In this document: positions 1 to 64,000 of the stretch, piece by piece
Layout: every line of letters starts with the position of its first letter
How positions within the stretch are numbered: position 1 is the first letter of the stretch
NCBI RefSeq assembly: GCF_016793485.1
Contig: NZ_JAEULZ010000037.1
Location: 1-64,000, forward strand
Direction: 5' to 3'
DNA length: 64,000 bases
Source of the DNA: Mesorhizobium sp.
GTDB taxonomy: Bacteria > Pseudomonadota > Alphaproteobacteria > Rhizobiales > Rhizobiaceae
Notes under the pieces: model-generated
Databases searched by the model: none
Seen by the model: only the letters and a program-made list of their open reading frames with translations
What the model was told of the DNA's origin: nothing
Program-made: the position numbers and the translations under genes

Positions 1-83
1 AACATGATAGCTCAAGCCGGCGAGCTGCGAGCTTCCGGGCAAATGCAGTTAATTTGAGAATCGAACAGTCGAGATTCTCACGA

Positions 84-314
84 TTAAGTGCCCAACCCGG
101 ACAAAACCGCTGCATTCTTGCATTTAAGTGCCAAGCGACAGATGCCGGTTCTGGTACCCGAACAGCGGGCTGCCGGGATCCGCCAGCTGCCATCCCGCCG
201 CGGGCGAAGCAGCAGCACTTCCAGCGTTCCGTCGCCGCTCATGCGCCAAGGCAGCGCGGCATGTTCCTTCAGGATGTCGTCAGACACGACGGTGCCGCCG
301 ATCAGCTGCATCAT
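84..314 (-). pseudogene. NUDIX hydrolase-like N-terminal remnant
   Basis: A start pair ATG-ATG with GAGGG upstream opens a frame whose first 55 residues read like the first strands of a small rhizobial NUDIX protein (ALPWRMSGDGTLEVLLLRPR, then GSWRIP). The characteristic NUDIX box (GX5EX7REUXEEXGU) should follow within about 15 residues, but the frame runs into unrelated residues and stops. I read this as the 5' end of a truncated gene. The resemblance rests on one block only and could be chance, so this is a weak call. Confidence 0.35.
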
Positions 315-995
315 GACAGCCCTCCCATATCCAACTGAATGACGCGCGAAAGCGCAGGCATCCGGAACGGCCCCGGGGAGTGAGGCACAGGGGTCAGACA
401 CCAGGGACAGCGGCTGGCGGACCGCGGGAGATTTCGGTTGCAGGGACGGCAGACCAGCCGTGAACGGGGGGTTCTCAATGTACGCTCCATCGATGCGGCG
501 ATTGGCGCCGCAGGGGTAGACCGCATGTTTCGTAGAGATTTCCCGGAGCAGAATCAGGTGCGGAATTCAGGGTGAGGAAGCCTGCTCCGAGGGCGGATGC
601 GTCCGTTCCCGGCAAGCCTCGAAACCTTGATGAAAGTGTCCATGCACATGGCTATTAGATAGGGCTTCTCGACTTGCTTTCCGAGGCGACATTATGCCGC
701 CAAAGCGATGACCGGCATTGCTGGAGTTATACTGATGTGCCTGCTTTCTGGCCGAACCGGACGGACCGCAGCTGTCTATCATCGACTTCATTGGGAAGCG
801 GCCTACTGTCGGCGCCTGTTTTCTCCACGGACCTACGCATGAGAGAGGCCACGGCCCTGAATCGAAACTGGTCGCTGCCACGTTGCAGCGAATCTTGCGA
901 CGAGGAGTTCCACCGCCACCGGGCCCCACGCCGCCCTTGCAACCGAAGAGCCGCAGGAGAAGATTGGCCGCCACGAAAAACCGAAGGAGGATGGC
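315..995. other. Intergenic stretch, nothing recognised
   Basis: Open frames here translate into Arg/Ser/Pro-rich sequence with no domain-like blocks, no good ribosome binding site and no clear hairpin terminator. A strong ribosome binding site (AAGGAGG at 984-990) belongs to the next gene. Confidence 0.5.
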
Positions 996-1295
996 ATGAT
1001 AACTGGGTCGCAGTGCCGGGCGGCAAGAGCGCTAGTCGAGATCACCCGCGGGAAGCTCACGATCCGCTCCGGAATCGACGAAACCGTAATTCACGACTTC
1101 GAACGAAAGCTCGACAAGTCGGATGGAGTCACCATCAAGGCGCTCCAGGCAGCGTTGGAGGAACTCGGCGCCGTGTTCATCGACGAGAATGGCGGGGGCA
1201 TCGGCGTGCGGCTGAAGTTCACCGAATCTGAAGCGAAACGGATCGCACGCTTGGAGGGCGAAGGAGGGATCGTCGCGAACGACCGGGTGCCCTGA
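996..1295 (+). CDS. Small XRE-like regulator, paralogue A
   Basis: A 99-residue protein beginning MITGSQCRAARALVE. Its first 65 residues look like the compact helix-turn-helix proteins of rhizobia annotated as XRE-family regulators (RAARALVE, then VIHDFERKL, then LQAALEELGAVF). The tail has the block GGIGVRLKF followed by LEGEGG. Start chosen for AAGGAGG at 984-990. A second copy with the same blocks lies at 6518-6817. DNA binding is inferred from family resemblance. Neither target nor partner is visible; it stands alone, with a tiny membrane protein gene on the opposite strand downstream. Confidence 0.7.
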   Translation: MITGSQCRAARALVEITRGKLTIRSGIDETVIHDFERKLDKSDGVTIKALQAALEELGAVFIDENGGGIGVRLKFTESEAKRIARLEGEGGIVANDRVP

Positions 1296-1651
1296 TGCAT
1301 CTGGATGCGCGATCCGCACCGCACGCGCGCCAAGCCCTCATGCGACCACCACGCCGTGCTAGACTGCGTGGCCTGTGCCTGTGCGAATCCGCGATCGTGC
1401 CTTTCCCCCGACCCAGGCCTCGGTCGGCGTAGCCGACTCGCGCATGCGTTCCGATAACTGGGCCTGCCGCGAAATCGAACCGCATTGTCGGGGCCGTGCC
1501 GGAGCAGGCCGTTACATGCGGCGTTCAGGATGGCCGTCGCCCGCTCCGGCACGGCTCACGACAGAGCCTGGACATCCTGATCTCCTTGCACAGCGCGAGC
1601 TCAACCAGGCCGCCCCTCGCGATGGCGCGCCGTCGCGAGAGGCTTGTCTCT
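1296..1651. other. Intergenic stretch, nothing recognised
   Basis: No convincing gene, RNA or repeat was seen. Translations on both strands are low-complexity Arg/Ala/Pro sequence typical of unused frames in GC-rich DNA. Confidence 0.45.
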
Positions 1652-1726
1652 TCAGATCACAAGGAACGCGATGATCATCATGCCGAGGAGTCCTACGGCC
1701 ACGATCGTACTGGTGGTCAAGTCCAT
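1652..1726 (-). CDS. 24-residue single-span membrane protein
   Basis: A very short gene with a strong ribosome binding site (GAAGGAGG seven bases before ATG). It encodes 24 residues: a short polar start (MDLTTST) followed by one hydrophobic helix ending in AFLVI. No family is recognised. The signal is the combination of a good Shine-Dalgarno sequence, a clean hydrophobic helix and a proper stop. The DUF1127 gene ends only 11 bases upstream on the same strand, so the two are probably cotranscribed. The product would sit in the inner membrane; its role is unknown. Confidence 0.55.
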   Translation of the reverse strand: MDLTTSTIVAVGLLGMMIIAFLVI

Positions 1727-1737
1727 TACTGCCTCCT

Positions 1738-2028
1738 TCACTGCATCCTAGCCGCCGTCAGGAGCCGGTCGGCATGCGTCGATATCCGGGCATCCCGTGT
1801 CGAGGTTTCGATGTTCGAGGGGACGAGCCCTGCCACGACACGGGGGATGTCGTTCCGCGAGATGCCGATGTCTTCGAGCTGTAGGTCGTCGAGACGATGG
1901 AGCGCTGCTGCCGCCTGGCCGCGGTGCCAACGCTGCGTCGCGCGGGAGATGAGATCCGCGACTGTCGCACGCAAACCCGCGCGACGGTTTGATGCTGGAT
2001 GGGTTCCTGATCGCTTGAATTGGGACAT
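1738..2028 (-). CDS. DUF1127 (YjiS-like) protein
   Basis: A 96-residue protein starting MSQFKRSG. The C-terminal half carries the DUF1127 signature: a basic region (AALHRLDDLQLEDIGISRND) followed by IPRVVAG. DUF1127 proteins of alphaproteobacteria are small Arg-rich proteins; some bind RNA or affect phosphate and carbon physiology, but the role here cannot be stated. An upstream in-frame ATG at 2046 is possible; ATG 2028 was preferred for the GGAG about ten bases before it. The gene is followed at once by the 24-residue membrane protein. Confidence 0.75.
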   Translation of the reverse strand: MSQFKRSGTHPASNRRAGLRATVADLISRATQRWHRGQAAAALHRLDDLQLEDIGISRNDIPRVVAGLVPSNIETSTRDARISTHADRLLTAARMQ

Positions 2029-2569
2029 GATTGCCGCTCCGTTCAAAAAGTTGATCGAGCCGCGCGCGCAGGAATGCGAAGGCGGCGTGCATTGCGACGG
2101 GTGCGTTCACGGGAGGAACGCGCCATCGCGATATGCTCTGATTGTCTTCTTGGAATCCCCGAGGCGGCGAACGCGTGCGTTCGAGCCGCTCGGGGCTAGG
2201 AGCGGGTCAGGGATGGCGCTAGAAAAGCAAACCAGTTATTTTTTTGACGGAAGTTCAACATATCAAATATATAGTAAATTCTGCGAGATATTTCAATAGA
2301 CAAAGATCCACTGCGGCCTTGCGTCGCTGGTTGCCTTTGCTCGATTATATTTGACTTTGCTATTTAACTGGTCATGATGTGAGCCATGACTAGAATTCCT
2401 TCATACGGACTCCCCTTCCGTAGGCGGCCCCAAGCAGGCTTGTAGCCCTGGTCCGCGGCGAACGCCCAGGACCAGGGCTGCCCTTTCCATAGAACGAAAC
2501 ATTCCCGCCGGGGGCTCGAGCGTTCCGACGCGGCCCAGGCGCTGGGACATTGTAAGAAGGAATTCCGAA
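2029..2569. other. Intergenic stretch with an AT-rich patch
   Basis: Bases 2220-2390 are much richer in A and T than the surroundings (runs of T, repeated ATAT), in contrast to the GC-rich genes on both sides. No open frame in it looks real. The patch could be a promoter region for the small gene at 2570 or a scar of DNA from a different source. An imperfect repeat of CCTGGTCC/GGACCAGG type lies near 2445-2480. Confidence 0.4.
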
Positions 2570-2692
2570 ATGGCGACGAGAAGAGGCAACCGCGAAGTCC
2601 GAAAGCCTAAGCAACCCAAGGAGAAAAAGGGTCAGGCTGCGTCGACAGTGTCGGCGATCGCCGCGCCGAAACTTGGAGCAAAGCGGCGTTAG
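2570..2692 (+). CDS. 40-residue basic protein
   Basis: A short gene with AAGGA nine bases before ATG. The 40-residue product starts MATRRGNREVRKPKQPKEKK, turns Ala/Ser-rich and ends KLGAKRR. It resembles the small, strongly basic conserved hypothetical proteins of rhizobia that begin MAT-(K/R)-GNREVRKPKQ. No enzymatic domain can fit; nucleic-acid or ribosome association is a guess from charge alone. It stands alone, convergent with the TauE-type gene. Confidence 0.6.
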   Translation: MATRRGNREVRKPKQPKEKKGQAASTVSAIAAPKLGAKRR

Positions 2693-2782
2693 CGTTTCGG
2701 AACGGGCAGGGCCGCGCCAATACGGCCCTGCCGCGCCTCCAAAGTCTTCGGATCGTGGTCCGGCGACATGCCGTCAGCCGGT

Positions 2783-3529
2783 TCATGCCACGAGCCTCCA
2801 GAAGAAAACGGTACTCATCGTGACGCCGACCGCGATGACCCCTGCTCTCACCATCCACGCCGGAAGGGCTCTTGCGACAGGGGCGCCGACATAGCCGCCC
2901 ATCGTGGCCGCCGCCATCATCAGGGCCGCCTGGGGCCATGCGACGATGCCCGCCGCCGCGAAGGTGGCGACTGAAATCGCGGAAAGCACGAAGGACAGCG
3001 CGTTCTTCAGCCCGTTCATCACGTTGATGTCGCGCATACCCCACAGGGAGAAAAGCGCCAGCAGGACGATCCCCAGTCCGCCGTTGAAGTAGCCGCCGTA
3101 GACGGAGACGAGCAGCGTGCCCCAAGGTCCCTCCGCCTTGCCGAAGCTGTGCCGGCTGGCCCAGCCCTGGATGCGGGGACCGAACGCGAATGCGACGGTC
3201 GCGAGCATCAGCAGGAACGGCACGACGAACGCGAAGGCTTCGTTGGAGGAGACGAGAAGGAGCAGGGAGCCGGTGAGTCCTCCTATCGCCGTGAAGGCTA
3301 CGATGCGCAGGAGACGCGGCAAATCGAACGCCTCGATCTCCTTGCGAAAGCCGATCGCTCCTCCGAGGTAGCCCGGGAACACCGCGACCGCGCTGGTCGC
3401 ATTCGCGGCAACAAGCGGTACGCCCGTATAGACGAGCGCAGGGAATGTCAGGAACGTCCCTCCGCCCGCGATCGTGTTCAGCATCCCGGCGAAGAAGGCC
3501 GCCACGGCGAGGACAAGGTATTCGGTCAT
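2783..3529 (-). CDS. TauE/SafE-family anion exporter
   Basis: A 248-residue integral membrane protein with seven to eight predicted helices and the family's Gly-rich first loop (TIAGGGTFLTFPALV, residues about 19-33), plus the second-half repeat GGYFNGGLG. TauE/SafE (formerly DUF81) proteins export sulfite, sulfoacetate or related organosulfur anions; substrate cannot be read from sequence. Length is normal and the frame is clean. It lies 27 bases downstream of the GreA/B-C-domain gene on the same strand and may share its transcript. Confidence 0.85.
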   Translation of the reverse strand: MTEYLVLAVAAFFAGMLNTIAGGGTFLTFPALVYTGVPLVAANATSAVAVFPGYLGGAIGFRKEIEAFDLPRLLRIVAFTAIGGLTGSLLLLVSSNEAFAFVVPFLLMLATVAFAFGPRIQGWASRHSFGKAEGPWGTLLVSVYGGYFNGGLGIVLLALFSLWGMRDINVMNGLKNALSFVLSAISVATFAAAGIVAWPQAALMMAAATMGGYVGAPVARALPAWMVRAGVIAVGVTMSTVFFWRLVA

Positions 3530-3556
3530 TCGTTTCTCCTGCGCCGCGGCGGACGT

Positions 3557-4096
3557 TCAGGCGGCCGACGGGCCGGGATCGTCGAAGCCGTCATGGGCGA
3601 CCGGCACGAGGCGGGGCTGGTCGTAGAACGCTCCCTGGATCACGCGGAGGCTGGGCTTGCCGAAGGTCGGCGTGCCGGGCCGTTCCAGCGCCTCCTTCTC
3701 GCGCCGCGCGGCTTCGGGCTGGTAGTGAACCTCGTGGAGCACGATCCGTTCCTCCTCGCCATCGCCGTTGCGCAGGGCGAATCCCTGGCCCTCAGAGAGG
3801 CCCAGCAGCGCCAGTCCGCGCGCCGTCGTGATCGGCAGATACATGCCGATCGGCGACGTCATCCGGTCATGCGAGATGATGCGCGTGTCGGGATCGCGGC
3901 CGTCGACGCTGAAGGTCACCCGGCTGCTGAGGGTGGCGACGTTGACGGGGATGTCGTCGCGGAACATCACCGTCGCCGCCTCGATCTTCCGCTTGAGGAT
4001 CGGCGCGAGCGGATCGTCCTGGCCGAGGCAGCGGTCACGCATCACCTCAAGGATCGTGAAGTCCTTCGTCGTCAGGAAGCAGGTTTCTCTCGTCAT
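3557..4096 (-). CDS. GreA/GreB C-domain (Rnk-like) protein
   Basis: A 179-residue protein with a core (residues about 40-130) resembling the FKBP-like C-terminal domain of GreA/GreB and Rnk (MYLPITTARGLALLGLSEGQ). It lacks the long N-terminal coiled coil needed to reach the RNA polymerase active site, so like Rnk it may bind polymerase without stimulating transcript cleavage. The N-terminus (MTRETCFLTTKDFTILEVM) is typical of this subgroup. A second member lies just upstream at 4243-4695; the two proteins are divergent, not recent duplicates. Confidence 0.75.
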   Translation of the reverse strand: MTRETCFLTTKDFTILEVMRDRCLGQDDPLAPILKRKIEAATVMFRDDIPVNVATLSSRVTFSVDGRDPDTRIISHDRMTSPIGMYLPITTARGLALLGLSEGQGFALRNGDGEEERIVLHEVHYQPEAARREKEALERPGTPTFGKPSLRVIQGAFYDQPRLVPVAHDGFDDPGPSAA

Positions 4097-4242
4097 AGCA
4101 GTTCTCCATCGCTCGGCTTGGAGCGGTTACGTTGTGGCGCACTGGAGAATCCCCTGGGCCGCACTGGCGCGGCGCAGGGGCAGCTATCCTGCGATGAGGC
4201 AGCCCCCGAAGAGCGAGAGGCGGCAGGGCGGGCGGATTTCGG

Positions 4243-4695
4243 TCATGACGCGGCGCGCAGTTCCGCCGTCGGCGTTACTGATGCTGCCTGTGACCCGGGA
4301 GCGTCGACGGATTCAACCGTCAGTCGATGGGTGCGTCCGTCGCGCGCGGTCCAGTCGATGGACTGGCCAGCGGCGAGTCCGATCAGCGCGACGCCGATCG
4401 GCGTGAGGATCGACACCTTGCCTTCGGCGATGTCCGCCTCTCCCGGAAATACGAGCGTGACACGCCGGTCCTCGCCGAGATCGCTGGTGAAGCGCAGCGA
4501 AGACCCCATGCGGACGACGTCCGCGGCGAGCCGTCCGTCGTCGACGACCTTGGCGCGATCGAGTTCGGCAAGCAGTTCTTCCGCCACTGCGGGATTCCGG
4601 TCGGCGAAGGATTCGGCCAGCCGCCAGAGCCGCTCGCTGTCGGTGCGGGTAACGGTGATCGCAGGTTTGCGGTTCTTCTTGTTTACCTGAGCCAT
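4243..4695 (-). CDS. rnk: Rnk, regulator of nucleoside diphosphate kinase
   Basis: A 150-residue protein starting MAQVNKKNRKPAITVTRTD. It has a short N-terminal helical segment (SERLWRLAESF, AEELLAELDRAKVV) followed by the GreA/B-like FKBP fold with the block ILTPIGVALIGLAAGQSIDW. The family binds RNA polymerase; in Escherichia coli Rnk affects NDP kinase levels. An in-frame extension runs to 4953 but is Arg/Ser/Pro-rich and non-conserved, so ATG 4695 is preferred. It is the first gene of a probable minus-strand run with 3557-4096 and the TauE-type exporter. Confidence 0.8.
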   Translation of the reverse strand: MAQVNKKNRKPAITVTRTDSERLWRLAESFADRNPAVAEELLAELDRAKVVDDGRLAADVVRMGSSLRFTSDLGEDRRVTLVFPGEADIAEGKVSILTPIGVALIGLAAGQSIDWTARDGRTHRLTVESVDAPGSQAASVTPTAELRAAS

Positions 4696-4993
4696 GGTTC
4701 TCGGCCCTCTCGTGACTGTGGTCCGCGCGCACGTGATCGACGTGGCGCTGGCGCTTGCTGAGATTGTGATTTGCCGCTGTTTGAGACCGACTTCCACAAC
4801 AGCGGGAAACCGGCCTATGCCCCGCGGCCGGGGCGCGACGCGACCTGGCCGGGGGTCAGATGCCCGCGATGGGGCACACCCTGACGAACGTAAGGAGGTG
4901 GCGGTCGATGCTGCACATGCTCCAGACGTGGGCCTTTGCGGCTGGAAAGTCAAGCCAAGGGAACCGCGCTGACGTTTCGAGCGGACGAGCCGG

Positions 4994-5077
4994 TCAGGCT
5001 GTTCTTCGGATCACCCGCACGACAGACCACGCGATCAAGGCGACTCCGATCAGGAACGGTCCCCAGGCGATCAGCAT
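4994..5077 (-). CDS. Possible 27-residue membrane peptide
   Basis: A frame of 27 residues (MLIAWGPFLIGVALIAWSVV, then RVIRRTA): a hydrophobic helix with a basic tail. The frame is open further upstream without a start, reading GVYGCFHNQLAP before the Met. This block faintly resembles the first membrane segment of FtsH-type proteins, so it may be the stump of a longer gene instead of a true small gene. There is no clear ribosome binding site. Low confidence. Confidence 0.25.
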   Translation of the reverse strand: MLIAWGPFLIGVALIAWSVVRVIRRTA

Positions 5078-5249
5078 AGGCGCCAGCTGATTGTGGAAAC
5101 ATCCGTAAACCCCGATGTAGTCCGGACCGGGGTGTCGTTCGGAAAGTTATAGGGGCGCGTGTAGAAGCCTTTCGCCGAGAGGAGCACGCCTTGCCAACCG
5201 GTCGCTCGCTAGCGGACAGCCCGCAAGGTCTACAGGACGAGCGATGACG

Positions 5250-5349
5250 CGAGAGCCGACGTGTTAGATTACATCGAGCGCGGCGACGGCACTCAACACT
5301 GGGCTATATGAGCCCCGTCGAGTTCGAGGAGCAAGCTATGCTAGCTTAA
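5250..5349 (+). mobile_element. IS3-family transposase C-terminal remnant
   Basis: Two adjacent frames read ADVLDYIERGDG and then RHSTLGYMSPVEFEEQAM followed by LA and TAA at 5347-5349. DYIE...RRHSTLGYMSP is the hallmark end of IS3-type integrase-like OrfB proteins. The Phe-Tyr-Asn/Arg stretch between the blocks is damaged by an indel. Nothing else of the element, and no terminal inverted repeat, is visible. It marks an old insertion, directly abutting other gene fragments at 5341-5651. Confidence 0.65.
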
Positions 5350-5550
5350 CCTCGTGTCCGAAAAACCGGCAGCAGCCCAGGGCGCGTCTGTCAGGCTAGG
5401 GGCAGTCCAGGCTGCGCTTGCCGCTGCGCCGATCGCGTCAATCGACTGGTTTGCGAAGGAGAAGATGATGTCACCGGGCTGCACCAACTTCATGTTCGAC
5501 CAGTGCGTGAACACGATACCGCCGGACCGGCTCTTCGGAGCCCAAAGATA
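5341..5550 (-). pseudogene. HNH-enzyme N-terminal (EVE/PUA-like) fragment
   Basis: The minus-strand frame reads YLWAPKSRSGG, then FTHWSNM and VQPGDIIFSFANQSIDAIG. This resembles the N-terminal domain of some HNH restriction-type endonucleases, which read W-x-x-M-K-x-V-x-PGDIIFS and x-AIG. The frame ends soon after (GFSDTRLS) without any HNH domain. Its left end overlaps the IS3 remnant, and its right end fuses at 5548-5550 to a different gene fragment. No functional start is present. Confidence 0.45.
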
Positions 5551-5651
5551 TGGGCGATCTGCGGGTCGCCGGGCTTGTCCTGCGCCTAGGCCGGGACGGT
5601 TACGGCGAGGCACAGACCGGCCAGCGCCGCGAGCAATGATCTTGCGGACAT
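5548..5651 (-). pseudogene. DUF4142 protein N-terminal fragment
   Basis: Starting from ATG 5651 the frame gives a signal peptide (MSARSLLAALAGLCLAVTVP), a TAG stop exactly at the expected cleavage region, then AQDKPGDPQIAHI. The last block matches the start of mature DUF4142 proteins, small periplasmic helical proteins often found next to ECF sigma genes in rhizobia. The rest of the gene is lost and the frame runs into the HNH-enzyme fragment. Nonsense mutation plus truncation make this a clear pseudogene. Confidence 0.55.
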
Positions 5652-5741
5652 GGATATCTCCTATTTCCGGCGACGCAGCCGCCAGTTCCATTTCTGCAAC
5701 GTCGATTGGATGCCGCGCCGGGAAATGCGTTCCCGAGAAAA

Positions 5742-6446
5742 TCAGTCGGCCAGATCGAGCCGCTTCAGAACGGCGAGCGTCAATCGTTTGCAGCGACGGC
5801 CCGCGAGGGGGAATGCGTCCGAGGGGTATCGGACCGATCCTCGCGTCAAGCTCCTTGCGCAGAAGCGAACGGGCGCGGTGCAGGGGCGTCTTCACTGTTT
5901 GCGGTTGCTGGTCGAGCAATTGCGCCGTTTCGTCCACACTCATCGCTTGGATCACCTTGGCGCAGAAGACGGTGCGGAAGGCTTCGGGAAGCTTGTCGGC
6001 CGCTTCCTCGACCAGTTTCAGGATCTGACGCTGTGCCAGCGTCCGCTCCGGATCGCTGCCGTCCGGGTTAAAGGGAAACGGGATGATCTCGGCAGCCTCG
6101 ACGGGTAGCGCCATGGCGCCCCCTGCGACGCGCCGCCTCTTTCGCAGCCGGCCGAGCGCAGCATTGACGGGAATGCGCGATAGCCAAGTCGTCAGGCTGG
6201 AGTCGCCCTGGAAATCTGCGAGGTAGGCAAAGGCCAGCATTCGGCCTCCTGCACGACGTCTTCAGCTTCTGCATCGTCACGGACGATGGCGCGCGCAAGG
6301 CGGTAAAGCCTCTGGTTGTTCCGCTTCATGATCGCGCGAAACGCATGGCCGTCTCGCGCGAGCGCCCGTGACACCAGATCGATGTCGTCGGTGTCCGATG
6401 CGGCGATCCGGGCATGGTTGCCGGCATGGCCTCCTCCCTGGCCCAT
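5742..6446 (-). pseudogene. Frameshifted ECF sigma factor
   Basis: Three reading frames together spell an RpoE-like ECF sigma factor. Region 2 is GHAFRAIMKRNNQRLYRLAR...EDVVQEA in frame one. After a one-base loss near 6240 the second frame continues LAFAYLADFQGDSSLTTWLS and carries region 4 (PEAFRTVFCAKVIQAMSVDE...TVKTPLHRARSLLRKEL). Near 5850 the frame shifts again to DAFPLAGRRCKRLTLAVLKR and stops at 5742-5744. In this family the gene often precedes a DUF4142 gene, whose remnant lies just downstream. Decay is more likely than sequencing error because two separate shifts are needed. Confidence 0.8.
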
Positions 6447-6517
6447 TGGATGAAACTTGCACGGAAAGGTTCCCGGCCGCATCCTGATTGCGCAGCATGA
6501 AGGAGACGATGTCGATC

Positions 6518-6817
6518 ATGATAACAGGCCCACAGTGCCGCGCCGCGCGTGCATTGGTCGAGTGGACGCGGGAATTTCTGGCGCGCAAGGCAGATGTCGA
6601 TGTCGCCGCGATCGAAGCGTTCGAGCGCAAGCTCGGCAAACCAACCAGCGATGACCGGCGCAAGCTCGAACAGGCGCTCATGGATGGAGGCGCGGTCTTC
6701 ATCGCCGAGAACGGAGGTGGTGTCGGTGTCCGGCTAAAATTCAGCCCTGCCGATGTGCGCCGGATCGCCACCCTCGAAGGCGAAGGCGGAACGGTGGCCA
6801 TGGACGACGTGCCTTGA
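6518..6817 (+). CDS. Small XRE-like regulator, paralogue B
   Basis: The product begins MITGPQCRAARALVEWTREF and shares all main blocks with the protein at 996-1295 (AARALVE, FERKLGK, GGAVFIAENGGGVGVRLKF, LEGEGGTVA). ATG 6518 matches the paralogue's start; ATG 6509 (adding MSI) is the alternative. AGGAG at 6501-6505 gives 12 bases of spacing to 6518 and 3 to 6509. The next gene starts with TTG inside this gene's stop codon (TTGA), so the two are probably translationally coupled. Function as a DNA-binding regulator is inferred. Confidence 0.65.
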   Translation: MITGPQCRAARALVEWTREFLARKADVDVAAIEAFERKLGKPTSDDRRKLEQALMDGGAVFIAENGGGVGVRLKFSPADVRRIATLEGEGGTVAMDDVP

Positions 6818-7101
6818 ACAGCCCGGCCAAGCGAACCCGCAGGACCGCTGTCGTCGCGGCTCCCGCCTCGTCAAACGCACCGTCGTCGGCGACATGGTAT
6901 GATCTTTCGGAAGAAGAGCGGACGGCGCTCAGACGCTTGAACCGTGGACCCTATCCCGCTCTCACGCAAGCCATGGGGCAACGGCTGATTGACCTCGGCC
7001 TTGCAGTCTCGAGGGCAGACGGCGTCGGCATCAGCCGGACCGGACGCGAACTGGTCATCAATACCCTGCTCGAGGCCCGGCACGAAGACAAGGAACGATA
7101 G
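6814..7101 (+). CDS. Hypothetical protein coupled to XRE-like gene
   Basis: A 95-residue protein with a Ser/Ala-rich N-terminus and a likely small winged-helix core: WYDLSEEERTALRRLNRG, then QRLIDLGLAVSRADGVGIS and TGRELVINTL. The layout (helix, then a LIDLGL recognition-like helix, then a hairpin with TGRE) looks like a MarR/ArsR-type wing, but no family is recognised. The TTG start overlaps the previous stop codon by four bases. It is convergent with the LysR gene. Confidence 0.55.
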   Translation: MNSPAKRTRRTAVVAAPASSNAPSSATWYDLSEEERTALRRLNRGPYPALTQAMGQRLIDLGLAVSRADGVGISRTGRELVINTLLEARHEDKER

Positions 7102-7116
7102 TGCATTTGCGGCGCC

Positions 7117-7968
7117 TCACCGCCCGCCCGGCACCACTTCTTTCAGGCCGCGCAAGGCCTCCCGCACGTCACTGCGCGCTTCCGCGGATTCCGGATAGAC
7201 CGCATAGGCCGGGTAGGTGAATTCCGGCGCTCCCTCAACACGCTCCAACTCCCCCTTCGCGATATGCGGTGCCGCGGCTCCTTTTCTGAAATAGCCCATG
7301 CCGCCCGCGCGCAATACGTAATTCAGGCCCAGCGGCCCCAGCCCGACCATGAGCCCCGGCTCGCCGAAAGCGGCAGGACCGAGCCCCCGAGGCGCGGCGA
7401 ATTGTGGACCCCAGTCGACGTGGACATAGTCGGGATCCTCGACCTGCCCCGCGGCAGGCGGTGTTCGCACGAGGACCAGTTCCTCTTCCTCGACGAGTTC
7501 GACCTTGAACCCGGGCAGGAGCATCGGCGCGTAGAGAACCGCAATATCAAGCACGCCAGTGCGAAGCTGCTCGATAAGTTGGTCGGGCACACCGACATTG
7601 GCGTGGATTGCGATCCCGGGCTGGTTCTTCTTCATCCAGACGAGCCACTCGAGCAATAGCGGGTTCCACAGGCTGAGCTCGCCGCCCAGCGCGACGACGC
7701 TGGTCCGGCCCGGCGGAATCCTGAGCTGCTGCCTGGCGCGCTCCCAAACCTGCAGGAAGGACTGCGCGAACCGTTCGAACTCCCGCCCGGCGGCGGTCAA
7801 GACCGCGCCGTTGCGGTTGCGCACGAACAGCTGTCGGCCGAGTTCGTCTTCGAGCGTGCGGATGCGCGCGCTCACCGTGGTCTGGGTGACGTGCAGCCGA
7901 TCGGCAGCCTTGAGGAAGCTTCCTGTATGGACGATTTCCAGAAAAGTCCTGGCTCGGTCAATATCCAT
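7117..7968 (-). CDS. LysR-type transcriptional regulator
   Basis: A 283-residue LTTR. The N-terminal helix-turn-helix (residues 1-60) reads MDIDRARTFLEIVHTGSFLK, then AADRLHVTQTTVSARIRTLE and LGRQLFVRN. The effector-binding domain follows (LDIAVLYAP is the typical first hinge strand). The start was moved to ATG 7968 because MDIDRARTFLEIV is the canonical LTTR start; a 12-residue upstream extension is unlikely. It diverges from the 5-formyl-THF cyclo-ligase-family gene 108 bases away, the usual arrangement for an LTTR and its target, although it could act elsewhere. Confidence 0.85.
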   Translation of the reverse strand: MDIDRARTFLEIVHTGSFLKAADRLHVTQTTVSARIRTLEDELGRQLFVRNRNGAVLTAAGREFERFAQSFLQVWERARQQLRIPPGRTSVVALGGELSLWNPLLLEWLVWMKKNQPGIAIHANVGVPDQLIEQLRTGVLDIAVLYAPMLLPGFKVELVEEEELVLVRTPPAAGQVEDPDYVHVDWGPQFAAPRGLGPAAFGEPGLMVGLGPLGLNYVLRAGGMGYFRKGAAAPHIAKGELERVEGAPEFTYPAYAVYPESAEARSDVREALRGLKEVVPGGR

Positions 7969-8076
7969 GTCTCGCCTCGTTGAATGCAAAATTATTGCAC
8001 TCATAGCGCATTTAATTCCGTTTGCCTTTACCCTTTAAGGCGAGCAGCGTGGGCATGAGAAACGCCGGAACCCAAC

Positions 8077-8724
8077 ATGACCGACCAGCCCGAGCCAGCC
8101 GAATACGCCTCGCCGCCGTGCTTCATGCATGAGTTGTCGCCCGACTTTCAGGCGGTTCCAGACCGCCCTGCCGCCTGGACCGATGTCCTGAGATGGCGGA
8201 AGGCGGAACGCAAGCGGCTGATCGATGACCGCCTGGCGCTGGCCCAGGCCGAACGCCAGAAACGCTCCGACGAGATAGCGAGACGGCTCGACCAGGCGGT
8301 CGGCAGGGTCGCGGGCCGCATCGTCGGCACCTACTGGCCTTTCCGCGGCGAGCCCGACCTGCGCAACTGGGGAATCGAGATCGTCGAGCGCGGCGGCCGC
8401 ATCGCCCTGCCCGTGGTCATCCAGAAGGGCTGGCCGCTCGAGTACCGGATCTGGACGCCGGGCGATCCGCTGGAGCGCGGCGTCTGGAACATCCTCGTGC
8501 CCTCGCGCGGACCCGCAATCCAGCCCGACATCGTGATCGCGCCGGTCGTGGGTTTCGACGAACGGAATTTCCGGCTGGGCTATGGCGGCGGCTTCTTCGA
8601 CCGCACGCTGGCCGCGATGCCGAGGAAGCCGATGACGATCGGCGTCGGCTACTCGCAAGGCCGGATCCCGACGATCTATCCGCAACCTCACGACATCGCG
8701 ATGGATGTGATCGTCACGGATTGA
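8077..8724 (+). CDS. 5-formyltetrahydrofolate cyclo-ligase family protein
   Basis: A 215-residue protein with the cyclo-ligase fold: an N-terminal helical part with [17 protein letters not shown], a central [15 protein letters not shown] block and the C-terminal signature [12 protein letters not shown], which carries the Gly-rich phosphate loop. True enzymes convert 5-formyl-THF to 5,10-methenyl-THF with ATP. The N-terminus is about 30 residues longer than in housekeeping enzymes, and many rhizobia have such second copies of unknown substrate. LysR-type regulator diverges upstream; cytochrome oxidase subunit I follows after 100 bases. Confidence 0.8.
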
Positions 8725-8827
8725 TCTGACATGCACAGGCAAGGCCTGGTTCCCGAAATGCGGCGATTACGCCACGCGCCGCGGTCTCCCGAAACCACCG
8801 CCTTGCCCGAGAGAAAGGCAAGGCGAG

Positions 8828-10423
8828 ATGACCCAAATCGCCGACACGGAAACGGATCAAAGGCCCGGCTTTGTCGAACGCTGGGTGTTTTCGACCAACC
8901 ATAAGGACATCGGGACGCTCTATTTGATCCTGTCCATGCTGGCGGGCATACTCGGCACCGGATTGTCCGTGGCTCTGCGCATGGAACTGCAGGAGCCCGG
9001 TCTGCAATTCTTCGCCGATCCCAACATCTACAACGTGATCGTCAGCGCCCATGGCCTGGTGATGATCTTCTTCGTCATCATGCCGGCTCTCATCGGCGGC
9101 TTCGGCAACTGGTTCGTGCCGATCATGATCGGTGCGCCAGATATGGCGTTCCCGCGGATGAACAACGTTTCGTTCTGGCTGCTGGCGGCTTCGCTGATCC
9201 TGTTCGTGCTGTCCATGTTCGTTCCCGGCGCCTCCGGATCACCCGGCCATGGCGGCGGCTGGACCCTCTATCCTCCTTATTCGACCGATGGTCAGCCGGG
9301 GCCGGCCGTCGACCTCGTCATCCTGTCGATCCATCTGTCCGGCGCCTCGTCGATCCTCGGCGCCATCAACTTCATCACCACCATCTTCAACATGCGCGCG
9401 CCCGGCATGACGCTGCACAAGATGCCGCTGTTCGCCTGGTCCATGCTCGTCACCGGATTCATGCTGCTCTTGGCGCTGCCCGTACTCGCCGGCGCGATCA
9501 CCATGCTTCTCACCGACCGCAACTTCGCCACTGCCTTCTTCGCGCCCGCGGGCGGCGGCGATCCGATCCTCTACCAGCATCTGTTCTGGTTCTTCGGGCA
9601 TCCGGAGGTCTACATCATGATCCTGCCGGGCTTCGGCATCATCAGCCATGTCATCTCGACCTTCGCGAAGAAGCCGGTGTTCGGCTATCTCGGCATGGCC
9701 TATGCGATGGTGGCGATCGGCGCGATCGGCTTCGTGGTCTGGGCGCACCACATGTACACGTCGGGCATGTCGATTGACAGCCAGCGCTATTTCGCCTTCG
9801 CCTCGATGGTGATCGCGGTGCCGACCGGGGTGAAGGTCTTCTCCTGGCTGGCGACGATGTGGGGCGGCTCGATCAGCTTCCGCACGCCGATGCTCTGGGC
9901 AACGGGATTCGTGCTGCTCTTCACCATCGGCGGCGTCACGGGCGTCGTGCTCGCCAATCCGGGCGTCGATCGCCTGCTGCACGACACCTATTACGTCGTC
10001 GCGCACTTCCACTACGTGCTGTCGCTCGGCGCCGCCTTCGCCATATTCGCAGGGTTCTACTACTGGTTCCCGAAGATGACCGGCTACATGATGAGCGAGA
10101 CGCTCGGCAGGCTGCACTTCTGGCTGACGTTCATCGGCGTCAACCTGGTCTTTTTCCCGCAGCATTTCCTCGGAATGGCCGGCATGCCGCGCCGCTACGC
10201 GGACTATCCCGACGCCTTCGCGGGCTGGAACCTTGTCTCGTCGATCGGCTCCTACATCTCGGCCGCCGGTCTGATCGTCTTCTTCATCGCCGTGGCCGAG
10301 GCGTTCGCACGCAAGCGCATTGCAGGAGCCAATCCTTGGGGCGAAGGCGCCACGACACTCGAATGGACCCTCTCTTCGCCACCGCCTTTTCACCAGTTCA
10401 GCTCCCTGCCCCGAATACGCTGA
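8828..10423 (+). CDS. ctaD: aa3-type cytochrome c oxidase subunit I
   Basis: A 531-residue, twelve-helix protein. Visible ligands are H75 (HGLVMIFF, low-spin heme), H258 with E260 and Y262 (FGHPEVY, CuB site and proton gate), H307-H308 (HHMYT, CuB), K336 (K-channel) and H393/H395 (AHFHYVLS). D105 in APDMAFPR is consistent with a D-channel entry. All catalytic residues are therefore present. No subunit II, III, CtaB or CtaG gene is in the window, so this is an orphan copy that must borrow other subunits or be a paralogue. A Tim44-like gene follows after 12 bases in the same operon. Confidence 0.92.
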
Positions 10424-10435
10424 CGGGAGGCCGCC

Positions 10436-11053
10436 ATGAGCGAGACCGCGGACGTCGCCAACAATCTGCCCGCCATCATTCTGCTCTCGTTCTGGTGGGC
10501 GTTCCTGTCGATGCTGGAGCTGCTCTCCAGGCAGGGCGACCCGACGCACCGTCCCTGCGCTGGCGGTCAGGCAGGCGCGGCGCAGGCACCCGAGGACGAA
10601 CCGGATTTTCCGGAGCTCCGCGAGGTCGAGCCGGACTTCCGCGCCTCAGCGTTTCTGCAGGGCGCATGCCGAGCCTATGAGGAGATTCTCCGCGCTTATG
10701 CCCTTTGCGATGCAAAGGCGCTGCAGGTCCTGCTGTCGGCCGAAGTGTTCCGGGCCTTCATGGACGCCTTCGAGGCGCGGTCAGCGCAAGGGGAAACGTT
10801 GGAACTGACTTTCGTCGGCATTCAGTCCGCCGCGATCGCCGGCGTCGAAGTGCGGTCGGAAGCGGTCGAGATCGCGGTGCTATTCCGCGCGCAGGTCATC
10901 CAGGCGGAACGATCCTCCGACGGCGACATCATTCGAGGCGATCCCGGAGAAGTCGCTGCCGTGGCCGACCTCTGGACATTCTCGCGCCCACGGTCGATCG
11001 GCGCGACAAGCTGGACCGTCATCGCGACCGGGGAGCCCCTCGAAACCCCGTAG
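10436..11053 (+). CDS. Tim44-like domain protein
   Basis: A 205-residue protein: one N-terminal hydrophobic helix (AIILLSFWWAFLSMLELL), an acidic linker, then a Tim44-like domain (residues about 60-200) with FLQGACRAYEEILRAYALCD, the LLSAEVFRAFMDAFEAR block and a C-terminal VADLWTFSR strand. Bacterial Tim44-like (TimA) proteins are membrane-tethered and thought to act in membrane protein assembly. GGAGG precedes the ATG and only 12 bases separate it from cytochrome oxidase subunit I, so a role in assembling that subunit is a reasonable guess, not shown. Confidence 0.75.
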   Translation: MSETADVANNLPAIILLSFWWAFLSMLELLSRQGDPTHRPCAGGQAGAAQAPEDEPDFPELREVEPDFRASAFLQGACRAYEEILRAYALCDAKALQVLLSAEVFRAFMDAFEARSAQGETLELTFVGIQSAAIAGVEVRSEAVEIAVLFRAQVIQAERSSDGDIIRGDPGEVAAVADLWTFSRPRSIGATSWTVIATGEPLETP

Positions 11054-11122
11054 TCACCGGTGCTCTTCGAGGAATTCCTTCAACACGACCGCCTGGTTGT
11101 GCTCCTCGTTTATCGCGCCGTC
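11054..11122 (-). pseudogene. DUF488 protein C-terminal fragment
   Basis: Twenty-two codons read DGAINEEHNQAVVLKEFLEE and HR before a stop. This matches the tail of DUF488 proteins; the intact one at 12454-12804 ends DEAHNHAIVLKDFLDSVC. The codon upstream is TAG and nothing further is recognisable, so only the last exon-sized piece of the gene survives, tail to tail with the Tim44-like gene. Confidence 0.5.
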
Positions 11123-11213
11123 CTAGAAAGGGCGGGTTCACATACGGGCCTGAGGCTTACCGCCTGCGCCCAGACGGTAACAGCTTTCGGGGGAGAATTC
11201 GGGATCACTTCAC

Positions 11214-11456
11214 GGCCAGACGATCATACCGACCGTCGAGGAACTGGGCATCGGTCTCGTGCCCTATAGCCCGTTGGGCCGTGGACCGTGGACCGTGCCA
11301 CTGTTCGGCACTCGAAAGCTCGAGCGTGTCGAGGAAAATGTCGGCGCGCTCGATATAGAGCTGACCTCGGGCGATCTTGAGGAGTTCGATGCGGCAGGCC
11401 TTCCCTTCAAGGGCGAACGCTACCTTGAGGCGATTCTGAAGCGGTCGGGACTCTGA
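11214..11456 (+). pseudogene. Aldo-keto reductase remnant with internal deletion
   Basis: The frame reads TVEELGIGLVPYSPLGRG (the typical AKR block around strand 6) and then jumps straight to VPLFGTRKLERVEENVGALD (the NADPH-binding 2'-phosphate loop) and the C-terminal LTSGDLEEFDAAGLP. In intact enzymes some 80-90 residues separate these blocks, and about 200 residues precede them. Both the N-terminal catalytic half and the middle are missing, so the product cannot be active. Confidence 0.75.
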
Positions 11457-11484
11457 CCTGCCTGGCTCAATCATACCGCGCACG

Positions 11485-12180
11485 TCAGAGCGCATACGTG
11501 GGGAAGTCGATGACGACACGGTGGTCCTCGATGCTGCGAACGCCGGCGATGTTCTCCGCCAGAATCCTGCACGCCCGGCGCTCGTCCTCAGAGCCCAGCG
11601 TGCCCCAGAACGACACGACGCCGTCGAGCACCTCGACGCTGGTCTCGACCGTTGTCGCCCAGGGCTGGCTTTGCAACTCTTCCAGCAACCGCGTCCGAAT
11701 GTTGGCGTCGTCCACAAGCAAGGGTTTGGCCGGTGGGATCGTCGCCAAGATCGCTTTCATCAGGTCTGACCGGCTGACAATGCCGACCACGCTGTCGCCG
11801 CGCATCACGGGAACGCGTTTGATGCGGGCGTGGTCGAACAGGTCAGCGATGGTCGCAACGGGGGTGAACTCGGTGATCGTATGGACGTTGCGGGTCATCA
11901 GGTCAGCGACACGGCGCGAGTGCGATTTCGCGTAGTCTTCGGCGAGCGAGCCGGCGTCCCTAAACAGGCCCAGCCACCACGAGCGGGCGTGTCCTTCCGT
12001 TCCGATCTCGGCCCGGTGGATGAGGTCGCCCTCGCTGACAAGGCCGACGAGGCGACCGTCCTCAACCACCGGCACGGCGCTGATGCGCTTGTCGATCATC
12101 AGCGCTGCGGCCTCCGCAACGGTACTTCCGGGAGCGATGGCGATGACCTCGCGGGTCATGACGTCCTGAGCCTGGAGCAT
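11485..12180 (-). CDS. CBS-pair and BON domain protein
   Basis: A 231-residue soluble protein. Residues about 1-60 form one CBS motif (VMTREVIAIAPGSTVAEAAA...ISAVPVVEDGRLVGLVSEGD), about 95-150 the second (LMTRNVHTITEFTPVATIAD...VPVMRGDSVVGIVSRSDL), and the C-terminus is a BON domain (IRTRLLEELQSQPW...VEVLDGVVSFWGTL). CBS pairs sense adenosyl nucleotides; BON domains bind membranes or proteins. The start at ATG 12180 is set by AAGGAGG eight bases upstream; the longer frame lacks support. It is a typical lone stress-associated gene in rhizobia. Confidence 0.85.
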   Translation of the reverse strand: MLQAQDVMTREVIAIAPGSTVAEAAALMIDKRISAVPVVEDGRLVGLVSEGDLIHRAEIGTEGHARSWWLGLFRDAGSLAEDYAKSHSRRVADLMTRNVHTITEFTPVATIADLFDHARIKRVPVMRGDSVVGIVSRSDLMKAILATIPPAKPLLVDDANIRTRLLEELQSQPWATTVETSVEVLDGVVSFWGTLGSEDERRACRILAENIAGVRSIEDHRVVIDFPTYAL

Positions 12181-12453
12181 GTCGGTACCTCCTTGTTCCA
12201 GGGACGGCCCGCAGAGGGCCGTGGCCCTTGGATCGCATCCTCGCGCCGGCACATGGCTGAATCAAACGAATATAAATGCAGTATGAATCAGCAATGCTTG
12301 CATCGAAATCACCCGGCCGGACGACGCCGCGGCGTAGTTGCACGCAGGCAGCATTTCTTTTCGTTTGTCGGGTCGCGGCGATGCTTCGATAGTCATGTGG
12401 CCGGTATGTCATCAGATCGACCGGCCGAACCGAAAGGCAGGAGGCATAGACCG

Positions 12454-12804
12454 TTGAAGCTGAACCTCAGACGCGTCTACGAGCCCGCCGCCGACGGCGA
12501 CGGCATGCGGGTGCTGGTCGATCGGTTGTGGCCGCGCGGTCTGCGCAAGCAGGAAGCGGCGGTCGATCTCTGGGCGAGGGAACTGGCGCCCAGCACCGCG
12601 CTGCGGCACTGGTTCGGGCATGATCCGGAAAAGTGGGCCGAGTTCCGGCGCCGCTACGACGCCGAATTGCGGCAGAACGGAGAGGCGGTCGGCGGTTTCC
12701 GCAAGCAGGTCGGCAACCGCGCCGCGACTCTGCTCTATGCCGCCCGTGACGAAGCCCACAACCACGCGATCGTACTCAAGGATTTTCTGGACAGCGTGTG
12801 CTGA
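12454..12804 (+). CDS. DUF488 family protein
   Basis: A 116-residue DUF488 protein: KLNLRRVYEPAADGDGMRVL, then VDRLWPRGLRK, LRHWFGHDPEKWAEF and the C-terminal DEAHNHAIVLKDFL. The TTG start at 12454 is chosen because GGCAGGAGG sits nine bases upstream and the product then has the usual family length; the ATG at 12406 would add a non-conserved 16-residue tail. Biochemical role unknown. A fragment of a second DUF488 gene lies at 11054-11122. Confidence 0.75.
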   Translation: MKLNLRRVYEPAADGDGMRVLVDRLWPRGLRKQEAAVDLWARELAPSTALRHWFGHDPEKWAEFRRRYDAELRQNGEAVGGFRKQVGNRAATLLYAARDEAHNHAIVLKDFLDSVC

Positions 12805-13124
12805 CTGCCGTCCGGATGCCGCGCCGGGGTCAGCCTTGATCGATCGCTGCGAGCATCCATGTCGCGTCGCCGCCGCTCAGTCGCCGCGAGATGGTCCACA
12901 ATTCTTAGGTGACCGTCAGCGCTAGTGCGTCCGCTCGCAGCCGACCGCCACAAGCGCGTCACGATGCTGACTGCAGCCCACGTGCATGCCCTCGGCCATC
13001 TTGCCTAAGCCATCGAGATTCATGGAACGCAGAGCTTCTTCATCAACTGAACAACTGCCGCGGTGCCGGACATAAATCCCGGTGCTTCGGAACCGCCACC
13101 TGACCGCCTCAAAGCGGATCCATT
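12805..13124. other. Intergenic stretch, nothing recognised
   Basis: No gene that I can support. A 33-residue minus-strand frame near 12920-13025 lacks a ribosome binding site and family blocks. The right side is where the rest of imuA would have been expected. Confidence 0.4.
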
Positions 13125-13367
13125 TTAGAGAGAATCGACGCGCGGGAGAGAGCCGGGGGGACCGGTCGCCGAAGGAGCAACCGCCCCGGCGGCGCCGCCC
13201 GCGACCTCATGCAGCGCCCCAAGCGCCAGCCCTCCTCCCGGCAACACCCGATCGATTTCGGGGACCCCGAAGGGCAGGACCTCGCGCCGGCGCGCAGAGC
13301 CGCCTTCGAGGCGCGCTATGCGTTCCCGAAGTTCGAACAATACGAAATGGGTCGAGGACGCGGCCAT
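13125..13367 (-). pseudogene. imuA: imuA, truncated to first 70 codons
   Basis: From ATG 13367 the frame reads MAASSTHFVLFELRERIARL, then GVPEIDRVLPGGGLALGALHEVAG, the conserved N-terminus of ImuA, the RecA-like partner of ImuB and DnaE2 in alphaproteobacterial SOS mutagenesis. After HEVAGGAAGAV the sequence becomes unrelated and stops at 13125; the Walker-type core, imuB and dnaE2 are absent from the window. The LexA box 30 bases upstream is intact. This is the stump of a lost SOS mutasome cassette. Confidence 0.75.
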
Positions 13368-13396
13368 GTCCGTCGCAGCAGGCTCCAGTTTGGTAT

Positions 13397-13411
13397 GTTC
13401 TATTTTTGTTC
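13397..13411 (-). promoter_or_regulatory. LexA (SOS) box of the imuA stump
   Basis: GTTC-N7-GTTC (GAAC-N7-GAAC on the minus strand), the alphaproteobacterial LexA operator, centred about 37 bases before imuA ATG 13367. Spacing and orientation fit SOS control. It could still drive transcription of the truncated frame, and it lies in the region shared with the divergent abiE promoter. Confidence 0.75.
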
Positions 13412-13474
13412 TCATCAGCAGAAGAGTCAATCCGACTCCTGACGGCTCCCGTCTGTCTGAAACTTGTAACATTT

Positions 13475-13524
13475 TTCGGACTTCAGACCTTGCCTATGTC
13501 CGAACTTTGTCGCATATTTCGGAC
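13475..13524 (+). promoter_or_regulatory. Operator-like repeats in front of abiEi
   Basis: TTCGGAC occurs at 13475-13481 and again at 13518-13524, ending directly before the ATG, with the inverted copy GTCCGAA at 13498-13504. AbiEi antitoxins are known to repress their own operon through inverted repeats in the promoter, so these are the likely sites. Confidence 0.6.
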
Positions 13525-14193
13525 ATGACGACAGTCGCACCCGATACCGATATTCGCTCGCGCGTGCTTGCACGGATCGAGTCCAAGCCCGAGGAGGTCT
13601 GGACCCCTGGCGACTTTGCCGACCTCGGCGGGCGTGCGGCGGTGGACAAAACTCTTCAGCGCTTGGCCGCCACCCAAGAACTGCGTCGGATCGACCGTGG
13701 CCTCTATGACCGGCCTCGGACCAATAGCCTCACCGGCCGCGCCACCGTGCCGGACTATCGGGCAGTGATCCGCGCCGTAACCCGCCGCGACAACGCGCGC
13801 GTCGTCATCGACGGCATGACCGCCGCCAACGATCTTGGGCTCACGACGGCAGTGCCGGCGCGGATCGAGGTCTTGGTCGATGCTCGGCTGAAGCCGATCA
13901 AGCTCGGCAGCCAGGAAATCCACTTCAAGTACGCTGCCCCGAGCCGCCTCTATTGGGCGGATCGGCCGGGGATGCGGGTCGTACAAGCCCTGCACTGGAT
14001 GCAGGACATGCTGAGCCAAGATAGCGAACGGAAGCGAATACAAACCACGTTGCGCCGCCTGCTTTCCGATCCCAAGCACGGCGAGGCCATCCGCGAGGAT
14101 CTGCGCGCCGGTCTCTCCGCCGTGCCGATCTGGATGCAGGAATTCCTGCGCCAACTCCTCAGCCAGAGTGGTGGACTCGAGGGCGAGCCATGA
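13525..14193 (+). CDS. abiEi: AbiEi type IV antitoxin / transcriptional repressor
   Basis: A 222-residue protein with an N-terminal winged helix (SRVLARIESKPEEVWTPGDF...VDKTLQRLAATQELRRIDRG, residues 10-60) followed by the antitoxin domain (GRATVPDYRAVIRAVTRRDN, IDGMTAANDLGL, IEVLVDARLKPIKLG). Such DUF6088/AbiEi proteins neutralise the AbiEii toxin without direct binding and autorepress the operon. The start is placed at ATG 13525; the longer in-frame extension would run through the operator repeats. The toxin gene overlaps by four bases (ATGA). Confidence 0.85.
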   Translation: MTTVAPDTDIRSRVLARIESKPEEVWTPGDFADLGGRAAVDKTLQRLAATQELRRIDRGLYDRPRTNSLTGRATVPDYRAVIRAVTRRDNARVVIDGMTAANDLGLTTAVPARIEVLVDARLKPIKLGSQEIHFKYAAPSRLYWADRPGMRVVQALHWMQDMLSQDSERKRIQTTLRRLLSDPKHGEAIREDLRAGLSAVPIWMQEFLRQLLSQSGGLEGEP

Positions 14194-15233
14194 GCACCGA
14201 AGCCTATCGCCAAATCATTGCAGCACCGCCACGCGACCGGCTTGATCTCTTCCTCGCCACGGCCAACCGCATCGGTGCTCCGGTGGGCAATGTCGAAAAA
14301 GACTTCTGGGTCTGCTGGACACTCAACTCGCTCTATCACGAGCGGCCTGCGGGAGAGCCGCGGCTGTTGTTCAAGGGCGGCACGTCGCTGTCGAAAGGCT
14401 ATGATCTTATCAAGCGATTTTCCGAGGACATCGACGTCACCGTATTCCGCGATGACCTCGAAGAGCCAGCCTCGGTCGAGGAGCTCGAAGCGCTGTCGAA
14501 CAAGAAGCGCCGCGCCAAACTCGACGCCATCCGGGATGCGTGCGGGACCTACATCACAGGCCCTCTGCGAGAATTCCTCGCGGCTCAACTGGCGGACGTG
14601 ACCAACGGGACCGGCCGCGTCGAAATCGATGAAGCCGATCACGACGGGCAAACGCTGCTGCTCTGGTACCCGGAGGTGGAACCACGTGACGGGGCGTATG
14701 TTCGACCGGCGATACGTCTCGAATCCGGCGCGAAATCGGCGCTCGATCCGAACGGGCCGCTGACGATTACACCCTATGTGGCCGAGGAAGCACCGGGCAT
14801 CGACCTCGCCGTGCCGGACGTGACCACGATCGAGGCGACACGAACCTTCTGGGACAAGGTGGTGATCGCCCACGGATTGCGCCGCTGGTATGAGCGGCGG
14901 GGCGAACTGCGGCAAGAAGGTCAACGCGTGTCACGGCACTATTACGACCTGCATTGTCTCATGCAGTCGGAAACCGGCAAGGCGGCGCTCGCCGACCTCG
15001 AGCTCGGGGCCGATTGCGTGCGTCACGCGCGCATGTTTTTCGACCGCCCCGACTATGACTTGGCTTCGGCAGCGACAGGGAGCTTCGCGATCGAGCCGGC
15101 GCCCAAGATGGTCGATGCGCTCGCGCGCGACTACGCCAATACGACCGCCATGATCTTCGGCGCGGCCCCAAGCTTCGACGACATTCTCGCATCGGCACGA
15201 CAGATTGAGCGGGAACTCAACAACCGCGCCTAG
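14190..15233 (+). CDS. abiEii: AbiEii nucleotidyltransferase toxin
   Basis: A 347-residue DUF1814-type nucleotidyltransferase. The signature FKGGTSLSKGYDLIKRFSED (residues 61-80) followed by ID contains the GGTSLSK motif and the catalytic acidic pair; a late TTIEATRTFWDKVVIAHGLR block matches the family's second motif. AbiEii toxins transfer nucleotides to cellular RNA (tRNA in studied cases) and cause growth arrest, serving as abortive infection or plasmid-maintenance modules. Overlaps abiEi by ATGA. Full length, no damage seen. Confidence 0.88.
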   Translation: MSTEAYRQIIAAPPRDRLDLFLATANRIGAPVGNVEKDFWVCWTLNSLYHERPAGEPRLLFKGGTSLSKGYDLIKRFSEDIDVTVFRDDLEEPASVEELEALSNKKRRAKLDAIRDACGTYITGPLREFLAAQLADVTNGTGRVEIDEADHDGQTLLLWYPEVEPRDGAYVRPAIRLESGAKSALDPNGPLTITPYVAEEAPGIDLAVPDVTTIEATRTFWDKVVIAHGLRRWYERRGELRQEGQRVSRHYYDLHCLMQSETGKAALADLELGADCVRHARMFFDRPDYDLASAATGSFAIEPAPKMVDALARDYANTTAMIFGAAPSFDDILASARQIERELNNRA

Positions 15234-15348
15234 TGCACGCGCCATGGCCGGTCCCCACAGTTCATGACGTTTCTATCGGCATTCCGGCGGTCTGCTGCCC
15301 GCCGGGTAATCTGGCGGCTGTCTTCGACATAACGCTCGCGAGCCCTGA

Positions 15349-17991
15349 TCAAGCAGCCTGCTTCGTCGTCTTTTCGAGCCGCTTGATGGCTGGCTCCAGA
15401 GAACGACGACCCTCAGCGTAATCCTTCCAGGCCGTGCTCTTCGCAAGCAATCCGGGCACGGTGCGCAGCGTGTACCGCTTCGGATCGAGATCGGCTTTGA
15501 CCTGCGTCCAGGTCAGCGGCATCGAGACCGTCGCTCCGGGCCGCGCGCGCGGCGATAGCGGCGCGACCGCCGTCGCCATGCGGTCATTGCGCAGATAGTC
15601 GAGGAAGATGCGACCGTGGCGTTGGTTCTTCGCCATTTTGGTCAGGTAGAGCTCAGGGTTATCGCGCGCCATCGCCACACAGACATCATGCGCGAAACCC
15701 TTGGCCTCCGGCCAAGTGAGCTTACTGCGCTTCGTGGTAGCGAGTGGTGTCACCACATGCAGGCCCTTTCCGCCGGTTGTCTTGCAAAAGCTGACGAGAC
15801 CGAGATCGTCGAGGCGATCGCGCATCTCCTTTGCAGCTCGCACCACGGTGGAGAAAGGGACATCAGGACCTGGGTCGAGGTCGAAGACCAGCCGGCCCGG
15901 CAGTTCCGGCTGGTGGGGCTCGCAGTTCCAAGGATGCAGTTCCACCGCACCGATCTGGGCCACCGCGGCGAGACCTTCGATACGATCTATCTGCAGATAA
16001 GGCTTCTTATCCCCAAATACCGTCACCAGTTCCAGCAGGTTCGATGTTCCCGGCATGGCATGGCGCTGGAAGAACTGCTCGCCGCCGAGTCCGTCCGGGG
16101 TCCGAACGATCGAGCATGGCCGTCCGCGAATGTGCTCGATCAACCAGGCGCCGACGGCCTCGTAGTAGCGGGCGAGGTCTTCCTTGGTGACTGGTGTGCC
16201 ATCGTTGGCGTCAGGCCAGAGCGGCTTGTCCGGGTTGGAAATCAACACGCCCATGACATCGACCTTGCCGGCTCGGCGAGGCGGTTCCGATGGTGTCGGA
16301 CTGGCGGGCTGGGGTATCTCCGCCTTGGTCGGCGAGGCCGGCTTCTCGGCCTCGACCTCGTCGGCCGGCTTATCTTCCCGCAGCCCCTTGAACGCCGCCT
16401 GACGCACGAGGCCGTCGGTTGTCCATCCGGCGAACTCGATCTCCGCGACGAGCACCGGCTTCAACCACACCACGCCGCGTTCCTTCTTGGGGGCGCCAAT
16501 GCCCGTGAAGGGGGATTTAGTCGCTTCGAGCGCCTTCAGCTTGGGCCAGAGGTCCTTGACTTTGGATGCGCCGTAGCCAGTACCGACGCGTCCGACGTAG
16601 ACGAAGTTGTCGCCGCGGTTGACGCCAACCAGCAGCGACCGGAACTTCCCGTCGGTTGTGGCGTAGGCCCCAATAACGACTTCGTGGCCCGCGCGGCATT
16701 TCGACTTTGCCCAGGTTTCTGTTCGGCCCGACACGTAGGGCGCGTCGGCGCGCTTCGACACGATGCCTTCGAGCGATAACCGGCAAGCCGAGCGTAGCAC
16801 CGCCTCGCCCCCGGTCTCGAAATGCTCGACGAAGCGAAGGCGGGCATCGTCGCCCGCATCGGCCAGGAATTGCTGCAACCTGGCCTTCCGCTCTGAGAGC
16901 GGAAGTGCGCGCAGGTCCTCGCCGCCGTCGAACAGGAGATCGAACGCGAAATAGACCAACGCGTCTGTCTTGCCTTCGGAAAGAGCGGCCTGAAGCGCGG
17001 CGAAGTCCGGAGCACCGTTCTCATCAAGTGCACAGATCTCGCCGTCGATGATTGCATCCGGCAGATTTGCGGCAGAGCGTGCGATCGCGGGATATTTGGC
17101 CGTCCAGTCCAAACCCTTCCTCGTCTTCAGCGTCGCCTCGCCGCCAAGCACGCGCATCTGGATGCGATAGCCGTCAAACTTGATCTCATGCAGCCACCCA
17201 CTTCCGGATGGCGGCCGCGCCAGCGTCTCGCAAAGCTGCGGTGCGATGAAATCGGGCAGATCGACAGGATTGCTCGCCGACCTCTTCTTGCCGTGAGCTT
17301 TCTGCTTACGCTCCTCTGCCGCCAGCCCGGTACGGCTATCCCACACCGCATCGGCTTCCACCTTGCCCCCCTGCAGCATGAACGGTTTTGGCTTGCGGCC
17401 TTTTCCGGACGCGATCGCCTCCATCGTGCGGCCGGAGGCCACCGAAGTGTCGTTCTGCTCAAGAACGGCGGCGCCGTTTTCCTCCACCGCGTACTCGTCG
17501 CGATGCTTGATCAGCAGCCAGTTGGTGCGTTTGCCTCGCTCGCGGTCATGGGCCATGCGGACAAGCACGAAGCTGCCATGCAGCCGCTCTCCCTCGATCG
17601 TGAACTTGAAGTCGCCTTTTGCGAGAGCTTGTTCCGGGCTTTTCTTGCCCTCCGGCTCCCAATAGCCACGGTCCCACAGCATCACCGTGCCGCCGCCGTA
17701 CTGCCCTTTTGCAATGGTGCCTTCGAAATCCCCATAGTCGAGCGGATGATCCTCGACTTCGACCGCAAGACGCTTGTCGTGCGGATCAAGCGACGGGCCA
17801 CGCGTCACTGCCCAGGATTTGAAAACGCCGTCGAGCTCGAGCCTCAAATCATAGTGCAGCCGCGTTGCATCATGTTTCTGGATGACGAACCGTCGCCTAT
17901 TCGAGGGTTTAATTGTCTCCCTACCGCTCGGCTCCTGCGTGAGCTCGAAATCGCGCTTAGCTTTGTATTTTGAGAGCTTATCGGTCGCCAT
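15349..17991 (-). CDS. ligD: LigD multidomain DNA ligase
   Basis: An 880-residue protein with all three domains of bacterial NHEJ LigD. The 3'-phosphoesterase domain (residues about 25-185) has [12 protein letters not shown] and [11 protein letters not shown]. The ATP-dependent ligase (about 245-550) has adenylation motif EIKFDGYR with K271. The C-terminal polymerase/primase (about 600-870) has metal-binding FDLDPGPD. The domain order PE-Lig-Pol is the one common in alphaproteobacteria. No Ku gene is in the window, so a partner must lie elsewhere. GAGGAATAG precedes the ATG. Confidence 0.93.
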
Positions 17992-18239
17992 CTATTCCTC
18001 GGACGTGCGTCGACTTCACGAAGAATGGTCCGGACTGACAAGAGGTTCCTTGGGCGGAGCGAGGTCACCGAGGCCTCGATCCAACAGGTCCATGCGGATG
18101 CTACTAACAAGCGATTGTCACCCCAACTTCGCGCGCAGTTTGATCTATTAATGTCGTGACGCCAAGCGATCCTGGGCCGACTTGCTGTTCGGGCGGTGCG
18201 GCAGGAGGAACCCCGCGCTGAGGTTCCTACCCGGCCGCC

Positions 18240-18707
18240 TTAGGCTGCCACAGGCTCCGGACAAGCTGCTGCGCCGCCGGCTCCCTGCCTGGGCGGAATG
18301 ACAGCATAAGCAGGACATGGCGGCGGATCATCGTCGTCATCGCGTGAGCGACGGCGCAGGATCCGCAACCACGAGCGCGACGCCGGCAGACGCCGACGCT
18401 CTAAAGGCCGCAGGCATAATGTCGTCGGCTGCTTCCGCAAGGACTCGATACAGTTGCTCGCGTCCAGCAACTTCAGGGCTCGCAGGATATCGTCAACGTC
18501 TATACGAGAGCCGTCTTCCAACTGGCGTAGCGATGGGGCGCCCGGGACCGCGCGGGCATCAGACGCCCAGGATGCCAGCAGAGCCCGTCTTTCGTCGAGG
18601 CCCATGCCGGGATCGGCAAGAATTTCATGGGGCTTTTGGAATATCTCACTGGCAGTGTGACCGGCGACTTTCCGATCCGCATTTGAGAGGCTGCTATTCT
18701 CGATCAT
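18240..18707 (-). CDS. Hypothetical protein, Hsp20-linked family (copy 1)
   Basis: A 155-residue protein with the conserved block FQKPHEILADPGMGLDERRA, then LLASWASDARAVPGAPSLRQ and VDDILRALKLLD. The same blocks occur in the protein at 48469-48813, and both genes sit beside hsp20-type genes. After about residue 90 the sequence turns Arg/Pro-rich (RRRLPASRSWLRILRRRS), which suggests a frameshifted or unselected tail; the paralogue is 114 residues. ATG 18707 has GGAG ten bases upstream. Function unknown. Confidence 0.65.
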   Translation of the reverse strand: MIENSSLSNADRKVAGHTASEIFQKPHEILADPGMGLDERRALLASWASDARAVPGAPSLRQLEDGSRIDVDDILRALKLLDASNCIESLRKQPTTLCLRPLERRRLPASRSWLRILRRRSRDDDDDPPPCPAYAVIPPRQGAGGAAACPEPVAA

Positions 18708-18779
18708 CTCCGTTTCTCCGCAATCCATGCCTCCCGGAACACTCCGGGAGGCAAATCGCAGGTTGATACGTGGAGGAGC

Positions 18780-19256
18780 CTAGGCGGCTTTACGCCGCGG
18801 CTCCGTGTCCTGGTTGATCTGCTTCTTGTCGCCCACCATTGGGCGCTGAGCCGACTCGATGGCGATCCGCCGTGGCTTGAGTTCCTCCGGGATCTCTCGC
18901 ACCAAATCGACCGCAAGGAGGCCGTTCTCCAGCGAAGCATTGGCAACCTTCACATGGTCGGCCAGCTTGAAGACCTGCCTGAAATTGCCGATGGCAAGCC
19001 CGCGGTGAAGGACTTGGCAGTCCTCCGACTCGGGCTTCTTCTGCCCGGTGACAATCAGTTCCGGCCCGTGCTGGGTGAGTTCGACCTCGTCCGGACTGAA
19101 ACCCGCGACTGCCATCGTGATGCGGTAGTCATTTTCGCCGTTTCGCTCGATGTTGTAGGGCGGCCAATCCGAACGGCCGCTGTTGTCGAGCATGTCGAAG
19201 AGACGATCGAACCCGACCGTCGTACGGTAAAGGGGGGAATAGTCGAAGTTTCTCAT
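18780..19256 (-). CDS. Small heat-shock protein Hsp20 (IbpA class)
   Basis: A 158-residue alpha-crystallin protein: N-terminus MRNFDYSPLYRTTVGFDRLF, crystallin domain from YNIERNGENDYRITMAVAGF to about residue 130 with LHRGLAIGNFRQVFKLADHV, and the block ASLENGLLAVDLVREIPEEL (carrying the GLL motif). The C-terminal IXI-type motif is RRIAI. It holds unfolded proteins for refolding. ATG 19256 is preferred over ATG 19262 because the GGAGG is then eight bases away. A ROSE-type thermometer precedes it. It probably shares a transcript with the gene at 18240. Confidence 0.9.
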   Translation of the reverse strand: MRNFDYSPLYRTTVGFDRLFDMLDNSGRSDWPPYNIERNGENDYRITMAVAGFSPDEVELTQHGPELIVTGQKKPESEDCQVLHRGLAIGNFRQVFKLADHVKVANASLENGLLAVDLVREIPEELKPRRIAIESAQRPMVGDKKQINQDTEPRRKAA

Positions 19257-19360
19257 GGCCATATCCTCCGAAAAGCAACATGGGTGCTGAGCATCGCAGC
19301 GCCTCTGCGACGCCGATTTGTCGGGCCTCATGGCCCCGACGGCAGACGATTTGGGAACAT
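19257..19360 (-). promoter_or_regulatory. ROSE-type RNA thermometer of hsp20
   Basis: The leader ends TGTTGCTTTTCGGAGGATAT before the start. In ROSE elements a UUGCU segment pairs with the AGGA of the ribosome binding site at low temperature, exposing it on heating; both pieces and their spacing are present. Rhizobial IbpA-class hsp20 genes are the classic ROSE targets. The 5' boundary is approximate and no folding was computed. Confidence 0.65.
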
Positions 19361-19511
19361 CAATAAACGGGTTCAAGAGTGTGCATCGAAATTTTTCGGA
19401 GGTTCTTTTGCGCGTCCTCCGGGCACCTCAATAATCGGCAGTCAGCGCTTTGTGGCTGCAGGATTGAACCTGAAGAGTCTGACCGCGTTGTGGAGCATAG
19501 AAGCAGCAAAC

Positions 19512-19703
19512 TTGGAGGAGAAGACAAACAGTGGAACAACACGCGGCCGCAACCAGGATCGCGCCAAGCTGGCCGGCGGGCAGGATCACGAAGTGAGGTA
19601 CGAGGCGGGCAAGACCGGTGCCAGCAAGGAGGCCGTCAAATCGGCGGTGAAATCGGTCGGCAACACGCGGAAGAAGGTCGAAGACAAGCTGGGCAAGAAA
19701 TAG
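19512..19703 (+). CDS. DUF3606-like small protein
   Basis: A roughly 63-residue basic protein with the DUF3606 layout: QDRAKLAGGQDHEVRYEAGK, then ASKEAVKSAVKSVGNTRKKV and a Lys-rich end. DUF3606 proteins are short, helix-rich and of unknown function, common in rhizobial stress regions. The start is uncertain: TTG 19512 is placed at the edge of a GGAGGAG that would better serve a start slightly downstream, but no standard codon is in frame there. Just upstream of the broken xthA. Confidence 0.5.
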   Translation: MEEKTNSGTTRGRNQDRAKLAGGQDHEVRYEAGKTGASKEAVKSAVKSVGNTRKKVEDKLGKK

Positions 19704-19716
19704 AGCATCCCGGACG

Positions 19717-20475
19717 ATGGCGGCTACCCGCATCGCCACCTTTAACGTGAACGGTGTCAATGGCCGCTTGCCCGTGCTTTTGAGATGGCTGGCTGAGAGT
19801 CGGTGCGACACCGTCTGCCTGCAGGAGCTAAAAACGTCCGACGAGAAATTCCCGATCGAGGCGATCCGCGCGGCCGGCTACGGCGCGATCTGGCACGGCC
19901 AAAAGTCCTATAACGGGGTGGCGATCCTTGCAAGTGGGGTTGAACCGGTGGAACGACGGCGGGGTCTACCGGGGGATTCGGACGACACACAGCCGCTATA
20001 TCGAGGCCGCCTCTACCTGCCCAACGGCAACCCCGCGCCCGGCCCGAAGTTCGACTACAAGCTGCGCTGGTTCGAGCGGCTGATCAGCTATAGCAAGGCC
20101 CTGCTTTCGGATGGAGCGCCGGCCATTCTTTGCGGCGACTACAACGTCGTGCCCACCCCCCATCGACGCGGTGGTTCCAAGGCGTTGGTTGGGTGATGCC
20201 GTCTATTTCCCGGAAAGCCGGCAAGCCTATGCGACGATGCTGCGGGACGGCTGGGTGGATGCCGTCAGGCGAATTCATCCGGAAAGGGTGTTTACACCTA
20301 TTGGAATTTTTCTTACCGCGGCGGCTACGATCGAAGCTCCGGCCTGCGGATGGACCATCTGCTGATTAACCCATCGCTTGCCGGCCAACTCCGAGGCGCC
20401 GGCGTGGATGTCGAAACACGTGGCTGGCAGAAGCCGAGCGACCACGCTCCGGCCTGGATCGAGATTGCGCCATGA
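19717..20475 (+). pseudogene. xthA: Exodeoxyribonuclease III (xthA), frameshifted
   Basis: The first frame gives RIATFNVNGVNGRLPVLLRW, then VCLQELKTSD and CGDYNVVPTP, the AP-endonuclease catalytic blocks. An extra C in a run of six near 20155-20162 shifts the frame; the next reads LGDAVYFPESRQAYATMLRD and RRIHPERVFT. A second indel near 20300 shifts to YWNFSYRGGYDRSSGLRMDH and SDHAPAWIEIAP, ending at 20475. All pieces of a normal-length enzyme are present but in three frames. Either a recent pseudogene or homopolymer sequencing errors. Confidence 0.8.
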
Positions 20476-20508
20476 GGAACGCGGGCACGCGATCCGGGTT
20501 ATTGGGCG

Positions 20509-21027
20509 ATGACGGTCTCAATCGACAAAATCCCTCTGCACGCGCCGGACGGCTACAATGTCGTCGTGGAAACCCCAAAGGGCAGCCGCACCAAATTCGC
20601 GTACGACCCTGAGATCGGTATGTTCCGAGCGAAAAAGTTGCTCGCCATGGGTTTCGCGTTTCCATTCCCGTTTGGCTTCTTTCCTTCGACGAGGGCGGAG
20701 GATGCCGATCCGCTCGATGTATTGCTGGTGACCGACGCGGATCTTCCCACGGGCTCGCTGGTGCGATGCCGACTGCTTGGCGGAATCGCGATGGAGGAAA
20801 CCAACCAGGGCAATACCGTTCGCAATGACCGTTTGTTTGCTGTGCCGCTTCTGCTGCACCAGGATCGACCGCCCTTTGAACTGTCGGACATGCCGGCTGC
20901 TGAGCTCAAGGATATCGAGGACTTTCTCGTCGCCTACCAAGCGGCCGACGGCAAGAAGGCGAAGGTCGTCGGTCGTCTGGACCGAACCGAGGCGGTGAGC
21001 TTGGTCAGGAAGGCTGCCCAACCTTGA
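20509..21027 (+). CDS. Inorganic pyrophosphatase family protein
   Basis: A 172-residue class I pyrophosphatase-type protein. It shows the N-terminal ETPKGSRTKFAYDPEIGMFR (substrate Lys/Tyr block) and the metal-binding EDADPLDVLLV, which is the D-x-D-P-x-D core. The usual family length is about 175 residues. Rather diverged from housekeeping Ppa (FPFGFFPSTRAED replaces YPYGFIPNT), so an accessory copy. It overlaps the next gene by four bases (TTGA), implying coupling. Confidence 0.8.
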   Translation: MTVSIDKIPLHAPDGYNVVVETPKGSRTKFAYDPEIGMFRAKKLLAMGFAFPFPFGFFPSTRAEDADPLDVLLVTDADLPTGSLVRCRLLGGIAMEETNQGNTVRNDRLFAVPLLLHQDRPPFELSDMPAAELKDIEDFLVAYQAADGKKAKVVGRLDRTEAVSLVRKAAQP

Positions 21028-21647
21028 CTAAACTGGAGGAAGGCCTTCGCTTTGGACCGCTTCGAGGGCGCTGGGTACACCTTTGCATCGACATGCAACG
21101 GATGTTCGCGGAGCCGACGGAATGGCACACTCCCTGGATGGAGCGGGTCTTGCCCAATGTCATCGCCGTCGTCGAACTCGATCCAGCGCGAACAATCTTC
21201 ACTCGCTTTATTCCTCCGGGATCTCCGGAAGATATCGGCGGTGCCTGGCGCCGGTATTGGCACAAGTGGGATTCGATGACGCGTACTCGGCTCGACCCCG
21301 GACTGATTGATCTGGTCTCCGACCTGTCCCGCTTCGTGCCCCCAGCGTCGATCGAGGACAAATCCGTCATGTCGGCATGGCATGGATCTCTGCACGCGCG
21401 GCTACAGTCGGCTGGCGTTGATACGCTCATCGTTTCGGGGGCGGAGACGGAGGTTTGCGTGCTCGCCACCGTCATGGGGGCGATTGACCTCGGATACCGC
21501 GTCATCATTGTCGCAGACGCGATTTGTTCGGGGGCGGACTCTACCCATGACGCCATGATCGAAATCTATGAAAGCCGGTTCGGCATGCAGGTCGAAACGG
21601 TGACCGCTGCCGACCTCGTGGCGGCGCGGATAGATGGAATGCTGTGA
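21024..21647 (+). CDS. Isochorismatase-like cysteine hydrolase
   Basis: A 207-residue protein with the isochorismatase/nicotinamidase fold: WVHLCIDMQRMF (catalytic Asp), a central Lys/Trp region and SGAETEVCVLATVMGAIDLG with the nucleophilic Cys after the cis-peptide SGAET. Family members hydrolyse small amides or isochorismate; substrate unknown. It is sandwiched between pyrophosphatase and NAD synthetase genes, which makes a role in nicotinamide/NAD turnover attractive but unproven. TTG start overlaps the previous stop. Confidence 0.78.
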   Translation: MTKLEEGLRFGPLRGRWVHLCIDMQRMFAEPTEWHTPWMERVLPNVIAVVELDPARTIFTRFIPPGSPEDIGGAWRRYWHKWDSMTRTRLDPGLIDLVSDLSRFVPPASIEDKSVMSAWHGSLHARLQSAGVDTLIVSGAETEVCVLATVMGAIDLGYRVIIVADAICSGADSTHDAMIEIYESRFGMQVETVTAADLVAARIDGML

Positions 21648-21665
21648 TACCGGAGCACCTCGCAA

Positions 21666-22499
21666 ATGACGGAACAGCAACTGATTGTCGATGCCTTGGG
21701 CGTGGCGCCCAGCTTCGATGTCAAACGGGAAGCGCATCGGCGTATCGAATTTCTGGGCACCTATCTGCGTGCCTCGGGTCTGAATGCCTATGTGCTTGGC
21801 ATCAGCGGTGGGGTGGATTCGCTAGCTGCTGCGCTCCTTGCTCAACGCGCTGTCGACGGATTGCGAGCGACGGGATACGAGGCCAAATTCTTGGCCGTTC
21901 GGCTTCCCTACGGAACTCAGGCGGATGAGAGTGACGCCCAGCGGGCTTTGGACACGATCCAGGCAGACGAGGTGCACCGTATCGACATCAAGCCGGCCGC
22001 CGATGCAATGCTTGATACGATCAAGCGATCCGGCATCGGTCTCGGTGACGCGGGACGCGAGGACTTCCTGCTCGGCAATATCAAGGCGCGTCAACGCATG
22101 ATCGCCCAGTTCGCACTCGCCGGCGCCAACCGCGGTCTGGTCATCGGTACCGACCACGCGGCCGAGGCATTAATGGGCTTTTTCACGAAGTTTGGCGACG
22201 GCGCCGCCGACATCCTCCCTCTTTCAGGGCTCAACAAACGCAGGGTTCGCGCCCTGGCGGCGCATCTGGGTGCTCCGCACGAACTGGTTGCCAAGGTTCC
22301 GACGGCGGACCTGGAAAACCTCGCTCCTCTTCGGCCGGACGAAGATGCCTATGGTGTTACGTATGATCAAATTGACGAGTTCCTGGAAGGCCGACAGATC
22401 GACGATGCAGCTTACAGGCGGATACTTCACATGTATTCGAGCACTGCACACAAGCGCGCGCTTCCCGTCGCGCCTATCGACCTGCAGTCTTCCGCCTGA
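21666..22499 (+). CDS. nadE: NH3-dependent NAD+ synthetase
   Basis: A 277-residue NadE of the short, ammonia-using type (no glutaminase domain). P-loop SGGVDS lies at residues 47-52; GTDHAAEALMGFFTKFGDGA and PTADLENLAP are the deamido-NAD and ATP site blocks. It adenylates nicotinic-acid dinucleotide and amidates it to NAD. Genome duplicates of this type occur on rhizobial plasmids. Only 18 bases follow the cysteine hydrolase, so a three-gene unit (pyrophosphatase, hydrolase, NadE) is likely; the pyrophosphatase would remove the PPi that NadE produces. Confidence 0.9.
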   Translation: MTEQQLIVDALGVAPSFDVKREAHRRIEFLGTYLRASGLNAYVLGISGGVDSLAAALLAQRAVDGLRATGYEAKFLAVRLPYGTQADESDAQRALDTIQADEVHRIDIKPAADAMLDTIKRSGIGLGDAGREDFLLGNIKARQRMIAQFALAGANRGLVIGTDHAAEALMGFFTKFGDGAADILPLSGLNKRRVRALAAHLGAPHELVAKVPTADLENLAPLRPDEDAYGVTYDQIDEFLEGRQIDDAAYRRILHMYSSTAHKRALPVAPIDLQSSA

Positions 22500-22675
22500 T
22501 CAAAACCAGGATTTACCGCGAACCCCCGTATCTTTCTCCCACAGAATGGATGAAGGACGCCGCCCGCCATAACCGCCCGATGCATTTCCCGCAGCGGCGA
22601 ATGTCATTTCTGGGAAGTGATTTCGGAACCACCAGGCGCGCCAGCGCTTAGGCTTGAATTCAGCGAGAGGTTCCG

Positions 22676-23851
22676 ATGCGCGCACTCACCTGGCACGGCA
22701 AACATGACATTCGTTGCGAGAGCGTGCCCGACCCCTCGATCGAAGCGCCTACGGACGCGATTATCAAGGTCACCTGCTGCGCCATCTGCGGCTCCGACCT
22801 CCATCTTTACAATGGGGTCATTCCCGACATGCACAGCGGCGATGTGCTTGGTCACGAGAACATGGGCGAGGTTGTCGAAGTCGGATCTAGCGTCTCCAAT
22901 CTGAAGGTCGGCGATCGCGTTGTGGTCCCGTTCGTTATCGCCTGCGGGGAGTGCTTCTTTTGCAAGCGCGGCGCCTTCTCCGGCTGCGAGCGTTCCAATC
23001 CGCAGAAAAGCAAGGAAAAGGCCGAGACCATGTGGGGGCACTCGCCGGCTGGCCTTTTTGGCTACTCGCACCTCCTCGGCGGCTTCCCTGGCGGCCAGGC
23101 GGAGTATCTTCGCGTGCCCTACGCCGATGTCGGGCCGATAAAGGTGCCGGCGGGTTTGAGCGACGAACAGGTGTTATTCCTCTCGGACATTTTTCCGACC
23201 GGCTACATGGCGGCGGATTTCTGCGACATCCAACAGGGCGACACGATCGCCATTTGGGGCTGCGGCCCTGTGGGCCAGATGGCTATCCGCAGCGCCTTCC
23301 TACTCGGAGCCGAGCGGGTCATTGCAGTCGACACGGTTCCGGAGCGGCTGGAACTGGCGCGCGCCGCTGGCGCCATCACAATCGATTTCCTCGACGAGGA
23401 TGTTTACGACCGGATCCAGGAACTCACGAAGGGTCGCGGCGCCGACGCCTGCATCGATGCGGTTGGCACCGAGCCGCTGGCCAATTCCAGCTTCTACGCT
23501 ATGGTCGACCGGGTAAAGGTAGCGACCTTTATGGGCACGGACCGACCGCATGTGCTGCGTCAGGCTATTCACTGCACGCGCAACTTTGGCACGGTCTCGG
23601 TCGTCGGCGTCTATGGCGGATTTCTCGACAAAATCCCATTCGGTTCCGCCATCAACCGGGGCTTGACCATGCGCATGGCCCAGACGCCGGTACAGGGCTA
23701 TTTGCCGAAGCTTCTCGCTCATATCGAGAACGGCGACATCGACCCGTCCTTCGTGATCACCCACACGGCGAGCCTCGAGGAGGGGCCCGACCTCTACAAG
23801 ATGTTCAACGACAAGAAGGACGGCTGCATCAAAGTCGTCCTCAAACCCTGA
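22676..23851 (+). CDS. Zinc-dependent alcohol/formaldehyde dehydrogenase
   Basis: A 391-residue MDR-family dehydrogenase. It has catalytic zinc ligands in [13 protein letters not shown] and GHENMGEV, a structural-zinc loop [15 protein letters not shown], and a Rossmann motif [11 protein letters not shown]. The long loop and the tail [20 protein letters not shown] are typical of the glutathione-independent formaldehyde dehydrogenase-like group found widely in plasmid stress regions. NAD(H) dependence is inferred. An SDR gene follows after 12 bases. A GGAAC at 22627 upstream has only a weak -10 match. Confidence 0.88.
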
Positions 23852-23863
23852 CTGGGAAAATCC

Positions 23864-24658
23864 ATGTCTGAAACCTCACGCCCCTTTGCAATCGTCACGG
23901 GTGCCTCGAGCGGCATTGGCCTCGAACTGGCGAAACTCGCCGTAGACCAGGGATATGATCTGATCATCGCGGCCGACGAGCCGGAAATCCACGAGGTCGC
24001 CGGGACGCTCGAGGCCAAGGGCGTCAAGGTTCGAGCCGTTCAGGCTGATCTCGCTACCACCGAGGGTGTCGACCAACTCTACGATGCCGCGCGCGAGCTT
24101 GGGCGTCCGGTCGAAATCCTGATCGCAAACGCTGGACGTGGCCTCGGCCATGCCTTTCTCGACCAGGATTTTGACGAGGCCAAGCGCGTTGTCGACACCA
24201 ACATCGTCGGCACGATCTACCTTGTGCAAAAGGTCGGACGTGACATGCGCTCAGCGAACAGCGGCAAAATACTGCTTACCGGCTCAATCGCCGGTTTCAT
24301 GCCGGGCTCGTTCCAGGCCGTCTACAATGGCACAAAGGCCTTCGTGAACAGTTTTGCCTTCGCGTTGCGCAATGAACTGAAGGACACGGACATCACGGTG
24401 ACTTGCCTGATGCCGGGCGCGACCGAAACGCGCTTCTTCGAACGGGCTGATATGCTCGATACCAAAGTCGGTCAGCAGGAGAAAGACGATCCAGCCGATG
24501 TCGCGAAAACAGGTTGGGACGCGATGATGCGGGGTGACGGCGACATCGTCAGCGGCCTCAAGAACAAGATCCAGTCCGCGGTTGCCAACGTCACGCCGGC
24601 GGGCCTGCTTGCCGAGCAGCATCGGAAGATGGCCGAGCCCGGTTCGGCTGACGATTAG
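23864..24658 (+). CDS. SDR-family oxidoreductase
   Basis: A 264-residue short-chain dehydrogenase. Cofactor loop TGASSGIGLELAK, NAG motif in LIANAGRG, catalytic Ser in LLTGSIAGF, and YNGTKAFVNSFAF with the active Tyr and Lys spaced YxxxK. Start follows the dehydrogenase stop by 12 bases, so the pair likely forms an operon handling alcohols or aldehydes. The C-terminal third (GDGDIVSGLKNKIQSAVANV) matches the ketoreductase-like subgroup common in rhizobia. Substrate unknown. Confidence 0.88.
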   Translation: MSETSRPFAIVTGASSGIGLELAKLAVDQGYDLIIAADEPEIHEVAGTLEAKGVKVRAVQADLATTEGVDQLYDAARELGRPVEILIANAGRGLGHAFLDQDFDEAKRVVDTNIVGTIYLVQKVGRDMRSANSGKILLTGSIAGFMPGSFQAVYNGTKAFVNSFAFALRNELKDTDITVTCLMPGATETRFFERADMLDTKVGQQEKDDPADVAKTGWDAMMRGDGDIVSGLKNKIQSAVANVTPAGLLAEQHRKMAEPGSADD

Positions 24659-24722
24659 TGAGTGAGCGCGCAATCCCCCGACTCTTGCGTATCCCCGAGA
24701 CAACGCGGATTCGATCCACGAC

Positions 24723-25613
24723 ATGACGTGGGACTGTCTCATAGTCGGCGGCGGCCCGGCCGGGTTGACGGCCGCGACATACCTCGGGCGGTTTCGCCGT
24801 CGGGTCATCGTCGTCGACGCCGGCGAAAGCCGCGCGAAATGGATTCCCGTCAGTCACAATTGTCCTGGCTTTCCCGACGGCATCGCTGGGGGCGACCTGC
24901 TTGAACGCCTGCGGCAGCAGGCGCTGTTGGGTAACGTTGACCTCATCGCCGATACAGTGACGGCGCTGCGGCGCGAAGGAGTTGAATTTGTCGCGTCGGC
25001 ATCCGTCCCCATTCGCGCTCGCGCGGTGCTCATCGCCACCGGCATAGTTGATACGCTTCCGCCCATTCCGGATGTGACCAACATGATCGAAAGTGGCGCG
25101 CTGCGGCTATGCCCGATCTGCGACGCCTACGAGGTCATCGATAGACGCATCGCCGTAATCGGCCCTGCAGACCAGGCGGCAAGGAAGGCCGTCTTCCTGC
25201 GGACTTATTCGAGAGACGTCACTTTGCTCGTGACTGAGCCGATAACTGACCTTGACCCCGCCGCGGGCGAGTTGCTCCACGGGGCTGATGTCACGGTGGA
25301 AGAATGCCTTCCGGATTCGGTGCGCGCTGAGGCCCATGGCGTTCTTGTAAGTCTTCCTGGCGGAAGAACGCTGTCATTCGATACGATCTACCCCGCCATG
25401 GGGTGCACCATGCGCTCAAAGCTCGCCATCGATGTAGGCGCGGCATTCGACGAGTCCGGCAATCTGGTCGTGGACTCACACCAACGCACCGGTATAGCGG
25501 GCCTCTATGCAGCGGGCGACGTCGTCGACGAAATCAACCAGATCGCGGTGGCCTTTGGGCATGCGGCGATCGCCGCCGTCGACATCCACAGCTATCTTGC
25601 GACTACCGAGTAA
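24723..25613 (+). CDS. Thioredoxin-reductase-like flavoprotein
   Basis: A 296-residue FAD/NAD(P) oxidoreductase of the TrxB fold: FAD loop [15 protein letters not shown], redox-type CPIC in [10 protein letters not shown], second dinucleotide region [14 protein letters not shown] (the usual GGG is replaced by GPA, so NADPH binding may be altered) and the C-terminal [20 protein letters not shown]. It lacks a helicase- or peroxiredoxin-type extra domain. Likely reduces a small redox partner under stress. Stands alone, 64 bases after the SDR gene. Confidence 0.82.
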
Positions 25614-25770
25614 GACCCCCCGGCGCGCTTGCCCGGCGGAGATGCTTGTGCGGGGGCAGCCCTCAGGATGAAGGTTCGGAACCTTTGGTCCGCTGGGCGC
25701 TTGTTGAGCATGCGCTTCACGACCCCGTGAACGGCAGCGCAGACAAGATGCGCACCAAAGGAAAACCGCC

Positions 25771-26268
25771 ATGGCAAAAGAAAAGACCCTGGAAGATCTC
25801 TTCCACGACACGTTGAAAGACATTTATTACGCTGAAAGGAAGATCCTCAAAGCCCTCCCCAAGATGGCGCGCGCCGCTTCCTCGCCGGAACTCAAGGCGG
25901 CCTTCGAAAAGCACAAGGACGAGACTGAGGGCCATGTCGAGCGCCTGCAGCAGGTGTTTGAACTGATGGGCAAGCGCCCTCAGGGCAAGACCTGCCCGGC
26001 GATCGAAGGAATCCTTGAAGAGGGCGACGAAATCGCCGAAGAGTTCAAGGGCACGCCTGCCCTCGACGCCGGCCTCATTTCCGCGGCCCAGGCGGTCGAG
26101 CACTACGAGATCACACGCTACGGCACGTTGAAGCGCTGGGCCGAGGTGCTCGGAATGGCGGATGCTGCTGCGCTCCTGGAGCAGACGCTCGGCGAGGAGT
26201 CCATGACGGACGAGGCTCTGACCGGCTTGGCGGATGCATCCGCCAACGAGATGGCCAAGGCAGCCTGA
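25771..26268 (+). CDS. DUF892 ferritin-like stress protein, copy 1
   Basis: A 165-residue four-helix protein of the YciF/DUF892 family. Helix 1 has LEDLFHDTLKDIYYAERKIL, helix 2 has AFEKHKDETEGHVERLQQVF, and helix 3 has AAQAVEHYEITRYGTLKRWA. Conserved Glu/His residues resemble a di-iron ferritin-like site. YciF-type proteins are induced by osmotic and general stress; function uncertain. A second copy is at 36634-37140. A strong terminator follows. Upstream GGAAC at 25671 has no good -10 partner, so the promoter is unclear. Confidence 0.88.
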   Translation: MAKEKTLEDLFHDTLKDIYYAERKILKALPKMARAASSPELKAAFEKHKDETEGHVERLQQVFELMGKRPQGKTCPAIEGILEEGDEIAEEFKGTPALDAGLISAAQAVEHYEITRYGTLKRWAEVLGMADAAALLEQTLGEESMTDEALTGLADASANEMAKAA

Positions 26269-26272
26269 ACCA

Positions 26273-26302
26273 CAGCCACCCGCCACAAGCGGGTGGCTGT
26301 TT
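26273..26302 (+). terminator. Rho-independent terminator
   Basis: A perfect 11-bp stem (CAGCCACCCGC / GCGGGTGGCTG) with a CACAA loop, followed by TTTC, just after the DUF892 stop codon. It should end that transcript before the small membrane-protein gene. Confidence 0.8.
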
Positions 26303-26337
26303 CAAATTTGCATATCCACTTCTGACAGGAGACCACT

Positions 26338-26415
26338 ATGGGTCGCGGCATACTGCTCTGGCTTCTCGGCGTTCCAATACCGATCATCATCCTCCTCGCT
26401 CTGTTCATGCGATAG
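26338..26415 (+). CDS. 25-residue membrane protein
   Basis: A 25-residue product (MGRGILLWLLGVPIPIIILL, then ALFMR): one hydrophobic helix ending in Arg. ACAGGAG precedes the ATG at good spacing. It looks like the very short hydrophobic proteins seen in alphaproteobacterial general-stress regions. It lies between a terminator and a larger membrane protein gene nine bases downstream, so these two probably form an operon. Role unknown. Confidence 0.6.
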   Translation: MGRGILLWLLGVPIPIIILLALFMR

Positions 26416-26424
26416 GAGGGCATC

Positions 26425-27345
26425 ATGGCATCAACCCTCACGGCGATCGACGTCGCCGCCCCGGTGGAATCGTCGTCCTCGGCGGTCAGCTGGGGGCCGA
26501 TCGTCGCTGGTGCATTCGCTGCCGCAACTCTCACTTTTATCTTGATGCTGCTTGGGTCCGGCCTCGGGCTGACGATGGTCTCACCATGGTCCGGGGAAAG
26601 CGCCAGCGCCACGACCTTCGCGGTCTCGACGGCGATTTGGCTCGTGATCGTGCAGTGGCTGTCGTCAGGCCTCGGCGGCTATCTCACCGGACGCCTTCGC
26701 ACCAAGTGGGTGGGTATCCACACGGACGAGACTTTCTTCCGGGATACCGCGCACGGCTTCATGGCGTGGGCGCTCGCGACGATGCTTGTCGTTTTCGTGC
26801 TCGGCTCCGCCCTGTCTTCGGCGATCGGCACCGGCGTGCAAGCGGCTTCGACCGTTGCCTCGGGAGCCGCAATGGGAGCCTCCGCAGGTGCGAGCGCAAA
26901 TGCCGGAGAGGGTGGCGGGACCGATGCGACCTCCTATTTTGTAGACGCGTTGTTTAGACCCAGCGACCCCGCGCGGCTCGCGGCGCCAGGCGCCGAAGGT
27001 GACGCGGCAGCTGTTGCCCAAGCCTCGCGCATTCTTGTCGCAAGTGCGGCTGCCGGCGAGGTATCTGCTGACGACAAAACTTACCTCGGGCAACTCGTCG
27101 CGGCACGCACAGGCCTTTCCCAGGCAGATGCGACGGCACGGGTCGATGCCGTAATCGCGCAGGTGGAGCAGGCAAAGATCACTGCGCAGGAGGCTGCCGA
27201 CGCGGCACGAAAAGCCGGTGCAACCTTTGCCTTGCTAGGGGCGCTCTCTCTCATCGTCGGCGCTTTCATCGCCAGTGCCGCCGCGGCACTAGGCGGCAGG
27301 CAGCGCGACGACGAAGAGACGCTCTACCTCACTGCTCGACGCTGA
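26425..27345 (+). CDS. Four-helix membrane protein, unknown function
   Basis: A 306-residue inner-membrane protein. Hydrophobic segments at about 22-50 (WGPIVAGAFAAATLTFILML), 65-90, 112-135 and 270-295 flank a large Ala/Asp-rich region predicted to be on one side of the membrane (residues 140-260, with repeated Ala-rich helices such as ITAQEAADAARKAG). Conserved in rhizobia without assigned function as far as I recognise. ATG follows GGAGGG. Cotranscribed with the 25-residue membrane protein; ends at a terminator. Confidence 0.7.
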   Translation: MASTLTAIDVAAPVESSSSAVSWGPIVAGAFAAATLTFILMLLGSGLGLTMVSPWSGESASATTFAVSTAIWLVIVQWLSSGLGGYLTGRLRTKWVGIHTDETFFRDTAHGFMAWALATMLVVFVLGSALSSAIGTGVQAASTVASGAAMGASAGASANAGEGGGTDATSYFVDALFRPSDPARLAAPGAEGDAAAVAQASRILVASAAAGEVSADDKTYLGQLVAARTGLSQADATARVDAVIAQVEQAKITAQEAADAARKAGATFALLGALSLIVGAFIASAAAALGGRQRDDEETLYLTARR

Positions 27346-27356
27346 AAACTTATAGT

Positions 27357-27384
27357 CGGCCGGCCCTGCGGGGCTGGCCGGTTT
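27357..27384 (+). terminator. Rho-independent terminator
   Basis: A ten-base stem (CGGCCGGCCC / GGGCTGGCCG, one G-U pair) with loop TGCG, followed by GTTTC, twelve bases after the membrane-protein stop codon. Confidence 0.7.
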
Positions 27385-27490
27385 CATTTACTAACCTCCC
27401 TTGTTATTGTGCAGTGCAGCAACGATATTGCTGCGAGTGCGTTGCACACTCGCCGTCCAATCAAGGGCGTCAAAAACAAGGACGGCTCCA

Positions 27491-28648
27491 TTGCGAAAAG
27501 TCTCCGATACGATCGCGCGCCTTGCGGCGCTGCGCGGGCTACAGAACACGCCCCCCTCCTTCACATCCGCCGATCGCCTCTCCACCCTCGGAAAATTCGG
27601 CTCCAATCCCGGCGCGCTGCAGGCACGATGCTATCTGCCTGCTGACCTCTCGGACGGGGCAGCGCTCGTCGTGGTACTGCACGGTTGCACTCAGAACGCC
27701 GCCGGCTATGACCACCACTCGGGATGGTCTCAACTCGCTGACGAGGCCGGATTCGCGCTTCTTTATCCGGAGCAGCAACGCGCCAACAACCCGAACCTCT
27801 GCTTCAACTGGTTCCTGCCCACAGACACTGCGCGCGATCTTGGCGAGGCGCTTTCGATCCGGCAGATGATTGAAACGATGGTCGTTACCCATGGCCTGGA
27901 CCGAAAGCAGATATTTGTCACCGGTCTTTCGGCCGGTGGCGCCATGGCCGCGGCGATGCTTGCTACCTATCCGGACGTGTTCGCGGGTGGCGGCATCATT
28001 GCCGGCCTGCCCTTCGGTTGCGCGATAACCGTGCCCGAGGCGTTCGATCGGATGCGCGGGCACGGTGGCCCGTCCGAGCAAGAACTGCAGCGGCTTTTGC
28101 GGGGAGCTTCCAAGCACAATGGGCAGTGGCCGAGGATTTCGATCTGGCAGGGCTCCGGCGATCACACCGTGGCCTCTGCCAACGCGGAGTCCATCGCGGC
28201 GCAGTGGCGCGGCGTGCACAAACTCGATACGGCGCCGACGCATGCGACGAGCGATCGCGGACGAAGCCGGCAGGTGTGGGCTGACGAAGCAGGCGAGGCG
28301 AAGATCGAGGTCAATATGATTGTGGGTATGGGCCACGGTACTCCCATCGGCAACGGCCTCGGCACGGCCGGACCTTACATGCTCGATGTAGGCATCTCGT
28401 CGACCCGGGAGATCGCGCGGTTTTGGGGTCTCGGCGATGCCGATTACTCCAGCGTATCAGCGAGGTCGAGGTCCGCCATCCCAAGGGGCGAGACGACACC
28501 ATCAACATTTCACCTTCGGGCTGCGTCTAAGGAGCCGGCGATGGCCAGGCCGGCGGAACCGGCTCGAATTGATCTGCAGGGATCGCAAACTGGAGCGGTA
28601 AGAAAGGTCATCGAGGACGCTCTGCGCGCCGCGGGCCTGATGCGGTAG
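27491..28648 (+). CDS. PHB depolymerase-type extracellular esterase
   Basis: A 385-residue alpha/beta hydrolase of the PHB depolymerase/feruloyl esterase group. HGCTQNAAGY carries the oxyanion-hole region, GLSAGGAMAAAM the nucleophile elbow (Ser), WQGSGDHTVASANAESIAAQ the Asp region, and GMGHGTPI the His. No signal peptide is evident. The TTG start at 27491 is chosen because AAGGA lies eight bases upstream and the protein then begins RKVSDTIARLAALR as in relatives; the longer frame to 27401 is non-conserved. Substrate may be short polyester or aromatic esters. Confidence 0.82.
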   Translation: MRKVSDTIARLAALRGLQNTPPSFTSADRLSTLGKFGSNPGALQARCYLPADLSDGAALVVVLHGCTQNAAGYDHHSGWSQLADEAGFALLYPEQQRANNPNLCFNWFLPTDTARDLGEALSIRQMIETMVVTHGLDRKQIFVTGLSAGGAMAAAMLATYPDVFAGGGIIAGLPFGCAITVPEAFDRMRGHGGPSEQELQRLLRGASKHNGQWPRISIWQGSGDHTVASANAESIAAQWRGVHKLDTAPTHATSDRGRSRQVWADEAGEAKIEVNMIVGMGHGTPIGNGLGTAGPYMLDVGISSTREIARFWGLGDADYSSVSARSRSAIPRGETTPSTFHLRAASKEPAMARPAEPARIDLQGSQTGAVRKVIEDALRAAGLMR

Positions 28649-28709
28649 GGAGCGGGCAAGCCCTCGAGGCTCAGTGGCACGGCTAAGCGCGGCAGAGGTC
28701 TTCAACCAA

Positions 28710-28735
28710 GGAACGCGGTAGGCTTTGCAATCGTT
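28710..28735 (+). promoter_or_regulatory. EcfG-type general-stress promoter
   Basis: GGAAC (28710-28714), 17 bases, CGTT (28732-28735): the consensus of alphaproteobacterial EcfG (general stress sigma) promoters. The -10 element is 24 bases before the start of the 101-residue protein at 28760. No experimental start site is known. Confidence 0.65.
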
Positions 28736-28759
28736 GACTGCTGTCAGCGAGTATAAGGC

Positions 28760-29065
28760 ATGCACCTTTTCCAGATCCTTCTCCCCCGAGCCGACAATGC
28801 CGGCCAACGTTTCGCACGGGAAGATTTCGATCGGGTCAAGGAGGAACTGGCGGCTGATTTCGAGGGCGTCACAGCCTATTTGCAGGCGCCGGCAGAAGGT
28901 CTTTGGCGGGAAGGCGGTCAAACCGACAATGACGACATCGTCATATTTGAGGTGATGGCGCAGGAAATCGATCTGCAGGATTGGAGGCGCCGACGCACCG
29001 AGCTCGAACGCCGGTTCCGGCAGGACAAGATCATCATCCGCTACATGCTGATGGCGCTCGTCTAG
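28760..29065 (+). CDS. Hypothetical ~100-residue stress protein
   Basis: A 101-residue protein starting MHLFQILLPRADNAGQRFAR, with the middle block VTAYLQAPAEGLW and the end ELERRFRQDKIIIR. I recognise this pattern from uncharacterised ~100-residue proteins annotated only as hypothetical in rhizobia and other soil bacteria. No catalytic residues stand out; the fold is probably a small alpha/beta ferredoxin-like barrel. An EcfG-type promoter lies upstream, and the KTSC gene follows ten bases downstream, so the two are a general-stress operon. Confidence 0.7.
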   Translation: MHLFQILLPRADNAGQRFAREDFDRVKEELAADFEGVTAYLQAPAEGLWREGGQTDNDDIVIFEVMAQEIDLQDWRRRRTELERRFRQDKIIIRYMLMALV

Positions 29066-29074
29066 GGCGACGCC

Positions 29075-29281
29075 ATGCCTTCGACCTCGATCCGCAAGAG
29101 CGAATACAATCCCGAGAGCGAAGTTCTCTCCGTATGGTTTGTCGCGAGCGGCAAGCGCTACGACTACGAGGCTGTCCCTGCGGAGGTCTATGCCGCCTTC
29201 AAAGCCGCCTTCGCAAAAGGCCGCTTCTTCAATGAGCACATCCGGGAACGCTTTCCTTACCGCCTGAACCCGGAGGAGTAG
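29075..29281 (+). CDS. KTSC domain protein
   Basis: A 68-residue protein that is essentially one KTSC domain: SIRKSEYNPESEVLSVWFVA, then GKRYDYEAVPAEVYAAFKAA, then KGRFFNEHIRERFPYRL. KTSC domains are short beta-rich modules of unknown function, often fused to or near lysyl-tRNA synthetase-like proteins or stress genes. Ten bases separate it from the upstream gene. Length is normal. Confidence 0.8.
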   Translation: MPSTSIRKSEYNPESEVLSVWFVASGKRYDYEAVPAEVYAAFKAAFAKGRFFNEHIRERFPYRLNPEE

Positions 29282-29294
29282 AGGACGCTCGGCA

Positions 29295-29933
29295 CTACGC
29301 CCCCGTCTCGGAATTTGCCGCCCCGGCAGGCTTCGATTCGGGAGAGCCTTTGTGTCTCAGAAAAATCGACAAAACCACCAGGACCGCAGTCGACATGAAT
29401 TCAGACTGCCAGTTCTGAAAGGATTCGAACCACAGGTTGGCATCCATGAGGTAGCTCGCCAGCGACTGTGCCTCTTCGCCGTGCCTAAGCGCCTCCGCGT
29501 TCGCTGCCGCCAGGCTCGCCCACCAGTGCAGGGCAAAGGAGATTAGGAACAACACCGCCAGCGCTATCCCCAGCGAGTAGGAAGAAAGCCGTGACAGAAC
29601 CGGGTTCCGCCTGCGAACGGCAGCCGGCAACTCATCGTCGGGCCGGTCGGGATCATCAGGATCGCGAGACTCCGCCGAGCCGCGCTGGAACAGCATCGCC
29701 GTAAGCATCACATAGGCCGACATCTGAAGGAATTCGCTCTCCCAGTTCTCGAAAAGGGCCGAGAGGAAATCGCCGCTCGTCAGATACGCCAACAGGCCGA
29801 TTGCTGCAGAGCCGTGGTGTTGAAGCTCTTCATTGTAGGCGGAATGACCGGACCAGATCATGCCCAGCGCGCTGAACAAGAACAGAGCCACCAGGGCAAT
29901 CGTCAGGCCATTGTCCCGAAAGAAGGCTTTCAC
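29295..29933 (-). CDS. DUF6766 membrane protein
   Basis: A 212-residue protein with four hydrophobic helices in two pairs. Each half contains a similar motif: SALFENWESEFLQMSAYVML in the first and ESFQNWQSEFMSTAVLVVLS in the second. This internal duplication and the W-E/Q-SEF motifs define the DUF6766 family, common in soil bacteria. Function unknown; the twin acidic motifs inside membrane helices suggest an ion-linked or stress role. It lies four bases downstream of the frameshifted gene at 29937-30445. Confidence 0.8.
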   Translation of the reverse strand: MKAFFRDNGLTIALVALFLFSALGMIWSGHSAYNEELQHHGSAAIGLLAYLTSGDFLSALFENWESEFLQMSAYVMLTAMLFQRGSAESRDPDDPDRPDDELPAAVRRRNPVLSRLSSYSLGIALAVLFLISFALHWWASLAAANAEALRHGEEAQSLASYLMDANLWFESFQNWQSEFMSTAVLVVLSIFLRHKGSPESKPAGAANSETGA

Positions 29934-29936
29934 GGA

Positions 29937-30445
29937 TCATTGCCTCAATTGGCGGGCAGCTTCAGCCTCTTGAACGTCGATGGCGCACAGCAGCTCGCCC
30001 CTCTTGTCCCGCACACGCACAAGCCAGCCTGTCAACGCATCAGTACCCGGCTCCAGGTCCACCAGAAGATCGATCGCGCAGCGCATAGCTTCCTCGCGCG
30101 CCGCATCAAAGCTTGGCATCGTCGAGGGCGGGACCTGGCGACTACCTTCGCCGTCGCGGTACTCGAAGATGTAGACACCACCGTTCCCCATAGTGGCCGC
30201 CGTGACGGCCACTTCGTCGAAATTGCCGTTGCTTCGGGCATCGTAATCGTTGACCGCGAGACCAAAGGTAGCGGTTTGCACGAGGATTGCGCGGGCCGAT
30301 CGAGAGCTGCGTCGTCGTTGCCAGCTTCGATGCTGGCCATGTCCACGGTCACGCAATCCCCGCCTTCTCCGCAGAAGAGAACCCGCAGGACGGGCTCTCC
30401 GGTCAACGCCGTCGCGCGTGACACATCAGTTCGAACAATTTGCAT
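29937..30445 (-). pseudogene. Hypothetical stress gene, frameshifted
   Basis: Two frames together give one conserved protein. The first reads MQIVRTDVSRATALTGEPVL, then FCGEGGDCVTVDMAS; after a one-base loss near 30298-30302 the second continues ARAILVQTATFGLAVNDYDA, GGVYIFEYRDGEG and a C-terminal DUF6894-like domain (SFDAAREEAMRCAIDLLVDL, VRVRDKRGELLCAIDV). The expected codon series is DR-A-RAI; the sequence has CGG-CCC where CGG-GCC-C is expected. A real frameshift or a single-base sequencing error would both explain it. Its stop lies four bases upstream of the DUF6766 gene. Confidence 0.65.
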
Positions 30446-30475
30446 TCGGCACTCCTCTTAAAGCGTTCGAACCGG

Positions 30476-32587
30476 TTACAGCTTGACGGCCATTTCCCGG
30501 CTCCAAAGGCGGAGCTTGCGACAGGACTCAACGAACCTGGCAAGCGCCTTCGGATCCTCGAGCTCAATCAGGCCCTCGTCGGCTTCCGGATCGACACCGG
30601 CCTTATGAAACAGGGGGATGCTGCCTGGCGTGAATGCGATGAACTTGCAGTGGGCAAAAGCGTCGGCCACGAAGTCGCGGGCGGCCGCCTCTCCGGTCAG
30701 GCGCTCAGCCCCCTCTTCGGAGAGAATGAGCGCCACGGCGTCGAACAGCACCGAAGATCCACCGTCGATCATGTGCTTTGCCGCGATCCAGCTTCCGTCA
30801 GCAGCTTGGACGCCGCCGACTTTTGGCGCAACAACCTCCATAACCGCGCCTTCCTTCTCGATCGCTATCTGCAGCTTCTTCAGCAATGCCGCATCGGCAC
30901 CCGGACTGACAAGCACGCCAACCTTGCGGCCGGCAAAGCTTTCCGGGCCGTTTTCGATGATGCTGAGCGCCGGCGACGGTTCGAGATCGTCGCGGGGCCC
31001 AACAGCGGCATCCGCAGGCTTAGGCAGTTCTTTCATGCCGAGTTTGTCGGCGACCGTTTCGGCAAGTCCCTCGTCGATGTTGAGCAAGTGCGCGACCATG
31101 CGCTCGCGAATGGCTACGGTTTCAACCTTGCTGAGTTCGAACGTCAGAGCCATGGCGATATGGCGCTGCTCTGGAGCCGTCTGGCTGTTGAAGAACTGGC
31201 GCGCCTGGCTGTAGTGGTCGGCGAAGCTTTCCGCGCGCAACCGAACCTTCTGACCTTCTTCCCCCTCGGCGAACGACCTGAACCCGCGCTCAGGAGATTC
31301 GCGGGGGCCTTCGCCAAACGAGTTCGGCTGGTAGTTCACACGTCCCACTGGATTGCGCATCGCCATGTGGCCATCCTGCTGGAAATGGTGAAATGGGCAC
31401 TTCGGCGCATTGATCGGGATGTGAGTGAAGTTGGGGCTGCCGAGACGCTTCAACTGCGTATCGAGGTAAGAAAAATTGCGGCCCTGCAACAGCGGATCGT
31501 TAGAGAAGTCGATGCCGGGAGGTACGTTCTGCGTCATGAACGCCACCTGCTCGGTCTCGGCGAAGAAATTGTCGGGCATCCTGTCGAGCACCAGTCGGCC
31601 GACCGGAACCGGCGGTAGAACTTCTTCCGGTATCAGCTTGGTGGGGTCCAGAACGTCGAAGTCGAAACTGTCCGCGAACTCTTGGTCGAAAAGCTGCAGG
31701 TTGAGCTCCCATTCCGGGAAGTCGCCTGCCTGAATGGCATTCCACAGGTCGCGCCGGTGGAAATCGGGGTCGGCGCCGTTGATCTTTACGGCTTCGTTCC
31801 AGACCACCGACTGCATGCCGAGCTTCGGCTTCCAGATGAATTTGACGAAGGTGGATTCGTCCTTAGCGTTCACCAGCCTGAACGTATGTACGCCAAACCC
31901 CTGCATGAAGCGAAAGGAGCGCGGGATGGCGCGGTCGGACATGACCCACATGATCATGTGCATCGATTCTGGCGTGAGGCTGATGAAGTCCCAGAAATTG
32001 TCGTGCGCCGACTGCGCTTGCGGAAAGGCCCGATCGGGTTCGGGCTTCACCGCATGGATGATATCGGGGAACTTGATGGCGTCCTGGATGAAGAAGACCG
32101 GGATGTTGTTACCGACGAGATCCCAGTTGCCCTCCTGGGTGTAAAACTTGACTGCGAAACCGCGCACGTCGCGAGCGAGATCGAATGAACCCTTGGAGCC
32201 AGCGACCGTAGAAAACCGCACGAAAACCGGTGTCTTTTCGCCGGCGCGCTGGAAGATGTCGGCACGCGTATAGGCCGCGAGCGACTCGTAGGTCTCGAAA
32301 AAGCCGTGAGCGCCGTAGCCGCGGGCGTGCACAACGCGCTCGGGGATGCGCTCATGGTCGAAGTGGAAGATCTTTTCGCGGAAATGGAAGTCCTCGATCA
32401 GCGTTGGCCCGCGCTCACCGACCTTCAAAGTGTTCTGGTCGTCCGCTACGGGGCCGCCCTGAGCCGTCGTCAGGACCGCGGTGTTCCCCTCGGCGATTTG
32501 GTGAAGCTCGCCACCGTTTCCTCGCGACAGCTTCTGATCATGGATCGTCGCGGGCTTGCCCGACGACTGTCTAGTGGTCTTGGCCAT
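30476..32587 (-). CDS. katE: Large-subunit catalase (clade 2, KatE type)
   Basis: A 703-residue heme catalase. N-terminal arm, then catalytic blocks [20 protein letters not shown] (distal His), [20 protein letters not shown] and [15 protein letters not shown]; the C-terminal ~150 residues ([20 protein letters not shown] onward) form the DJ-1/type 1 GATase-like domain found only in large catalases. It decomposes hydrogen peroxide. Length matches HPII-type enzymes. No EcfG promoter was found upstream. It is a likely backbone of the stress cargo, with DUF6766 and others nearby. Confidence 0.95.
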
Positions 32588-32809
32588 ACCAATATTTCCT
32601 TTTGGAGAAAATGGGACTTCAGATCACTCTCAATGCCGGCCTAACCCCTTAAGTTCCTTGTGCGAGCGGCCCAGTTCCTCTTTGAGAGCAGACGACACCG
32701 CGGGCGCACTGCAAGGGTATTTGAGGCCTTTCGAGAGTGGCCACCCGCGCGTCTGGAACCGCTGCCTGGGGCGCGCAGTTGTGTCGACAACAAACGTGGG
32801 GAGAATTCT

Positions 32810-33394
32810 TTGGCCAACGCGCGGGAAGAAGCGGAAGTCACTGCCAGGCTCGCGAGTGAGCACGGCATTTCCGAGGACGCTGTGAGGGTGGTCTTCGATG
32901 CCTTGCGTCGCGGCGGCGGGACCATGGCGCAGTTCAGCCATGCCGAGTTCGGCGGTATGTCGCAATGGTCTTCCGGCATGACCATGGTCGGCGACATGTT
33001 CAACGACAGCCTTAAAGCCAAGCTCAATGCCATTGCCGGTGAACTGTCGAGGTACCTGCGCGAGCACCCGGTGGAGCACCCTGACGCGGATCGTGTCGTC
33101 AGTTATCGCTCTGGCGGCACTCGGCATGCCGGTTCATGGTGGCCCCAAGAACTCGGCAACCCTTCTTCCGTTGGATCTCAGAATGACATGCGCTACGCCG
33201 TGTTTCCACTGAAGCGTCGCCTGGTCATCGACGATCACGGCCAGACCACCTCCTACGACACCGGGGATCACCAGATTTCCGGAGTGTCTCAAGCGCAGAG
33301 CACCGACTCCAGCCTCACTTTTGTCAGCCAGCACGGCGTCGTTCGCGTTTCGGATCTTGCCCGGGCGGATGGCGCTGAGCCGGGTCATTTATGA
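32810..33394 (+). CDS. SHOCT-like conserved protein
   Basis: A 194-residue protein: helical N-terminus, then VFDALRRGGGTMAQFSHAEF and SQWSSGMTMVGDMFNDSLKA, which match soluble proteins with a short SHOCT-like oligomerisation motif, and a beta-rich C-terminal half (YAVFPLKRRLVIDDHGQTTS). The TTG start at 32810 has GGGGAG six bases upstream; the frame is open further but non-conserved. GGAAC-N17-AGTT at 32753-32778 is a possible EcfG-type promoter. SemiSWEET overlaps its end (ATGA). Confidence 0.65.
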   Translation: MANAREEAEVTARLASEHGISEDAVRVVFDALRRGGGTMAQFSHAEFGGMSQWSSGMTMVGDMFNDSLKAKLNAIAGELSRYLREHPVEHPDADRVVSYRSGGTRHAGSWWPQELGNPSSVGSQNDMRYAVFPLKRRLVIDDHGQTTSYDTGDHQISGVSQAQSTDSSLTFVSQHGVVRVSDLARADGAEPGHL

Positions 33395-33732
33395 CATTGG
33401 GCTTCGCGTCGATGGAAACGGTTACGATCATCGGATACCTCGCAGCCTTCTGTTCTATGACCAGCTTTACGCCTCAGGCGTGGAAAATCATCAAGACGCG
33501 CGACACCAGCAGTATCTCGGCACCTATGTACGCGCTGACTGTTTTGGGTTTTGCGCTATGGCTGGCCTTCGGCTTGCTGAAGGCGGAGTGGCCCATCATC
33601 ATCACCAACGGGGTCTGCCTCATCCTCTCTGCATTCATTCTATTGATGACCGTGCTTCCCGGAGCCAAGAGAGAAGCCGTCGCGGACGCTATCGATCCCA
33701 CGGGACGCGGCGGCGATACCTCGCCGCGCTGA
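33391..33732 (+). CDS. SemiSWEET sugar transporter
   Basis: A three-helix, 113-residue MtN3/saliva (SemiSWEET) protein: IIGYLAAFCSMTSFTPQAWK carries the PQ motif of helix 1, followed by TSSISAPMYALTVLGFALWL and a third helix NGVCLILSAFILLM. Homodimers move sugars down a gradient. ATG 33391 overlaps the previous stop (ATGA); ATG 33412 (METVTIIGYL) would give the more typical N-terminus. It likely follows the SHOCT-like gene in one transcript. Confidence 0.85.
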   Translation: MTLGFASMETVTIIGYLAAFCSMTSFTPQAWKIIKTRDTSSISAPMYALTVLGFALWLAFGLLKAEWPIIITNGVCLILSAFILLMTVLPGAKREAVADAIDPTGRGGDTSPR

Positions 33733-33747
33733 AGGATAAGACTTGTT

Positions 33748-34614
33748 ATGACCGTTCGATACAGATTGGGTTGTGAGCTCTCTTACGGGGTGAAAGCCCC
33801 CACCGTCTTCATCTTCAACCTTGAAGTGGCGAGGCTGCTCAGGCATCACGATCTGGTTGAGCGGCTGACTGTCACACCAGACCTTCCGCGTCGGACTTAC
33901 ACGGTTCCCGACATACAGAATCGCTATGTGAGCGTTTCGGCGCAGCCCGGCCCGTTGAAGATCGTCTACGAGGCCGATGTCACCCTCGATGTTTTTCGCG
34001 CCGACCCGGCGACGATCGCTGAAACTCCGCTCGACGCGATCCCGCTCGACATCATGCCTTTTCTTCTGCCGTCGCGGTTCGTCCCCTCGGACAGGCTATC
34101 TGCATTTGCTTGTCGCGAGTTTGGCGATTTGCCAAAGGGTCACAGCCGCGTCACCGCGATCTGCAACTGGCTCTACGACAATATCGACTACCGTCGCGGC
34201 TCGTCGAACGAACAAACCACTGCCGACGAAAGCCTCCTACTCCGGGCAGGAGTTTGTCGCGACTTCGCACATCTCGGCATCGCATTCTGCCGCGCGCTCA
34301 ATATTCCGGCGCGCTTCGTGAGCTGCTATGCCTACGGGCTGGAGCCGCGCGACTTCCATGCGGTATTCGAGGCATATCTTGACGGCCGCTGGTGGCTCTT
34401 CGATGGAACGCGGCAAGCCAATCTCGACGGGCTGGTCCGGATCGGCGTTGGCCGGGACGCCGCGGAGATTGCGTTCGCGTCCCCCTTTGGCGAGATCGAA
34501 GCCGGTCCGGTCAAGATCACCATCGACCATGCCGATGGATCTCGCGAATTACCGGGTCGAACGACCGACGCAATCTCGACCGAGGAGCCCGCGCCGAACG
34601 CTGGCGCAAATTGA
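33748..34614 (+). CDS. Transglutaminase-like cysteine protein, copy 1
   Basis: A 288-residue protein with an N-terminal beta domain and a transglutaminase core: LLLRAGVCRDFAHLGIAFCR (catalytic Cys), DFHAVFEAYLDGRWWLFDGT (catalytic His and Asp). Such bacterial transglutaminase-like proteins are proteases or amidases of unknown substrate and often pair with stress or cell-wall genes. A second, unrelated-in-detail transglutaminase-type protein lies at 51296-52153. Starts 15 bases after SemiSWEET. Confidence 0.82.
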   Translation: MTVRYRLGCELSYGVKAPTVFIFNLEVARLLRHHDLVERLTVTPDLPRRTYTVPDIQNRYVSVSAQPGPLKIVYEADVTLDVFRADPATIAETPLDAIPLDIMPFLLPSRFVPSDRLSAFACREFGDLPKGHSRVTAICNWLYDNIDYRRGSSNEQTTADESLLLRAGVCRDFAHLGIAFCRALNIPARFVSCYAYGLEPRDFHAVFEAYLDGRWWLFDGTRQANLDGLVRIGVGRDAAEIAFASPFGEIEAGPVKITIDHADGSRELPGRTTDAISTEEPAPNAGAN

Positions 34615-34668
34615 GCGGAGCTCACCTTCATCGATGACAGGAGGTCCGCGTGTAAACGTAAGCGTCAA

Positions 34669-35535
34669 CTATTCTCCGGCACCGGTCAGAAACCTGCCCA
34701 GTTCCTTGGCCAGTTCCTCCGGCGCTTCTTCCGCCATGTGGTGACCGCAGTCCAGGCCACGTCCCTCGAGCCGTGTTGTCCATGGTCGCCAAACGCCGAG
34801 CACATCGCCGTAAAGCTGTTCCAGATCATCGCGCAGCGACCAAAGTGCCAGCGTGGGACACTGCACCCTGCGCCCGGCGCGCCGATCCTCTTCGTCGTGC
34901 TGCCGGTCGATGCCGAGGCCGGCGCGATAGTCCTCCAACATGCCGTGGATCGTCTCCGGATCGCGTGTTGCGGCCATGAAGTCGGCGTAGGCCTCTTCTC
35001 CCATCTGGTCCGGTGTGCCTGGATACCAGAGGTCGGGGTTTGCCAATATGGCGCGTTCGGGTTTTTCGGCCTGGGCGAAAAAGAACCAGTGCCACCATGC
35101 CGAGGCGAAGCCGACGTCGCAGCGTTCCAACGCTTCAAGGATCGGCACACCGTCCAGTACGGCAAGATGGGTGATGGCCTCGGGATGGTCCATCGCCGCG
35201 CGAAAGGCCGTGTAGCTGCCGCGGTCATGTCCCACGATCGCGAAACGCTCGAATCCGAGCTTCTGCATCAAGGCGACACAATCGGCGGCCTTTGCGCGCT
35301 TTGACGAGCCCGCCTGATCCGGTGTGTCAACCGGCTTCGATGACTGTCCAAAGCCGCGCAGATCCGGGCAGACAACAGTGTGTTCAGCGCCCAGAAGCGG
35401 CGCGACCCTGTGCCAGGTTGCATGTGTGCGCGGATGACCGTGCAACAGAAGGACTGGAGGGCCGGAGCCCCCATGACGGACGCGCAGTACGGCCTCGCCC
35501 ACATCGATGAATTCCAGCTTGAAGCCCTCAAACAT
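34669..35535 (-). CDS. Haloacetate dehalogenase-like hydrolase
   Basis: A 288-residue alpha/beta hydrolase. The nucleophile is Asp104 in GHDRGSYTAFR (the Asp-Arg pair used by fluoroacetate dehalogenases, not Ser), with HGHPRT as oxyanion region, Asp128 in VLDGVP, the H149-W150 halide pocket pair in WWHWFFFAQ and a late catalytic His in DCGHHMAEEAPEEL. These residues match the fluoroacetate/haloacetate dehalogenase group. An epoxide-hydrolase role is less likely given the HW pair. ATG 35535 fits family length. It lies just downstream of an SDR gene. Confidence 0.78.
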   Translation of the reverse strand: MFEGFKLEFIDVGEAVLRVRHGGSGPPVLLLHGHPRTHATWHRVAPLLGAEHTVVCPDLRGFGQSSKPVDTPDQAGSSKRAKAADCVALMQKLGFERFAIVGHDRGSYTAFRAAMDHPEAITHLAVLDGVPILEALERCDVGFASAWWHWFFFAQAEKPERAILANPDLWYPGTPDQMGEEAYADFMAATRDPETIHGMLEDYRAGLGIDRQHDEEDRRAGRRVQCPTLALWSLRDDLEQLYGDVLGVWRPWTTRLEGRGLDCGHHMAEEAPEELAKELGRFLTGAGE

Positions 35536-35558
35536 GCCCGGCCGGCCGGAAGAATTCC

Positions 35559-36461
35559 TCAACCGACTCCCTTGCCGCCGGTCACACCGTAGACCTCCCC
35601 ATTGATGAAGCTTGCTTCTTGTGAGGCGAGGAGCACAAATACTGGCGCCAACTCGACCGGTTGGCCCGGCCGGCCGAAATCGCTGTCCTCTCCGAACTTC
35701 TCGACCTTTTCATCCGGCTGCCCGCCGCTAGGCTGTAGCGCCGTCCAGACCGGGCCGGGCGCGACGACGTTGGCGCGGATCCCACGTTCGATCAGTTGCT
35801 TCGCGAGCGCCTTGGTGTAGGCGACGATGCCGGCCTTGGTCGTGGCATAGTCGAGCAGGATCGGTGAAGGCTGATAGGCCTGGATGGAGGCCGTGGTGAT
35901 GACAGAAGCGCCTGCCGGCATATGCGGGACCGCCGCTTGTGCGATCCAATGGAGCGCGTAGAGATTGGTCTTCATCGTCTTGTCGAAGTCGTCGGTCGAC
36001 AGATCCTCGATCTTCTCCCGGTACTGCTGGCGGCCGGCATTGATGACCAGGATATCGAGACCGCCCAGGCCGGTGACGGTCTTTTCCACCAACGCCCGGC
36101 ACCACGCCTCATCCTTGATGTCGCCCGGCAGTGGGATGGATGTACGCCCTTCCTTCTCGATGAGAGCGATGACTTCCTTAGCGTCCGCCCCTTCCTCCGG
36201 CAGATAGGATATCGCGACATCCGCGCCTTCACGGGCAAAGGCGATCGCCGCCGCGCGCCCTATTCCCGAATCTCCACCGGTAACCAGCGCCTTGCGCCCC
36301 TTCAGCCGGCCGGAGCCGCGATAGCTCTCCTCGCCATGATCGGGGACGGGATCCATTTTTCGGGCAAGGCCTGGCATGGGCTGCGGCTGCTCGGGAAAAG
36401 GCGGCGCCGGATACAGCTTGCGGGGATCTTGTAGTAGAGGGCGATCGGTCATGACGGTCAT
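35559..36461 (-). CDS. SDR oxidoreductase, general-stress type
   Basis: A 300-residue SDR of the YhdG/glucose-dehydrogenase-like subgroup, recognisable by the long N-terminal lead (RKLYPAPPFPEQPQPMPGL) before the cofactor loop TGGDSGIGRAAAIAFAREGA. Catalytic Ser in TASIQAYQPS and YATTKAG (Tyr, Lys). C-terminus SFINGEVYGVTGGKGVG. Members are induced by general and osmotic stress. An EcfG-type promoter (GGAAC-N16-CGTT) lies upstream on this strand, divergent from that of DUF892 copy 2. Confidence 0.88.
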   Translation of the reverse strand: MTVMTDRPLLQDPRKLYPAPPFPEQPQPMPGLARKMDPVPDHGEESYRGSGRLKGRKALVTGGDSGIGRAAAIAFAREGADVAISYLPEEGADAKEVIALIEKEGRTSIPLPGDIKDEAWCRALVEKTVTGLGGLDILVINAGRQQYREKIEDLSTDDFDKTMKTNLYALHWIAQAAVPHMPAGASVITTASIQAYQPSPILLDYATTKAGIVAYTKALAKQLIERGIRANVVAPGPVWTALQPSGGQPDEKVEKFGEDSDFGRPGQPVELAPVFVLLASQEASFINGEVYGVTGGKGVG

Positions 36462-36503
36462 CCATCAATTGGGAGTTAGGCCGGACATTTGTCGACACGT
36501 CGC

Positions 36504-36528
36504 AACGATGGACGGAGGCAATCGTTCC
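36504..36528 (-). promoter_or_regulatory. EcfG-type promoter for SDR gene
   Basis: Read on the minus strand: GGAAC, 16 bases, CGTT (plus-strand GTTCC 36524-36528 and AACG 36504-36507), 43 bases before the SDR ATG. Exact match to the alphaproteobacterial EcfG consensus. Confidence 0.7.
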
Positions 36529-36568
36529 TACAGCGCCCAGGCCAATGACGCACGCAGTTTGAGTGGCC

Positions 36569-36593
36569 GGAACGGGCGTTCGGGCCGCGCGTT
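36569..36593 (+). promoter_or_regulatory. EcfG-type promoter for DUF892 copy 2
   Basis: GGAAC (36569-36573), 16 bases, CGTT (36590-36593), 41 bases before the GTG start at 36634. Divergent from the minus-strand EcfG site 41 bases away, so one intergenic region serves both stress genes. Confidence 0.7.
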
Positions 36594-36633
36594 CTCAACA
36601 GACTCTTTTCCAAATCAAATCCAGGAGCGCACC

Positions 36634-37140
36634 GTGGGTCTGTTTACGAAAGACATCAAGACGATGGACGATCTGTTCCTGCACGTGCTGCAGGACATCT
36701 ACTATGCCGAAAAGCAAATACTGAAGGCTCTGCCCGACATGGTCGAAAAGGCGACCAACCGCGACCTGACGGCTGCCTTCAAGGCGCACCTAGCCGAAAC
36801 GGAAAAACATGTTCAGCGGCTTGAACAAGCCTTCGCGCTTATCGGCGAAAAGCCAAAGGGAACAACCTGCCCAGCGATCGACGGCATCATCAAAGAAGCG
36901 AACGATATCGTCGGCGAGGTGGCCGAGAAAAAGGTGCTCGACGCAGCACTGATCGCCGCTGCGCAGGCCGTCGAACACTACGAGATCACACGCTACGGAA
37001 CGTTGATCGCTTGGGCGGAGGAGAGTGGCAACGAGGCTGTCGCCACGCTCTTGACCACGACGCTCAACGAGGAAAAGGCGACCGACAAGAAGCTAACCGC
37101 GATCGCCGACCGGAAAGTCAACGAAAAGGCGTCGAGTTGA
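36634..37140 (+). CDS. DUF892 ferritin-like stress protein, copy 2
   Basis: A 168-residue YciF/DUF892 protein (VGLFTKDIKTMDDLFLHVLQ, EKHVQRLEQAFALIGEKPKG, AAQAVEHYEITRYGTL). It shares all core blocks with the protein at 25771-26268. The GTG start is set by CCAGGAGCG seven bases upstream. A good EcfG promoter lies 41 bases before it. Family members have a four-helix ferritin-like core; biochemical role not known. The FAD-Rieske gene follows 25 bases downstream. Confidence 0.88.
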   Translation: MGLFTKDIKTMDDLFLHVLQDIYYAEKQILKALPDMVEKATNRDLTAAFKAHLAETEKHVQRLEQAFALIGEKPKGTTCPAIDGIIKEANDIVGEVAEKKVLDAALIAAAQAVEHYEITRYGTLIAWAEESGNEAVATLLTTTLNEEKATDKKLTAIADRKVNEKASS

Positions 37141-37165
37141 CGGGCGCCGTCCAGAGGTCCTCGGC

Positions 37166-38698
37166 ATGAACGCGCGCGGTGAACAGACCCGATCGCTCTG
37201 GATGAACGTCGAGGTCTATCCCCGCGCGCCGAAATTCTCGGGAAAGAAGAGCTGCGATACCGTGATCATCGGCTCCGGTATCGCCGGGCTGTCGGTCGCC
37301 TACGAACTCGCCAGCATCGGACAGAAGGCGATCATCATCGACCGCGGGCCGATTGCCGGCGGCATGACTTCGCGAACGACAGCACACCTGGCGCCAATTT
37401 GCGATGACGGCTTGAGTACGCTCATCAATCTGCGCGGCGAAGAAACCGCGCGGCTCTTCCAGGAAAGCCAAGAGGCGGCCCTCGCGCGCATCGAGGAGAA
37501 CGTCGCTCAGCTTGGCATTGACTGCAATTTCCGCCGTCTGGACGCCTTCCTGTTCCCCGCGATGGGCGTCGAGCCAAAGGAAGCCCGCGATCAGCGCCAG
37601 CAGGAATTCGATGCGGCACGCAAGGTCGGGGCGGCTGCCGAGCTCGTGACCGGAGTGCCGCTCAAAGGATTCGAGAAGGCGCCCGTCCTGCGTTATCCCA
37701 ACCAGGCCACCTTCCATCCACTGCGATATCTTCGCGGTCTAGCCTCAGCCATCCTTGACAAAGGCGGCCGCATCTTCGCCAACAGCCCCGTGCTCTCCGT
37801 CGAGGAATTGTCTGAAGGCGGCGTGCGCGTTTCCACGGAGAACGGCGGCGTGATCGAAGCAGCGTCGGCGGTCGTGGCGACGAATTCGCCGATCAACGAT
37901 CGTTTCCAGCTCCACACCAAAATGTCGCCTTATCGCACCTATGCGATGGCCTTCACCCTGCCGCGCGGCACCCTGCCCGACGCGCTGTTCTGGGACACCG
38001 GCGATCCCTATCACTACGTCCGAATGAACCCTGGGCCGGGATCGGTCGACTATCTGATCGCCGGTGGCGCCGACCATAAATCCGGCGAGGCTGACGATGG
38101 CGACATCCGTTTCGAGGCGATCGAGGCGTGGATACGCGCGCTCGTACCGACGCTTGGCAAGGATGTTACCCGCTGGTCCGGGCAGGTCCTCGACACGATC
38201 GATTATTGTGGCTTTATCGGCCTCAACCCCGGCAACAAGTCCGTCTATGTCGTCACGGGCGACTCCGGCCAGGGCATGACGCATGGCGCCCTCGCTGGTC
38301 TGCTCCTGAAGTATCTGATTACGGGTACGGACAACCCCTGGGCGGCGGTCTATGAGCCGTCGCGCAAGACGCCCTCGGGCGTCATCAACTACGTTCGAGA
38401 AAATGTGTCCGTGGTCACAAATCTCGCCGGTTATCTGATGCCGGGCGAGCTGAAGTCCGTGGGTGAGCTCCGGCTTGGGCAAGGCGCGATCCTTCGCAAC
38501 GGTCTTCGAAAAATCGCCGCTTGTCGCGATCTCGACGGAAAACTCCATCAGCACTCCGCCACCTGCACGCACTCTGGATGCGAAGTCGCCTGGAATTCGA
38601 CCGAGCAGTGCTGGGACTGCTCATGCCACGGCTCTCATTTCGCACCGGATGGGTCAGTCTTGAACGGGCCGGCAGTCTCTCCTTTGATGGCAGCTTGA
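37166..38698 (+). CDS. FAD oxidoreductase fused to Rieske domain
   Basis: A 510-residue fusion. Residues about 30-400 form a DadA/GlpO-type FAD protein (VIIGSGIAGLSVAYELASIG, then GGMTSRTTAHLAPI); the C-terminus (about 420-505) is a Rieske [2Fe-2S] domain with CTHSGCEVAWN and CWDCSCHGSHF, all four ligands present. Such fusions occur in soil bacteria and are thought to oxidise small amines or glycine betaine-like compounds and pass electrons to the cluster. The tail VSPLMAA is shorter than in relatives. Part of the DUF892 operon. Confidence 0.85.
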   Translation: MNARGEQTRSLWMNVEVYPRAPKFSGKKSCDTVIIGSGIAGLSVAYELASIGQKAIIIDRGPIAGGMTSRTTAHLAPICDDGLSTLINLRGEETARLFQESQEAALARIEENVAQLGIDCNFRRLDAFLFPAMGVEPKEARDQRQQEFDAARKVGAAAELVTGVPLKGFEKAPVLRYPNQATFHPLRYLRGLASAILDKGGRIFANSPVLSVEELSEGGVRVSTENGGVIEAASAVVATNSPINDRFQLHTKMSPYRTYAMAFTLPRGTLPDALFWDTGDPYHYVRMNPGPGSVDYLIAGGADHKSGEADDGDIRFEAIEAWIRALVPTLGKDVTRWSGQVLDTIDYCGFIGLNPGNKSVYVVTGDSGQGMTHGALAGLLLKYLITGTDNPWAAVYEPSRKTPSGVINYVRENVSVVTNLAGYLMPGELKSVGELRLGQGAILRNGLRKIAACRDLDGKLHQHSATCTHSGCEVAWNSTEQCWDCSCHGSHFAPDGSVLNGPAVSPLMAA

Positions 38699-38833
38699 TC
38701 GGCAAAGACACGGAACGGGCCGAACATCCTCCTTAACGTTGGCAGGCGACCTCGTCGATCGCCGCACCTTCCAGAGTCGGAACGGTTCGCCAGCCTGTGA
38801 ATTTATCTGCGAACTCAAACGGAGAGCCCTGCC

Positions 38834-39130
38834 ATGGATCACAGCAATCATGTTCGTCTGAGCGAAGCGGAATTGAATCCAGCCAACCTTGAAGGGGCCA
38901 CGATCTACGGGCCGGACGACGAGAATCTCGGCTCCGTGTCTCACGTCCACGGCGCCGGAGGAACAGCGCAGGTCGTCATTGATGTCGGCGGCTTTCTCGG
39001 AATCGGCGCCAAACCGGTCGCTGTGCCCGCCAGCGAACTCGATTTCATGCGCGACGAGGACGGCGACATTCACGCCGTGACGTCCTGGACAAAAGACCAG
39101 CTAAAAGACATGCCGGAGCACAGAGATTGA
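38834..39130 (+). CDS. PRC-barrel domain protein
   Basis: A 98-residue PRC-barrel protein: LEGATIYGPDDENLGSVSHV, VVIDVGGFLGIGAKPVAVPA and ELDFMRDEDGDIHAV are the beta strands shared with RimM and the photosynthetic H subunit family. Stand-alone rhizobial PRC proteins are usually stress related and of unknown partner. GGAGAG precedes ATG 38834. Lies 135 bases after the FAD-Rieske gene. Confidence 0.8.
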   Translation: MDHSNHVRLSEAELNPANLEGATIYGPDDENLGSVSHVHGAGGTAQVVIDVGGFLGIGAKPVAVPASELDFMRDEDGDIHAVTSWTKDQLKDMPEHRD

Positions 39131-39176
39131 AACCGGGTTTCGTCTTTCACACCTCTCTCGGACTGAGGTGCTCGTG

Positions 39177-39561
39177 ATGTCCGGAGAGGTCAAACGTACC
39201 GGTGGATGTTTATGTGGGGCAGTACGCTACACTCTGAGCGGTGAGCCGCTTCGTTCCGGCATCTGCCATTGCCTGGATTGCCGCAAAGCCAGCGGCAGCC
39301 ATTTTACCCCTTTCGGGGTGTGGCCAGCTTCAGCGTTTGAATGTTCCGGCGAGATGAAGGTCTTTGCCGAGCGCAGTTTTTGCTCCGCCTGCGGTGCCCG
39401 TATCGCGTGGCTTCGCGATGACGAGGCAGAGATCCATGCTTGGATCTCTCGACGACGCGCCGACCGCAATCATCCCGGATTACGAGCTTTGGGTCGGCCG
39501 GCGTGAGGTCTGGATGCATCCGCTTCCGTGGGCCGAGCAGTTCGAGCATGATCGAAATTGA
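39177..39561 (+). pseudogene. GFA-family protein, frameshifted
   Basis: The first frame reads RTGGCLCGAVRYTLSGEPLR, then ICHCLDCRKASGSHFTPFGV and FCSACGARIAWL, the zinc-Cys pairs of the Gfa/glutathione-dependent formaldehyde-activating family. Near 39430-39445 the frame shifts and the other frame carries the expected end (SLDDAPTAIIPDYELWVGRR, WMHPLPWAEQFEHDRN, stop 39561). One extra base after the DEAEIHA codons explains it. All Cys ligands remain in the first part, but the C-terminal part of the fold is out of frame. Confidence 0.75.
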
Positions 39562-39730
39562 CCCAATAACATGATCGGGCAGACTTCAGAATTGTATTGT
39601 AGCCCGTAGACCCGGAACTCGCTCAATTGTTCCCGTAACTTGACCGTGCGCCGCGGTGCGGCCCTTCATCACGGAACTGCTGTGCAGAGGCCGCGTTTGC
39701 ATCGGCTATGCGAGGCGTGGGAAAGTAGAC

Positions 39731-40354
39731 ATGCCTATTCTCGAAAATGGAAAGAAACTCGTCGAGAAGGTGACCGGCTGGCAGCGGCCGTCGCAGAACG
39801 ATCTGGAACGCCTCCGCCGCCCGCGCAAAGCCCATGCATTTTTTTTCAAGGACGATGGCGTTGTTCTCAATCACCCATACTGGCCGCTGATCGTCTATCG
39901 AAGCGCCGCCCGTTTGCCGCCAGAGTTTGATCCTGCCGCCATCCTCGAAGATCTCTTCCAGCGCAATGATTGGACGAGCTCCTGGCGGAACGGGATTTAC
40001 GACTACGTTCACTACCACTCGCGCATACATGAGGTGCTCGGCATCGCTCGTGGATCGGCCAAGGTACAATTCGGCGGCAAGCGCGGTCGGACACTGACGA
40101 TAAAGGCTGGGGACGTTGCTGTGCTGCCTGCCGGTACCGGGCATCAGTGTCTTGGGGCAAGCGAGGATTTTCTGGTCGTCGGCGCCTATCCGCCGGATGG
40201 AACCTACGATGAATGCACCAGCCGCGAGGATCATGCCGGCGCGGTTCAGGACATTCCCAGCGTTGCCAAGCCCCGAAAGGATCCGGTCTATGGCGGTAGG
40301 GGATCATTACTCGAACTGTGGACCGGCTCACGCCGCGCGCGGACCATGCGATGA
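39731..40354 (+). CDS. Cupin-domain protein (YjlB-like)
   Basis: A 207-residue single-cupin protein. The cupin core has HYHSRIHEVLGIARGSAKVQ (two His and Glu ligands) and TLTIKAGDVAVLPAGTGHQC with the second His. The N-terminal part (PEFDPAAILEDLFQRNDWTS) is typical of the YjlB-type group. Metal-dependent sugar or phosphate chemistry is plausible but unknown. ATG 39731 is chosen because relatives begin near MPILENGKKLV; the longer frame is not conserved. Its stop overlaps the ligase start (ATGA). Confidence 0.78.
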   Translation: MPILENGKKLVEKVTGWQRPSQNDLERLRRPRKAHAFFFKDDGVVLNHPYWPLIVYRSAARLPPEFDPAAILEDLFQRNDWTSSWRNGIYDYVHYHSRIHEVLGIARGSAKVQFGGKRGRTLTIKAGDVAVLPAGTGHQCLGASEDFLVVGAYPPDGTYDECTSREDHAGAVQDIPSVAKPRKDPVYGGRGSLLELWTGSRRARTMR

Positions 40355-41355
40355 GTGCTGCGGTCAAGTTTCTTCTGCCAGTCGACACGGTGCCCGTGGA
40401 GGCGAAACTCGCGACTATCATCCCTGATGAGGCGGGGGTCTGGCAATATGAGCCGAAGTGGGATGGCTTTCGGTGCCTGGCCTTCAAAGCCGAAGATGGA
40501 GTCGACATTCGCGCCAAATCCGGAAAGCCGCTGGCGCGGTATTTTCCCGAGCTTGTCGATCGCTTACAAAGCATTCCGGCTCGGCAATTCGTCGTCGACG
40601 GAGAGATCCTTATCGAGCGTTCGGGTGAATACTCCTTCGATGCTTTGCAGATGCGCCTTCATCCAGCTGAAAGCCGCATTCGCAAGCTGTCGGTGGAATC
40701 GCCTGCCAAGCTGATGCTGTTCGACATGCTGGCGGATACCGACGGGAAAATTCTGATCAGCCGGCCGCTCTCCGTGCGACGTGCCGCCCTGGAGGCGTTC
40801 GTCAAATCATCGGACGCCGCAGGTATCGAGCTCTCTCCCGCCACGGTGGACGCCAAGCAGGCAAAGAAATGGCTGAAGAGCGCGGGCGGCAGGACGGATG
40901 GCATTGTGGCGAAGCGGCTGGACGACCCCTACCGGCCCGGCGAGCGTGCCATGGTGAAGATCAAGCCGATGCGAACCGCCGACTGCGTGGTCGGGGGATT
41001 CCGCTATCTTGCTGACAGGCCGGAGGTTGGGTCTTTGCTGCTTGGCCTCTATGACTCGCAGGGCAGGCTCGACCATGTCGGCTTCACCTCCACGATCTCC
41101 AACGCCGCACGTCCGGAATTGACGCGCCGTCTGGAAGGAATTCGAGAATCTCCGGGTTTCACCGGCAATGCACCCGGAGGGCCGAGCCGCTGGAGCACGG
41201 AACGAAGTGCTGCCTGGGAACCGCTTCGACCTGAACTGGTCGTTGAAGTGCGCTTTGACCATGTGACGAACAACCGGTTCCGGCACGGCACGAAACTGTT
41301 GCGATGGCGACCGGATAAGGCTCCTCGCCAATGCACGTTTTACCAATTGGTGTAG
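40351..41355 (+). CDS. ATP-dependent DNA ligase, LigC-like
   Basis: A 334-residue stand-alone ATP-dependent DNA ligase. Adenylation motif YEPKWDGFRC (K36), GEILIERSGEYSFDALQMR, AGGRTDGIVAKRLDD and the OB-fold part VKIKPMRTADCVVGGFRYLA. No phosphoesterase or polymerase domain, so it corresponds to the accessory ligases (LigC-type) found beside LigD in many soil bacteria. Starts inside the cupin stop codon (ATGA). The window therefore has two non-NAD ligases, this one and LigD. Confidence 0.88.
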   Translation: MSAAVKFLLPVDTVPVEAKLATIIPDEAGVWQYEPKWDGFRCLAFKAEDGVDIRAKSGKPLARYFPELVDRLQSIPARQFVVDGEILIERSGEYSFDALQMRLHPAESRIRKLSVESPAKLMLFDMLADTDGKILISRPLSVRRAALEAFVKSSDAAGIELSPATVDAKQAKKWLKSAGGRTDGIVAKRLDDPYRPGERAMVKIKPMRTADCVVGGFRYLADRPEVGSLLLGLYDSQGRLDHVGFTSTISNAARPELTRRLEGIRESPGFTGNAPGGPSRWSTERSAAWEPLRPELVVEVRFDHVTNNRFRHGTKLLRWRPDKAPRQCTFYQLV

Positions 41356-41411
41356 AGGTGCTGGCCCGGAGCCATATGGCCGCTTCCGCCGTTGAGGGTT
41401 GGAGGTCTGCC

Positions 41412-42359
41412 ATGAACGAGACTGCCGTCATAAAGCACAAAATCGGACCCGAGGAACGCCGGGAAAGGCGCAGACTGCGACGAGAGAAGCAGCGCGCGGC
41501 TAACATCGGACGCGCTGAAAAGATGCACCGGGCCCGGCTGGCCGGGACGCCTCCGGAAGGCCAGTCTACCGCTTTGGCGGCATCCGCCTTTGTCGGCTGT
41601 TCCGGCTGGTTCTATTGGAAATGGCGCGGACCGTTTTACCCAGAAGAGCTTCCAACAAGCGAATGGTTCGGCCACTACGCCGCGCGCTTCGACACCGTTG
41701 AAATCAACGCATCGTTCTATTCGTGGCCGACCGTCGCGAATGTGAAAAGCTGGTTGCGCCAGTGTGGAGCGCAAACATTCATATACACGGTCAAGGTTTG
41801 TGAACTGATTACCCACGTCCAGAAGTTCGAAGACACCCAGGCCCTTGTGAAAGACTTTGGACTGATCGCCGACATCCTCGGTGAGCGGATGGGCTGCTTC
41901 CTCTTCCAACTGCCACCCAGCTATCACTTCACCGAGGTCCGGCTAAGCGCCATTCTGGGGCAGCTTGACCATAGTCGGCGCAACGTAGTGGAGTTTCGTC
42001 ATGCCAGTTGGTGGAACGACACCGTTTATGCCGCCTTCCGCGGAACGGGCACGGTATTCTGCTCCTCCAGTGGACCTCGCCTCCCGGACGCGCTGGTCCG
42101 CACAGCCGATGATGTCTACCTGCGGCTGCACGGTCCGAAGCGCTGGTACCGCCATGACTATTCCGACAGCGAACTTGCCGAGTGGGCCGACAAGATTCGC
42201 GCCAGCGGCGCGCGGAGAGCATGGGTCTATTTCAACAATGACTACGGAGGATTTGCCCCAAGGAATGCGCTGACGATGCGCGGCTTGCTGGAGGAAGCGG
42301 GGTTTAACCGACCCGAAGCCGAAACGGGCAAGCCTAAATCGCTGGTCGGTTTCCGATGA
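41412..42359 (+). CDS. DUF72 protein
   Basis: A 315-residue protein with a basic N-terminal extension (GPEERRERRRLRREKQRAAN, residues 12-31) and a DUF72 TIM-barrel: FVGCSGWFYWKWRGPFYPEE, YAARFDTVEINASFY, QLPPSYHF and the C-terminal VYFNNDYGGFAPRNAL. DUF72 proteins are implicated in iron-sulfur or nucleic acid-associated functions, not settled. GGAGG six bases before ATG 41412 fixes the start. The basic tail could bind nucleic acid. Confidence 0.82.
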   Translation: MNETAVIKHKIGPEERRERRRLRREKQRAANIGRAEKMHRARLAGTPPEGQSTALAASAFVGCSGWFYWKWRGPFYPEELPTSEWFGHYAARFDTVEINASFYSWPTVANVKSWLRQCGAQTFIYTVKVCELITHVQKFEDTQALVKDFGLIADILGERMGCFLFQLPPSYHFTEVRLSAILGQLDHSRRNVVEFRHASWWNDTVYAAFRGTGTVFCSSSGPRLPDALVRTADDVYLRLHGPKRWYRHDYSDSELAEWADKIRASGARRAWVYFNNDYGGFAPRNALTMRGLLEEAGFNRPEAETGKPKSLVGFR

Positions 42360-42523
42360 GCATGCCAACTGCGACTTCTCATCTCCTATCTGCTAACTGG
42401 CCGCTTCCGGCGTCGGCCACTTTGGGCTCCTCGGTTAGAACCAGGCGCATCGAGCGAGAGATTCGAGCCCGGTTACCTTTGGCATCGCGAAAATGCGTTG
42501 TCGTTGAGGCCGGGAACGTGACG

Positions 42524-42991
42524 ATGCAAATGGAGGAGCATGAGCGCGATCAGTTCGAGGCGGCCTCGGCGAAAATCGATCAGGTGCTTGAGCGGGTCGA
42601 GGCGCTACCCGTCCTTCCCCGCGAGGCGGAGGACATCCTTTCCATTTCTCCTCGGGAGCGACAGAAATGGCTGAAGGATGGCCGGCTCAAGAGTATCGGG
42701 ACGCGGACAGTCAAGATGCGCCGCCGAGCCCGGAAGGTTACCTTCCACATCTTCGATCCTCGCGAAATCGAAGATGTGCTTGATCGCGACCTCCCGACCC
42801 TATGGCGAGAGGAGGACGCGCTAGAGGTCGCAGAGAACAGACGGCGGGGCGCGGGCAAGGCGGCGCGGACGCGTTCAACCGGGGCCCCGCAGGTCGTTCC
42901 TGTGGGGACGAAGAGGGCGCACAATGAAACAGGGAACAGTCTGAACGGATGGGACGCGTTCGATAAGGATGGGTTGTTGCGCGATCCTTAG
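42524..42991 (+). CDS. Hypothetical helical protein with SPRERQKWL motif
   Basis: A 155-residue protein (MQMEEHERDQFEAASAKIDQ) with a coiled-coil first half, the block EDILSISPRERQKWLKDGRL and a basic tail (MRRRARKVTFHIFDPREIED). The block resembles a helix-turn-helix-type motif of uncharacterised rhizobial proteins. The frame is open back to ATG 42356, which overlaps the DUF72 stop (ATGA) and would add 56 low-conservation residues; I prefer the inner start but am unsure. No function assigned. Confidence 0.55.
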   Translation: MQMEEHERDQFEAASAKIDQVLERVEALPVLPREAEDILSISPRERQKWLKDGRLKSIGTRTVKMRRRARKVTFHIFDPREIEDVLDRDLPTLWREEDALEVAENRRRGAGKAARTRSTGAPQVVPVGTKRAHNETGNSLNGWDAFDKDGLLRDP

Positions 42992-43105
42992 CGGCCCGTC
43001 TTCAATGGCTATTTGTATGAAACAGTGAGGAATAGCGACTCGCCGCGCTCTCGTTTTAGCGCGCAGCGATCCATCACAACTCGTTGCTTAGCCAACCTGC
43101 CTCGA

Positions 43106-44959
43106 TCAACTTCTATGCATCCTTCGGGCAACGAGACGAGAAAGTCGTTCCGAGAATGCTTTTGCATCCGCCGGCTTGTCGCCGTCGAGAACGCGGGCCT
43201 CGTCGTAGAGAAGATGTGCGATGTCCTCCTTGAAGGCCCGCTCATCCTTTCCAAGCTTTGCAAGTGCTGCGATGCGCTCATGCCGTGGATTGATTTCCAG
43301 AACAGGTTTCGCAGCCTTGTCGAGACGGCCTGCCGCATTGAGCAGTCGCTCGAACTGCCGATCGGGGCCATGCTCCGGCGCGACCAGGCAGACCGCGCTT
43401 TCCGTCAGCCGGTCGGAGGGCTTCACGTCGGATACAGCGTCACCGAGCACTGTCTTGACGAAGGCCAGAAACGTGGCGATTTCCGATGACGTTTCGGTGT
43501 CGGATTTTGCCGCCTTGTCGAGAAGCGGGATCTCCGAAAGGTCAGCCGCGCCCTGCGTTACGGATTTGAACGGCTTTCCCTCAAACTCCGGCGCGATCGT
43601 CACCCAGAAGCTGTCGACTGGATCAGTCAACAGCAGGACTTCAATGCCGCGTGCCTTAAAACCTTCAAGCTGGGGCGAAGCTTCCAGCCGGGCGCGATCT
43701 TCGCCGGTCATGAAAAAGATCGCCTTCTGACCCTCCTTCATCGCCGCCACGTAATCGGCGAGGCTGCGCAGTTCTTCGCCTGAAGCCGACGACCTGAAGC
43801 GCGCCAGCTTGAGTAACTGTTCGCGCCGCTCGTAGTCCTCGTAGAGTCCTTCCTTCAGGACGACCCCGAAATTCTCCCAGATCTTCGCGTAGGCTGCGGC
43901 ATCATTTTCGGCCAGCTTGGCGAGGTCGGCGAGGATACGATTGGTCACGCCCTTCCGGATCGCGACCAGCAGCGGACTTTCCTGGATCATCTCGCGCGAG
44001 ACGTTGAGCGGCAGGTCGGCGGAGTCGACCAGTCCGCGGACGAAGCGCAAATAACGTGGCAGGAGGTCGGCATCGTCGGTGATGAAGACGCGCCGCACGT
44101 AAAGCTTCATACGCCCCTTGCGGTCCTGATCGAAGAGATCGAACGGACGTGAGCCGGGAACGAAAGCCAGAACGCTGTATTCCTGCCGGCCTTCAGCGCG
44201 GAAATGGATCGTCGCGGCCGGTTCGTCATACTGGCCGGCGACGCTCCGGTAGAAATCCGTGTATTCCTCCGGCTTGATCTCGCTCTTGGGTTTTACCCAC
44301 AGAGCGGTGCCGTCCGCGATGTCACGCACCTCCGAGCCGGGCTTCTCAATGAGAGATATGGGTACCGGCACGTGACCGGACTGCGACTTCACCAGCCGTT
44401 CGAGCTGATAGCTTTCGGTGTAGGACGCGGCGCCCTCCATGAGATGGAGCACGACGCGGGTGCCGCGCTTGGGTGCTTCACCAAGTGCAACCGAACCGAT
44501 CTCATAGGAACCCTTACCATCGGAGGACCAGAGCCAGGCTTCCGCGCTGCCCGCCTGACGGCTGATGACATCGACCCTGTCCGCCACCATGAAAGCGGAG
44601 TAAAAGCCGACGCCGAACTGGCCGATCAGTTGCGTGTCTTCGTTTGCTTTGCCGGCTTCGAGGCGCTCCACGAAGGCACGCGTGCCCGATCGGGCGATAG
44701 TGCCCAGCGCTTCCGCCATTAGCCGCTTCTTATCGGGATGGGCGGCGATGGTGATGCGCGGCTTCGGATCGTCGCCTAGCAGTTCGGGACGGCCGATCGC
44801 CTCGTAGCGAAGCTTCTCGCAGGCATCTGCGGAGTTGGAAATCAGTTCGCGCAGGAAGACGTCCCGGTCAGAATAGACAGAATGCACCATCATATGGAGC
44901 AGCCGCGAGACATCCGCCTCGAATGTTCTGGTTTCCGTCGCCTTGGTATCTGTCATCAT
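43106..44959 (-). CDS. htpG: HtpG (Hsp90) chaperone lacking ATP-site motif
   Basis: A 617-residue Hsp90-family chaperone. GHKL features are present at RELISNSADACEKLRYEA (Glu38, Asn42) and GQFGVGFYSAFMV; middle and C-terminal domains look normal (LPLNVSREMIQESPLL). However, between KKRL (residue 80) and MAEALGTIARSGT the expected TVEDNGIGMGRDE-like segment is absent: about 13 residues, in frame, including the Asp that binds adenine and the G1 loop. The frame is otherwise clean. ATG 44959 has AGGAAA upstream. This protein is expected to be ATPase-defective. Confidence 0.92.
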   Translation of the reverse strand: MMTDTKATETRTFEADVSRLLHMMVHSVYSDRDVFLRELISNSADACEKLRYEAIGRPELLGDDPKPRITIAAHPDKKRLMAEALGTIARSGTRAFVERLEAGKANEDTQLIGQFGVGFYSAFMVADRVDVISRQAGSAEAWLWSSDGKGSYEIGSVALGEAPKRGTRVVLHLMEGAASYTESYQLERLVKSQSGHVPVPISLIEKPGSEVRDIADGTALWVKPKSEIKPEEYTDFYRSVAGQYDEPAATIHFRAEGRQEYSVLAFVPGSRPFDLFDQDRKGRMKLYVRRVFITDDADLLPRYLRFVRGLVDSADLPLNVSREMIQESPLLVAIRKGVTNRILADLAKLAENDAAAYAKIWENFGVVLKEGLYEDYERREQLLKLARFRSSASGEELRSLADYVAAMKEGQKAIFFMTGEDRARLEASPQLEGFKARGIEVLLLTDPVDSFWVTIAPEFEGKPFKSVTQGAADLSEIPLLDKAAKSDTETSSEIATFLAFVKTVLGDAVSDVKPSDRLTESAVCLVAPEHGPDRQFERLLNAAGRLDKAAKPVLEINPRHERIAALAKLGKDERAFKEDIAHLLYDEARVLDGDKPADAKAFSERLSRLVARRMHRS

Positions 44960-45066
44960 CTCGAATTTCCTACGCAATCGATCTACAACCGGCCAGCAAT
45001 GGCAAAAAGCGCCTGATTTGCAAATAGGCCACCGATTTGCCCACGCCGGCGGCCTAACCCTGTCGT

Positions 45067-45372
45067 TTAAGTCCTGGTATTTGCGCTGGAAGACGATGCT
45101 GTCGATACTGCGGACATCAGCGCGTCCATGTCCGGAACGAGTATGTCGTTGCGGCGAGCAAAGGCGGCGAACATTGATCGCACCGTCTCCGCATCTATCT
45201 CGCCGCCAATGCCAGCCTTGCAGGCATTGAGCGCAATGGCATGAGCGCTGTTGCGGCTCGCACCGGGCCAGTCCTGCAGCAGGGCGTATGCTTCCAACAC
45301 AGTCTCGATCCTTGCGGGCAATCCCATGCCGACCAGGACCGTGACGGGTTCTTCAAAGCGGTTGTGTTGCAT
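45067..45372 (-). CDS. DUF982 protein
   Basis: A 101-residue protein: RFEEPVTVLVGMGLPARIET, then VLEAYALLQDWPGASRNSAH and AIALNACKAGIGGEIDAETV, the DUF982 signature of small rhizobial proteins. Function unknown; often adjacent to stress genes. ATG 45372 starts at MQHNRFEE as in relatives. The upstream frame (45353-45748) overlaps by 20 bases. Confidence 0.8.
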   Translation of the reverse strand: MQHNRFEEPVTVLVGMGLPARIETVLEAYALLQDWPGASRNSAHAIALNACKAGIGGEIDAETVRSMFAAFARRNDILVPDMDALMSAVSTASSSSANTRT

Positions 45373-45748
45373 GGTTCGAAACTCCGTTCCGATGTCCTGG
45401 CGGCGCGTGACGTGCGGCAGTCGCGTGAGTGGCACGGCGTGGATAGGCGGACTGCACGATGATGCCGTCCTGCCCCGGATGCGTGATTTTCAGGGTGGCG
45501 ATATCGACATCTGCCACCTTGATCGGTCCGTTGACCGGAGTGGATTTCGGGCTGCTAAAGCAGGGCGGTGGCAGAGCCCTGTGGGACTTGACCAGTGCCT
45601 CGAGCCAGGCTGCTATCGCAATCGGCGCGACGGTCCGTCCGTCAAGCCAGGTAGTCACCTCGCTTTCGGGACAGCCGATTTGTTCGGCGAGGTCTGCCGC
45701 GCTCCATCTCAGAGTCTTCAGACATTCACGCAATCGTCCTGGAATCAT
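45353..45748 (-). CDS. XRE-like small regulator
   Basis: A 131-residue protein whose first 60 residues (MIPGRLRECLKTLRWSAADL, then AEQIGCPESEVTTWLDGRTV and APIAIAAWLEALV) form a helix-turn-helix of the lambda-repressor type used by small rhizobial regulators. The tail after residue 75 is low complexity and overlaps the DUF982 start, so the real protein may end its conserved part early. Target unknown. Confidence 0.6.
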   Translation of the reverse strand: MIPGRLRECLKTLRWSAADLAEQIGCPESEVTTWLDGRTVAPIAIAAWLEALVKSHRALPPPCFSSPKSTPVNGPIKVADVDIATLKITHPGQDGIIVQSAYPRRATHATAARHAPPGHRNGVSNHATQPL

Positions 45749-45838
45749 GTCGAACCTCCCTGCGGTTCGGTGGAGCTCGCGCGGGTTTCCACCATCCTCA
45801 AGATCGGCAAGACCTCGCCCGGAAGCGAGGCCTGCGCT

Positions 45839-46066
45839 TCACGATCCGTTGCTCACGGATGTCGACGATGCCGACACGTGCTGCGCGGCGAGGAACATCA
45901 GTGTCGAAGCAGCCGTCCGGCGGCTCCAACCGGCGGATTCGGCCATGTCGATCAGTCCGTCCAGCAGCGGCTTCAGCGCGCTCCTGCACTCCGTTTCGTG
46001 GGCCAGAAACTCTTTGGCCGGATGTGTCGGAGACGGAACGCCTCCAATACCTGTCATCATATTCAC
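45839..46066 (-). CDS. Small hypothetical protein
   Basis: A 75-residue protein: MNMMTGIGGVPSPTHPAKEF, then ALKPLLDGLIDMAESAGWSR and RTAASTLMFLAAQHVSA. Helical, with a MAESAGW-RRTAA block I associate with uncharacterised proteins near groEL in rhizobia. GGAGG lies 11 bases before ATG 46066. Function unknown. Confidence 0.5.
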   Translation of the reverse strand: MNMMTGIGGVPSPTHPAKEFLAHETECRSALKPLLDGLIDMAESAGWSRRTAASTLMFLAAQHVSASSTSVSNGS

Positions 46067-46132
46067 GGTACCCTCCGAAGTCGTTCTAAGACGCCCGCTC
46101 CCGGTCCGGGAGCGGGCAGCTTCATCGAGATA

Positions 46133-47776
<1,644 letters not shown>

Positions 47777-47820
47777 TCAATTAGGCAGCTTCGTTGACTG
47801 ATTGACGTTCGAAGAAGCCG

Positions 47821-48135
47821 TCAGGCGGCCTTCTTCAGCGTGGCGGTCTGTTCGATCACGCCCATCACGTCGCTTTCCTTCATGATGATGAGGTCCTCTC
47901 CGTCGAGCTTGATCTCGGTGCCGGACCATTTGCCGAACAGGATGCGATCGCCCGCTTTGACGTCGAGCGGCTGAAGCTGGCCGGCCTCGTTGCGGGCGCC
48001 TGGGCCGGCGGCGATGACTTCGCCCTCCTGCGGCTTTTCCTTGGCGGTGTCGGGGATGATGATGCCGCCTGCCGTCTTTTCGTCGGCTTCGATGCGGCGG
48101 ACCAGGATACGGTCATGCAATGGACGGAACGCCAT
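47821..48135 (-). CDS. groES: GroES co-chaperonin
   Basis: A 104-residue Gro[22 protein letters not shown], then [20 protein letters not shown], then the mobile-loop and roof region [20 protein letters not shown] and [14 protein letters not shown]. It caps the GroEL ring. First gene of groES-groEL, transcribed leftward. Confidence 0.97.
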
Positions 48136-48289
48136 GTCGTTCTCCTCATGGACAAACAGATTTTGAGGTTCCTCCGCACCCGGCCGGCAATATCGGTTCG
48201 GTGCGGGGTGCGCCGACCCCTCTCAGGCATCGCGCGCATATCGAGCTAGTTTTGGAATTTTCCGGTTTCAAGAGGCCGGCACAAAAAAT

Positions 48290-48316
48290 TTGGCACTCGC
48301 AACTTTCAAGTGCCAA
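48290..48316 (-). promoter_or_regulatory. CIRCE-like HrcA operator
   Basis: TTGGCACTC-N9-AAGTGCCAA, a close match to the CIRCE consensus TTAGCACTC-N9-GAGTGCTAA with symmetric A-to-G and T-to-C changes plus one mismatch in the right arm. About 155 bases before groES, it would place groESL under HrcA heat-shock repression. The site lies between divergent genes and could also affect 48469. Confidence 0.75.
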
Positions 48317-48468
48317 CAGGCTGTTATCACGCAGCTATTTCGTTCGAGCTGGAATTTTCCTGCTTGAAATTTCGCGGCGATCCAACAAAATTATCCGAGC
48401 TTTGGCGCTGCCTCTGTGCAGCCGGAAACTGAACGCAATCGAGGAGTTTTTTCAGACGGAGGAAATCG

Positions 48469-48813
48469 ATGAACCGACAGAAATTCTCGCCGATCATTCC
48501 CTCGCTCGCCCCCGAAACGTCCGACCTTTCGCTTGACCGCCTGCTGTCGCCGGCCAGGCACTTCAAGCACCCCGACGACGTGCTCAGCGACGCCACGCTC
48601 GAACTTCAGGAAAAGCGAGCAATCCTGTCGTCCTGGGCTTCGGATGCCTGCGCCGTGGAATCGATGCCGGCGCTGCGCCAGCCGCCAGGTGCTGAGCAGC
48701 CAATCTCCTTCGATCAGATCATGGATGCGCTGCGGCAGCTCGACAGCGATGCATCGGCGCGCCAATCCGCATCGTGCGAGTTCTCTCACAGCTTCGACAG
48801 GCTGGATGCCTGA
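48469..48813 (+). CDS. Hypothetical protein, Hsp20-linked family (copy 2)
   Basis: A 114-residue protein with LLSPARHFKHPDDVLSDATL, then ELQEKRAILSSWASDACAVE and FDQIMDALRQLD. The same blocks are in the protein at 18240-18707; each copy lies close to an hsp20 gene. I recognise the pattern as a rhizobial conserved protein of unknown function that travels with heat-shock genes. GACGGAGGAAATCG precedes the ATG. Confidence 0.7.
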   Translation: MNRQKFSPIIPSLAPETSDLSLDRLLSPARHFKHPDDVLSDATLELQEKRAILSSWASDACAVESMPALRQPPGAEQPISFDQIMDALRQLDSDASARQSASCEFSHSFDRLDA

Positions 48814-48834
48814 GGTTCGCAAAAGGAGAATCAT

Positions 48835-49113
48835 ATGGTGACGAGGGTCAGCAGGGAGTTCCGCCTGCAGATGGAAGGCTACGGCCTGACGACAGCCGAG
48901 ATCCACTATCATCTTCCGGATCACCCGAGCCTGTTGCAGCTCTATGTCTGGCAGGACTACGACCTCGCGCCCGAGTTTCCCGAGTTGAAGGGTTTCCTCA
49001 GCTATTGGGAGCGTGAACTGGAGGGGGCGCTCCATTCGGTGCGCGTCGCGCACAATCGTCTGATCAAGCCCTCCGAGTGGAAGGCGATCGACGGCCTCAT
49101 AGCGATACACTGA
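48835..49113 (+). CDS. usg: Usg family protein
   Basis: A 92-residue protein: TRVSREFRLQMEGYGLTTAE, then IHYHLPDHPSLLQLYVWQDY and GFLSYWERELEGALHSVRVA. This is the rhizobial Usg family, often between stress or tryptophan-pathway genes; biochemical role unknown. Ribosome binding site AAAGGAG. Lies between copy 2 of the Hsp20-linked gene and hsp20. Confidence 0.82.
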   Translation: MVTRVSREFRLQMEGYGLTTAEIHYHLPDHPSLLQLYVWQDYDLAPEFPELKGFLSYWERELEGALHSVRVAHNRLIKPSEWKAIDGLIAIH

Positions 49114-49299
49114 TAGGCGCTATTGATGCTCGTCCGGATCGGGCAGTTAGACCAGCGCAGCAACGGTTCCCGGTACCGGCCGGCCTTCACGGGTCGTCCG
49201 CCCAAAGCATCGCAGTGGCCACGCTGCCTCCGAGCGATGTTTCGCCCTGACAGTTTCCCGTTCGCTTTCAGCATCTCTTCGGGGTCTTGACGCAACAAA

Positions 49300-49409
49300 A
49301 AACAGTTCCCAAATCCAATTTGCCGGTCGCCAGACGGGGCCGGTACAGTCAGGGAGCGCCGGCTTCTTGGCGCTCCTCGTGTCTATGTTGCTCATTGGAG
49401 GATATAGCT
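49300..49409 (+). promoter_or_regulatory. ROSE-type RNA thermometer
   Basis: The leader ends TATGTTGCTCATTGGAGGAT then ATAGCT before ATG 49410. TTGCT and GGAGGAT are the paired 3' hairpin segments of ROSE elements, as upstream of the hsp20 at 18780. Upstream bases (GGCGCTCC near 49372) may form the neighbouring helix. Not folded here. Confidence 0.7.
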
Positions 49410-49880
49410 ATGAGAACCGCATTCGACTTCTCCCCGCTCTACCGGTCGAGCATCGGCTTCGACCGGGTCTTCAATCTGCTCGAAAACGCGAGCCGGCTTC
49501 AGGCCGTCGATAACTGGCCGCCCTACGACATTGCTCGCACCGGTGAGAACTCTTATCGCATCACCCTCGCGGTAGCGGGCTTTGCGGAGGATGATCTCGA
49601 CATCACGCTGGAGCCGAACCTTCTGGTCGTCACCGGCGAGCGAAAGGAAGAGGAAGGCTCCGAGTACCTGCACCGTGGGCTTGCGGCGATGCGTTTCGCC
49701 CGCCGCTTCGAACTTGCCGACCACGTGAAGGTCGGCGGGGCTTCGCTGGCAAACGGCCTTTTGATCATCGACCTGGTGCGTGAGGTGCCTGAGGAGATGA
49801 AGCCCCGGCGCATCGCCATAACAGCCGGCGATGCCACGCCGAAGGTCGCGCAGATCGAGGCGAAGAAGCAGGCCGCGTAA
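49410..49880 (+). CDS. Small heat-shock protein Hsp20 (IbpA class)
   Basis: A 156-residue small heat-shock protein: MRTAFDFSPLYRSSIGFDRV, crystallin domain starting YDIARTGENSYRITLAVAGF and continuing LEPNLLVVTGERKEEEGSEY and ADHVKVGGASLANGLLIIDL, IXI-type RRIAI near the end. Close to the copy at 18780 in design but a different gene. ROSE thermometer upstream. Another Hsp20 gene follows 95 bases later. Confidence 0.9.
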   Translation: MRTAFDFSPLYRSSIGFDRVFNLLENASRLQAVDNWPPYDIARTGENSYRITLAVAGFAEDDLDITLEPNLLVVTGERKEEEGSEYLHRGLAAMRFARRFELADHVKVGGASLANGLLIIDLVREVPEEMKPRRIAITAGDATPKVAQIEAKKQAA

Positions 49881-49911
49881 GGCGCAGCTCACCAGAGACA
49901 TGACGATTCCC

Positions 49912-49935
49912 GGCGCCGGCAGCATTGCCGGCGCC
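49912..49935 (+). repeat. Hairpin between two hsp20 genes
   Basis: A perfect ten-base inverted repeat (GGCGCCGGCA / TGCCGGCGCC) around a GCAT loop. No U-run follows, so a classic terminator is unlikely; it may stabilise the upstream mRNA end or be an attenuator before the third Hsp20 gene. Confidence 0.5.
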
Positions 49936-49975
49936 CAGGACCGTTCTGCTCTATGCAAGCACAAGGAGAAGATAG

Positions 49976-50482
49976 ATGACCATTCGTGATCTCATCCCGT
50001 GGAGACGGGACAATAACCAGACGCCGGCCGTTTATCGCGATAACGACCGGGATCCTTTCATGGCACTACATCGCGAGATGAACCGGTTGTTCGACGACGT
50101 CTTCCGCGGCTTCGATACGCGGCTACCGCCGTTTGGCGGCTTTGCCGCGCGTGGCGTCAATTGGCCAAGCGTCGAGATTTCCGACACTGAGAAGGAAATT
50201 CGCCTCACGGCAGAGGTGCCCGGCTTGGAGGAGAAGGACATCGAGGTGCTGCTCGATGACGGTGTGCTGATGCTCAAGGGTGAGAAGCGTTCGGAGACTG
50301 AGGACAAGGACCGCCAGTTCTCCGAGCGAGTTTACGGCCGGTTCGAGCGCCGCATCCCGCTCGGATACGAGGTCGAGCAGGACAAGGTTGATGCACATTT
50401 CCGCAATGGCGTGCTGACGGTGATCTTGCCCAAGACCGCCAAGGCACAATCGCAGGCCAAGCGGATCGCAATCAAGGGCTGA
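49976..50482 (+). CDS. Hsp20 of class C type
   Basis: A 168-residue Hsp20 with N-terminal FMALHREMNRLFDDVFRGFD, a crystallin domain (VNWPSVEISDTEKEIRLTAE, then VPGLEEKDIEVLLDDGVLML), KVDAHFRNGVLTVILPKT and C-terminal AKRIAIKG. It belongs to the HspC/class C group, distinct from the IbpA-type proteins at 18780 and 49410. ACAAGGAGA precedes the ATG. No thermometer seen; a terminator follows. Confidence 0.9.
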   Translation: MTIRDLIPWRRDNNQTPAVYRDNDRDPFMALHREMNRLFDDVFRGFDTRLPPFGGFAARGVNWPSVEISDTEKEIRLTAEVPGLEEKDIEVLLDDGVLMLKGEKRSETEDKDRQFSERVYGRFERRIPLGYEVEQDKVDAHFRNGVLTVILPKTAKAQSQAKRIAIKG

Positions 50483-50495
50483 CGATAACAATCCA

Positions 50496-50538
50496 CGATG
50501 TGGGAGGCGGCCAGGACGGCCGCCTCCCACATCGTTTT
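50496..50538 (+). terminator. Rho-independent terminator
   Basis: A perfect 17-bp stem (CGATGTGGGAGGCGGCC / GGCCGCCTCCCACATCG) with a five-base loop AGGAC, followed by TTTT. It closes the chaperone block behind the third Hsp20 gene and, being symmetric, may also end leftward transcripts from the decayed permease. Confidence 0.9.
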
Positions 50539-50559
50539 GACACCGCGCTGTGAGCGGTA

Positions 50560-51022
50560 AGCGACTTCCGCGGGTAGATCAATTAACAGGAGGCTGCCTC
50601 TGGTTCTTGTCGGTCGCCTGCCATCCACCGCTAACAGCACCGGGCCGAGGAACACCCCGATGAAGCCGAAGGCCAAAATGCCGCCGCGGAAGCCGAAGAA
50701 ACTGAGTAACACGGGCAAGCTGTTCGCTTGCGTTAGGAGATAGGGCCTCGACAGGTTGTCTATGCTGCTCACGAGCAGCAGACTCCAACCCGCGACGAAG
50801 ATGCTCCAGCCAACCTCTCCCTGAAAGAACAACCACAGCGCGAGAGACCCCCAGACCAGCGGAGGGGCGGCGGCACGAAGGACAGAAGAAAGGTGATGAA
50901 GCCGAGCAGCAGAGGCTGGGGCACACCTGCTATTCAAAATCCGAGCCCGGCCAACAGTCCTTGCGCAATAGCCGTCCCGATTACACCGTAGACCACCCCG
51001 GTAACTGTTGATCCCGCAACCA
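50560..51022 (-). pseudogene. AI-2E family transporter remnant
   Basis: Pieces in three frames give the C-terminal half of an AI-2E (PerM) permease: TVTGVVYGVIGTAIAQGLLA, then PLLLGFITFLLSFVPPP, then PPLVWGSLALWLFFQGEVGW, VSSIDNLSRPYLLTQANSLP and FGFIGVFLGPVLLAV. Frameshifts fall near 50938 and 50890, and the N-terminal half and final tail are missing. It is a pseudogene between the heat-shock block and the transglutaminase gene. Confidence 0.75.
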
Positions 51023-51295
51023 AGGGCTGATGGCGGGCGCGAGTGCTACCGATCCGCTCGGAACTGCCGCCCGCGGAGCTGCCATCTGGCGCCCGAGAAC
51101 GCAGTGCATCAGTGCCCAACCACGTCACACCCCTAACTCCTATGCGAGCTCTTGCCGATCTTTTTGTGCAGCGCAGCAACAATCATGGTATGACTGCGTT
51201 GTCCCTCGTGTCATGCCGCGAGCAAACCTCGGAGCAATTCGCATGAGAGTTCTATCGAGGATGACAGCGCCGCAGAAAGCTTTTCGGCGGGGCGC

Positions 51296-52153
51296 ATGAA
51301 GCTGACCATTCGCCACAGGACGACCTACCGCTACGCGCGCCCTGTCGTGCTCCAGCCCCATCGCATGATTCTCCGTCCTCGCAGCAGCCATGACGTCGTC
51401 GTGCTGGCGAGTTCGCTTGTCTGCTCTCCTGATGCTCAACTCGACTGGACGCAGGACGTCTTCGGCAACCTGATCGCCACCGGCACATTTGAGGGGCCGA
51501 CCTCTGAACTGGTCATCAGCAGCAATCTGATCGTCGAACAATTGGCCGAGGCGTGGCCTGTGTTCCGCATTGCTCCTGAGGCACATTCCTTCCCGTTTCA
51601 GTATTCCCGCGATGACCTGGCCGATCTCGGCGCCTTGAATATTCCAGAGCATGACGATCCCGAAGGAAGGTTTGATGCATGGGCACGCGCCTTCGTCCGC
51701 GGCGCGTCGACCGACACGCTATCGCTGCTGAAGGATCTCAATGCGGGCGTCCTCGGCCCCGTGGCGTATCGCGTCCGGGACGAGGAAGGCACGCAGACAC
51801 CGCTGGAAACGCTGGCGCTGGCAAGCGGCTCCTGCCGCGATATCGCTGCCCTGTTCATCGAGGCGATACGCCATCTCGGCTTCGGCGCCCGCGCCGTCTC
51901 GGGTTATCTGTTCGATGCGGAAGCCCGCACTGACGATCCCGGTTCGACACATGCATGGGCGGAGGTCTATCTTCCCGGCGCCGGATGGATTGCCTTTGAC
52001 CCGACGCATCGCCGGCTAGGTGGAGCCAGCCTGATCCCGGTCGCGGTCGCCCGCAGCAACCGTCAGATCATGCCGATCGTCGGTGGCTATGTCGGCGCAC
52101 CAGAGGACTTCGTTGCGATGGTGGTTGAGGTCAGCGTGACACCGGAAGCATAG
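51296..52153 (+). CDS. Transglutaminase-like cysteine protein, copy 2
   Basis: A 285-residue protein: N-terminal beta domain (MKLTIRHRTTYRYARPVVLQ, the bacterial transglutaminase N-region), then core ALASGSCRDIAALFIEAIRH (catalytic Cys) and HAWAEVYLPGAGWIAFDPTH (His, Asp). It fits the family of small bacterial transglutaminase-like proteases. Its tail overlaps the 3' end of the GH144-type gene on the other strand by 23 bases. Substrate unknown. Confidence 0.8.
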   Translation: MKLTIRHRTTYRYARPVVLQPHRMILRPRSSHDVVVLASSLVCSPDAQLDWTQDVFGNLIATGTFEGPTSELVISSNLIVEQLAEAWPVFRIAPEAHSFPFQYSRDDLADLGALNIPEHDDPEGRFDAWARAFVRGASTDTLSLLKDLNAGVLGPVAYRVRDEEGTQTPLETLALASGSCRDIAALFIEAIRHLGFGARAVSGYLFDAEARTDDPGSTHAWAEVYLPGAGWIAFDPTHRRLGGASLIPVAVARSNRQIMPIVGGYVGAPEDFVAMVVEVSVTPEA

Positions 52154-53516
52154 CCATTGCGTCTCGGCCTTGCGACAGATGCGGGCTGGTAAAACCCAGC
52201 TTGCGCAGACCGGCTTGAACTTCGGGCGCATTCATGAAGAGGTTCCAGAGCAGGCCGGTCCGGAGATTCTCGATCATGATGACGATTGGGCCTTGGTTGA
52301 TCGCCAGGTAGGTCCGCGCATACCAGTCCCGGCTTTCGCAGAAGGCATCGACGAAGCCGAACCGGCCCCAGATGCGGTGTCTGGGCTTTGTCTTGAAATA
52401 CCGCAGCGCGCGCATTGCCTCGTCCGGCGCGTAGGGAAAGCTTGAAAGCCCAGCGCTCGGGGTGATCACGCCGGTATCCTTGCCCGGAGCATGGGCGACA
52501 TAGCCTTTGGGGCCGTGGCTGGACGTCAGCCCCGAGCAATCCCGCCCGTATCCAGCATAGCCGTGCGGATTGGCAATGCAGTGCTCGTAATTGATGCGGG
52601 TGTGGCGAACATTCTGCTGCCAATAATCTGCATGGCGATCCATCAGGCCGCGCGGGTCGAGGCCGCAGAAGGAATAGTGCGCGATGAACAGCGGTCCGCC
52701 ATGATCCATGCCGAGCGGCAGCTCGATGCCATGGTAGTTCCGCCCGTTGCGGAAAGCCGGCCCTGACGCGAACCCCTGATGATAGACCTCGGGGTCGATC
52801 GCATGATCCGGCGAACCGGCGGCGAGCACATAGGCCAGCAGGCCCTCATTCCAACCGGCGATTTTCCGGTTCATCGCCCAGCCGTGCCTGGGGCTCCAGT
52901 GCCAAAAGAGATGGGCGCCGCCGTCGCGCCTGAACCAGTCCCATTCGGCTCCACGCCAAAGCCGGTCGATACGACGACAAAGATCCCGCTCCCGGGTTGC
53001 AGCGCGGTCAAAATACTGACGAGCGCAGAGAAGCCCCTGGAACAGGAACGCGGTTTCGACCACGTCGCCGCCATCGTCCTTTCGGCTGAAGGGAATGGTC
53101 TCCGCAATGCGCCCGTTGATAAAATGCGGGAACATGCCGTGGTATCGCGATGTCTTTTCCAAGCAAGACAGCATTGTGCCGAGCCGGGCGACCGCCTCGT
53201 CGCGGGAGACCCATCCACGCTCGACGGCGACCACGATCGCCATGATGCCGAACCCGGAACCACCAATAGCGACGAGATCGTTGTCAGGATCGCCGGTCGT
53301 CTTCTGGCGGTCGCGTGCAAGGCCGCTTTGCGGATGTGCTCCTTCCCAGAAGAAGCCGAACGTCTGCCTCTGGACCAGATCGAGAAGTTCGCCATCGGCT
53401 GCGGAGAACGACGGGGCAAAGGCATTTGTACATAGATTTCTGGGAGGAGCAGTGAGCTCATCTGGGCGCATGGCTCGCCGCCCAAGGGAAACGTCACGGA
53501 GATAACGGTTTTGCAT
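52131..53516 (-). CDS. GH144-type endo-beta-1,2-glucanase-like protein
   Basis: A 461-residue protein of the glucoamylase-like domain now classed with GH144: LLDLVQRQTFGFFWEGAHPQ, then GDPDNDLVAIGGSGFGIMAI, DGGAHLFWHWSPRHGWAMNR, HGIELPLGMDHGGPLFIAHY and HCIANPHGYAGYG. The family cleaves beta-1,2-glucan, the cyclic glucan of rhizobia. No secretion signal in this frame. Directly upstream, in frame, a TAG separates this ATG from a 16-codon frame at 53517-53567 that carries a strong ribosome binding site, so the true start may have been lost to an amber codon. Confidence 0.8.
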   Translation of the reverse strand: MQNRYLRDVSLGRRAMRPDELTAPPRNLCTNAFAPSFSAADGELLDLVQRQTFGFFWEGAHPQSGLARDRQKTTGDPDNDLVAIGGSGFGIMAIVVAVERGWVSRDEAVARLGTMLSCLEKTSRYHGMFPHFINGRIAETIPFSRKDDGGDVVETAFLFQGLLCARQYFDRAATRERDLCRRIDRLWRGAEWDWFRRDGGAHLFWHWSPRHGWAMNRKIAGWNEGLLAYVLAAGSPDHAIDPEVYHQGFASGPAFRNGRNYHGIELPLGMDHGGPLFIAHYSFCGLDPRGLMDRHADYWQQNVRHTRINYEHCIANPHGYAGYGRDCSGLTSSHGPKGYVAHAPGKDTGVITPSAGLSSFPYAPDEAMRALRYFKTKPRHRIWGRFGFVDAFCESRDWYARTYLAINQGPIVIMIENLRTGLLWNLFMNAPEVQAGLRKLGFTSPHLSQGRDAMAMLPVSR

Positions 53517-53567
53517 CTAACGTGTTGCGCCTTGTAAACCACCGGTAACATCCAGACAGGTCGTCAT
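53517..53567 (-). other. Upstream in-frame mini-ORF of GH144 gene
   Basis: GGAGGAGACGGCA precedes ATG 53567; sixteen codons (MTTCLDVTGGLQGATR) end at TAG, and the next codon is the ATG of the glucanase frame, in the same frame. Either a short leader peptide or the original start cut off by one nonsense mutation. Confidence 0.45.
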
Positions 53568-53875
53568 TGCCGTCTCCTCCTTCCCCAAGCGGCGACTCAA
53601 GGTTGGGCGCTCGCAATCTAGGCGCTATTTCACCGAACGGAGGGTGACCCCGGTCCCGGTCCCATACTGCAATCTTATGCGACTTTCGCAGCACGTAGCA
53701 TCAACATAGCTAGCAATTGGGTTTGCTCGAAGGTTGGTCTGCCTGTCAAAATAGCTGCCATCTCACCGCCAGAGTCGGCGATAATTTCCTACCACCTTCG
53801 TCTTCCTAGAGCCTTCGTCGCGGTGTTAGAGGCGCTTCTCGAAAGCATGCCGACAATACTGGCTAATGAACCAGG
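53568..53875. other. Intergenic stretch before coiA-like gene
   Basis: No gene seen. Holds the promoter region of the glucanase on its left. The right end abuts the 3' end of the CoiA-like gene. Imperfect GGTCCC/GGTCCC repeats near 53652-53665. Confidence 0.35.
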
Positions 53876-55753
53876 TCAATGCGTTTGCGCAATCCATCGC
53901 AAGACGCCGAGCGCTGCTCGAAAGGTGCGTTCGTCTCTGCAATAGATCAGCGGCGGGCGCCCATCGAGCTTGCCATCTACCGATTGTCTGACGATCCGCG
54001 CGGCACTATCGCCAAAGAGTTTCCTGGCCTCGTCGTCCAGCTTTGATCGCCACTCTGTGGCGACGTGTTCGGACCGGCGGACCTGCGCAAACTTTCTCAG
54101 AATCTCTTCAGCCGCGCCAAGGTCAGAGTAGCTTCTCTCAGCTAGGTCGAGCGGAAGGATGCCTCCGTGATCGGCAAGCGGGGTACGGAAGAAATCGGCG
54201 CGATCCATTTCATCCAGGGCCTGTTCCGCGAGCCTGATCAGCAATTGCCGACGACCGTCTGCTTCTTCCGCCGCACGTTTTGCTTTGGCCCTCGCCTCGT
54301 TCTCAGCCCATAAGGATATCGCTTCGCGGATGGCGCGCTCCGCGGGCAGTCCGTGAAAATTGGGTGGCGGTGCGCTGCTTCGCAGGTCCAGGACTTCGAT
54401 GAGCCTTACCAGGTCGCTGTCGATCGAGGAATCAGTTTCGAATGTCTCCTTGCGCGGTCTTCCGCTCTCCGGTTCGATTATCTGCCACCAGGAATCAACC
54501 GTCATCGATGCGCGATCTTCGTCTGGAATCCGTTCCAGGATGCGGGAGACTAAGCTCGAAATATTGTTCACTCTCTCGTTCTTCTTTTGCTCGGTCACCT
54601 CCCAATCGCGCCAGCGATCTGCCAGGCTGGTCTTTAGAGCGAATGAGAGATGCTGTTGTTCGGTCAGACCCGCCGTAGTCATGGCCTGAAGAAATCGATG
54701 AACCGCTTCCCAAGGCGTAAGGAACTCGCGGTCGAGATGGCGCATTGCATCGGCAAGGTCCTTTTTCAATTTCACGAAGTCACCGTGGACATATCCCTCG
54801 TCAAGAAGGCGGGTGACGATATGGTCTGTCGCGAGGAAGCGTTGATGATAGAGTCTCGGCCGCAATATCGTCGCAAGGACAACCGATCGCCAGGTTTCGG
54901 AGCGGCCCGTGAAGCAGCCCGTCCCCCCGATCTGTATTCCTAGATGTTCGCGCAATCCCAGTGCGCGAAGCGCAGTAAGATCCTTGATACGCAGCTTCTG
55001 CTCGCTGGCACTCCGGCGAGTCCGGCCATAAGCCTCGATCTTGCGTCTCGCACTTGATGCCAGCCGTTTGGCAGCGGCATCAGCGTCCTGTCGTTCGCGC
55101 AGCCGTAGGTCCTCGACCGCTCTCTCGATTTTCGCGTTGAACAGCCAGATTCGTGGCGCGGTCGATATGACGGCTCGTCGCACATCTCCGGGTGGCGTGT
55201 TTCGGGGCACAGAGGACATGTCGATCTCGACGGCGGCCGTTCCCAGTCGCTTCAGGCGAGAAATCTTCTCTTCTCCGCAGGCGTGGGTCACCGCGATCTC
55301 GACGAAGATTTCGAGATCTTCACCCTGGAGGCGAAGGTCTGGAATCACTTCGACATGGTCGCGGAACTCCAACGTTGCGCGATCGAAAACGACCTCGCGC
55401 TCCTCGGCAATCAGCTGTTCGTAGCTGCCGTGCGCGGCAAACTCGCGAGGAATCGTAATCCGCAATTCGTCCCGGATGATCTCCTTGCAGAGCAGATGAA
55501 GCGCGGTCTCCGGGCCGCCGCCGCAAGCAGGGCCGTGATGAGCGAAGTGCGCCGCTTTGAGATCATCCTTGAGGTTCGCGACCAGAGCGGCCTTGCAATG
55601 CGGGCAAATCAAACCGCAGGCAAGGCCCCGACGCGCCTCCGAAATGTGGAAAAGCTTCCCGATTTCGGTATCCCAGCCGTAGACGAGCCGCGCGCTGTCG
55701 TTGCCGAATTGGCCGCGGATTTCGGGGTCGTTGTGGCCCTGATGAATCGACAT
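53876..55753 (-). CDS. CoiA-like nuclease
   Basis: A 625-residue protein. The N-terminus matches the CoiA family: zinc-ribbon CPHC (Cys50-Cys53), HFAH (69-72), ETALHLLCKEII (82-93), then the PD-(D/E)XK nuclease core with PDLRL (Asp139) and VEIAVTHACGEEK (Glu152). CoiA was named for competence, but CoiA-like nucleases also occur in defence islands. The remaining ~450 residues are long helices rich in Arg/Glu with no recognised domain. It is transcribed away from the kinase-helicase operon; the 334 bases between them hold both promoters. Confidence 0.75.
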   Translation of the reverse strand: MSIHQGHNDPEIRGQFGNDSARLVYGWDTEIGKLFHISEARRGLACGLICPHCKAALVANLKDDLKAAHFAHHGPACGGGPETALHLLCKEIIRDELRITIPREFAAHGSYEQLIAEEREVVFDRATLEFRDHVEVIPDLRLQGEDLEIFVEIAVTHACGEEKISRLKRLGTAAVEIDMSSVPRNTPPGDVRRAVISTAPRIWLFNAKIERAVEDLRLRERQDADAAAKRLASSARRKIEAYGRTRRSASEQKLRIKDLTALRALGLREHLGIQIGGTGCFTGRSETWRSVVLATILRPRLYHQRFLATDHIVTRLLDEGYVHGDFVKLKKDLADAMRHLDREFLTPWEAVHRFLQAMTTAGLTEQQHLSFALKTSLADRWRDWEVTEQKKNERVNNISSLVSRILERIPDEDRASMTVDSWWQIIEPESGRPRKETFETDSSIDSDLVRLIEVLDLRSSAPPPNFHGLPAERAIREAISLWAENEARAKAKRAAEEADGRRQLLIRLAEQALDEMDRADFFRTPLADHGGILPLDLAERSYSDLGAAEEILRKFAQVRRSEHVATEWRSKLDDEARKLFGDSAARIVRQSVDGKLDGRPPLIYCRDERTFRAALGVLRWIAQTH

Positions 55754-56087
55754 TGACGTATGGTACTCGCCAACATGGGATGACTGCTAGGCTTTGACGG
55801 GCAGCCACACCGTCAGCCGCCTGGGCGCGATGGCGTATCAAGCAAGCCAGGATTGGCGGCACTACTCTGCGGCATCGCGGAAGATGCATCTCCTCCGGTG
55901 TAGATTGTCGCGGTGTTTGATCTTCCGTTCGGCCTCGCTCGTTGTCTCAGTTCCTTCCGCTGAGCCGCAGGACAAACTTGACCCCCACTGATATACAACT
56001 TCGCGTATCTTTGAGTCGCATCATCATCGACAGATTCGCCAACTCGATGTGACCTAAGGTGCGGAATGATGAGGGAGCTTTTGGGTC
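55754..56087. other. Divergent promoter region of defence locus
   Basis: A region between a leftward CoiA-like gene and the rightward helicase operon. No gene is supported. GAGGGAG at 56071-56077 is the ribosome binding site for TTG 56088. No clear operator repeat was found by eye. Confidence 0.45.
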
Positions 56088-59000
56088 TTGGGGGAAAAGC
56101 CGCGGCGCAGAGTGAAAAGTGGGTTTCTTTCAACCTACACCGTTGACGATACCTATCTGCTGAAGCCTGACCGCGCACGCGGTCGGCCTGGTATATTGCG
56201 GGGGCGGAGTCCCTCCGCAAATGATATACTTGTGAAATTCTGGCCTAGGCAGAAAGGGCAGGACGATCAGGATTTGGAGTTGATCTGGCGAAGCGAGGTA
56301 CGCCAGCTTCAACGTCTTGCAGCATTGCCGCGTGCCGACGATCTCTTTGTCCGTATGGTTGGCAGCGGCAAGGACAACGACGGCTTCTACCTCGTTCTCG
56401 ATCCTGGACTGGGAAGTCCCCTGGAATTGTTCCTCGCCGCCAGTCGAAAGCATGAACTCTTGGGACAGGTTCGCCAGCCCCGGGCGCGCCGCATCATGTG
56501 GGGCAACGTGCGGCGGTTGGTCGAGGCGCTCGAACTGCTGCATTCCCAAGGGGCAATCCACCGCAATCTCGACCTCTGGGCTGTCATCACATCACTCGGC
56601 GACGAGCCCGACTTCCGGATAACGGGTTTTGAGTGGTCGATGCGCATAGCGGCGGTTGATGCGACCGAAAGCAAGAAAATCAAAGCGCCTCGTGTCGATG
56701 ACTCTTATTCATTCGCGCGCGACTGGAGAGATCTGGCTCACCTCGCCAGCCTTGTGCTGGACATTCCCAATGCGCCGTTGGCTGATCTGCGGATCGTCCC
56801 GTCCCGCGTGGCGGAACATGTTTCGGCAACAGAGATCAGGCTTCTCCGATCGATGCTTGGTCTCGAACCGGTCGAGCGCCTCGACGGCGAATTCATACTC
56901 AAACGCATCGACGAGATTATTGATAGCATTTCGGCTGAAGCCGCAGGCCGGGACGCTCGACTATGCCTGTCCGTTCGCCTCGGGACGGGTACTCCCCTGT
57001 CGGAGGCGATTCGCCGCGCATCCGGGAACGAAATCGAGATCGCCGATGAAATCCAGCAAATCCGGTTCGTGCTCGACGATTTGGGACGCCACGGACAATT
57101 GGTTGCCATTCGAGACAGCAGTGCCTCGGAAGCGAGATTCGTCCTCGTGGGGAACCGGCTGACCTATAGACTGGCTCCCTACCGTCGGCCGGGGTCCACG
57201 GAAAGCGGCAATTGGGAATTCGCTTACTGCGAACGCGCCGATATCGATCCGCCTCATCCGGCAACGATTGTTGGCGACACCGCAATCGATAGTGATGCCC
57301 TCGACATCATTCGCAACGTCGATGCCACCCAATCTTTTCCTCGTCGCCGCGGCAAAGTCCAACGTTGGGAGGATTACACGCAGCGGACGGTTGCCGCGCT
57401 TGCTCGCAGGTCCGACCTGGAGCGAATGCACCAGTCCTTCGCACTGCTGCTGATCCTCGAGATGGCATATGCTGCCGCCGATATCTTTCCGGTGGAGATC
57501 ATCTCCAAGACCAACACGGGACGCTCCGATCAGCAGGCGATTCGGCTGGTGTCTCGCCACGATGCCGATAGGGCCAAGCTCTCGACGTCGCTCGGATTGG
57601 ATGCGCCCGCAGTCCGCTTGACCAAGATGCTCAACAACGAGGAGATGCGCGAAGACGGGGCATGGACCCTGACTGAACCCGGAATGTTGGGTGAGCGGTC
57701 GACGCCGACAACAAGCTGGCGTTTTGTGGAACTCGAGGACGTCAACGACATCGAGTGCATGAGATTCGAGGGAACATCGCTGCCCCAGCACAGGTCGACG
57801 GCTTATCTGGCGCCTGCTGAAATGATCGGAAGAATCGCGCAGTTCAAACGCCGTTTGAAAGCGCTCGGAGCCCTCCGCGAACACGGAGAACTCCTCCGGA
57901 TGCTCGTGGATCAAAGGTACCGTATCGAAGACAGTCACGATCCGTTGGACGAGACGTCAGCCGCATTTCAAGATCTGGACAGTTCGAAGCAGCAGGCGCT
58001 TCGGGAAATTCTCTCCGTCATTCCGCTCTTCCTCCTTCAGGGTCCGCCAGGCGTGGGAAAGACGTATCTGGTTGGCGATCTCGTAAGACGGCGGTTTGAC
58101 GACGAACCGATCACCAGAATTCTGCTTTCGGCGCAAAGCAATTCAGCGATCGACCATCTCATGAGCGAGGTGCAGACGACGTTTTCCGATGTCAGCTCCG
58201 AAAAGCGTCCTCTGATGGTCCGTGCGAGATCGGCCGATGATGATGAGGCGTCAGGCGAACTCGAAATTGATGTGCAGGCCGGGAAACTCTTGCAAGATTT
58301 GGCAAGCAGCGAGCTGGTCGAGGCAGCCGCACCGCACATGGTAGCACGAATCCGGTCCCTAGCCGAAATGCGTGCGAACGGAGGAGCCCGCCGCATTAGT
58401 TCAACGGGCGGGCGTCGCATGTCGGCTGAGTTGCGCGCTTTCGAAGGGATGATCCTGCGCGCGGCGAACCTTGTATTCGCGACGACGAACTCCGCTGCCG
58501 TCGAACGCCTAATCGAAGAACGCAGCTTGTTCGACTGGACGATCATCGAGGAGGCGGGAAAGGCAACAGGAGGAGAATTGCTGTCTCCCCTCCTTCTGTC
58601 TCATCGTCGTCTCATGATCGGCGACCACAAGCAGCTCCCACCCTTCGATCTCGACACGATCACGAAGCTGCTGTCATCCACCGAGAATGTCAAAAATGCC
58701 GTCTCGTTGGTCGATGATCTACTCTCCCGGTACCTGAAGGATCCTGGGATCGATGAGATCTTTCGTGAGATAGAGGATGAAGATGACGATTTCGGTCGGT
58801 CATGCGCGGACGCATTGGCCATCCTGACGCTGTTCGAGAATTTCGTGGAAAGAGAGTTCGCCCGTCAAAAGAAACGCGATCAGGGTCCTCGCATCGCACG
58901 GCGGCTTAACGAACAATACCGGATGCACCCGGCTATCGCCCAGATCGTTTCCCGTTGCTTCTATGACGGCGAGCTGAGGACAAATCCTAAGCAGGAAAAG

Positions 59001-59666
59001 AAGTTCTTGACCTCCCCAGCACCCGTTATATCCGCGGATGCAAACCGGCTTCCTGACACTCCGGTGGTTTTCATCGATATGCCTTACGTCCGTGAGGAGC
59101 GTCCAGGCGGGCGTGGCGGCGAGAAGCTTCCTCCATGGTCGAACCCGGACGAAGTGCACGCAACCATTCGCGCACTGGAGCTGGTGCGGTCGAGATCAGA
59201 TACCTACAAGCCTTCGCTGGCGGTGTTGTCTCCCTATTGGCAGCAGGTCAATCGAATCGGGAACGAGATCGCGAAGAGACGAGATGGTGCGCTTGGGCAT
59301 CTCAAGAATTTCGTTCCCGCCATCGGCGATCAGCAATTCTGCGGAACGGTCGACTCCTTCCAGGGAGGAGAAGCCGATGCGGTGATCGTTTCCTTGGTTC
59401 GCAACAATCACCACTCGACCCCTGCCAGGGCACTGGGTTTCCTTCGGGACAATCGTCGAATGAACGTGCTGCTGAGCCGAGCGAAATGGCGTCTGATTCT
59501 GATCGGCAGCCTCTCGTTCTACAGGAACATAGTGAAACTCGCCGAGAAGCTGCCCGATCAAGATATCGGTTTCCTAAGTGAATTTCTGAGGGTGCTGGAA
59601 GAAGAAGCCACGTCAAAACAGGCCGAAATCGTGTCTTGGACGACGCTGCGAGGAGGCGCGGCATGA
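56088..59666 (+). CDS. Kinase-like/SF1 helicase fusion, Mokosh MkoA-like
   Basis: A 1192-residue protein. Residues about 15-290 resemble a Ser/Thr kinase: K50 in ILVKFWP, Glu70, GAIHRNLDLWAVI (HRN instead of HRD) and ITGFEWS in place of DFG, so it is probably a pseudokinase. The C-terminal part is an Upf1-like SF1 helicase: GPPGVGKT (652-659), IIEEAGKA (819-826), GDHKQLPP, NEQYRMHP (941-948), VDSFQGGEADAVIVSLVR (from 1088) and RRMNVLLSRAKWRLILIG. This kinase plus COG1112-like helicase layout matches MkoA of type I Mokosh systems as I know them. TTG 56088 has GAGGGAG ten bases upstream; GTG 56112 is an alternative. Confidence 0.82.
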   Translation: MGEKPRRRVKSGFLSTYTVDDTYLLKPDRARGRPGILRGRSPSANDILVKFWPRQKGQDDQDLELIWRSEVRQLQRLAALPRADDLFVRMVGSGKDNDGFYLVLDPGLGSPLELFLAASRKHELLGQVRQPRARRIMWGNVRRLVEALELLHSQGAIHRNLDLWAVITSLGDEPDFRITGFEWSMRIAAVDATESKKIKAPRVDDSYSFARDWRDLAHLASLVLDIPNAPLADLRIVPSRVAEHVSATEIRLLRSMLGLEPVERLDGEFILKRIDEIIDSISAEAAGRDARLCLSVRLGTGTPLSEAIRRASGNEIEIADEIQQIRFVLDDLGRHGQLVAIRDSSASEARFVLVGNRLTYRLAPYRRPGSTESGNWEFAYCERADIDPPHPATIVGDTAIDSDALDIIRNVDATQSFPRRRGKVQRWEDYTQRTVAALARRSDLERMHQSFALLLILEMAYAAADIFPVEIISKTNTGRSDQQAIRLVSRHDADRAKLSTSLGLDAPAVRLTKMLNNEEMREDGAWTLTEPGMLGERSTPTTSWRFVELEDVNDIECMRFEGTSLPQHRSTAYLAPAEMIGRIAQFKRRLKALGALREHGELLRMLVDQRYRIEDSHDPLDETSAAFQDLDSSKQQALREILSVIPLFLLQGPPGVGKTYLVGDLVRRRFDDEPITRILLSAQSNSAIDHLMSEVQTTFSDVSSEKRPLMVRARSADDDEASGELEIDVQAGKLLQDLASSELVEAAAPHMVARIRSLAEMRANGGARRISSTGGRRMSAELRAFEGMILRAANLVFATTNSAAVERLIEERSLFDWTIIEEAGKATGGELLSPLLLSHRRLMIGDHKQLPPFDLDTITKLLSSTENVKNAVSLVDDLLSRYLKDPGIDEIFREIEDEDDDFGRSCADALAILTLFENFVEREFARQKKRDQGPRIARRLNEQYRMHPAIAQIVSRCFYDGELRTNPKQEKKFLTSPAPVISADANRLPDTPVVFIDMPYVREERPGGRGGEKLPPWSNPDEVHATIRALELVRSRSDTYKPSLAVLSPYWQQVNRIGNEIAKRRDGALGHLKNFVPAIGDQQFCGTVDSFQGGEADAVIVSLVRNNHHSTPARALGFLRDNRRMNVLLSRAKWRLILIGSLSFYRNIVKLAEKLPDQDIGFLSEFLRVLEEEATSKQAEIVSWTTLRGGAA

Positions 59667-61435
59667 GAACGGTTCATGTCGTTTTCCCGGTTCTGCGCGG
59701 GACCCGTCGCTTCATCATCGAGAAAGGCCGCAGGTGGAGCGTAATCGAGCATCTACTCCTAGATGCCATCTGCCACGAGCCGGCATCGGCCGTCGACCTG
59801 GCGATAAAGTCGAAGCTCCCGCGACGGGTCGTCGTTGAAGCCTTCATCCGTCTGATGCGAGCGGGCTGGGCAGAAATCGTGACGACGCCCAAAGGACCAA
59901 TGTTCAGGGCGACACATGCAGGGCTTGCGCGTGCCAAATATGATCAGCTTCCCGCCGCCACGATAACCGAGCCGAGATGGCGCGGGTTCGCTATCGAGCA
60001 AGTGACAGGGGGCGTGTTCCGAAGCCGCGAGTTGGACCTGCGCCACCATACTCGGCTGCCCGTTGCAACAGACGATCACCTCGTCGTGCAACTCCCCGGG
60101 TCGTCATTGCACTCGATGGGAGAGTTGGGGGAAGTATTCAGTGCGATCGAAGGCGAGGACGAACTGATCGTTGGCGTTGACAGTGGGGCTGAACGACTGA
60201 TCGAACGCCATGCCGTCGTCACCGTTCGAGATTCCGCGATCGAAGGCTTGCCTTCGCGAGCTTCGCATGCCCTTCGGTTCCTGATCCTGCAGAAGGCAAA
60301 AGAGGCTCTAGATGCGGCCAGGGCCGCAAGGACAGATCCCGGGAAGGCAGCCCTTTCGCCAGTCCTCGTTGACACCCCCGATCCGGCCGAACCGTCGAAC
60401 CAATATGACGGCCTCTATGACGCGGACGATCTGATCGTCGACGCCGATGCGCACGCGCAAGTGCTGGAGCGGGTGATCAAGGGCGCTTCGGAACGGCTGT
60501 TAATTCACTCGACATTCGTCTCGGACGCACGCGCCCAAGCGATTTTGCCAAGCCTTCTGCAGGCCGCCGGTCGTGGCGTGAAGATCGATGTTTTGTGGGG
60601 TCAGGACGATATCGGAACATCCACGAACTCGTCACGGTTTGCCGCTGGAAAGCTCCAAGCCGCCATTGCCGAGGCAGGCCGAACAGACCTTATTTCGATC
60701 CATCCGTTTTCCACCAACTCGCACGCCAAGATCATTGTCGCCGATAACCAGAAGGGCAACTGGTCGGCGTTGGTCGGTTCATGCAACTGGCTTGCTTCCG
60801 ATTTCAAGAGCTTCGAAGCATCGATGCGCCTGCGCGATCCCGCAATGGTAGGCGACTTGGTGCGCAAAGTTGCAGGCCTTTCCCAAGGCCGGCCGGGTGT
60901 CTGGAACGAGTTGGCGATTGAACTCACTGTCTTGGGTCGGCGCATCCGAGAACTCCCCAGACCGAGCGGGCGACGGGTACCTATGCGATTGTTATTCGGT
61001 GCAGAACATGCCGGTCTCGTCCTCGAGGCGCGGGACCGCGCGAGACAGCGCATTTTTGCCCTGAGCCATCGGATCGGCATTGCAGCGCAACCTGTTGCGC
61101 TGCTTCCAACGCTGTCTGCAGTGAAAGCCAACGGTGTCGATGCGACGTTCTACTACGGCCGCACGACGGGACCGCTTTCCGGTGTCGCCGGCGCCGATCT
61201 CGCGCGAGAGTTTGCCAGGGAGGGTTTGGCGATCCTTCCGGTACACAGGCCACGTCTACACGCGAAGGTGTTGGGATGGGACGACGACATAATCGCCGTC
61301 AGCAGCCTGAACTGGCTTTCGGCCGATCCTGCGGAATCAACGCCCTACCGCGAAATCGGTGTTCTTGTGGAGGCGCCGAAGATTGCTGACAATTTCATAC
61401 GCCGGTTTGAACTCGCGAAAGCAAGTCAGGAGTGA
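59663..61435 (+). CDS. Double-HKD PLD nuclease, Mokosh MkoB-like
   Basis: A 590-residue protein starting in the helicase stop codon (ATGA) with GAGGAGG upstream. The N-terminal 100 residues include a winged-helix-like part (SAVDLAIKSKLPRRVVVEAF, then LMRAGWAEIVTTP). Two phospholipase-D HKD motifs follow: NSHAKIIVAD (His354, Lys356) with GSCNWLASD, and RPRLHAKVLGWDDD (His533) with SSLNWLSAD. Both catalytic halves are intact, so it is likely an active nuclease. Paired with the kinase-helicase it matches the second component of type I Mokosh. Confidence 0.82.
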   Translation: MRTVHVVFPVLRGTRRFIIEKGRRWSVIEHLLLDAICHEPASAVDLAIKSKLPRRVVVEAFIRLMRAGWAEIVTTPKGPMFRATHAGLARAKYDQLPAATITEPRWRGFAIEQVTGGVFRSRELDLRHHTRLPVATDDHLVVQLPGSSLHSMGELGEVFSAIEGEDELIVGVDSGAERLIERHAVVTVRDSAIEGLPSRASHALRFLILQKAKEALDAARAARTDPGKAALSPVLVDTPDPAEPSNQYDGLYDADDLIVDADAHAQVLERVIKGASERLLIHSTFVSDARAQAILPSLLQAAGRGVKIDVLWGQDDIGTSTNSSRFAAGKLQAAIAEAGRTDLISIHPFSTNSHAKIIVADNQKGNWSALVGSCNWLASDFKSFEASMRLRDPAMVGDLVRKVAGLSQGRPGVWNELAIELTVLGRRIRELPRPSGRRVPMRLLFGAEHAGLVLEARDRARQRIFALSHRIGIAAQPVALLPTLSAVKANGVDATFYYGRTTGPLSGVAGADLAREFAREGLAILPVHRPRLHAKVLGWDDDIIAVSSLNWLSADPAESTPYREIGVLVEAPKIADNFIRRFELAKASQE

Positions 61436-63099
61436 GCAGCGCAAGAATGGAAACAATCAAGGCGGCAGAGAAAGCCCTCAAAGACGTATTTTGCGATCGC
61501 TATGTTTTTCGCATTCCCCCATATCAACGGCCATACTCGTGGACGCAGGAGCAGGCTGCAGACCTCCTCGACGATTTGATCTGGGCAGCGGGCGACGAAA
61601 AGCCGGCCGAGCAGCCGCCCTACTTCCTTGGCAGCATTGTCGTCATCAAGGATCCAAACTATCCCGAGGCGGATGTCGTCGACGGGCAGCAACGGCTCAC
61701 CACGCTGACGATCCTCATGAGCGTATTGCGCGAGTTCGCAACCACCGCCGATGGCAAGGCCAACATCGACATATTCCTTCGCCAAAAGGGCAACTCGCTG
61801 CTCGGGACCAAGGACGTCCCGCGCCTGACTGTCCGGCAGCGGGATGCTGAATTCTTCCGCAAATGCATCCAGGACGGCGATGAAGGCGGGATTCTTGAGG
61901 CTGCCGATACAGATGCGCGGCAGCGTATGATCACAACTAGGGACTATTTCCGCCGCACGCTTGGAGAGATGTCCGCGGTCGACAGGGATCGACTTCTCCC
62001 TTTTGCGGTACAACGTTGCTATCTCGTCGTTGTTGAGGCTTCAGACCAGTCGTCCGCCTACCGAATTTTTTCTGTTATGAACGATCGTGGCTTGGACCTG
62101 ACTGCCACTGACATTCTTAAGTCGGATATTATTGGCGCCATCGACACTGAGGATCAGCAAGAGGCCTACAACGCCAAATGGGAGGCACTCGAGGACGGTC
62201 TAGGACGCGAAGCATTCGGCGACCTCTTCGCACATCTGCGAATGATCCATCGCAAGCAGAAAATGCGGGGTTCTCTTGAACGGGAGTTCCGGGACTACGT
62301 GAACCCTGTCGAAAAGCCGCGAGAGTTCATCGACAGCGAGTTGCGCCCCAGTGCGGAAGCATTCGAGCGCATTCTGGAACCGGACCCCTCACAAACGAAG
62401 CGGTATCGCCTGCTCAAAGGCTTGCATCAACTGGACAACCAGGACTGGCAGCCACCGGCGATCAAGTTCATGGTCGAACATCACGCCAACGACGAGGAGA
62501 TTGTCCAATTCCTAAAGCGGCTCGATCGGCTCGCCTACTTTCTGTTCGCCAGTCGCGCAAACGTCAACGACCGCCTGACGCGCTACGCTGCCGTGTTGAC
62601 GGATATGGAAGAGGGAACCGCGCTTCAAGACGGCAAAGCCCTGGATCTCACGGACGCCGAGAAAATGGACTTCAAACTCACCCTCGGTGGAAACATCTAT
62701 CTCAACCAGCGAACAAGGCGCCCTATCCTGCTGCGGCTGGATGAGATGCTGTCGGATGGCACGGCCCACTATGACCATGCCCTGGTGACGATCGAACATG
62801 TTCTCCCGCAGAACCCAGCGGCGGACAGCGAGTGGCTGGCGCACTTTCCGACCCAGGAAATCCGCAACGAATGGGTCCACCGCCTCGCCAATCTGGTGCT
62901 GCTGTCGCGCTACAAGAATCCCGCAGCAAGCAACTATGATTTCACGTACAAGAAGGACACCTATTTCGCGCAAAGCGGCGATAGCGCCTACGTGCTGACA
63001 AGCCAAGTGCGCCAAGAGCTCGAATGGACTCCGGCGGTCCTAAAAGCACGGCAGGAGAAGCTTCTGGCCAGGATCAGCCATGTCTGGGAGCTCGGTTGA
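61432..63099 (+). CDS. DUF262-DUF1524 (GmrSD-like) protein
   Basis: A 555-residue protein starting GTG inside the PLD gene's stop (GTGA). The DUF262 part (GmrS-like) has RIPPYQRPYSWTQEQAADLL (about residues 27-46) and VVDGQQRLTTLTIL (from 82, the DGQQR motif). The C-terminal DUF1524 part (GmrD-like) has an HNH-type core IEHVLPQNP (454-462) and WVHRLANLVLLSRYKNPAAS. The two-part architecture is that of GmrSD type IV restriction enzymes, which cut modified (glucosylated) phage DNA. Coupling to a Mokosh-like pair is unusual. Confidence 0.82.
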   Translation: MSSARMETIKAAEKALKDVFCDRYVFRIPPYQRPYSWTQEQAADLLDDLIWAAGDEKPAEQPPYFLGSIVVIKDPNYPEADVVDGQQRLTTLTILMSVLREFATTADGKANIDIFLRQKGNSLLGTKDVPRLTVRQRDAEFFRKCIQDGDEGGILEAADTDARQRMITTRDYFRRTLGEMSAVDRDRLLPFAVQRCYLVVVEASDQSSAYRIFSVMNDRGLDLTATDILKSDIIGAIDTEDQQEAYNAKWEALEDGLGREAFGDLFAHLRMIHRKQKMRGSLEREFRDYVNPVEKPREFIDSELRPSAEAFERILEPDPSQTKRYRLLKGLHQLDNQDWQPPAIKFMVEHHANDEEIVQFLKRLDRLAYFLFASRANVNDRLTRYAAVLTDMEEGTALQDGKALDLTDAEKMDFKLTLGGNIYLNQRTRRPILLRLDEMLSDGTAHYDHALVTIEHVLPQNPAADSEWLAHFPTQEIRNEWVHRLANLVLLSRYKNPAASNYDFTYKKDTYFAQSGDSAYVLTSQVRQELEWTPAVLKARQEKLLARISHVWELG

Positions 63100-63141
63100 G
63101 TTCTGCTGAAAGGCATCAACACTGTTATGCGGAGATAAAGG

Positions 63142-64000
63142 GTGCAGCCCGCGCTTGGATTCGAAGTGAGGCATGATGGCGGAGTCTTTCGACTTCGACC
63201 CGATGAACGGGAAGCCGAGACTGCTCTCGATGAACTGATGGATGAGCGCGATAGCGGCCGCCTTTCCCTGACACGATATACGACTGCCCTGAAAGCGCTG
63301 GTAGAACGGCATCCCAGCTATATTGATGCTCTTGCTCATCTGGGCTTCACCCTCTTCGATCAAGGCAAACCGAAGCTTGCGCTCGATGCCTGTAGAAGAG
63401 GCTATTCCATCGGGCTGGCCGTCATCCCATCTGATTTTGACGGAACAATCGAATGGAGCTGGCTGGAGAACCGACCTTTCCTGCGGGCGGCGCAAGGCGT
63501 CGTGCTCAGTCATAAGAAACTTGGTCAGAGTCGCGAGGCCATAGCCTTGATGGAGCAGCTTCTCCGCTGGAATCCAAATGACAATCAAGGATTTCGCTTT
63601 CTGATCGGGCCAGACTATCTGCGGTCAGGCAAGAGCACCAAAGCTGCAAACTTGATGAAGAAAGAGGCCGACCACTATCCGCCCTACCAGTATGAGCTTG
63701 CGCTCATCGATCTGATTGCTGGACGTACCGTACCCGCCGCAACCCAGTTGCGGCGGGCGTTCATGTCAAACGGCTATATTGCAGAGATCCTGTGTGGCAT
63801 GACCAACCCGCAACCGCTGGCGATCTGGCATGGTTCGAAGCTTGCCGAGCCCGACACCGCTGGTGCATACGTCGAGCATTGTGGCGATCTTTGGCACAGG
63901 ACACCCGCAGCGATACCGTTCCTAAGGTGGCTGCACAACCACCCGAAAGTGCTCGCCGAACGTTCCCGTGTCTACGAAGTCAAGGAGCAATTGCTCTGGG
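63142..64000 (+). CDS. TPR-repeat protein, 3' end cut by window
   Basis: From GTG 63142 (GGAG seven bases upstream) the frame stays open to the window end, 286 codons. It reads ALKALVERHPSYIDALAHLG and FTLFDQGKPKLALDACRRGY, then RPFLRAAQGVVLSHKKLGQS and REAIALMEQLLRWNPNDNQG, the alternating helices of TPR/ST7-like scaffolds. Such proteins are found free or fused to HTH or SEC-C domains. It follows the GmrSD-like gene by 42 bases on the same strand and may be a fourth component. The end is unknown. Confidence 0.7.
   Translation, partial: MQPALGFEVRHDGGVFRLRPDEREAETALDELMDERDSGRLSLTRYTTALKALVERHPSYIDALAHLGFTLFDQGKPKLALDACRRGYSIGLAVIPSDFDGTIEWSWLENRPFLRAAQGVVLSHKKLGQSREAIALMEQLLRWNPNDNQGFRFLIGPDYLRSGKSTKAANLMKKEADHYPPYQYELALIDLIAGRTVPAATQLRRAFMSNGYIAEILCGMTNPQPLAIWHGSKLAEPDTAGAYVEHCGDLWHRTPAAIPFLRWLHNHPKVLAERSRVYEVKEQLLW

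What the first reader, a model, noticed from the sequence alone, without database searches (positions are those of the whole stretch)
56088..61435. Mokosh type I-like anti-phage pair with pseudokinase
A 1192-residue fusion of a kinase-like domain with an Upf1-like SF1 helicase is translationally coupled (ATGA) to a two-HKD phospholipase-D nuclease. This is the design of type I Mokosh (MkoA: kinase plus helicase; MkoB: PLD). Here the kinase has HRN instead of HRD and TGF instead of DFG, so the domain may sense a signal without phosphorylating. PLD motifs and helicase motifs are complete.
Basis: partly seen in the sequence, partly recalled or inferred. Interest (0 to 1): 0.85.

Follow-up and report, generated by a model that had tools for sequence, protein, structure and literature searches.

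The report
Mokosh defence pair with dead kinase
A bacterial anti-virus gene pair of a known kind (Mokosh) whose built-in kinase has lost its catalytic residues in every examined close relative, so it probably acts as a switch or docking part rather than as an enzyme.

Summary
Window 56088-59666 encodes a 1192-residue kinase-fold plus Upf1-like SF1 helicase. It overlaps by ATGA a 590-residue, two-HKD phospholipase-D nuclease (59663-61435). Both match PADLOC's Mokosh type I profiles over nearly their full length (MkoA 909 bits, MkoB 336 bits). The dead kinase is not a quirk of this copy. In 26 of 26 aligned sequences (window plus 25 relatives) the HRD aspartate is gone, and DFG has become G-x-E with that Gly and Glu invariant. 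On a helicase tree these MkoAs form one group, apart from two others: 12 rows (cyanobacteria, actinobacteria, alphaproteobacteria) with intact HRD/DFG kinases, and 10 NERD-type, tandem-kinase rows, joined by E. coli. Partner state differs in parallel: two HKDs with the dead kinase; one HKD, or none plus a PP2C phosphatase gene, with the live kinase; none in the NERD group. Helicase motif II is EEA, not DEA, throughout the group. Verdict: Mokosh type I by profile, a subgroup distinct from the NERD-bearing form, with a constrained pseudokinase. Function untested.

The parts
56088..59666 (+). MkoA: 1192 aa, pseudokinase plus Upf1-like SF1 helicase (TTG start)
   Evidence: PADLOC PDLC03920 909 bits, residues 19-1176; Pfam AAA_11, AAA_12
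56133..56918 (+). kinase-fold domain, residues 16-277; beta3 Lys K50 (56235-56237) and E70 (56295-56297, probable alphaC Glu) present
   Evidence: hhalign to live MkoA kinases, 99.0%, E 3.5e-18; PDB kinases by profile; alignment
56559..56567 (+). HRN in place of HRD (residues 158-160): catalytic Asp lost
   Evidence: alignment; Asn 10, Ser 4, Ala 6, Gly 3, Arg 3 of 26 rows, window included
56625..56633 (+). GFE in place of DFG (residues 180-182): Mg-binding Asp lost; G180 and E182 invariant
   Evidence: 26 of 26 aligned rows, window included
57930..59537 (+). SF1 helicase core, about residues 615-1150
   Evidence: Pfam; NAM7/UPF1, SEN1, SMUBP-2 structures
58041..58064 (+). helicase motif I, GPPGVGKT
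58548..58556 (+). helicase motif II, EEA instead of DEA
   Evidence: 28 of 28 subgroup rows EEA; 22 of 22 rows of the other two groups DEA
59663..59666 (+). ATGA overlap of MkoA stop and MkoB start
   Evidence: sequence; a 4-base overlap in 22 of 28 loci (21 of 27, plus the window)
59663..61435 (+). MkoB: 590 aa, weak (sub-threshold) N-terminal winged-helix match, two PLD domains
   Evidence: PADLOC PDLC03922 336 bits, residues 1-582; PLDc_2 in two stretches, TrmB E 0.019
60722..60745 (+). HKD motif 1 of MkoB (HAKIIVAD, from residue 354)
61259..61282 (+). HKD motif 2 of MkoB (HAKVLGWD, from residue 533)
61432..63099 (+). third gene, GmrSD family (DUF262 + DUF1524), 555 aa, GTG overlapping the MkoB stop; read as a local addition
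   Evidence: Pfam GmrSD_N 1.9e-36 and GmrSD_C 1.3e-25; no relative in 52 of 52 other loci searched

Best explanation
This is a Mokosh type I (MkoA-MkoB) anti-phage operon of a subgroup whose kinase-fold domain is a pseudokinase. Proposed working: MkoA's Upf1-like helicase engages phage-derived nucleic acid (RNA, or RNA/DNA intermediates) and moves along it with ATP. The pseudokinase does not phosphorylate. It is a nucleotide-binding or docking module that relays the helicase state to MkoB, or receives a ligand. MkoB is the effector: its two HKD motifs form one PLD active site in a single chain and cut the nucleic acid presented by MkoA. Shown here: domain make-up, motif states, family-wide loss with invariant replacement residues, conserved pairing and overlap, and a defence-island setting. 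Inferred: anti-phage activity, substrate, absence of catalysis, and the relay role. The GmrSD gene behind the pair probably adds an independent DNA-targeting layer and is not part of the core system.
For: Nearly full-length MkoA and MkoB profile hits. Kinase fold by homology without catalytic or Mg-binding Asp. Gly180 and Glu182 invariant in 26 of 26 rows (window included) while the sequences diverge to 21% identity with the window: constraint, not decay. The beta3 Lys and the Glu at position 70 go together: both kept in 20 of 26 rows, both replaced (Arg and Gly) in the same 6, which are one branch of the tree (read by eye). These MkoAs form one group on helicase trees. 27 of 27 other subgroup loci have a MkoB-type frame directly behind MkoA, as has the window. 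Both HKD His and Lys are kept in 26 of 28; the other two have shortened MkoB frames. Neighbouring defence genes: Hachiman HamA and HamB, an AbiJ N-terminal domain gene, PDC-S01, and an integrase, at contig 64985-75350. 48 plasmid records match MkoA, 37 typed conjugative, though 25 are Agrobacterium and many of those near-identical. One paper states that Mokosh degrades foreign viral transcripts (PMC11291487, passage seen).
Against: No functional test of a member of this subgroup was seen in the listings or passages of the library searches, and the founding paper (recalled: Millman et al. 2022) is not held. Kinase-fold proteins without HRD/DFG can have other chemistry, so 'dead' is a sequence inference. 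The model of residues 1-330 failed (pLDDT 36.7). Motif II EEA in place of DEA could weaken ATPase activity. The Asp of one HKD motif is changed in 5 of the 26 complete MkoB relatives, so a full two-site nuclease is not universal. No phage record encodes a MkoB relative by tblastn, which says nothing about targets.
Confidence: 0.72

Rival explanations
1. The kinase-fold domain is not inactive but has changed chemistry (AMPylation, glutamylation, or Mg-independent phosphorylation), with the invariant GxE as part of the new active site.
For: G180 and E182, W138, H152, D212 and E249 are invariant in 26 of 26 rows, more than a mere scaffold needs. The beta3 Lys is Lys in 20 and Arg in 6. The profile's best PDB matches include CASK, which I recall as a pseudokinase with GFG and Mg-independent activity; recalled, not from a call.
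Against: The HRD Asp position varies freely (N, S, A, G, R) and the catalytic-loop Lys and Asn are gone as well, so no canonical base is left. No new chemistry was tested.
Confidence: 0.15
2. The operon is a housekeeping RNA-quality or DNA-repair unit, not a defence system; its helicase is close to UPF1, SEN1 and DNA2.
For: Best solved relatives of the helicase are NAM7/UPF1, SEN1, SMUBP-2 and DNA2.
Against: Patchy occurrence: matches over 590 bits to the MkoA profile in 12 of 396 relatives, own genome included and two of them live-kinase forms, and at E<=1e-100 in 11 of 398 genomes of the phylum and 3 of 385 of the class, own genome included in each. Plasmid carriage, varying neighbours, and Hachiman close by fit defence.
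Confidence: 0.06
3. The unit is a three-gene system in which the GmrSD-family protein (61432-63099) is an obligate third component.
For: GTG of the third gene overlaps the MkoB stop, so it is probably co-translated.
Against: tblastn (E<=1e-4) finds no GmrSD relative in 52 of 52 other loci (a few are cut short by contig ends). The three nearest relatives in 300 genomes (41-49% identity) have no MkoA or MkoB in their 1.5 kb flanks.
Confidence: 0.1

Closest known systems
Mokosh type I, PADLOC profiles PDLC03920 (MkoA) and PDLC03922 (MkoB)
   Same: Nearly full-length matches to both, gene order, overlap, Upf1-like helicase, PLD nuclease.
   Different: The MkoA profile also matches live-kinase relatives over their length (L111 919.8 bits, L041 670.7 bits) and does not separate live from dead kinase; the window belongs to the dead-kinase group.
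Mokosh type I of E. coli (L120, L121; L120 matches PDLC03921 and PDLC03923)
   Same: Kinase-like regions plus SF1 helicase, overlapped by a MkoB gene.
   Different: About 1650 aa with a NERD-type ELKDW motif and two kinase-like motif regions; motif II DEA; MkoB of 478 aa without any HxK motif (both copies) and without a Pfam PLD match (L120).
Live-kinase MkoA group (cyanobacteria L110-113 and L116; actinobacteria L118-119; alphaproteobacteria L038, L041, L114, L115, L117)
   Same: Single kinase domain plus helicase, MkoB directly behind in 11 of 12 (L041's contig ends first), same PADLOC profiles where scanned.
   Different: HRD and DFG or DYG intact in 12 of 12; motif II DEAS; MkoB 458-538 aa with one HKD (7 of 7 cyano- and actinobacterial) or none plus a PP2C gene (4 of 4 testable alphaproteobacterial).
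Hachiman (HamA-HamB), also present in this contig, HamB ending about 5 kb beyond MkoB
   Same: Works like it in outline: sensor helicase plus nuclease (abstract start of PMC12278908 seen in the listing).
   Different: Different helicase (DEAD-box in PADLOC's description) and nuclease; no kinase-fold domain.
Mokosh type II (MkoC)
   Same: Helicase and PLD of the same kinds; both window proteins give partial hits to PDLC03924.
   Different: One profile of 1136 positions that spans helicase and PLD parts; the window has two genes and a kinase-fold domain.

Membership tests
Mokosh type I (PADLOC profiles) | MkoA profile matched over its length | tested here: met
   PDLC03920, 909 bits, positions 7-1103 of 1112
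Mokosh type I (PADLOC profiles) | MkoB profile matched over its length, gene adjacent on the same strand | tested here: met
   PDLC03922, 336 bits, positions 3-603 of 610; ATGA overlap
Mokosh type I (PADLOC profiles) | SF1 helicase of Upf1 type with its motifs | tested here: met
   Pfam AAA_11 and AAA_12, Upf1 structures; motifs I, II, III, V, VI present, motif II as EEA
Mokosh type I (PADLOC profiles) | PLD domain with HKD motifs in MkoB | tested here: met
   two complete HKD motifs, PLDc_2
Mokosh type I (PADLOC profiles) | kinase-fold domain in MkoA | tested here: met
   profile-profile E 3.5e-18, PDB kinases; structure model uninformative
Mokosh type I (PADLOC profiles) | anti-phage activity | not testable with these tools
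Mokosh type I, NERD-bearing E. coli-like subgroup | N-terminal NERD nuclease domain and two kinase-like regions in MkoA | tested here: not met
   no NERD match in the window MkoA, one kinase domain; NERD by Pfam in L043, ELKDW motif in two E. coli copies. PMC10952713 lists NERD for Mokosh type I (passage)
Pseudokinase | kinase fold | tested here: met
   homology only; fold model failed
Pseudokinase | loss of HRD Asp and DFG Asp | tested here: met
   window HRN and GFE; 26 of 26 aligned rows, window included, lack both
Pseudokinase | no phosphotransfer activity | not testable with these tools
   needs biochemistry
Mokosh type II (MkoC) | helicase and PLD fused in one protein | tested here: not met
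   two separate overlapping genes
GmrSD type IV restriction (third gene) | GmrSD_N and GmrSD_C domains | tested here: met
   126.5 and 90.3 bits, cut-offs 33.2 and 23

The most novel reading that the evidence does not exclude
'Mokosh type I' is a shared helicase core on which catalytic duties have been swapped. With a dead kinase the PLD partner has a two-HKD site; with a live kinase the PLD has half a site, or is dead and joined by a PP2C phosphatase that could reverse the kinase; with a NERD nuclease in MkoA the partner has no HKD. In the window's group the former kinase has become a conserved non-phosphorylating gate (G-x-E signature) that controls the nuclease directly, replacing phosphorylation-based control.
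Probability: 0.35. Interest if true: 0.72.

Novelty: new variant of a known kind. Interest (0 to 1): 0.52.

Why it matters
Of the held papers whose Mokosh passages I read, one lists the mechanism as unknown (PMC12926258), one says it degrades viral transcripts (PMC11291487), and one lists domains for types I and II (PMC10952713); none of these passages splits type I by kinase or nuclease state. The pattern here gives at least four catalytic make-ups around one helicase core, and it tells experimenters which residues to test in which subgroup: PLD in one, kinase in another, NERD in a third. It also offers a natural comparison (live versus dead kinase, with and without PP2C) for asking what the kinase-fold domain does. 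The state of the kinase changes once on the tree, so the parallel changes in partner genes are a single contrast, not statistical proof.

Tried and rejected
Structure of MkoA residues 1-330: one job, window sequence alone, mean pLDDT 36.7; no fold search was run on it. Alignments with relatives were not handed to the predictor, because its stated rule names only loci from other tools. The genome-contig scan gave 19 loci; those I looked at further are mostly distant helicases, and one (L057) groups with the NERD-type MkoAs, so my label 'other_SF1' for it was wrong. Viral-contig scans, which used exact peptide patterns only, found no relative, nor did phage records for MkoB.

Rows dropped. L101, L102 and L109 were left out of the tree. 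On re-check, L101 (2268 aa, long N-terminal extension that reads like an NTPase) is a pseudokinase MkoA too (HRF, GFFE, motif II EEAA), and the fragment L050 has HRN and GFE; both agree with the pattern but are not in the 26. L102 and L109 show no kinase domain by either profile. L042 and L085 lack the kinase in their open frame and are in the 28 but not the 26. L049 is split over two frames, L051 is another helicase, L086 has only an interrupted MkoB; none is counted. L048 is the window's own contig. L041's contig ends at MkoA, so its partner genes are unknown.

Considered and rejected: that the dead kinase is a local pseudogene (refuted by conservation); that GmrSD is a core part; that the helicase is an unrelated repair helicase. 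Deep branching among the MkoA groups and other helicases is not resolved: some other helicases fall among the MkoA groups and the live-kinase group has support of only 50, so MkoA as a single clade, and which state is ancestral, are open. Both trees used the quick method, and both warned of long branches meeting.
Full report
What is there. The frame 56088-59666 (+) is open for 1192 codons from a TTG. The next gene starts at ATG 59663 inside its stop codon (ATGA) and runs to 61435 (590 aa). A third gene, not in the finding, starts at GTG 61432, overlapping the stop of the second, and runs to 63099 (555 aa). Pfam gives AAA_11 and AAA_12 helicase domains and only a sub-threshold kinase hit (E 0.079) for the first, PLDc_2 in two stretches for the second, and GmrSD_N plus GmrSD_C for the third. 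PADLOC gives MkoA 909 bits and MkoB 336 bits over nearly the whole length of both profiles, and Orf5 and HEC-06 profiles for the third.

The kinase-fold domain. Aligned with relatives, the window reads HRN for HRD and GFE for DFG. In 26 of 26 aligned sequences (window plus 25) the HRD Asp is absent: Asn in 10, Ser in 4, Ala in 6, Gly in 3, Arg in 3. The Gly and Glu that replace Asp and Gly of DFG are invariant, as are W138, H152, D212, E249 and A83. The beta3 Lys is Lys in 20 and Arg in 6; the Glu at position 70 is kept in the same 20 and Gly in the same 6, which are one branch (read by eye). Two further members left out of that alignment, L050 (fragment) and L101 (with a long N-terminal extension), also lack both aspartates. 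The domain is a kinase by homology: profile against the live kinases of other MkoA proteins, 99.0% probability, E 3.5e-18 (repeated at 4.7e-18), and the 60 listed of 1334 PDB matches are protein kinases, led by GCN2, with PKR and CASK among them. It is less close to the two kinase regions of the NERD group (E 2.1e-6 and 1.8e-13). A single-sequence fold prediction was uninformative.

A subgroup trait, and what goes with it. A helicase tree of 50 rows separates three groups: 28 rows around the window (26 with a pseudokinase and 2 whose frame lacks the kinase), 12 with HRD and DFG/DYG, and 10 with a NERD-type N-terminus and two kinase-like regions. The live-kinase and NERD groups are each one side of a branch (99), and the branch that sets the 28 apart has 100 (quick method, SH-aLRT only, with a long-branch warning). 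With 15 further helicases added, the pseudokinase rows stay together (13 rows, 100), while the deeper order is unresolved and the live-kinase group has support of only 50; the E. coli MkoA falls in the NERD group. Motif II is EEA in 28 of 28 rows of the window's group, DEA in 12 of 12 and 10 of 10 of the others.

Partner genes. In 27 of 27 other loci of the window's group a MkoB-type frame follows at once, as in the window; the 4-base overlap is seen in 22 of these 28. Both HKD His and Lys are present in 26 of 28, and the other two (L080, L085) have shortened MkoB frames. Of the 26, the Asp of a motif is changed in L040, L082, L083 and L099 (HKD2, Gly) and L081 (HKD1, Asn). In the live-kinase group MkoB has one HKD in 7 of 7 cyano- and actinobacterial loci. 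It has none in 4 of 4 alphaproteobacterial loci whose contig reaches it (L038, L114, L115, L117), and these four have a PP2C phosphatase gene overlapping MkoB (Pfam). In the fifth, L041, the contig ends. In the NERD group 10 of 10 MkoB frames have no HKD by pattern, and neither have the two E. coli copies. The NERD-type [DE]xKDW motif was found by pattern in 7 of those 10 MkoA rows and not in L103, L104 and L105. PP2C was found by tblastn in none of the 27 other loci of the window's group, the 10 NERD loci or the 7 cyano- and actinobacterial loci, nor in the window's own contig beyond 60000. Because kinase state changes once on the tree, the association with partner state is one contrast and carries no statistical weight.

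Setting. The contig beyond the window holds a TPR gene, an AbiJ N-terminal-domain gene, Hachiman HamB (1648 bits) and HamA (372 bits), a PDC-S01 candidate, an ScpB gene and an integrase. Matches over 590 bits to the MkoA profile occur in 12 of 396 relatives, own genome included; at E<=1e-100 there are matches in 11 of 398 genomes of the phylum (10 besides the window's own) and 3 of 385 of the class (2 besides its own). In the plasmid collection 48 records match MkoA; 37 are typed conjugative and 25 are Agrobacterium, many near-identical. The nearest named relative is on a plasmid of Nitratireductor rhodophyticola (64.7% identity). The same genome carries a second, NERD-type Mokosh pair (L043: MkoA 1570 aa, 1215 bits; MkoB 463 aa, 212 bits).

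The third gene. No GmrSD relative was found in 52 of 52 other loci, nor in the other loci. The three closest homologues in 300 genomes are not next to MkoA or MkoB within 1.5 kb. It is best read as a separate defence gene captured into the operon.

Mechanism. Shown: architecture, motif states, conservation, pairing, setting. Inferred: MkoA senses and moves along phage nucleic acid; the pseudokinase gates or docks; MkoB cuts. PMC11291487 states that Mokosh degrades viral transcripts (passage), which fits an RNA target but was not tested on this subgroup as far as seen. In outline this works like Hachiman, where a helicase restrains a nuclease until it senses its target (abstract start seen in the listing), but it is not a Hachiman.

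Literature. Searches for Mokosh with MkoA, pseudokinase, kinase domain, phospholipase, LY180 and 'expanded arsenal', for Mokosh alone, and for pseudokinase with anti-phage and helicase listed no paper whose title or abstract start describes the kinase state of MkoA; two lists were capped (10 of 75, 12 of 40). Passages were read in PMC11291487, PMC12278908, PMC10952713, PMC12839542 and PMC12926258. PMC10952713 lists NERD and a PLD-like domain for Mokosh type I. The library lacks most subscription papers and the founding paper, so absence there is weak evidence of novelty.

Noticed in passing
G000 contig C7 (locus L043: 6082-10794 and 10794-12185, + strand): The same genome has a second Mokosh pair of the NERD plus tandem-kinase type, so two different Mokosh designs coexist in one cell.
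   Followed up: yes
contig C50 64985-75350, just beyond the window (locus L048: 4986-15351): Defence island: AbiJ N-terminal-domain gene, Hachiman HamB and HamA, PDC-S01 candidate, ScpB gene, integrase.
   Followed up: partly
L038 3729-4484 (-), L114 9870-10595, L115 9945-10754, L117 9807-10625: PP2C phosphatase gene overlapping an HKD-less MkoB in four alphaproteobacterial live-kinase Mokosh loci: an apparent kinase-phosphatase version of the system.
   Followed up: partly
L101 (G451), roughly 5-12 kb, minus strand: A 2268-residue MkoA-like protein with a long N-terminal extension that reads like a STAND/AAA NTPase (not scanned) in front of a pseudokinase and the helicase; a 798-aa frame follows 111 bases on.
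   Followed up: partly
window 53876-55753 (-): 625-aa protein divergently placed upstream of MkoA, no PADLOC match and no Pfam match over its cut-off; its cysteine/histidine-rich N-terminus recalls CoiA-like proteins (recalled, not tested).
   Followed up: no
L084 9655-10797, and behind MkoB in L042: A 381-aa frame overlaps the MkoB stop in two related loci (no Pfam match for L084); other loci have other neighbours, such as an HNH endonuclease (L076) or SIR2 and SAVED/ThiF-type genes (L077).
   Followed up: no
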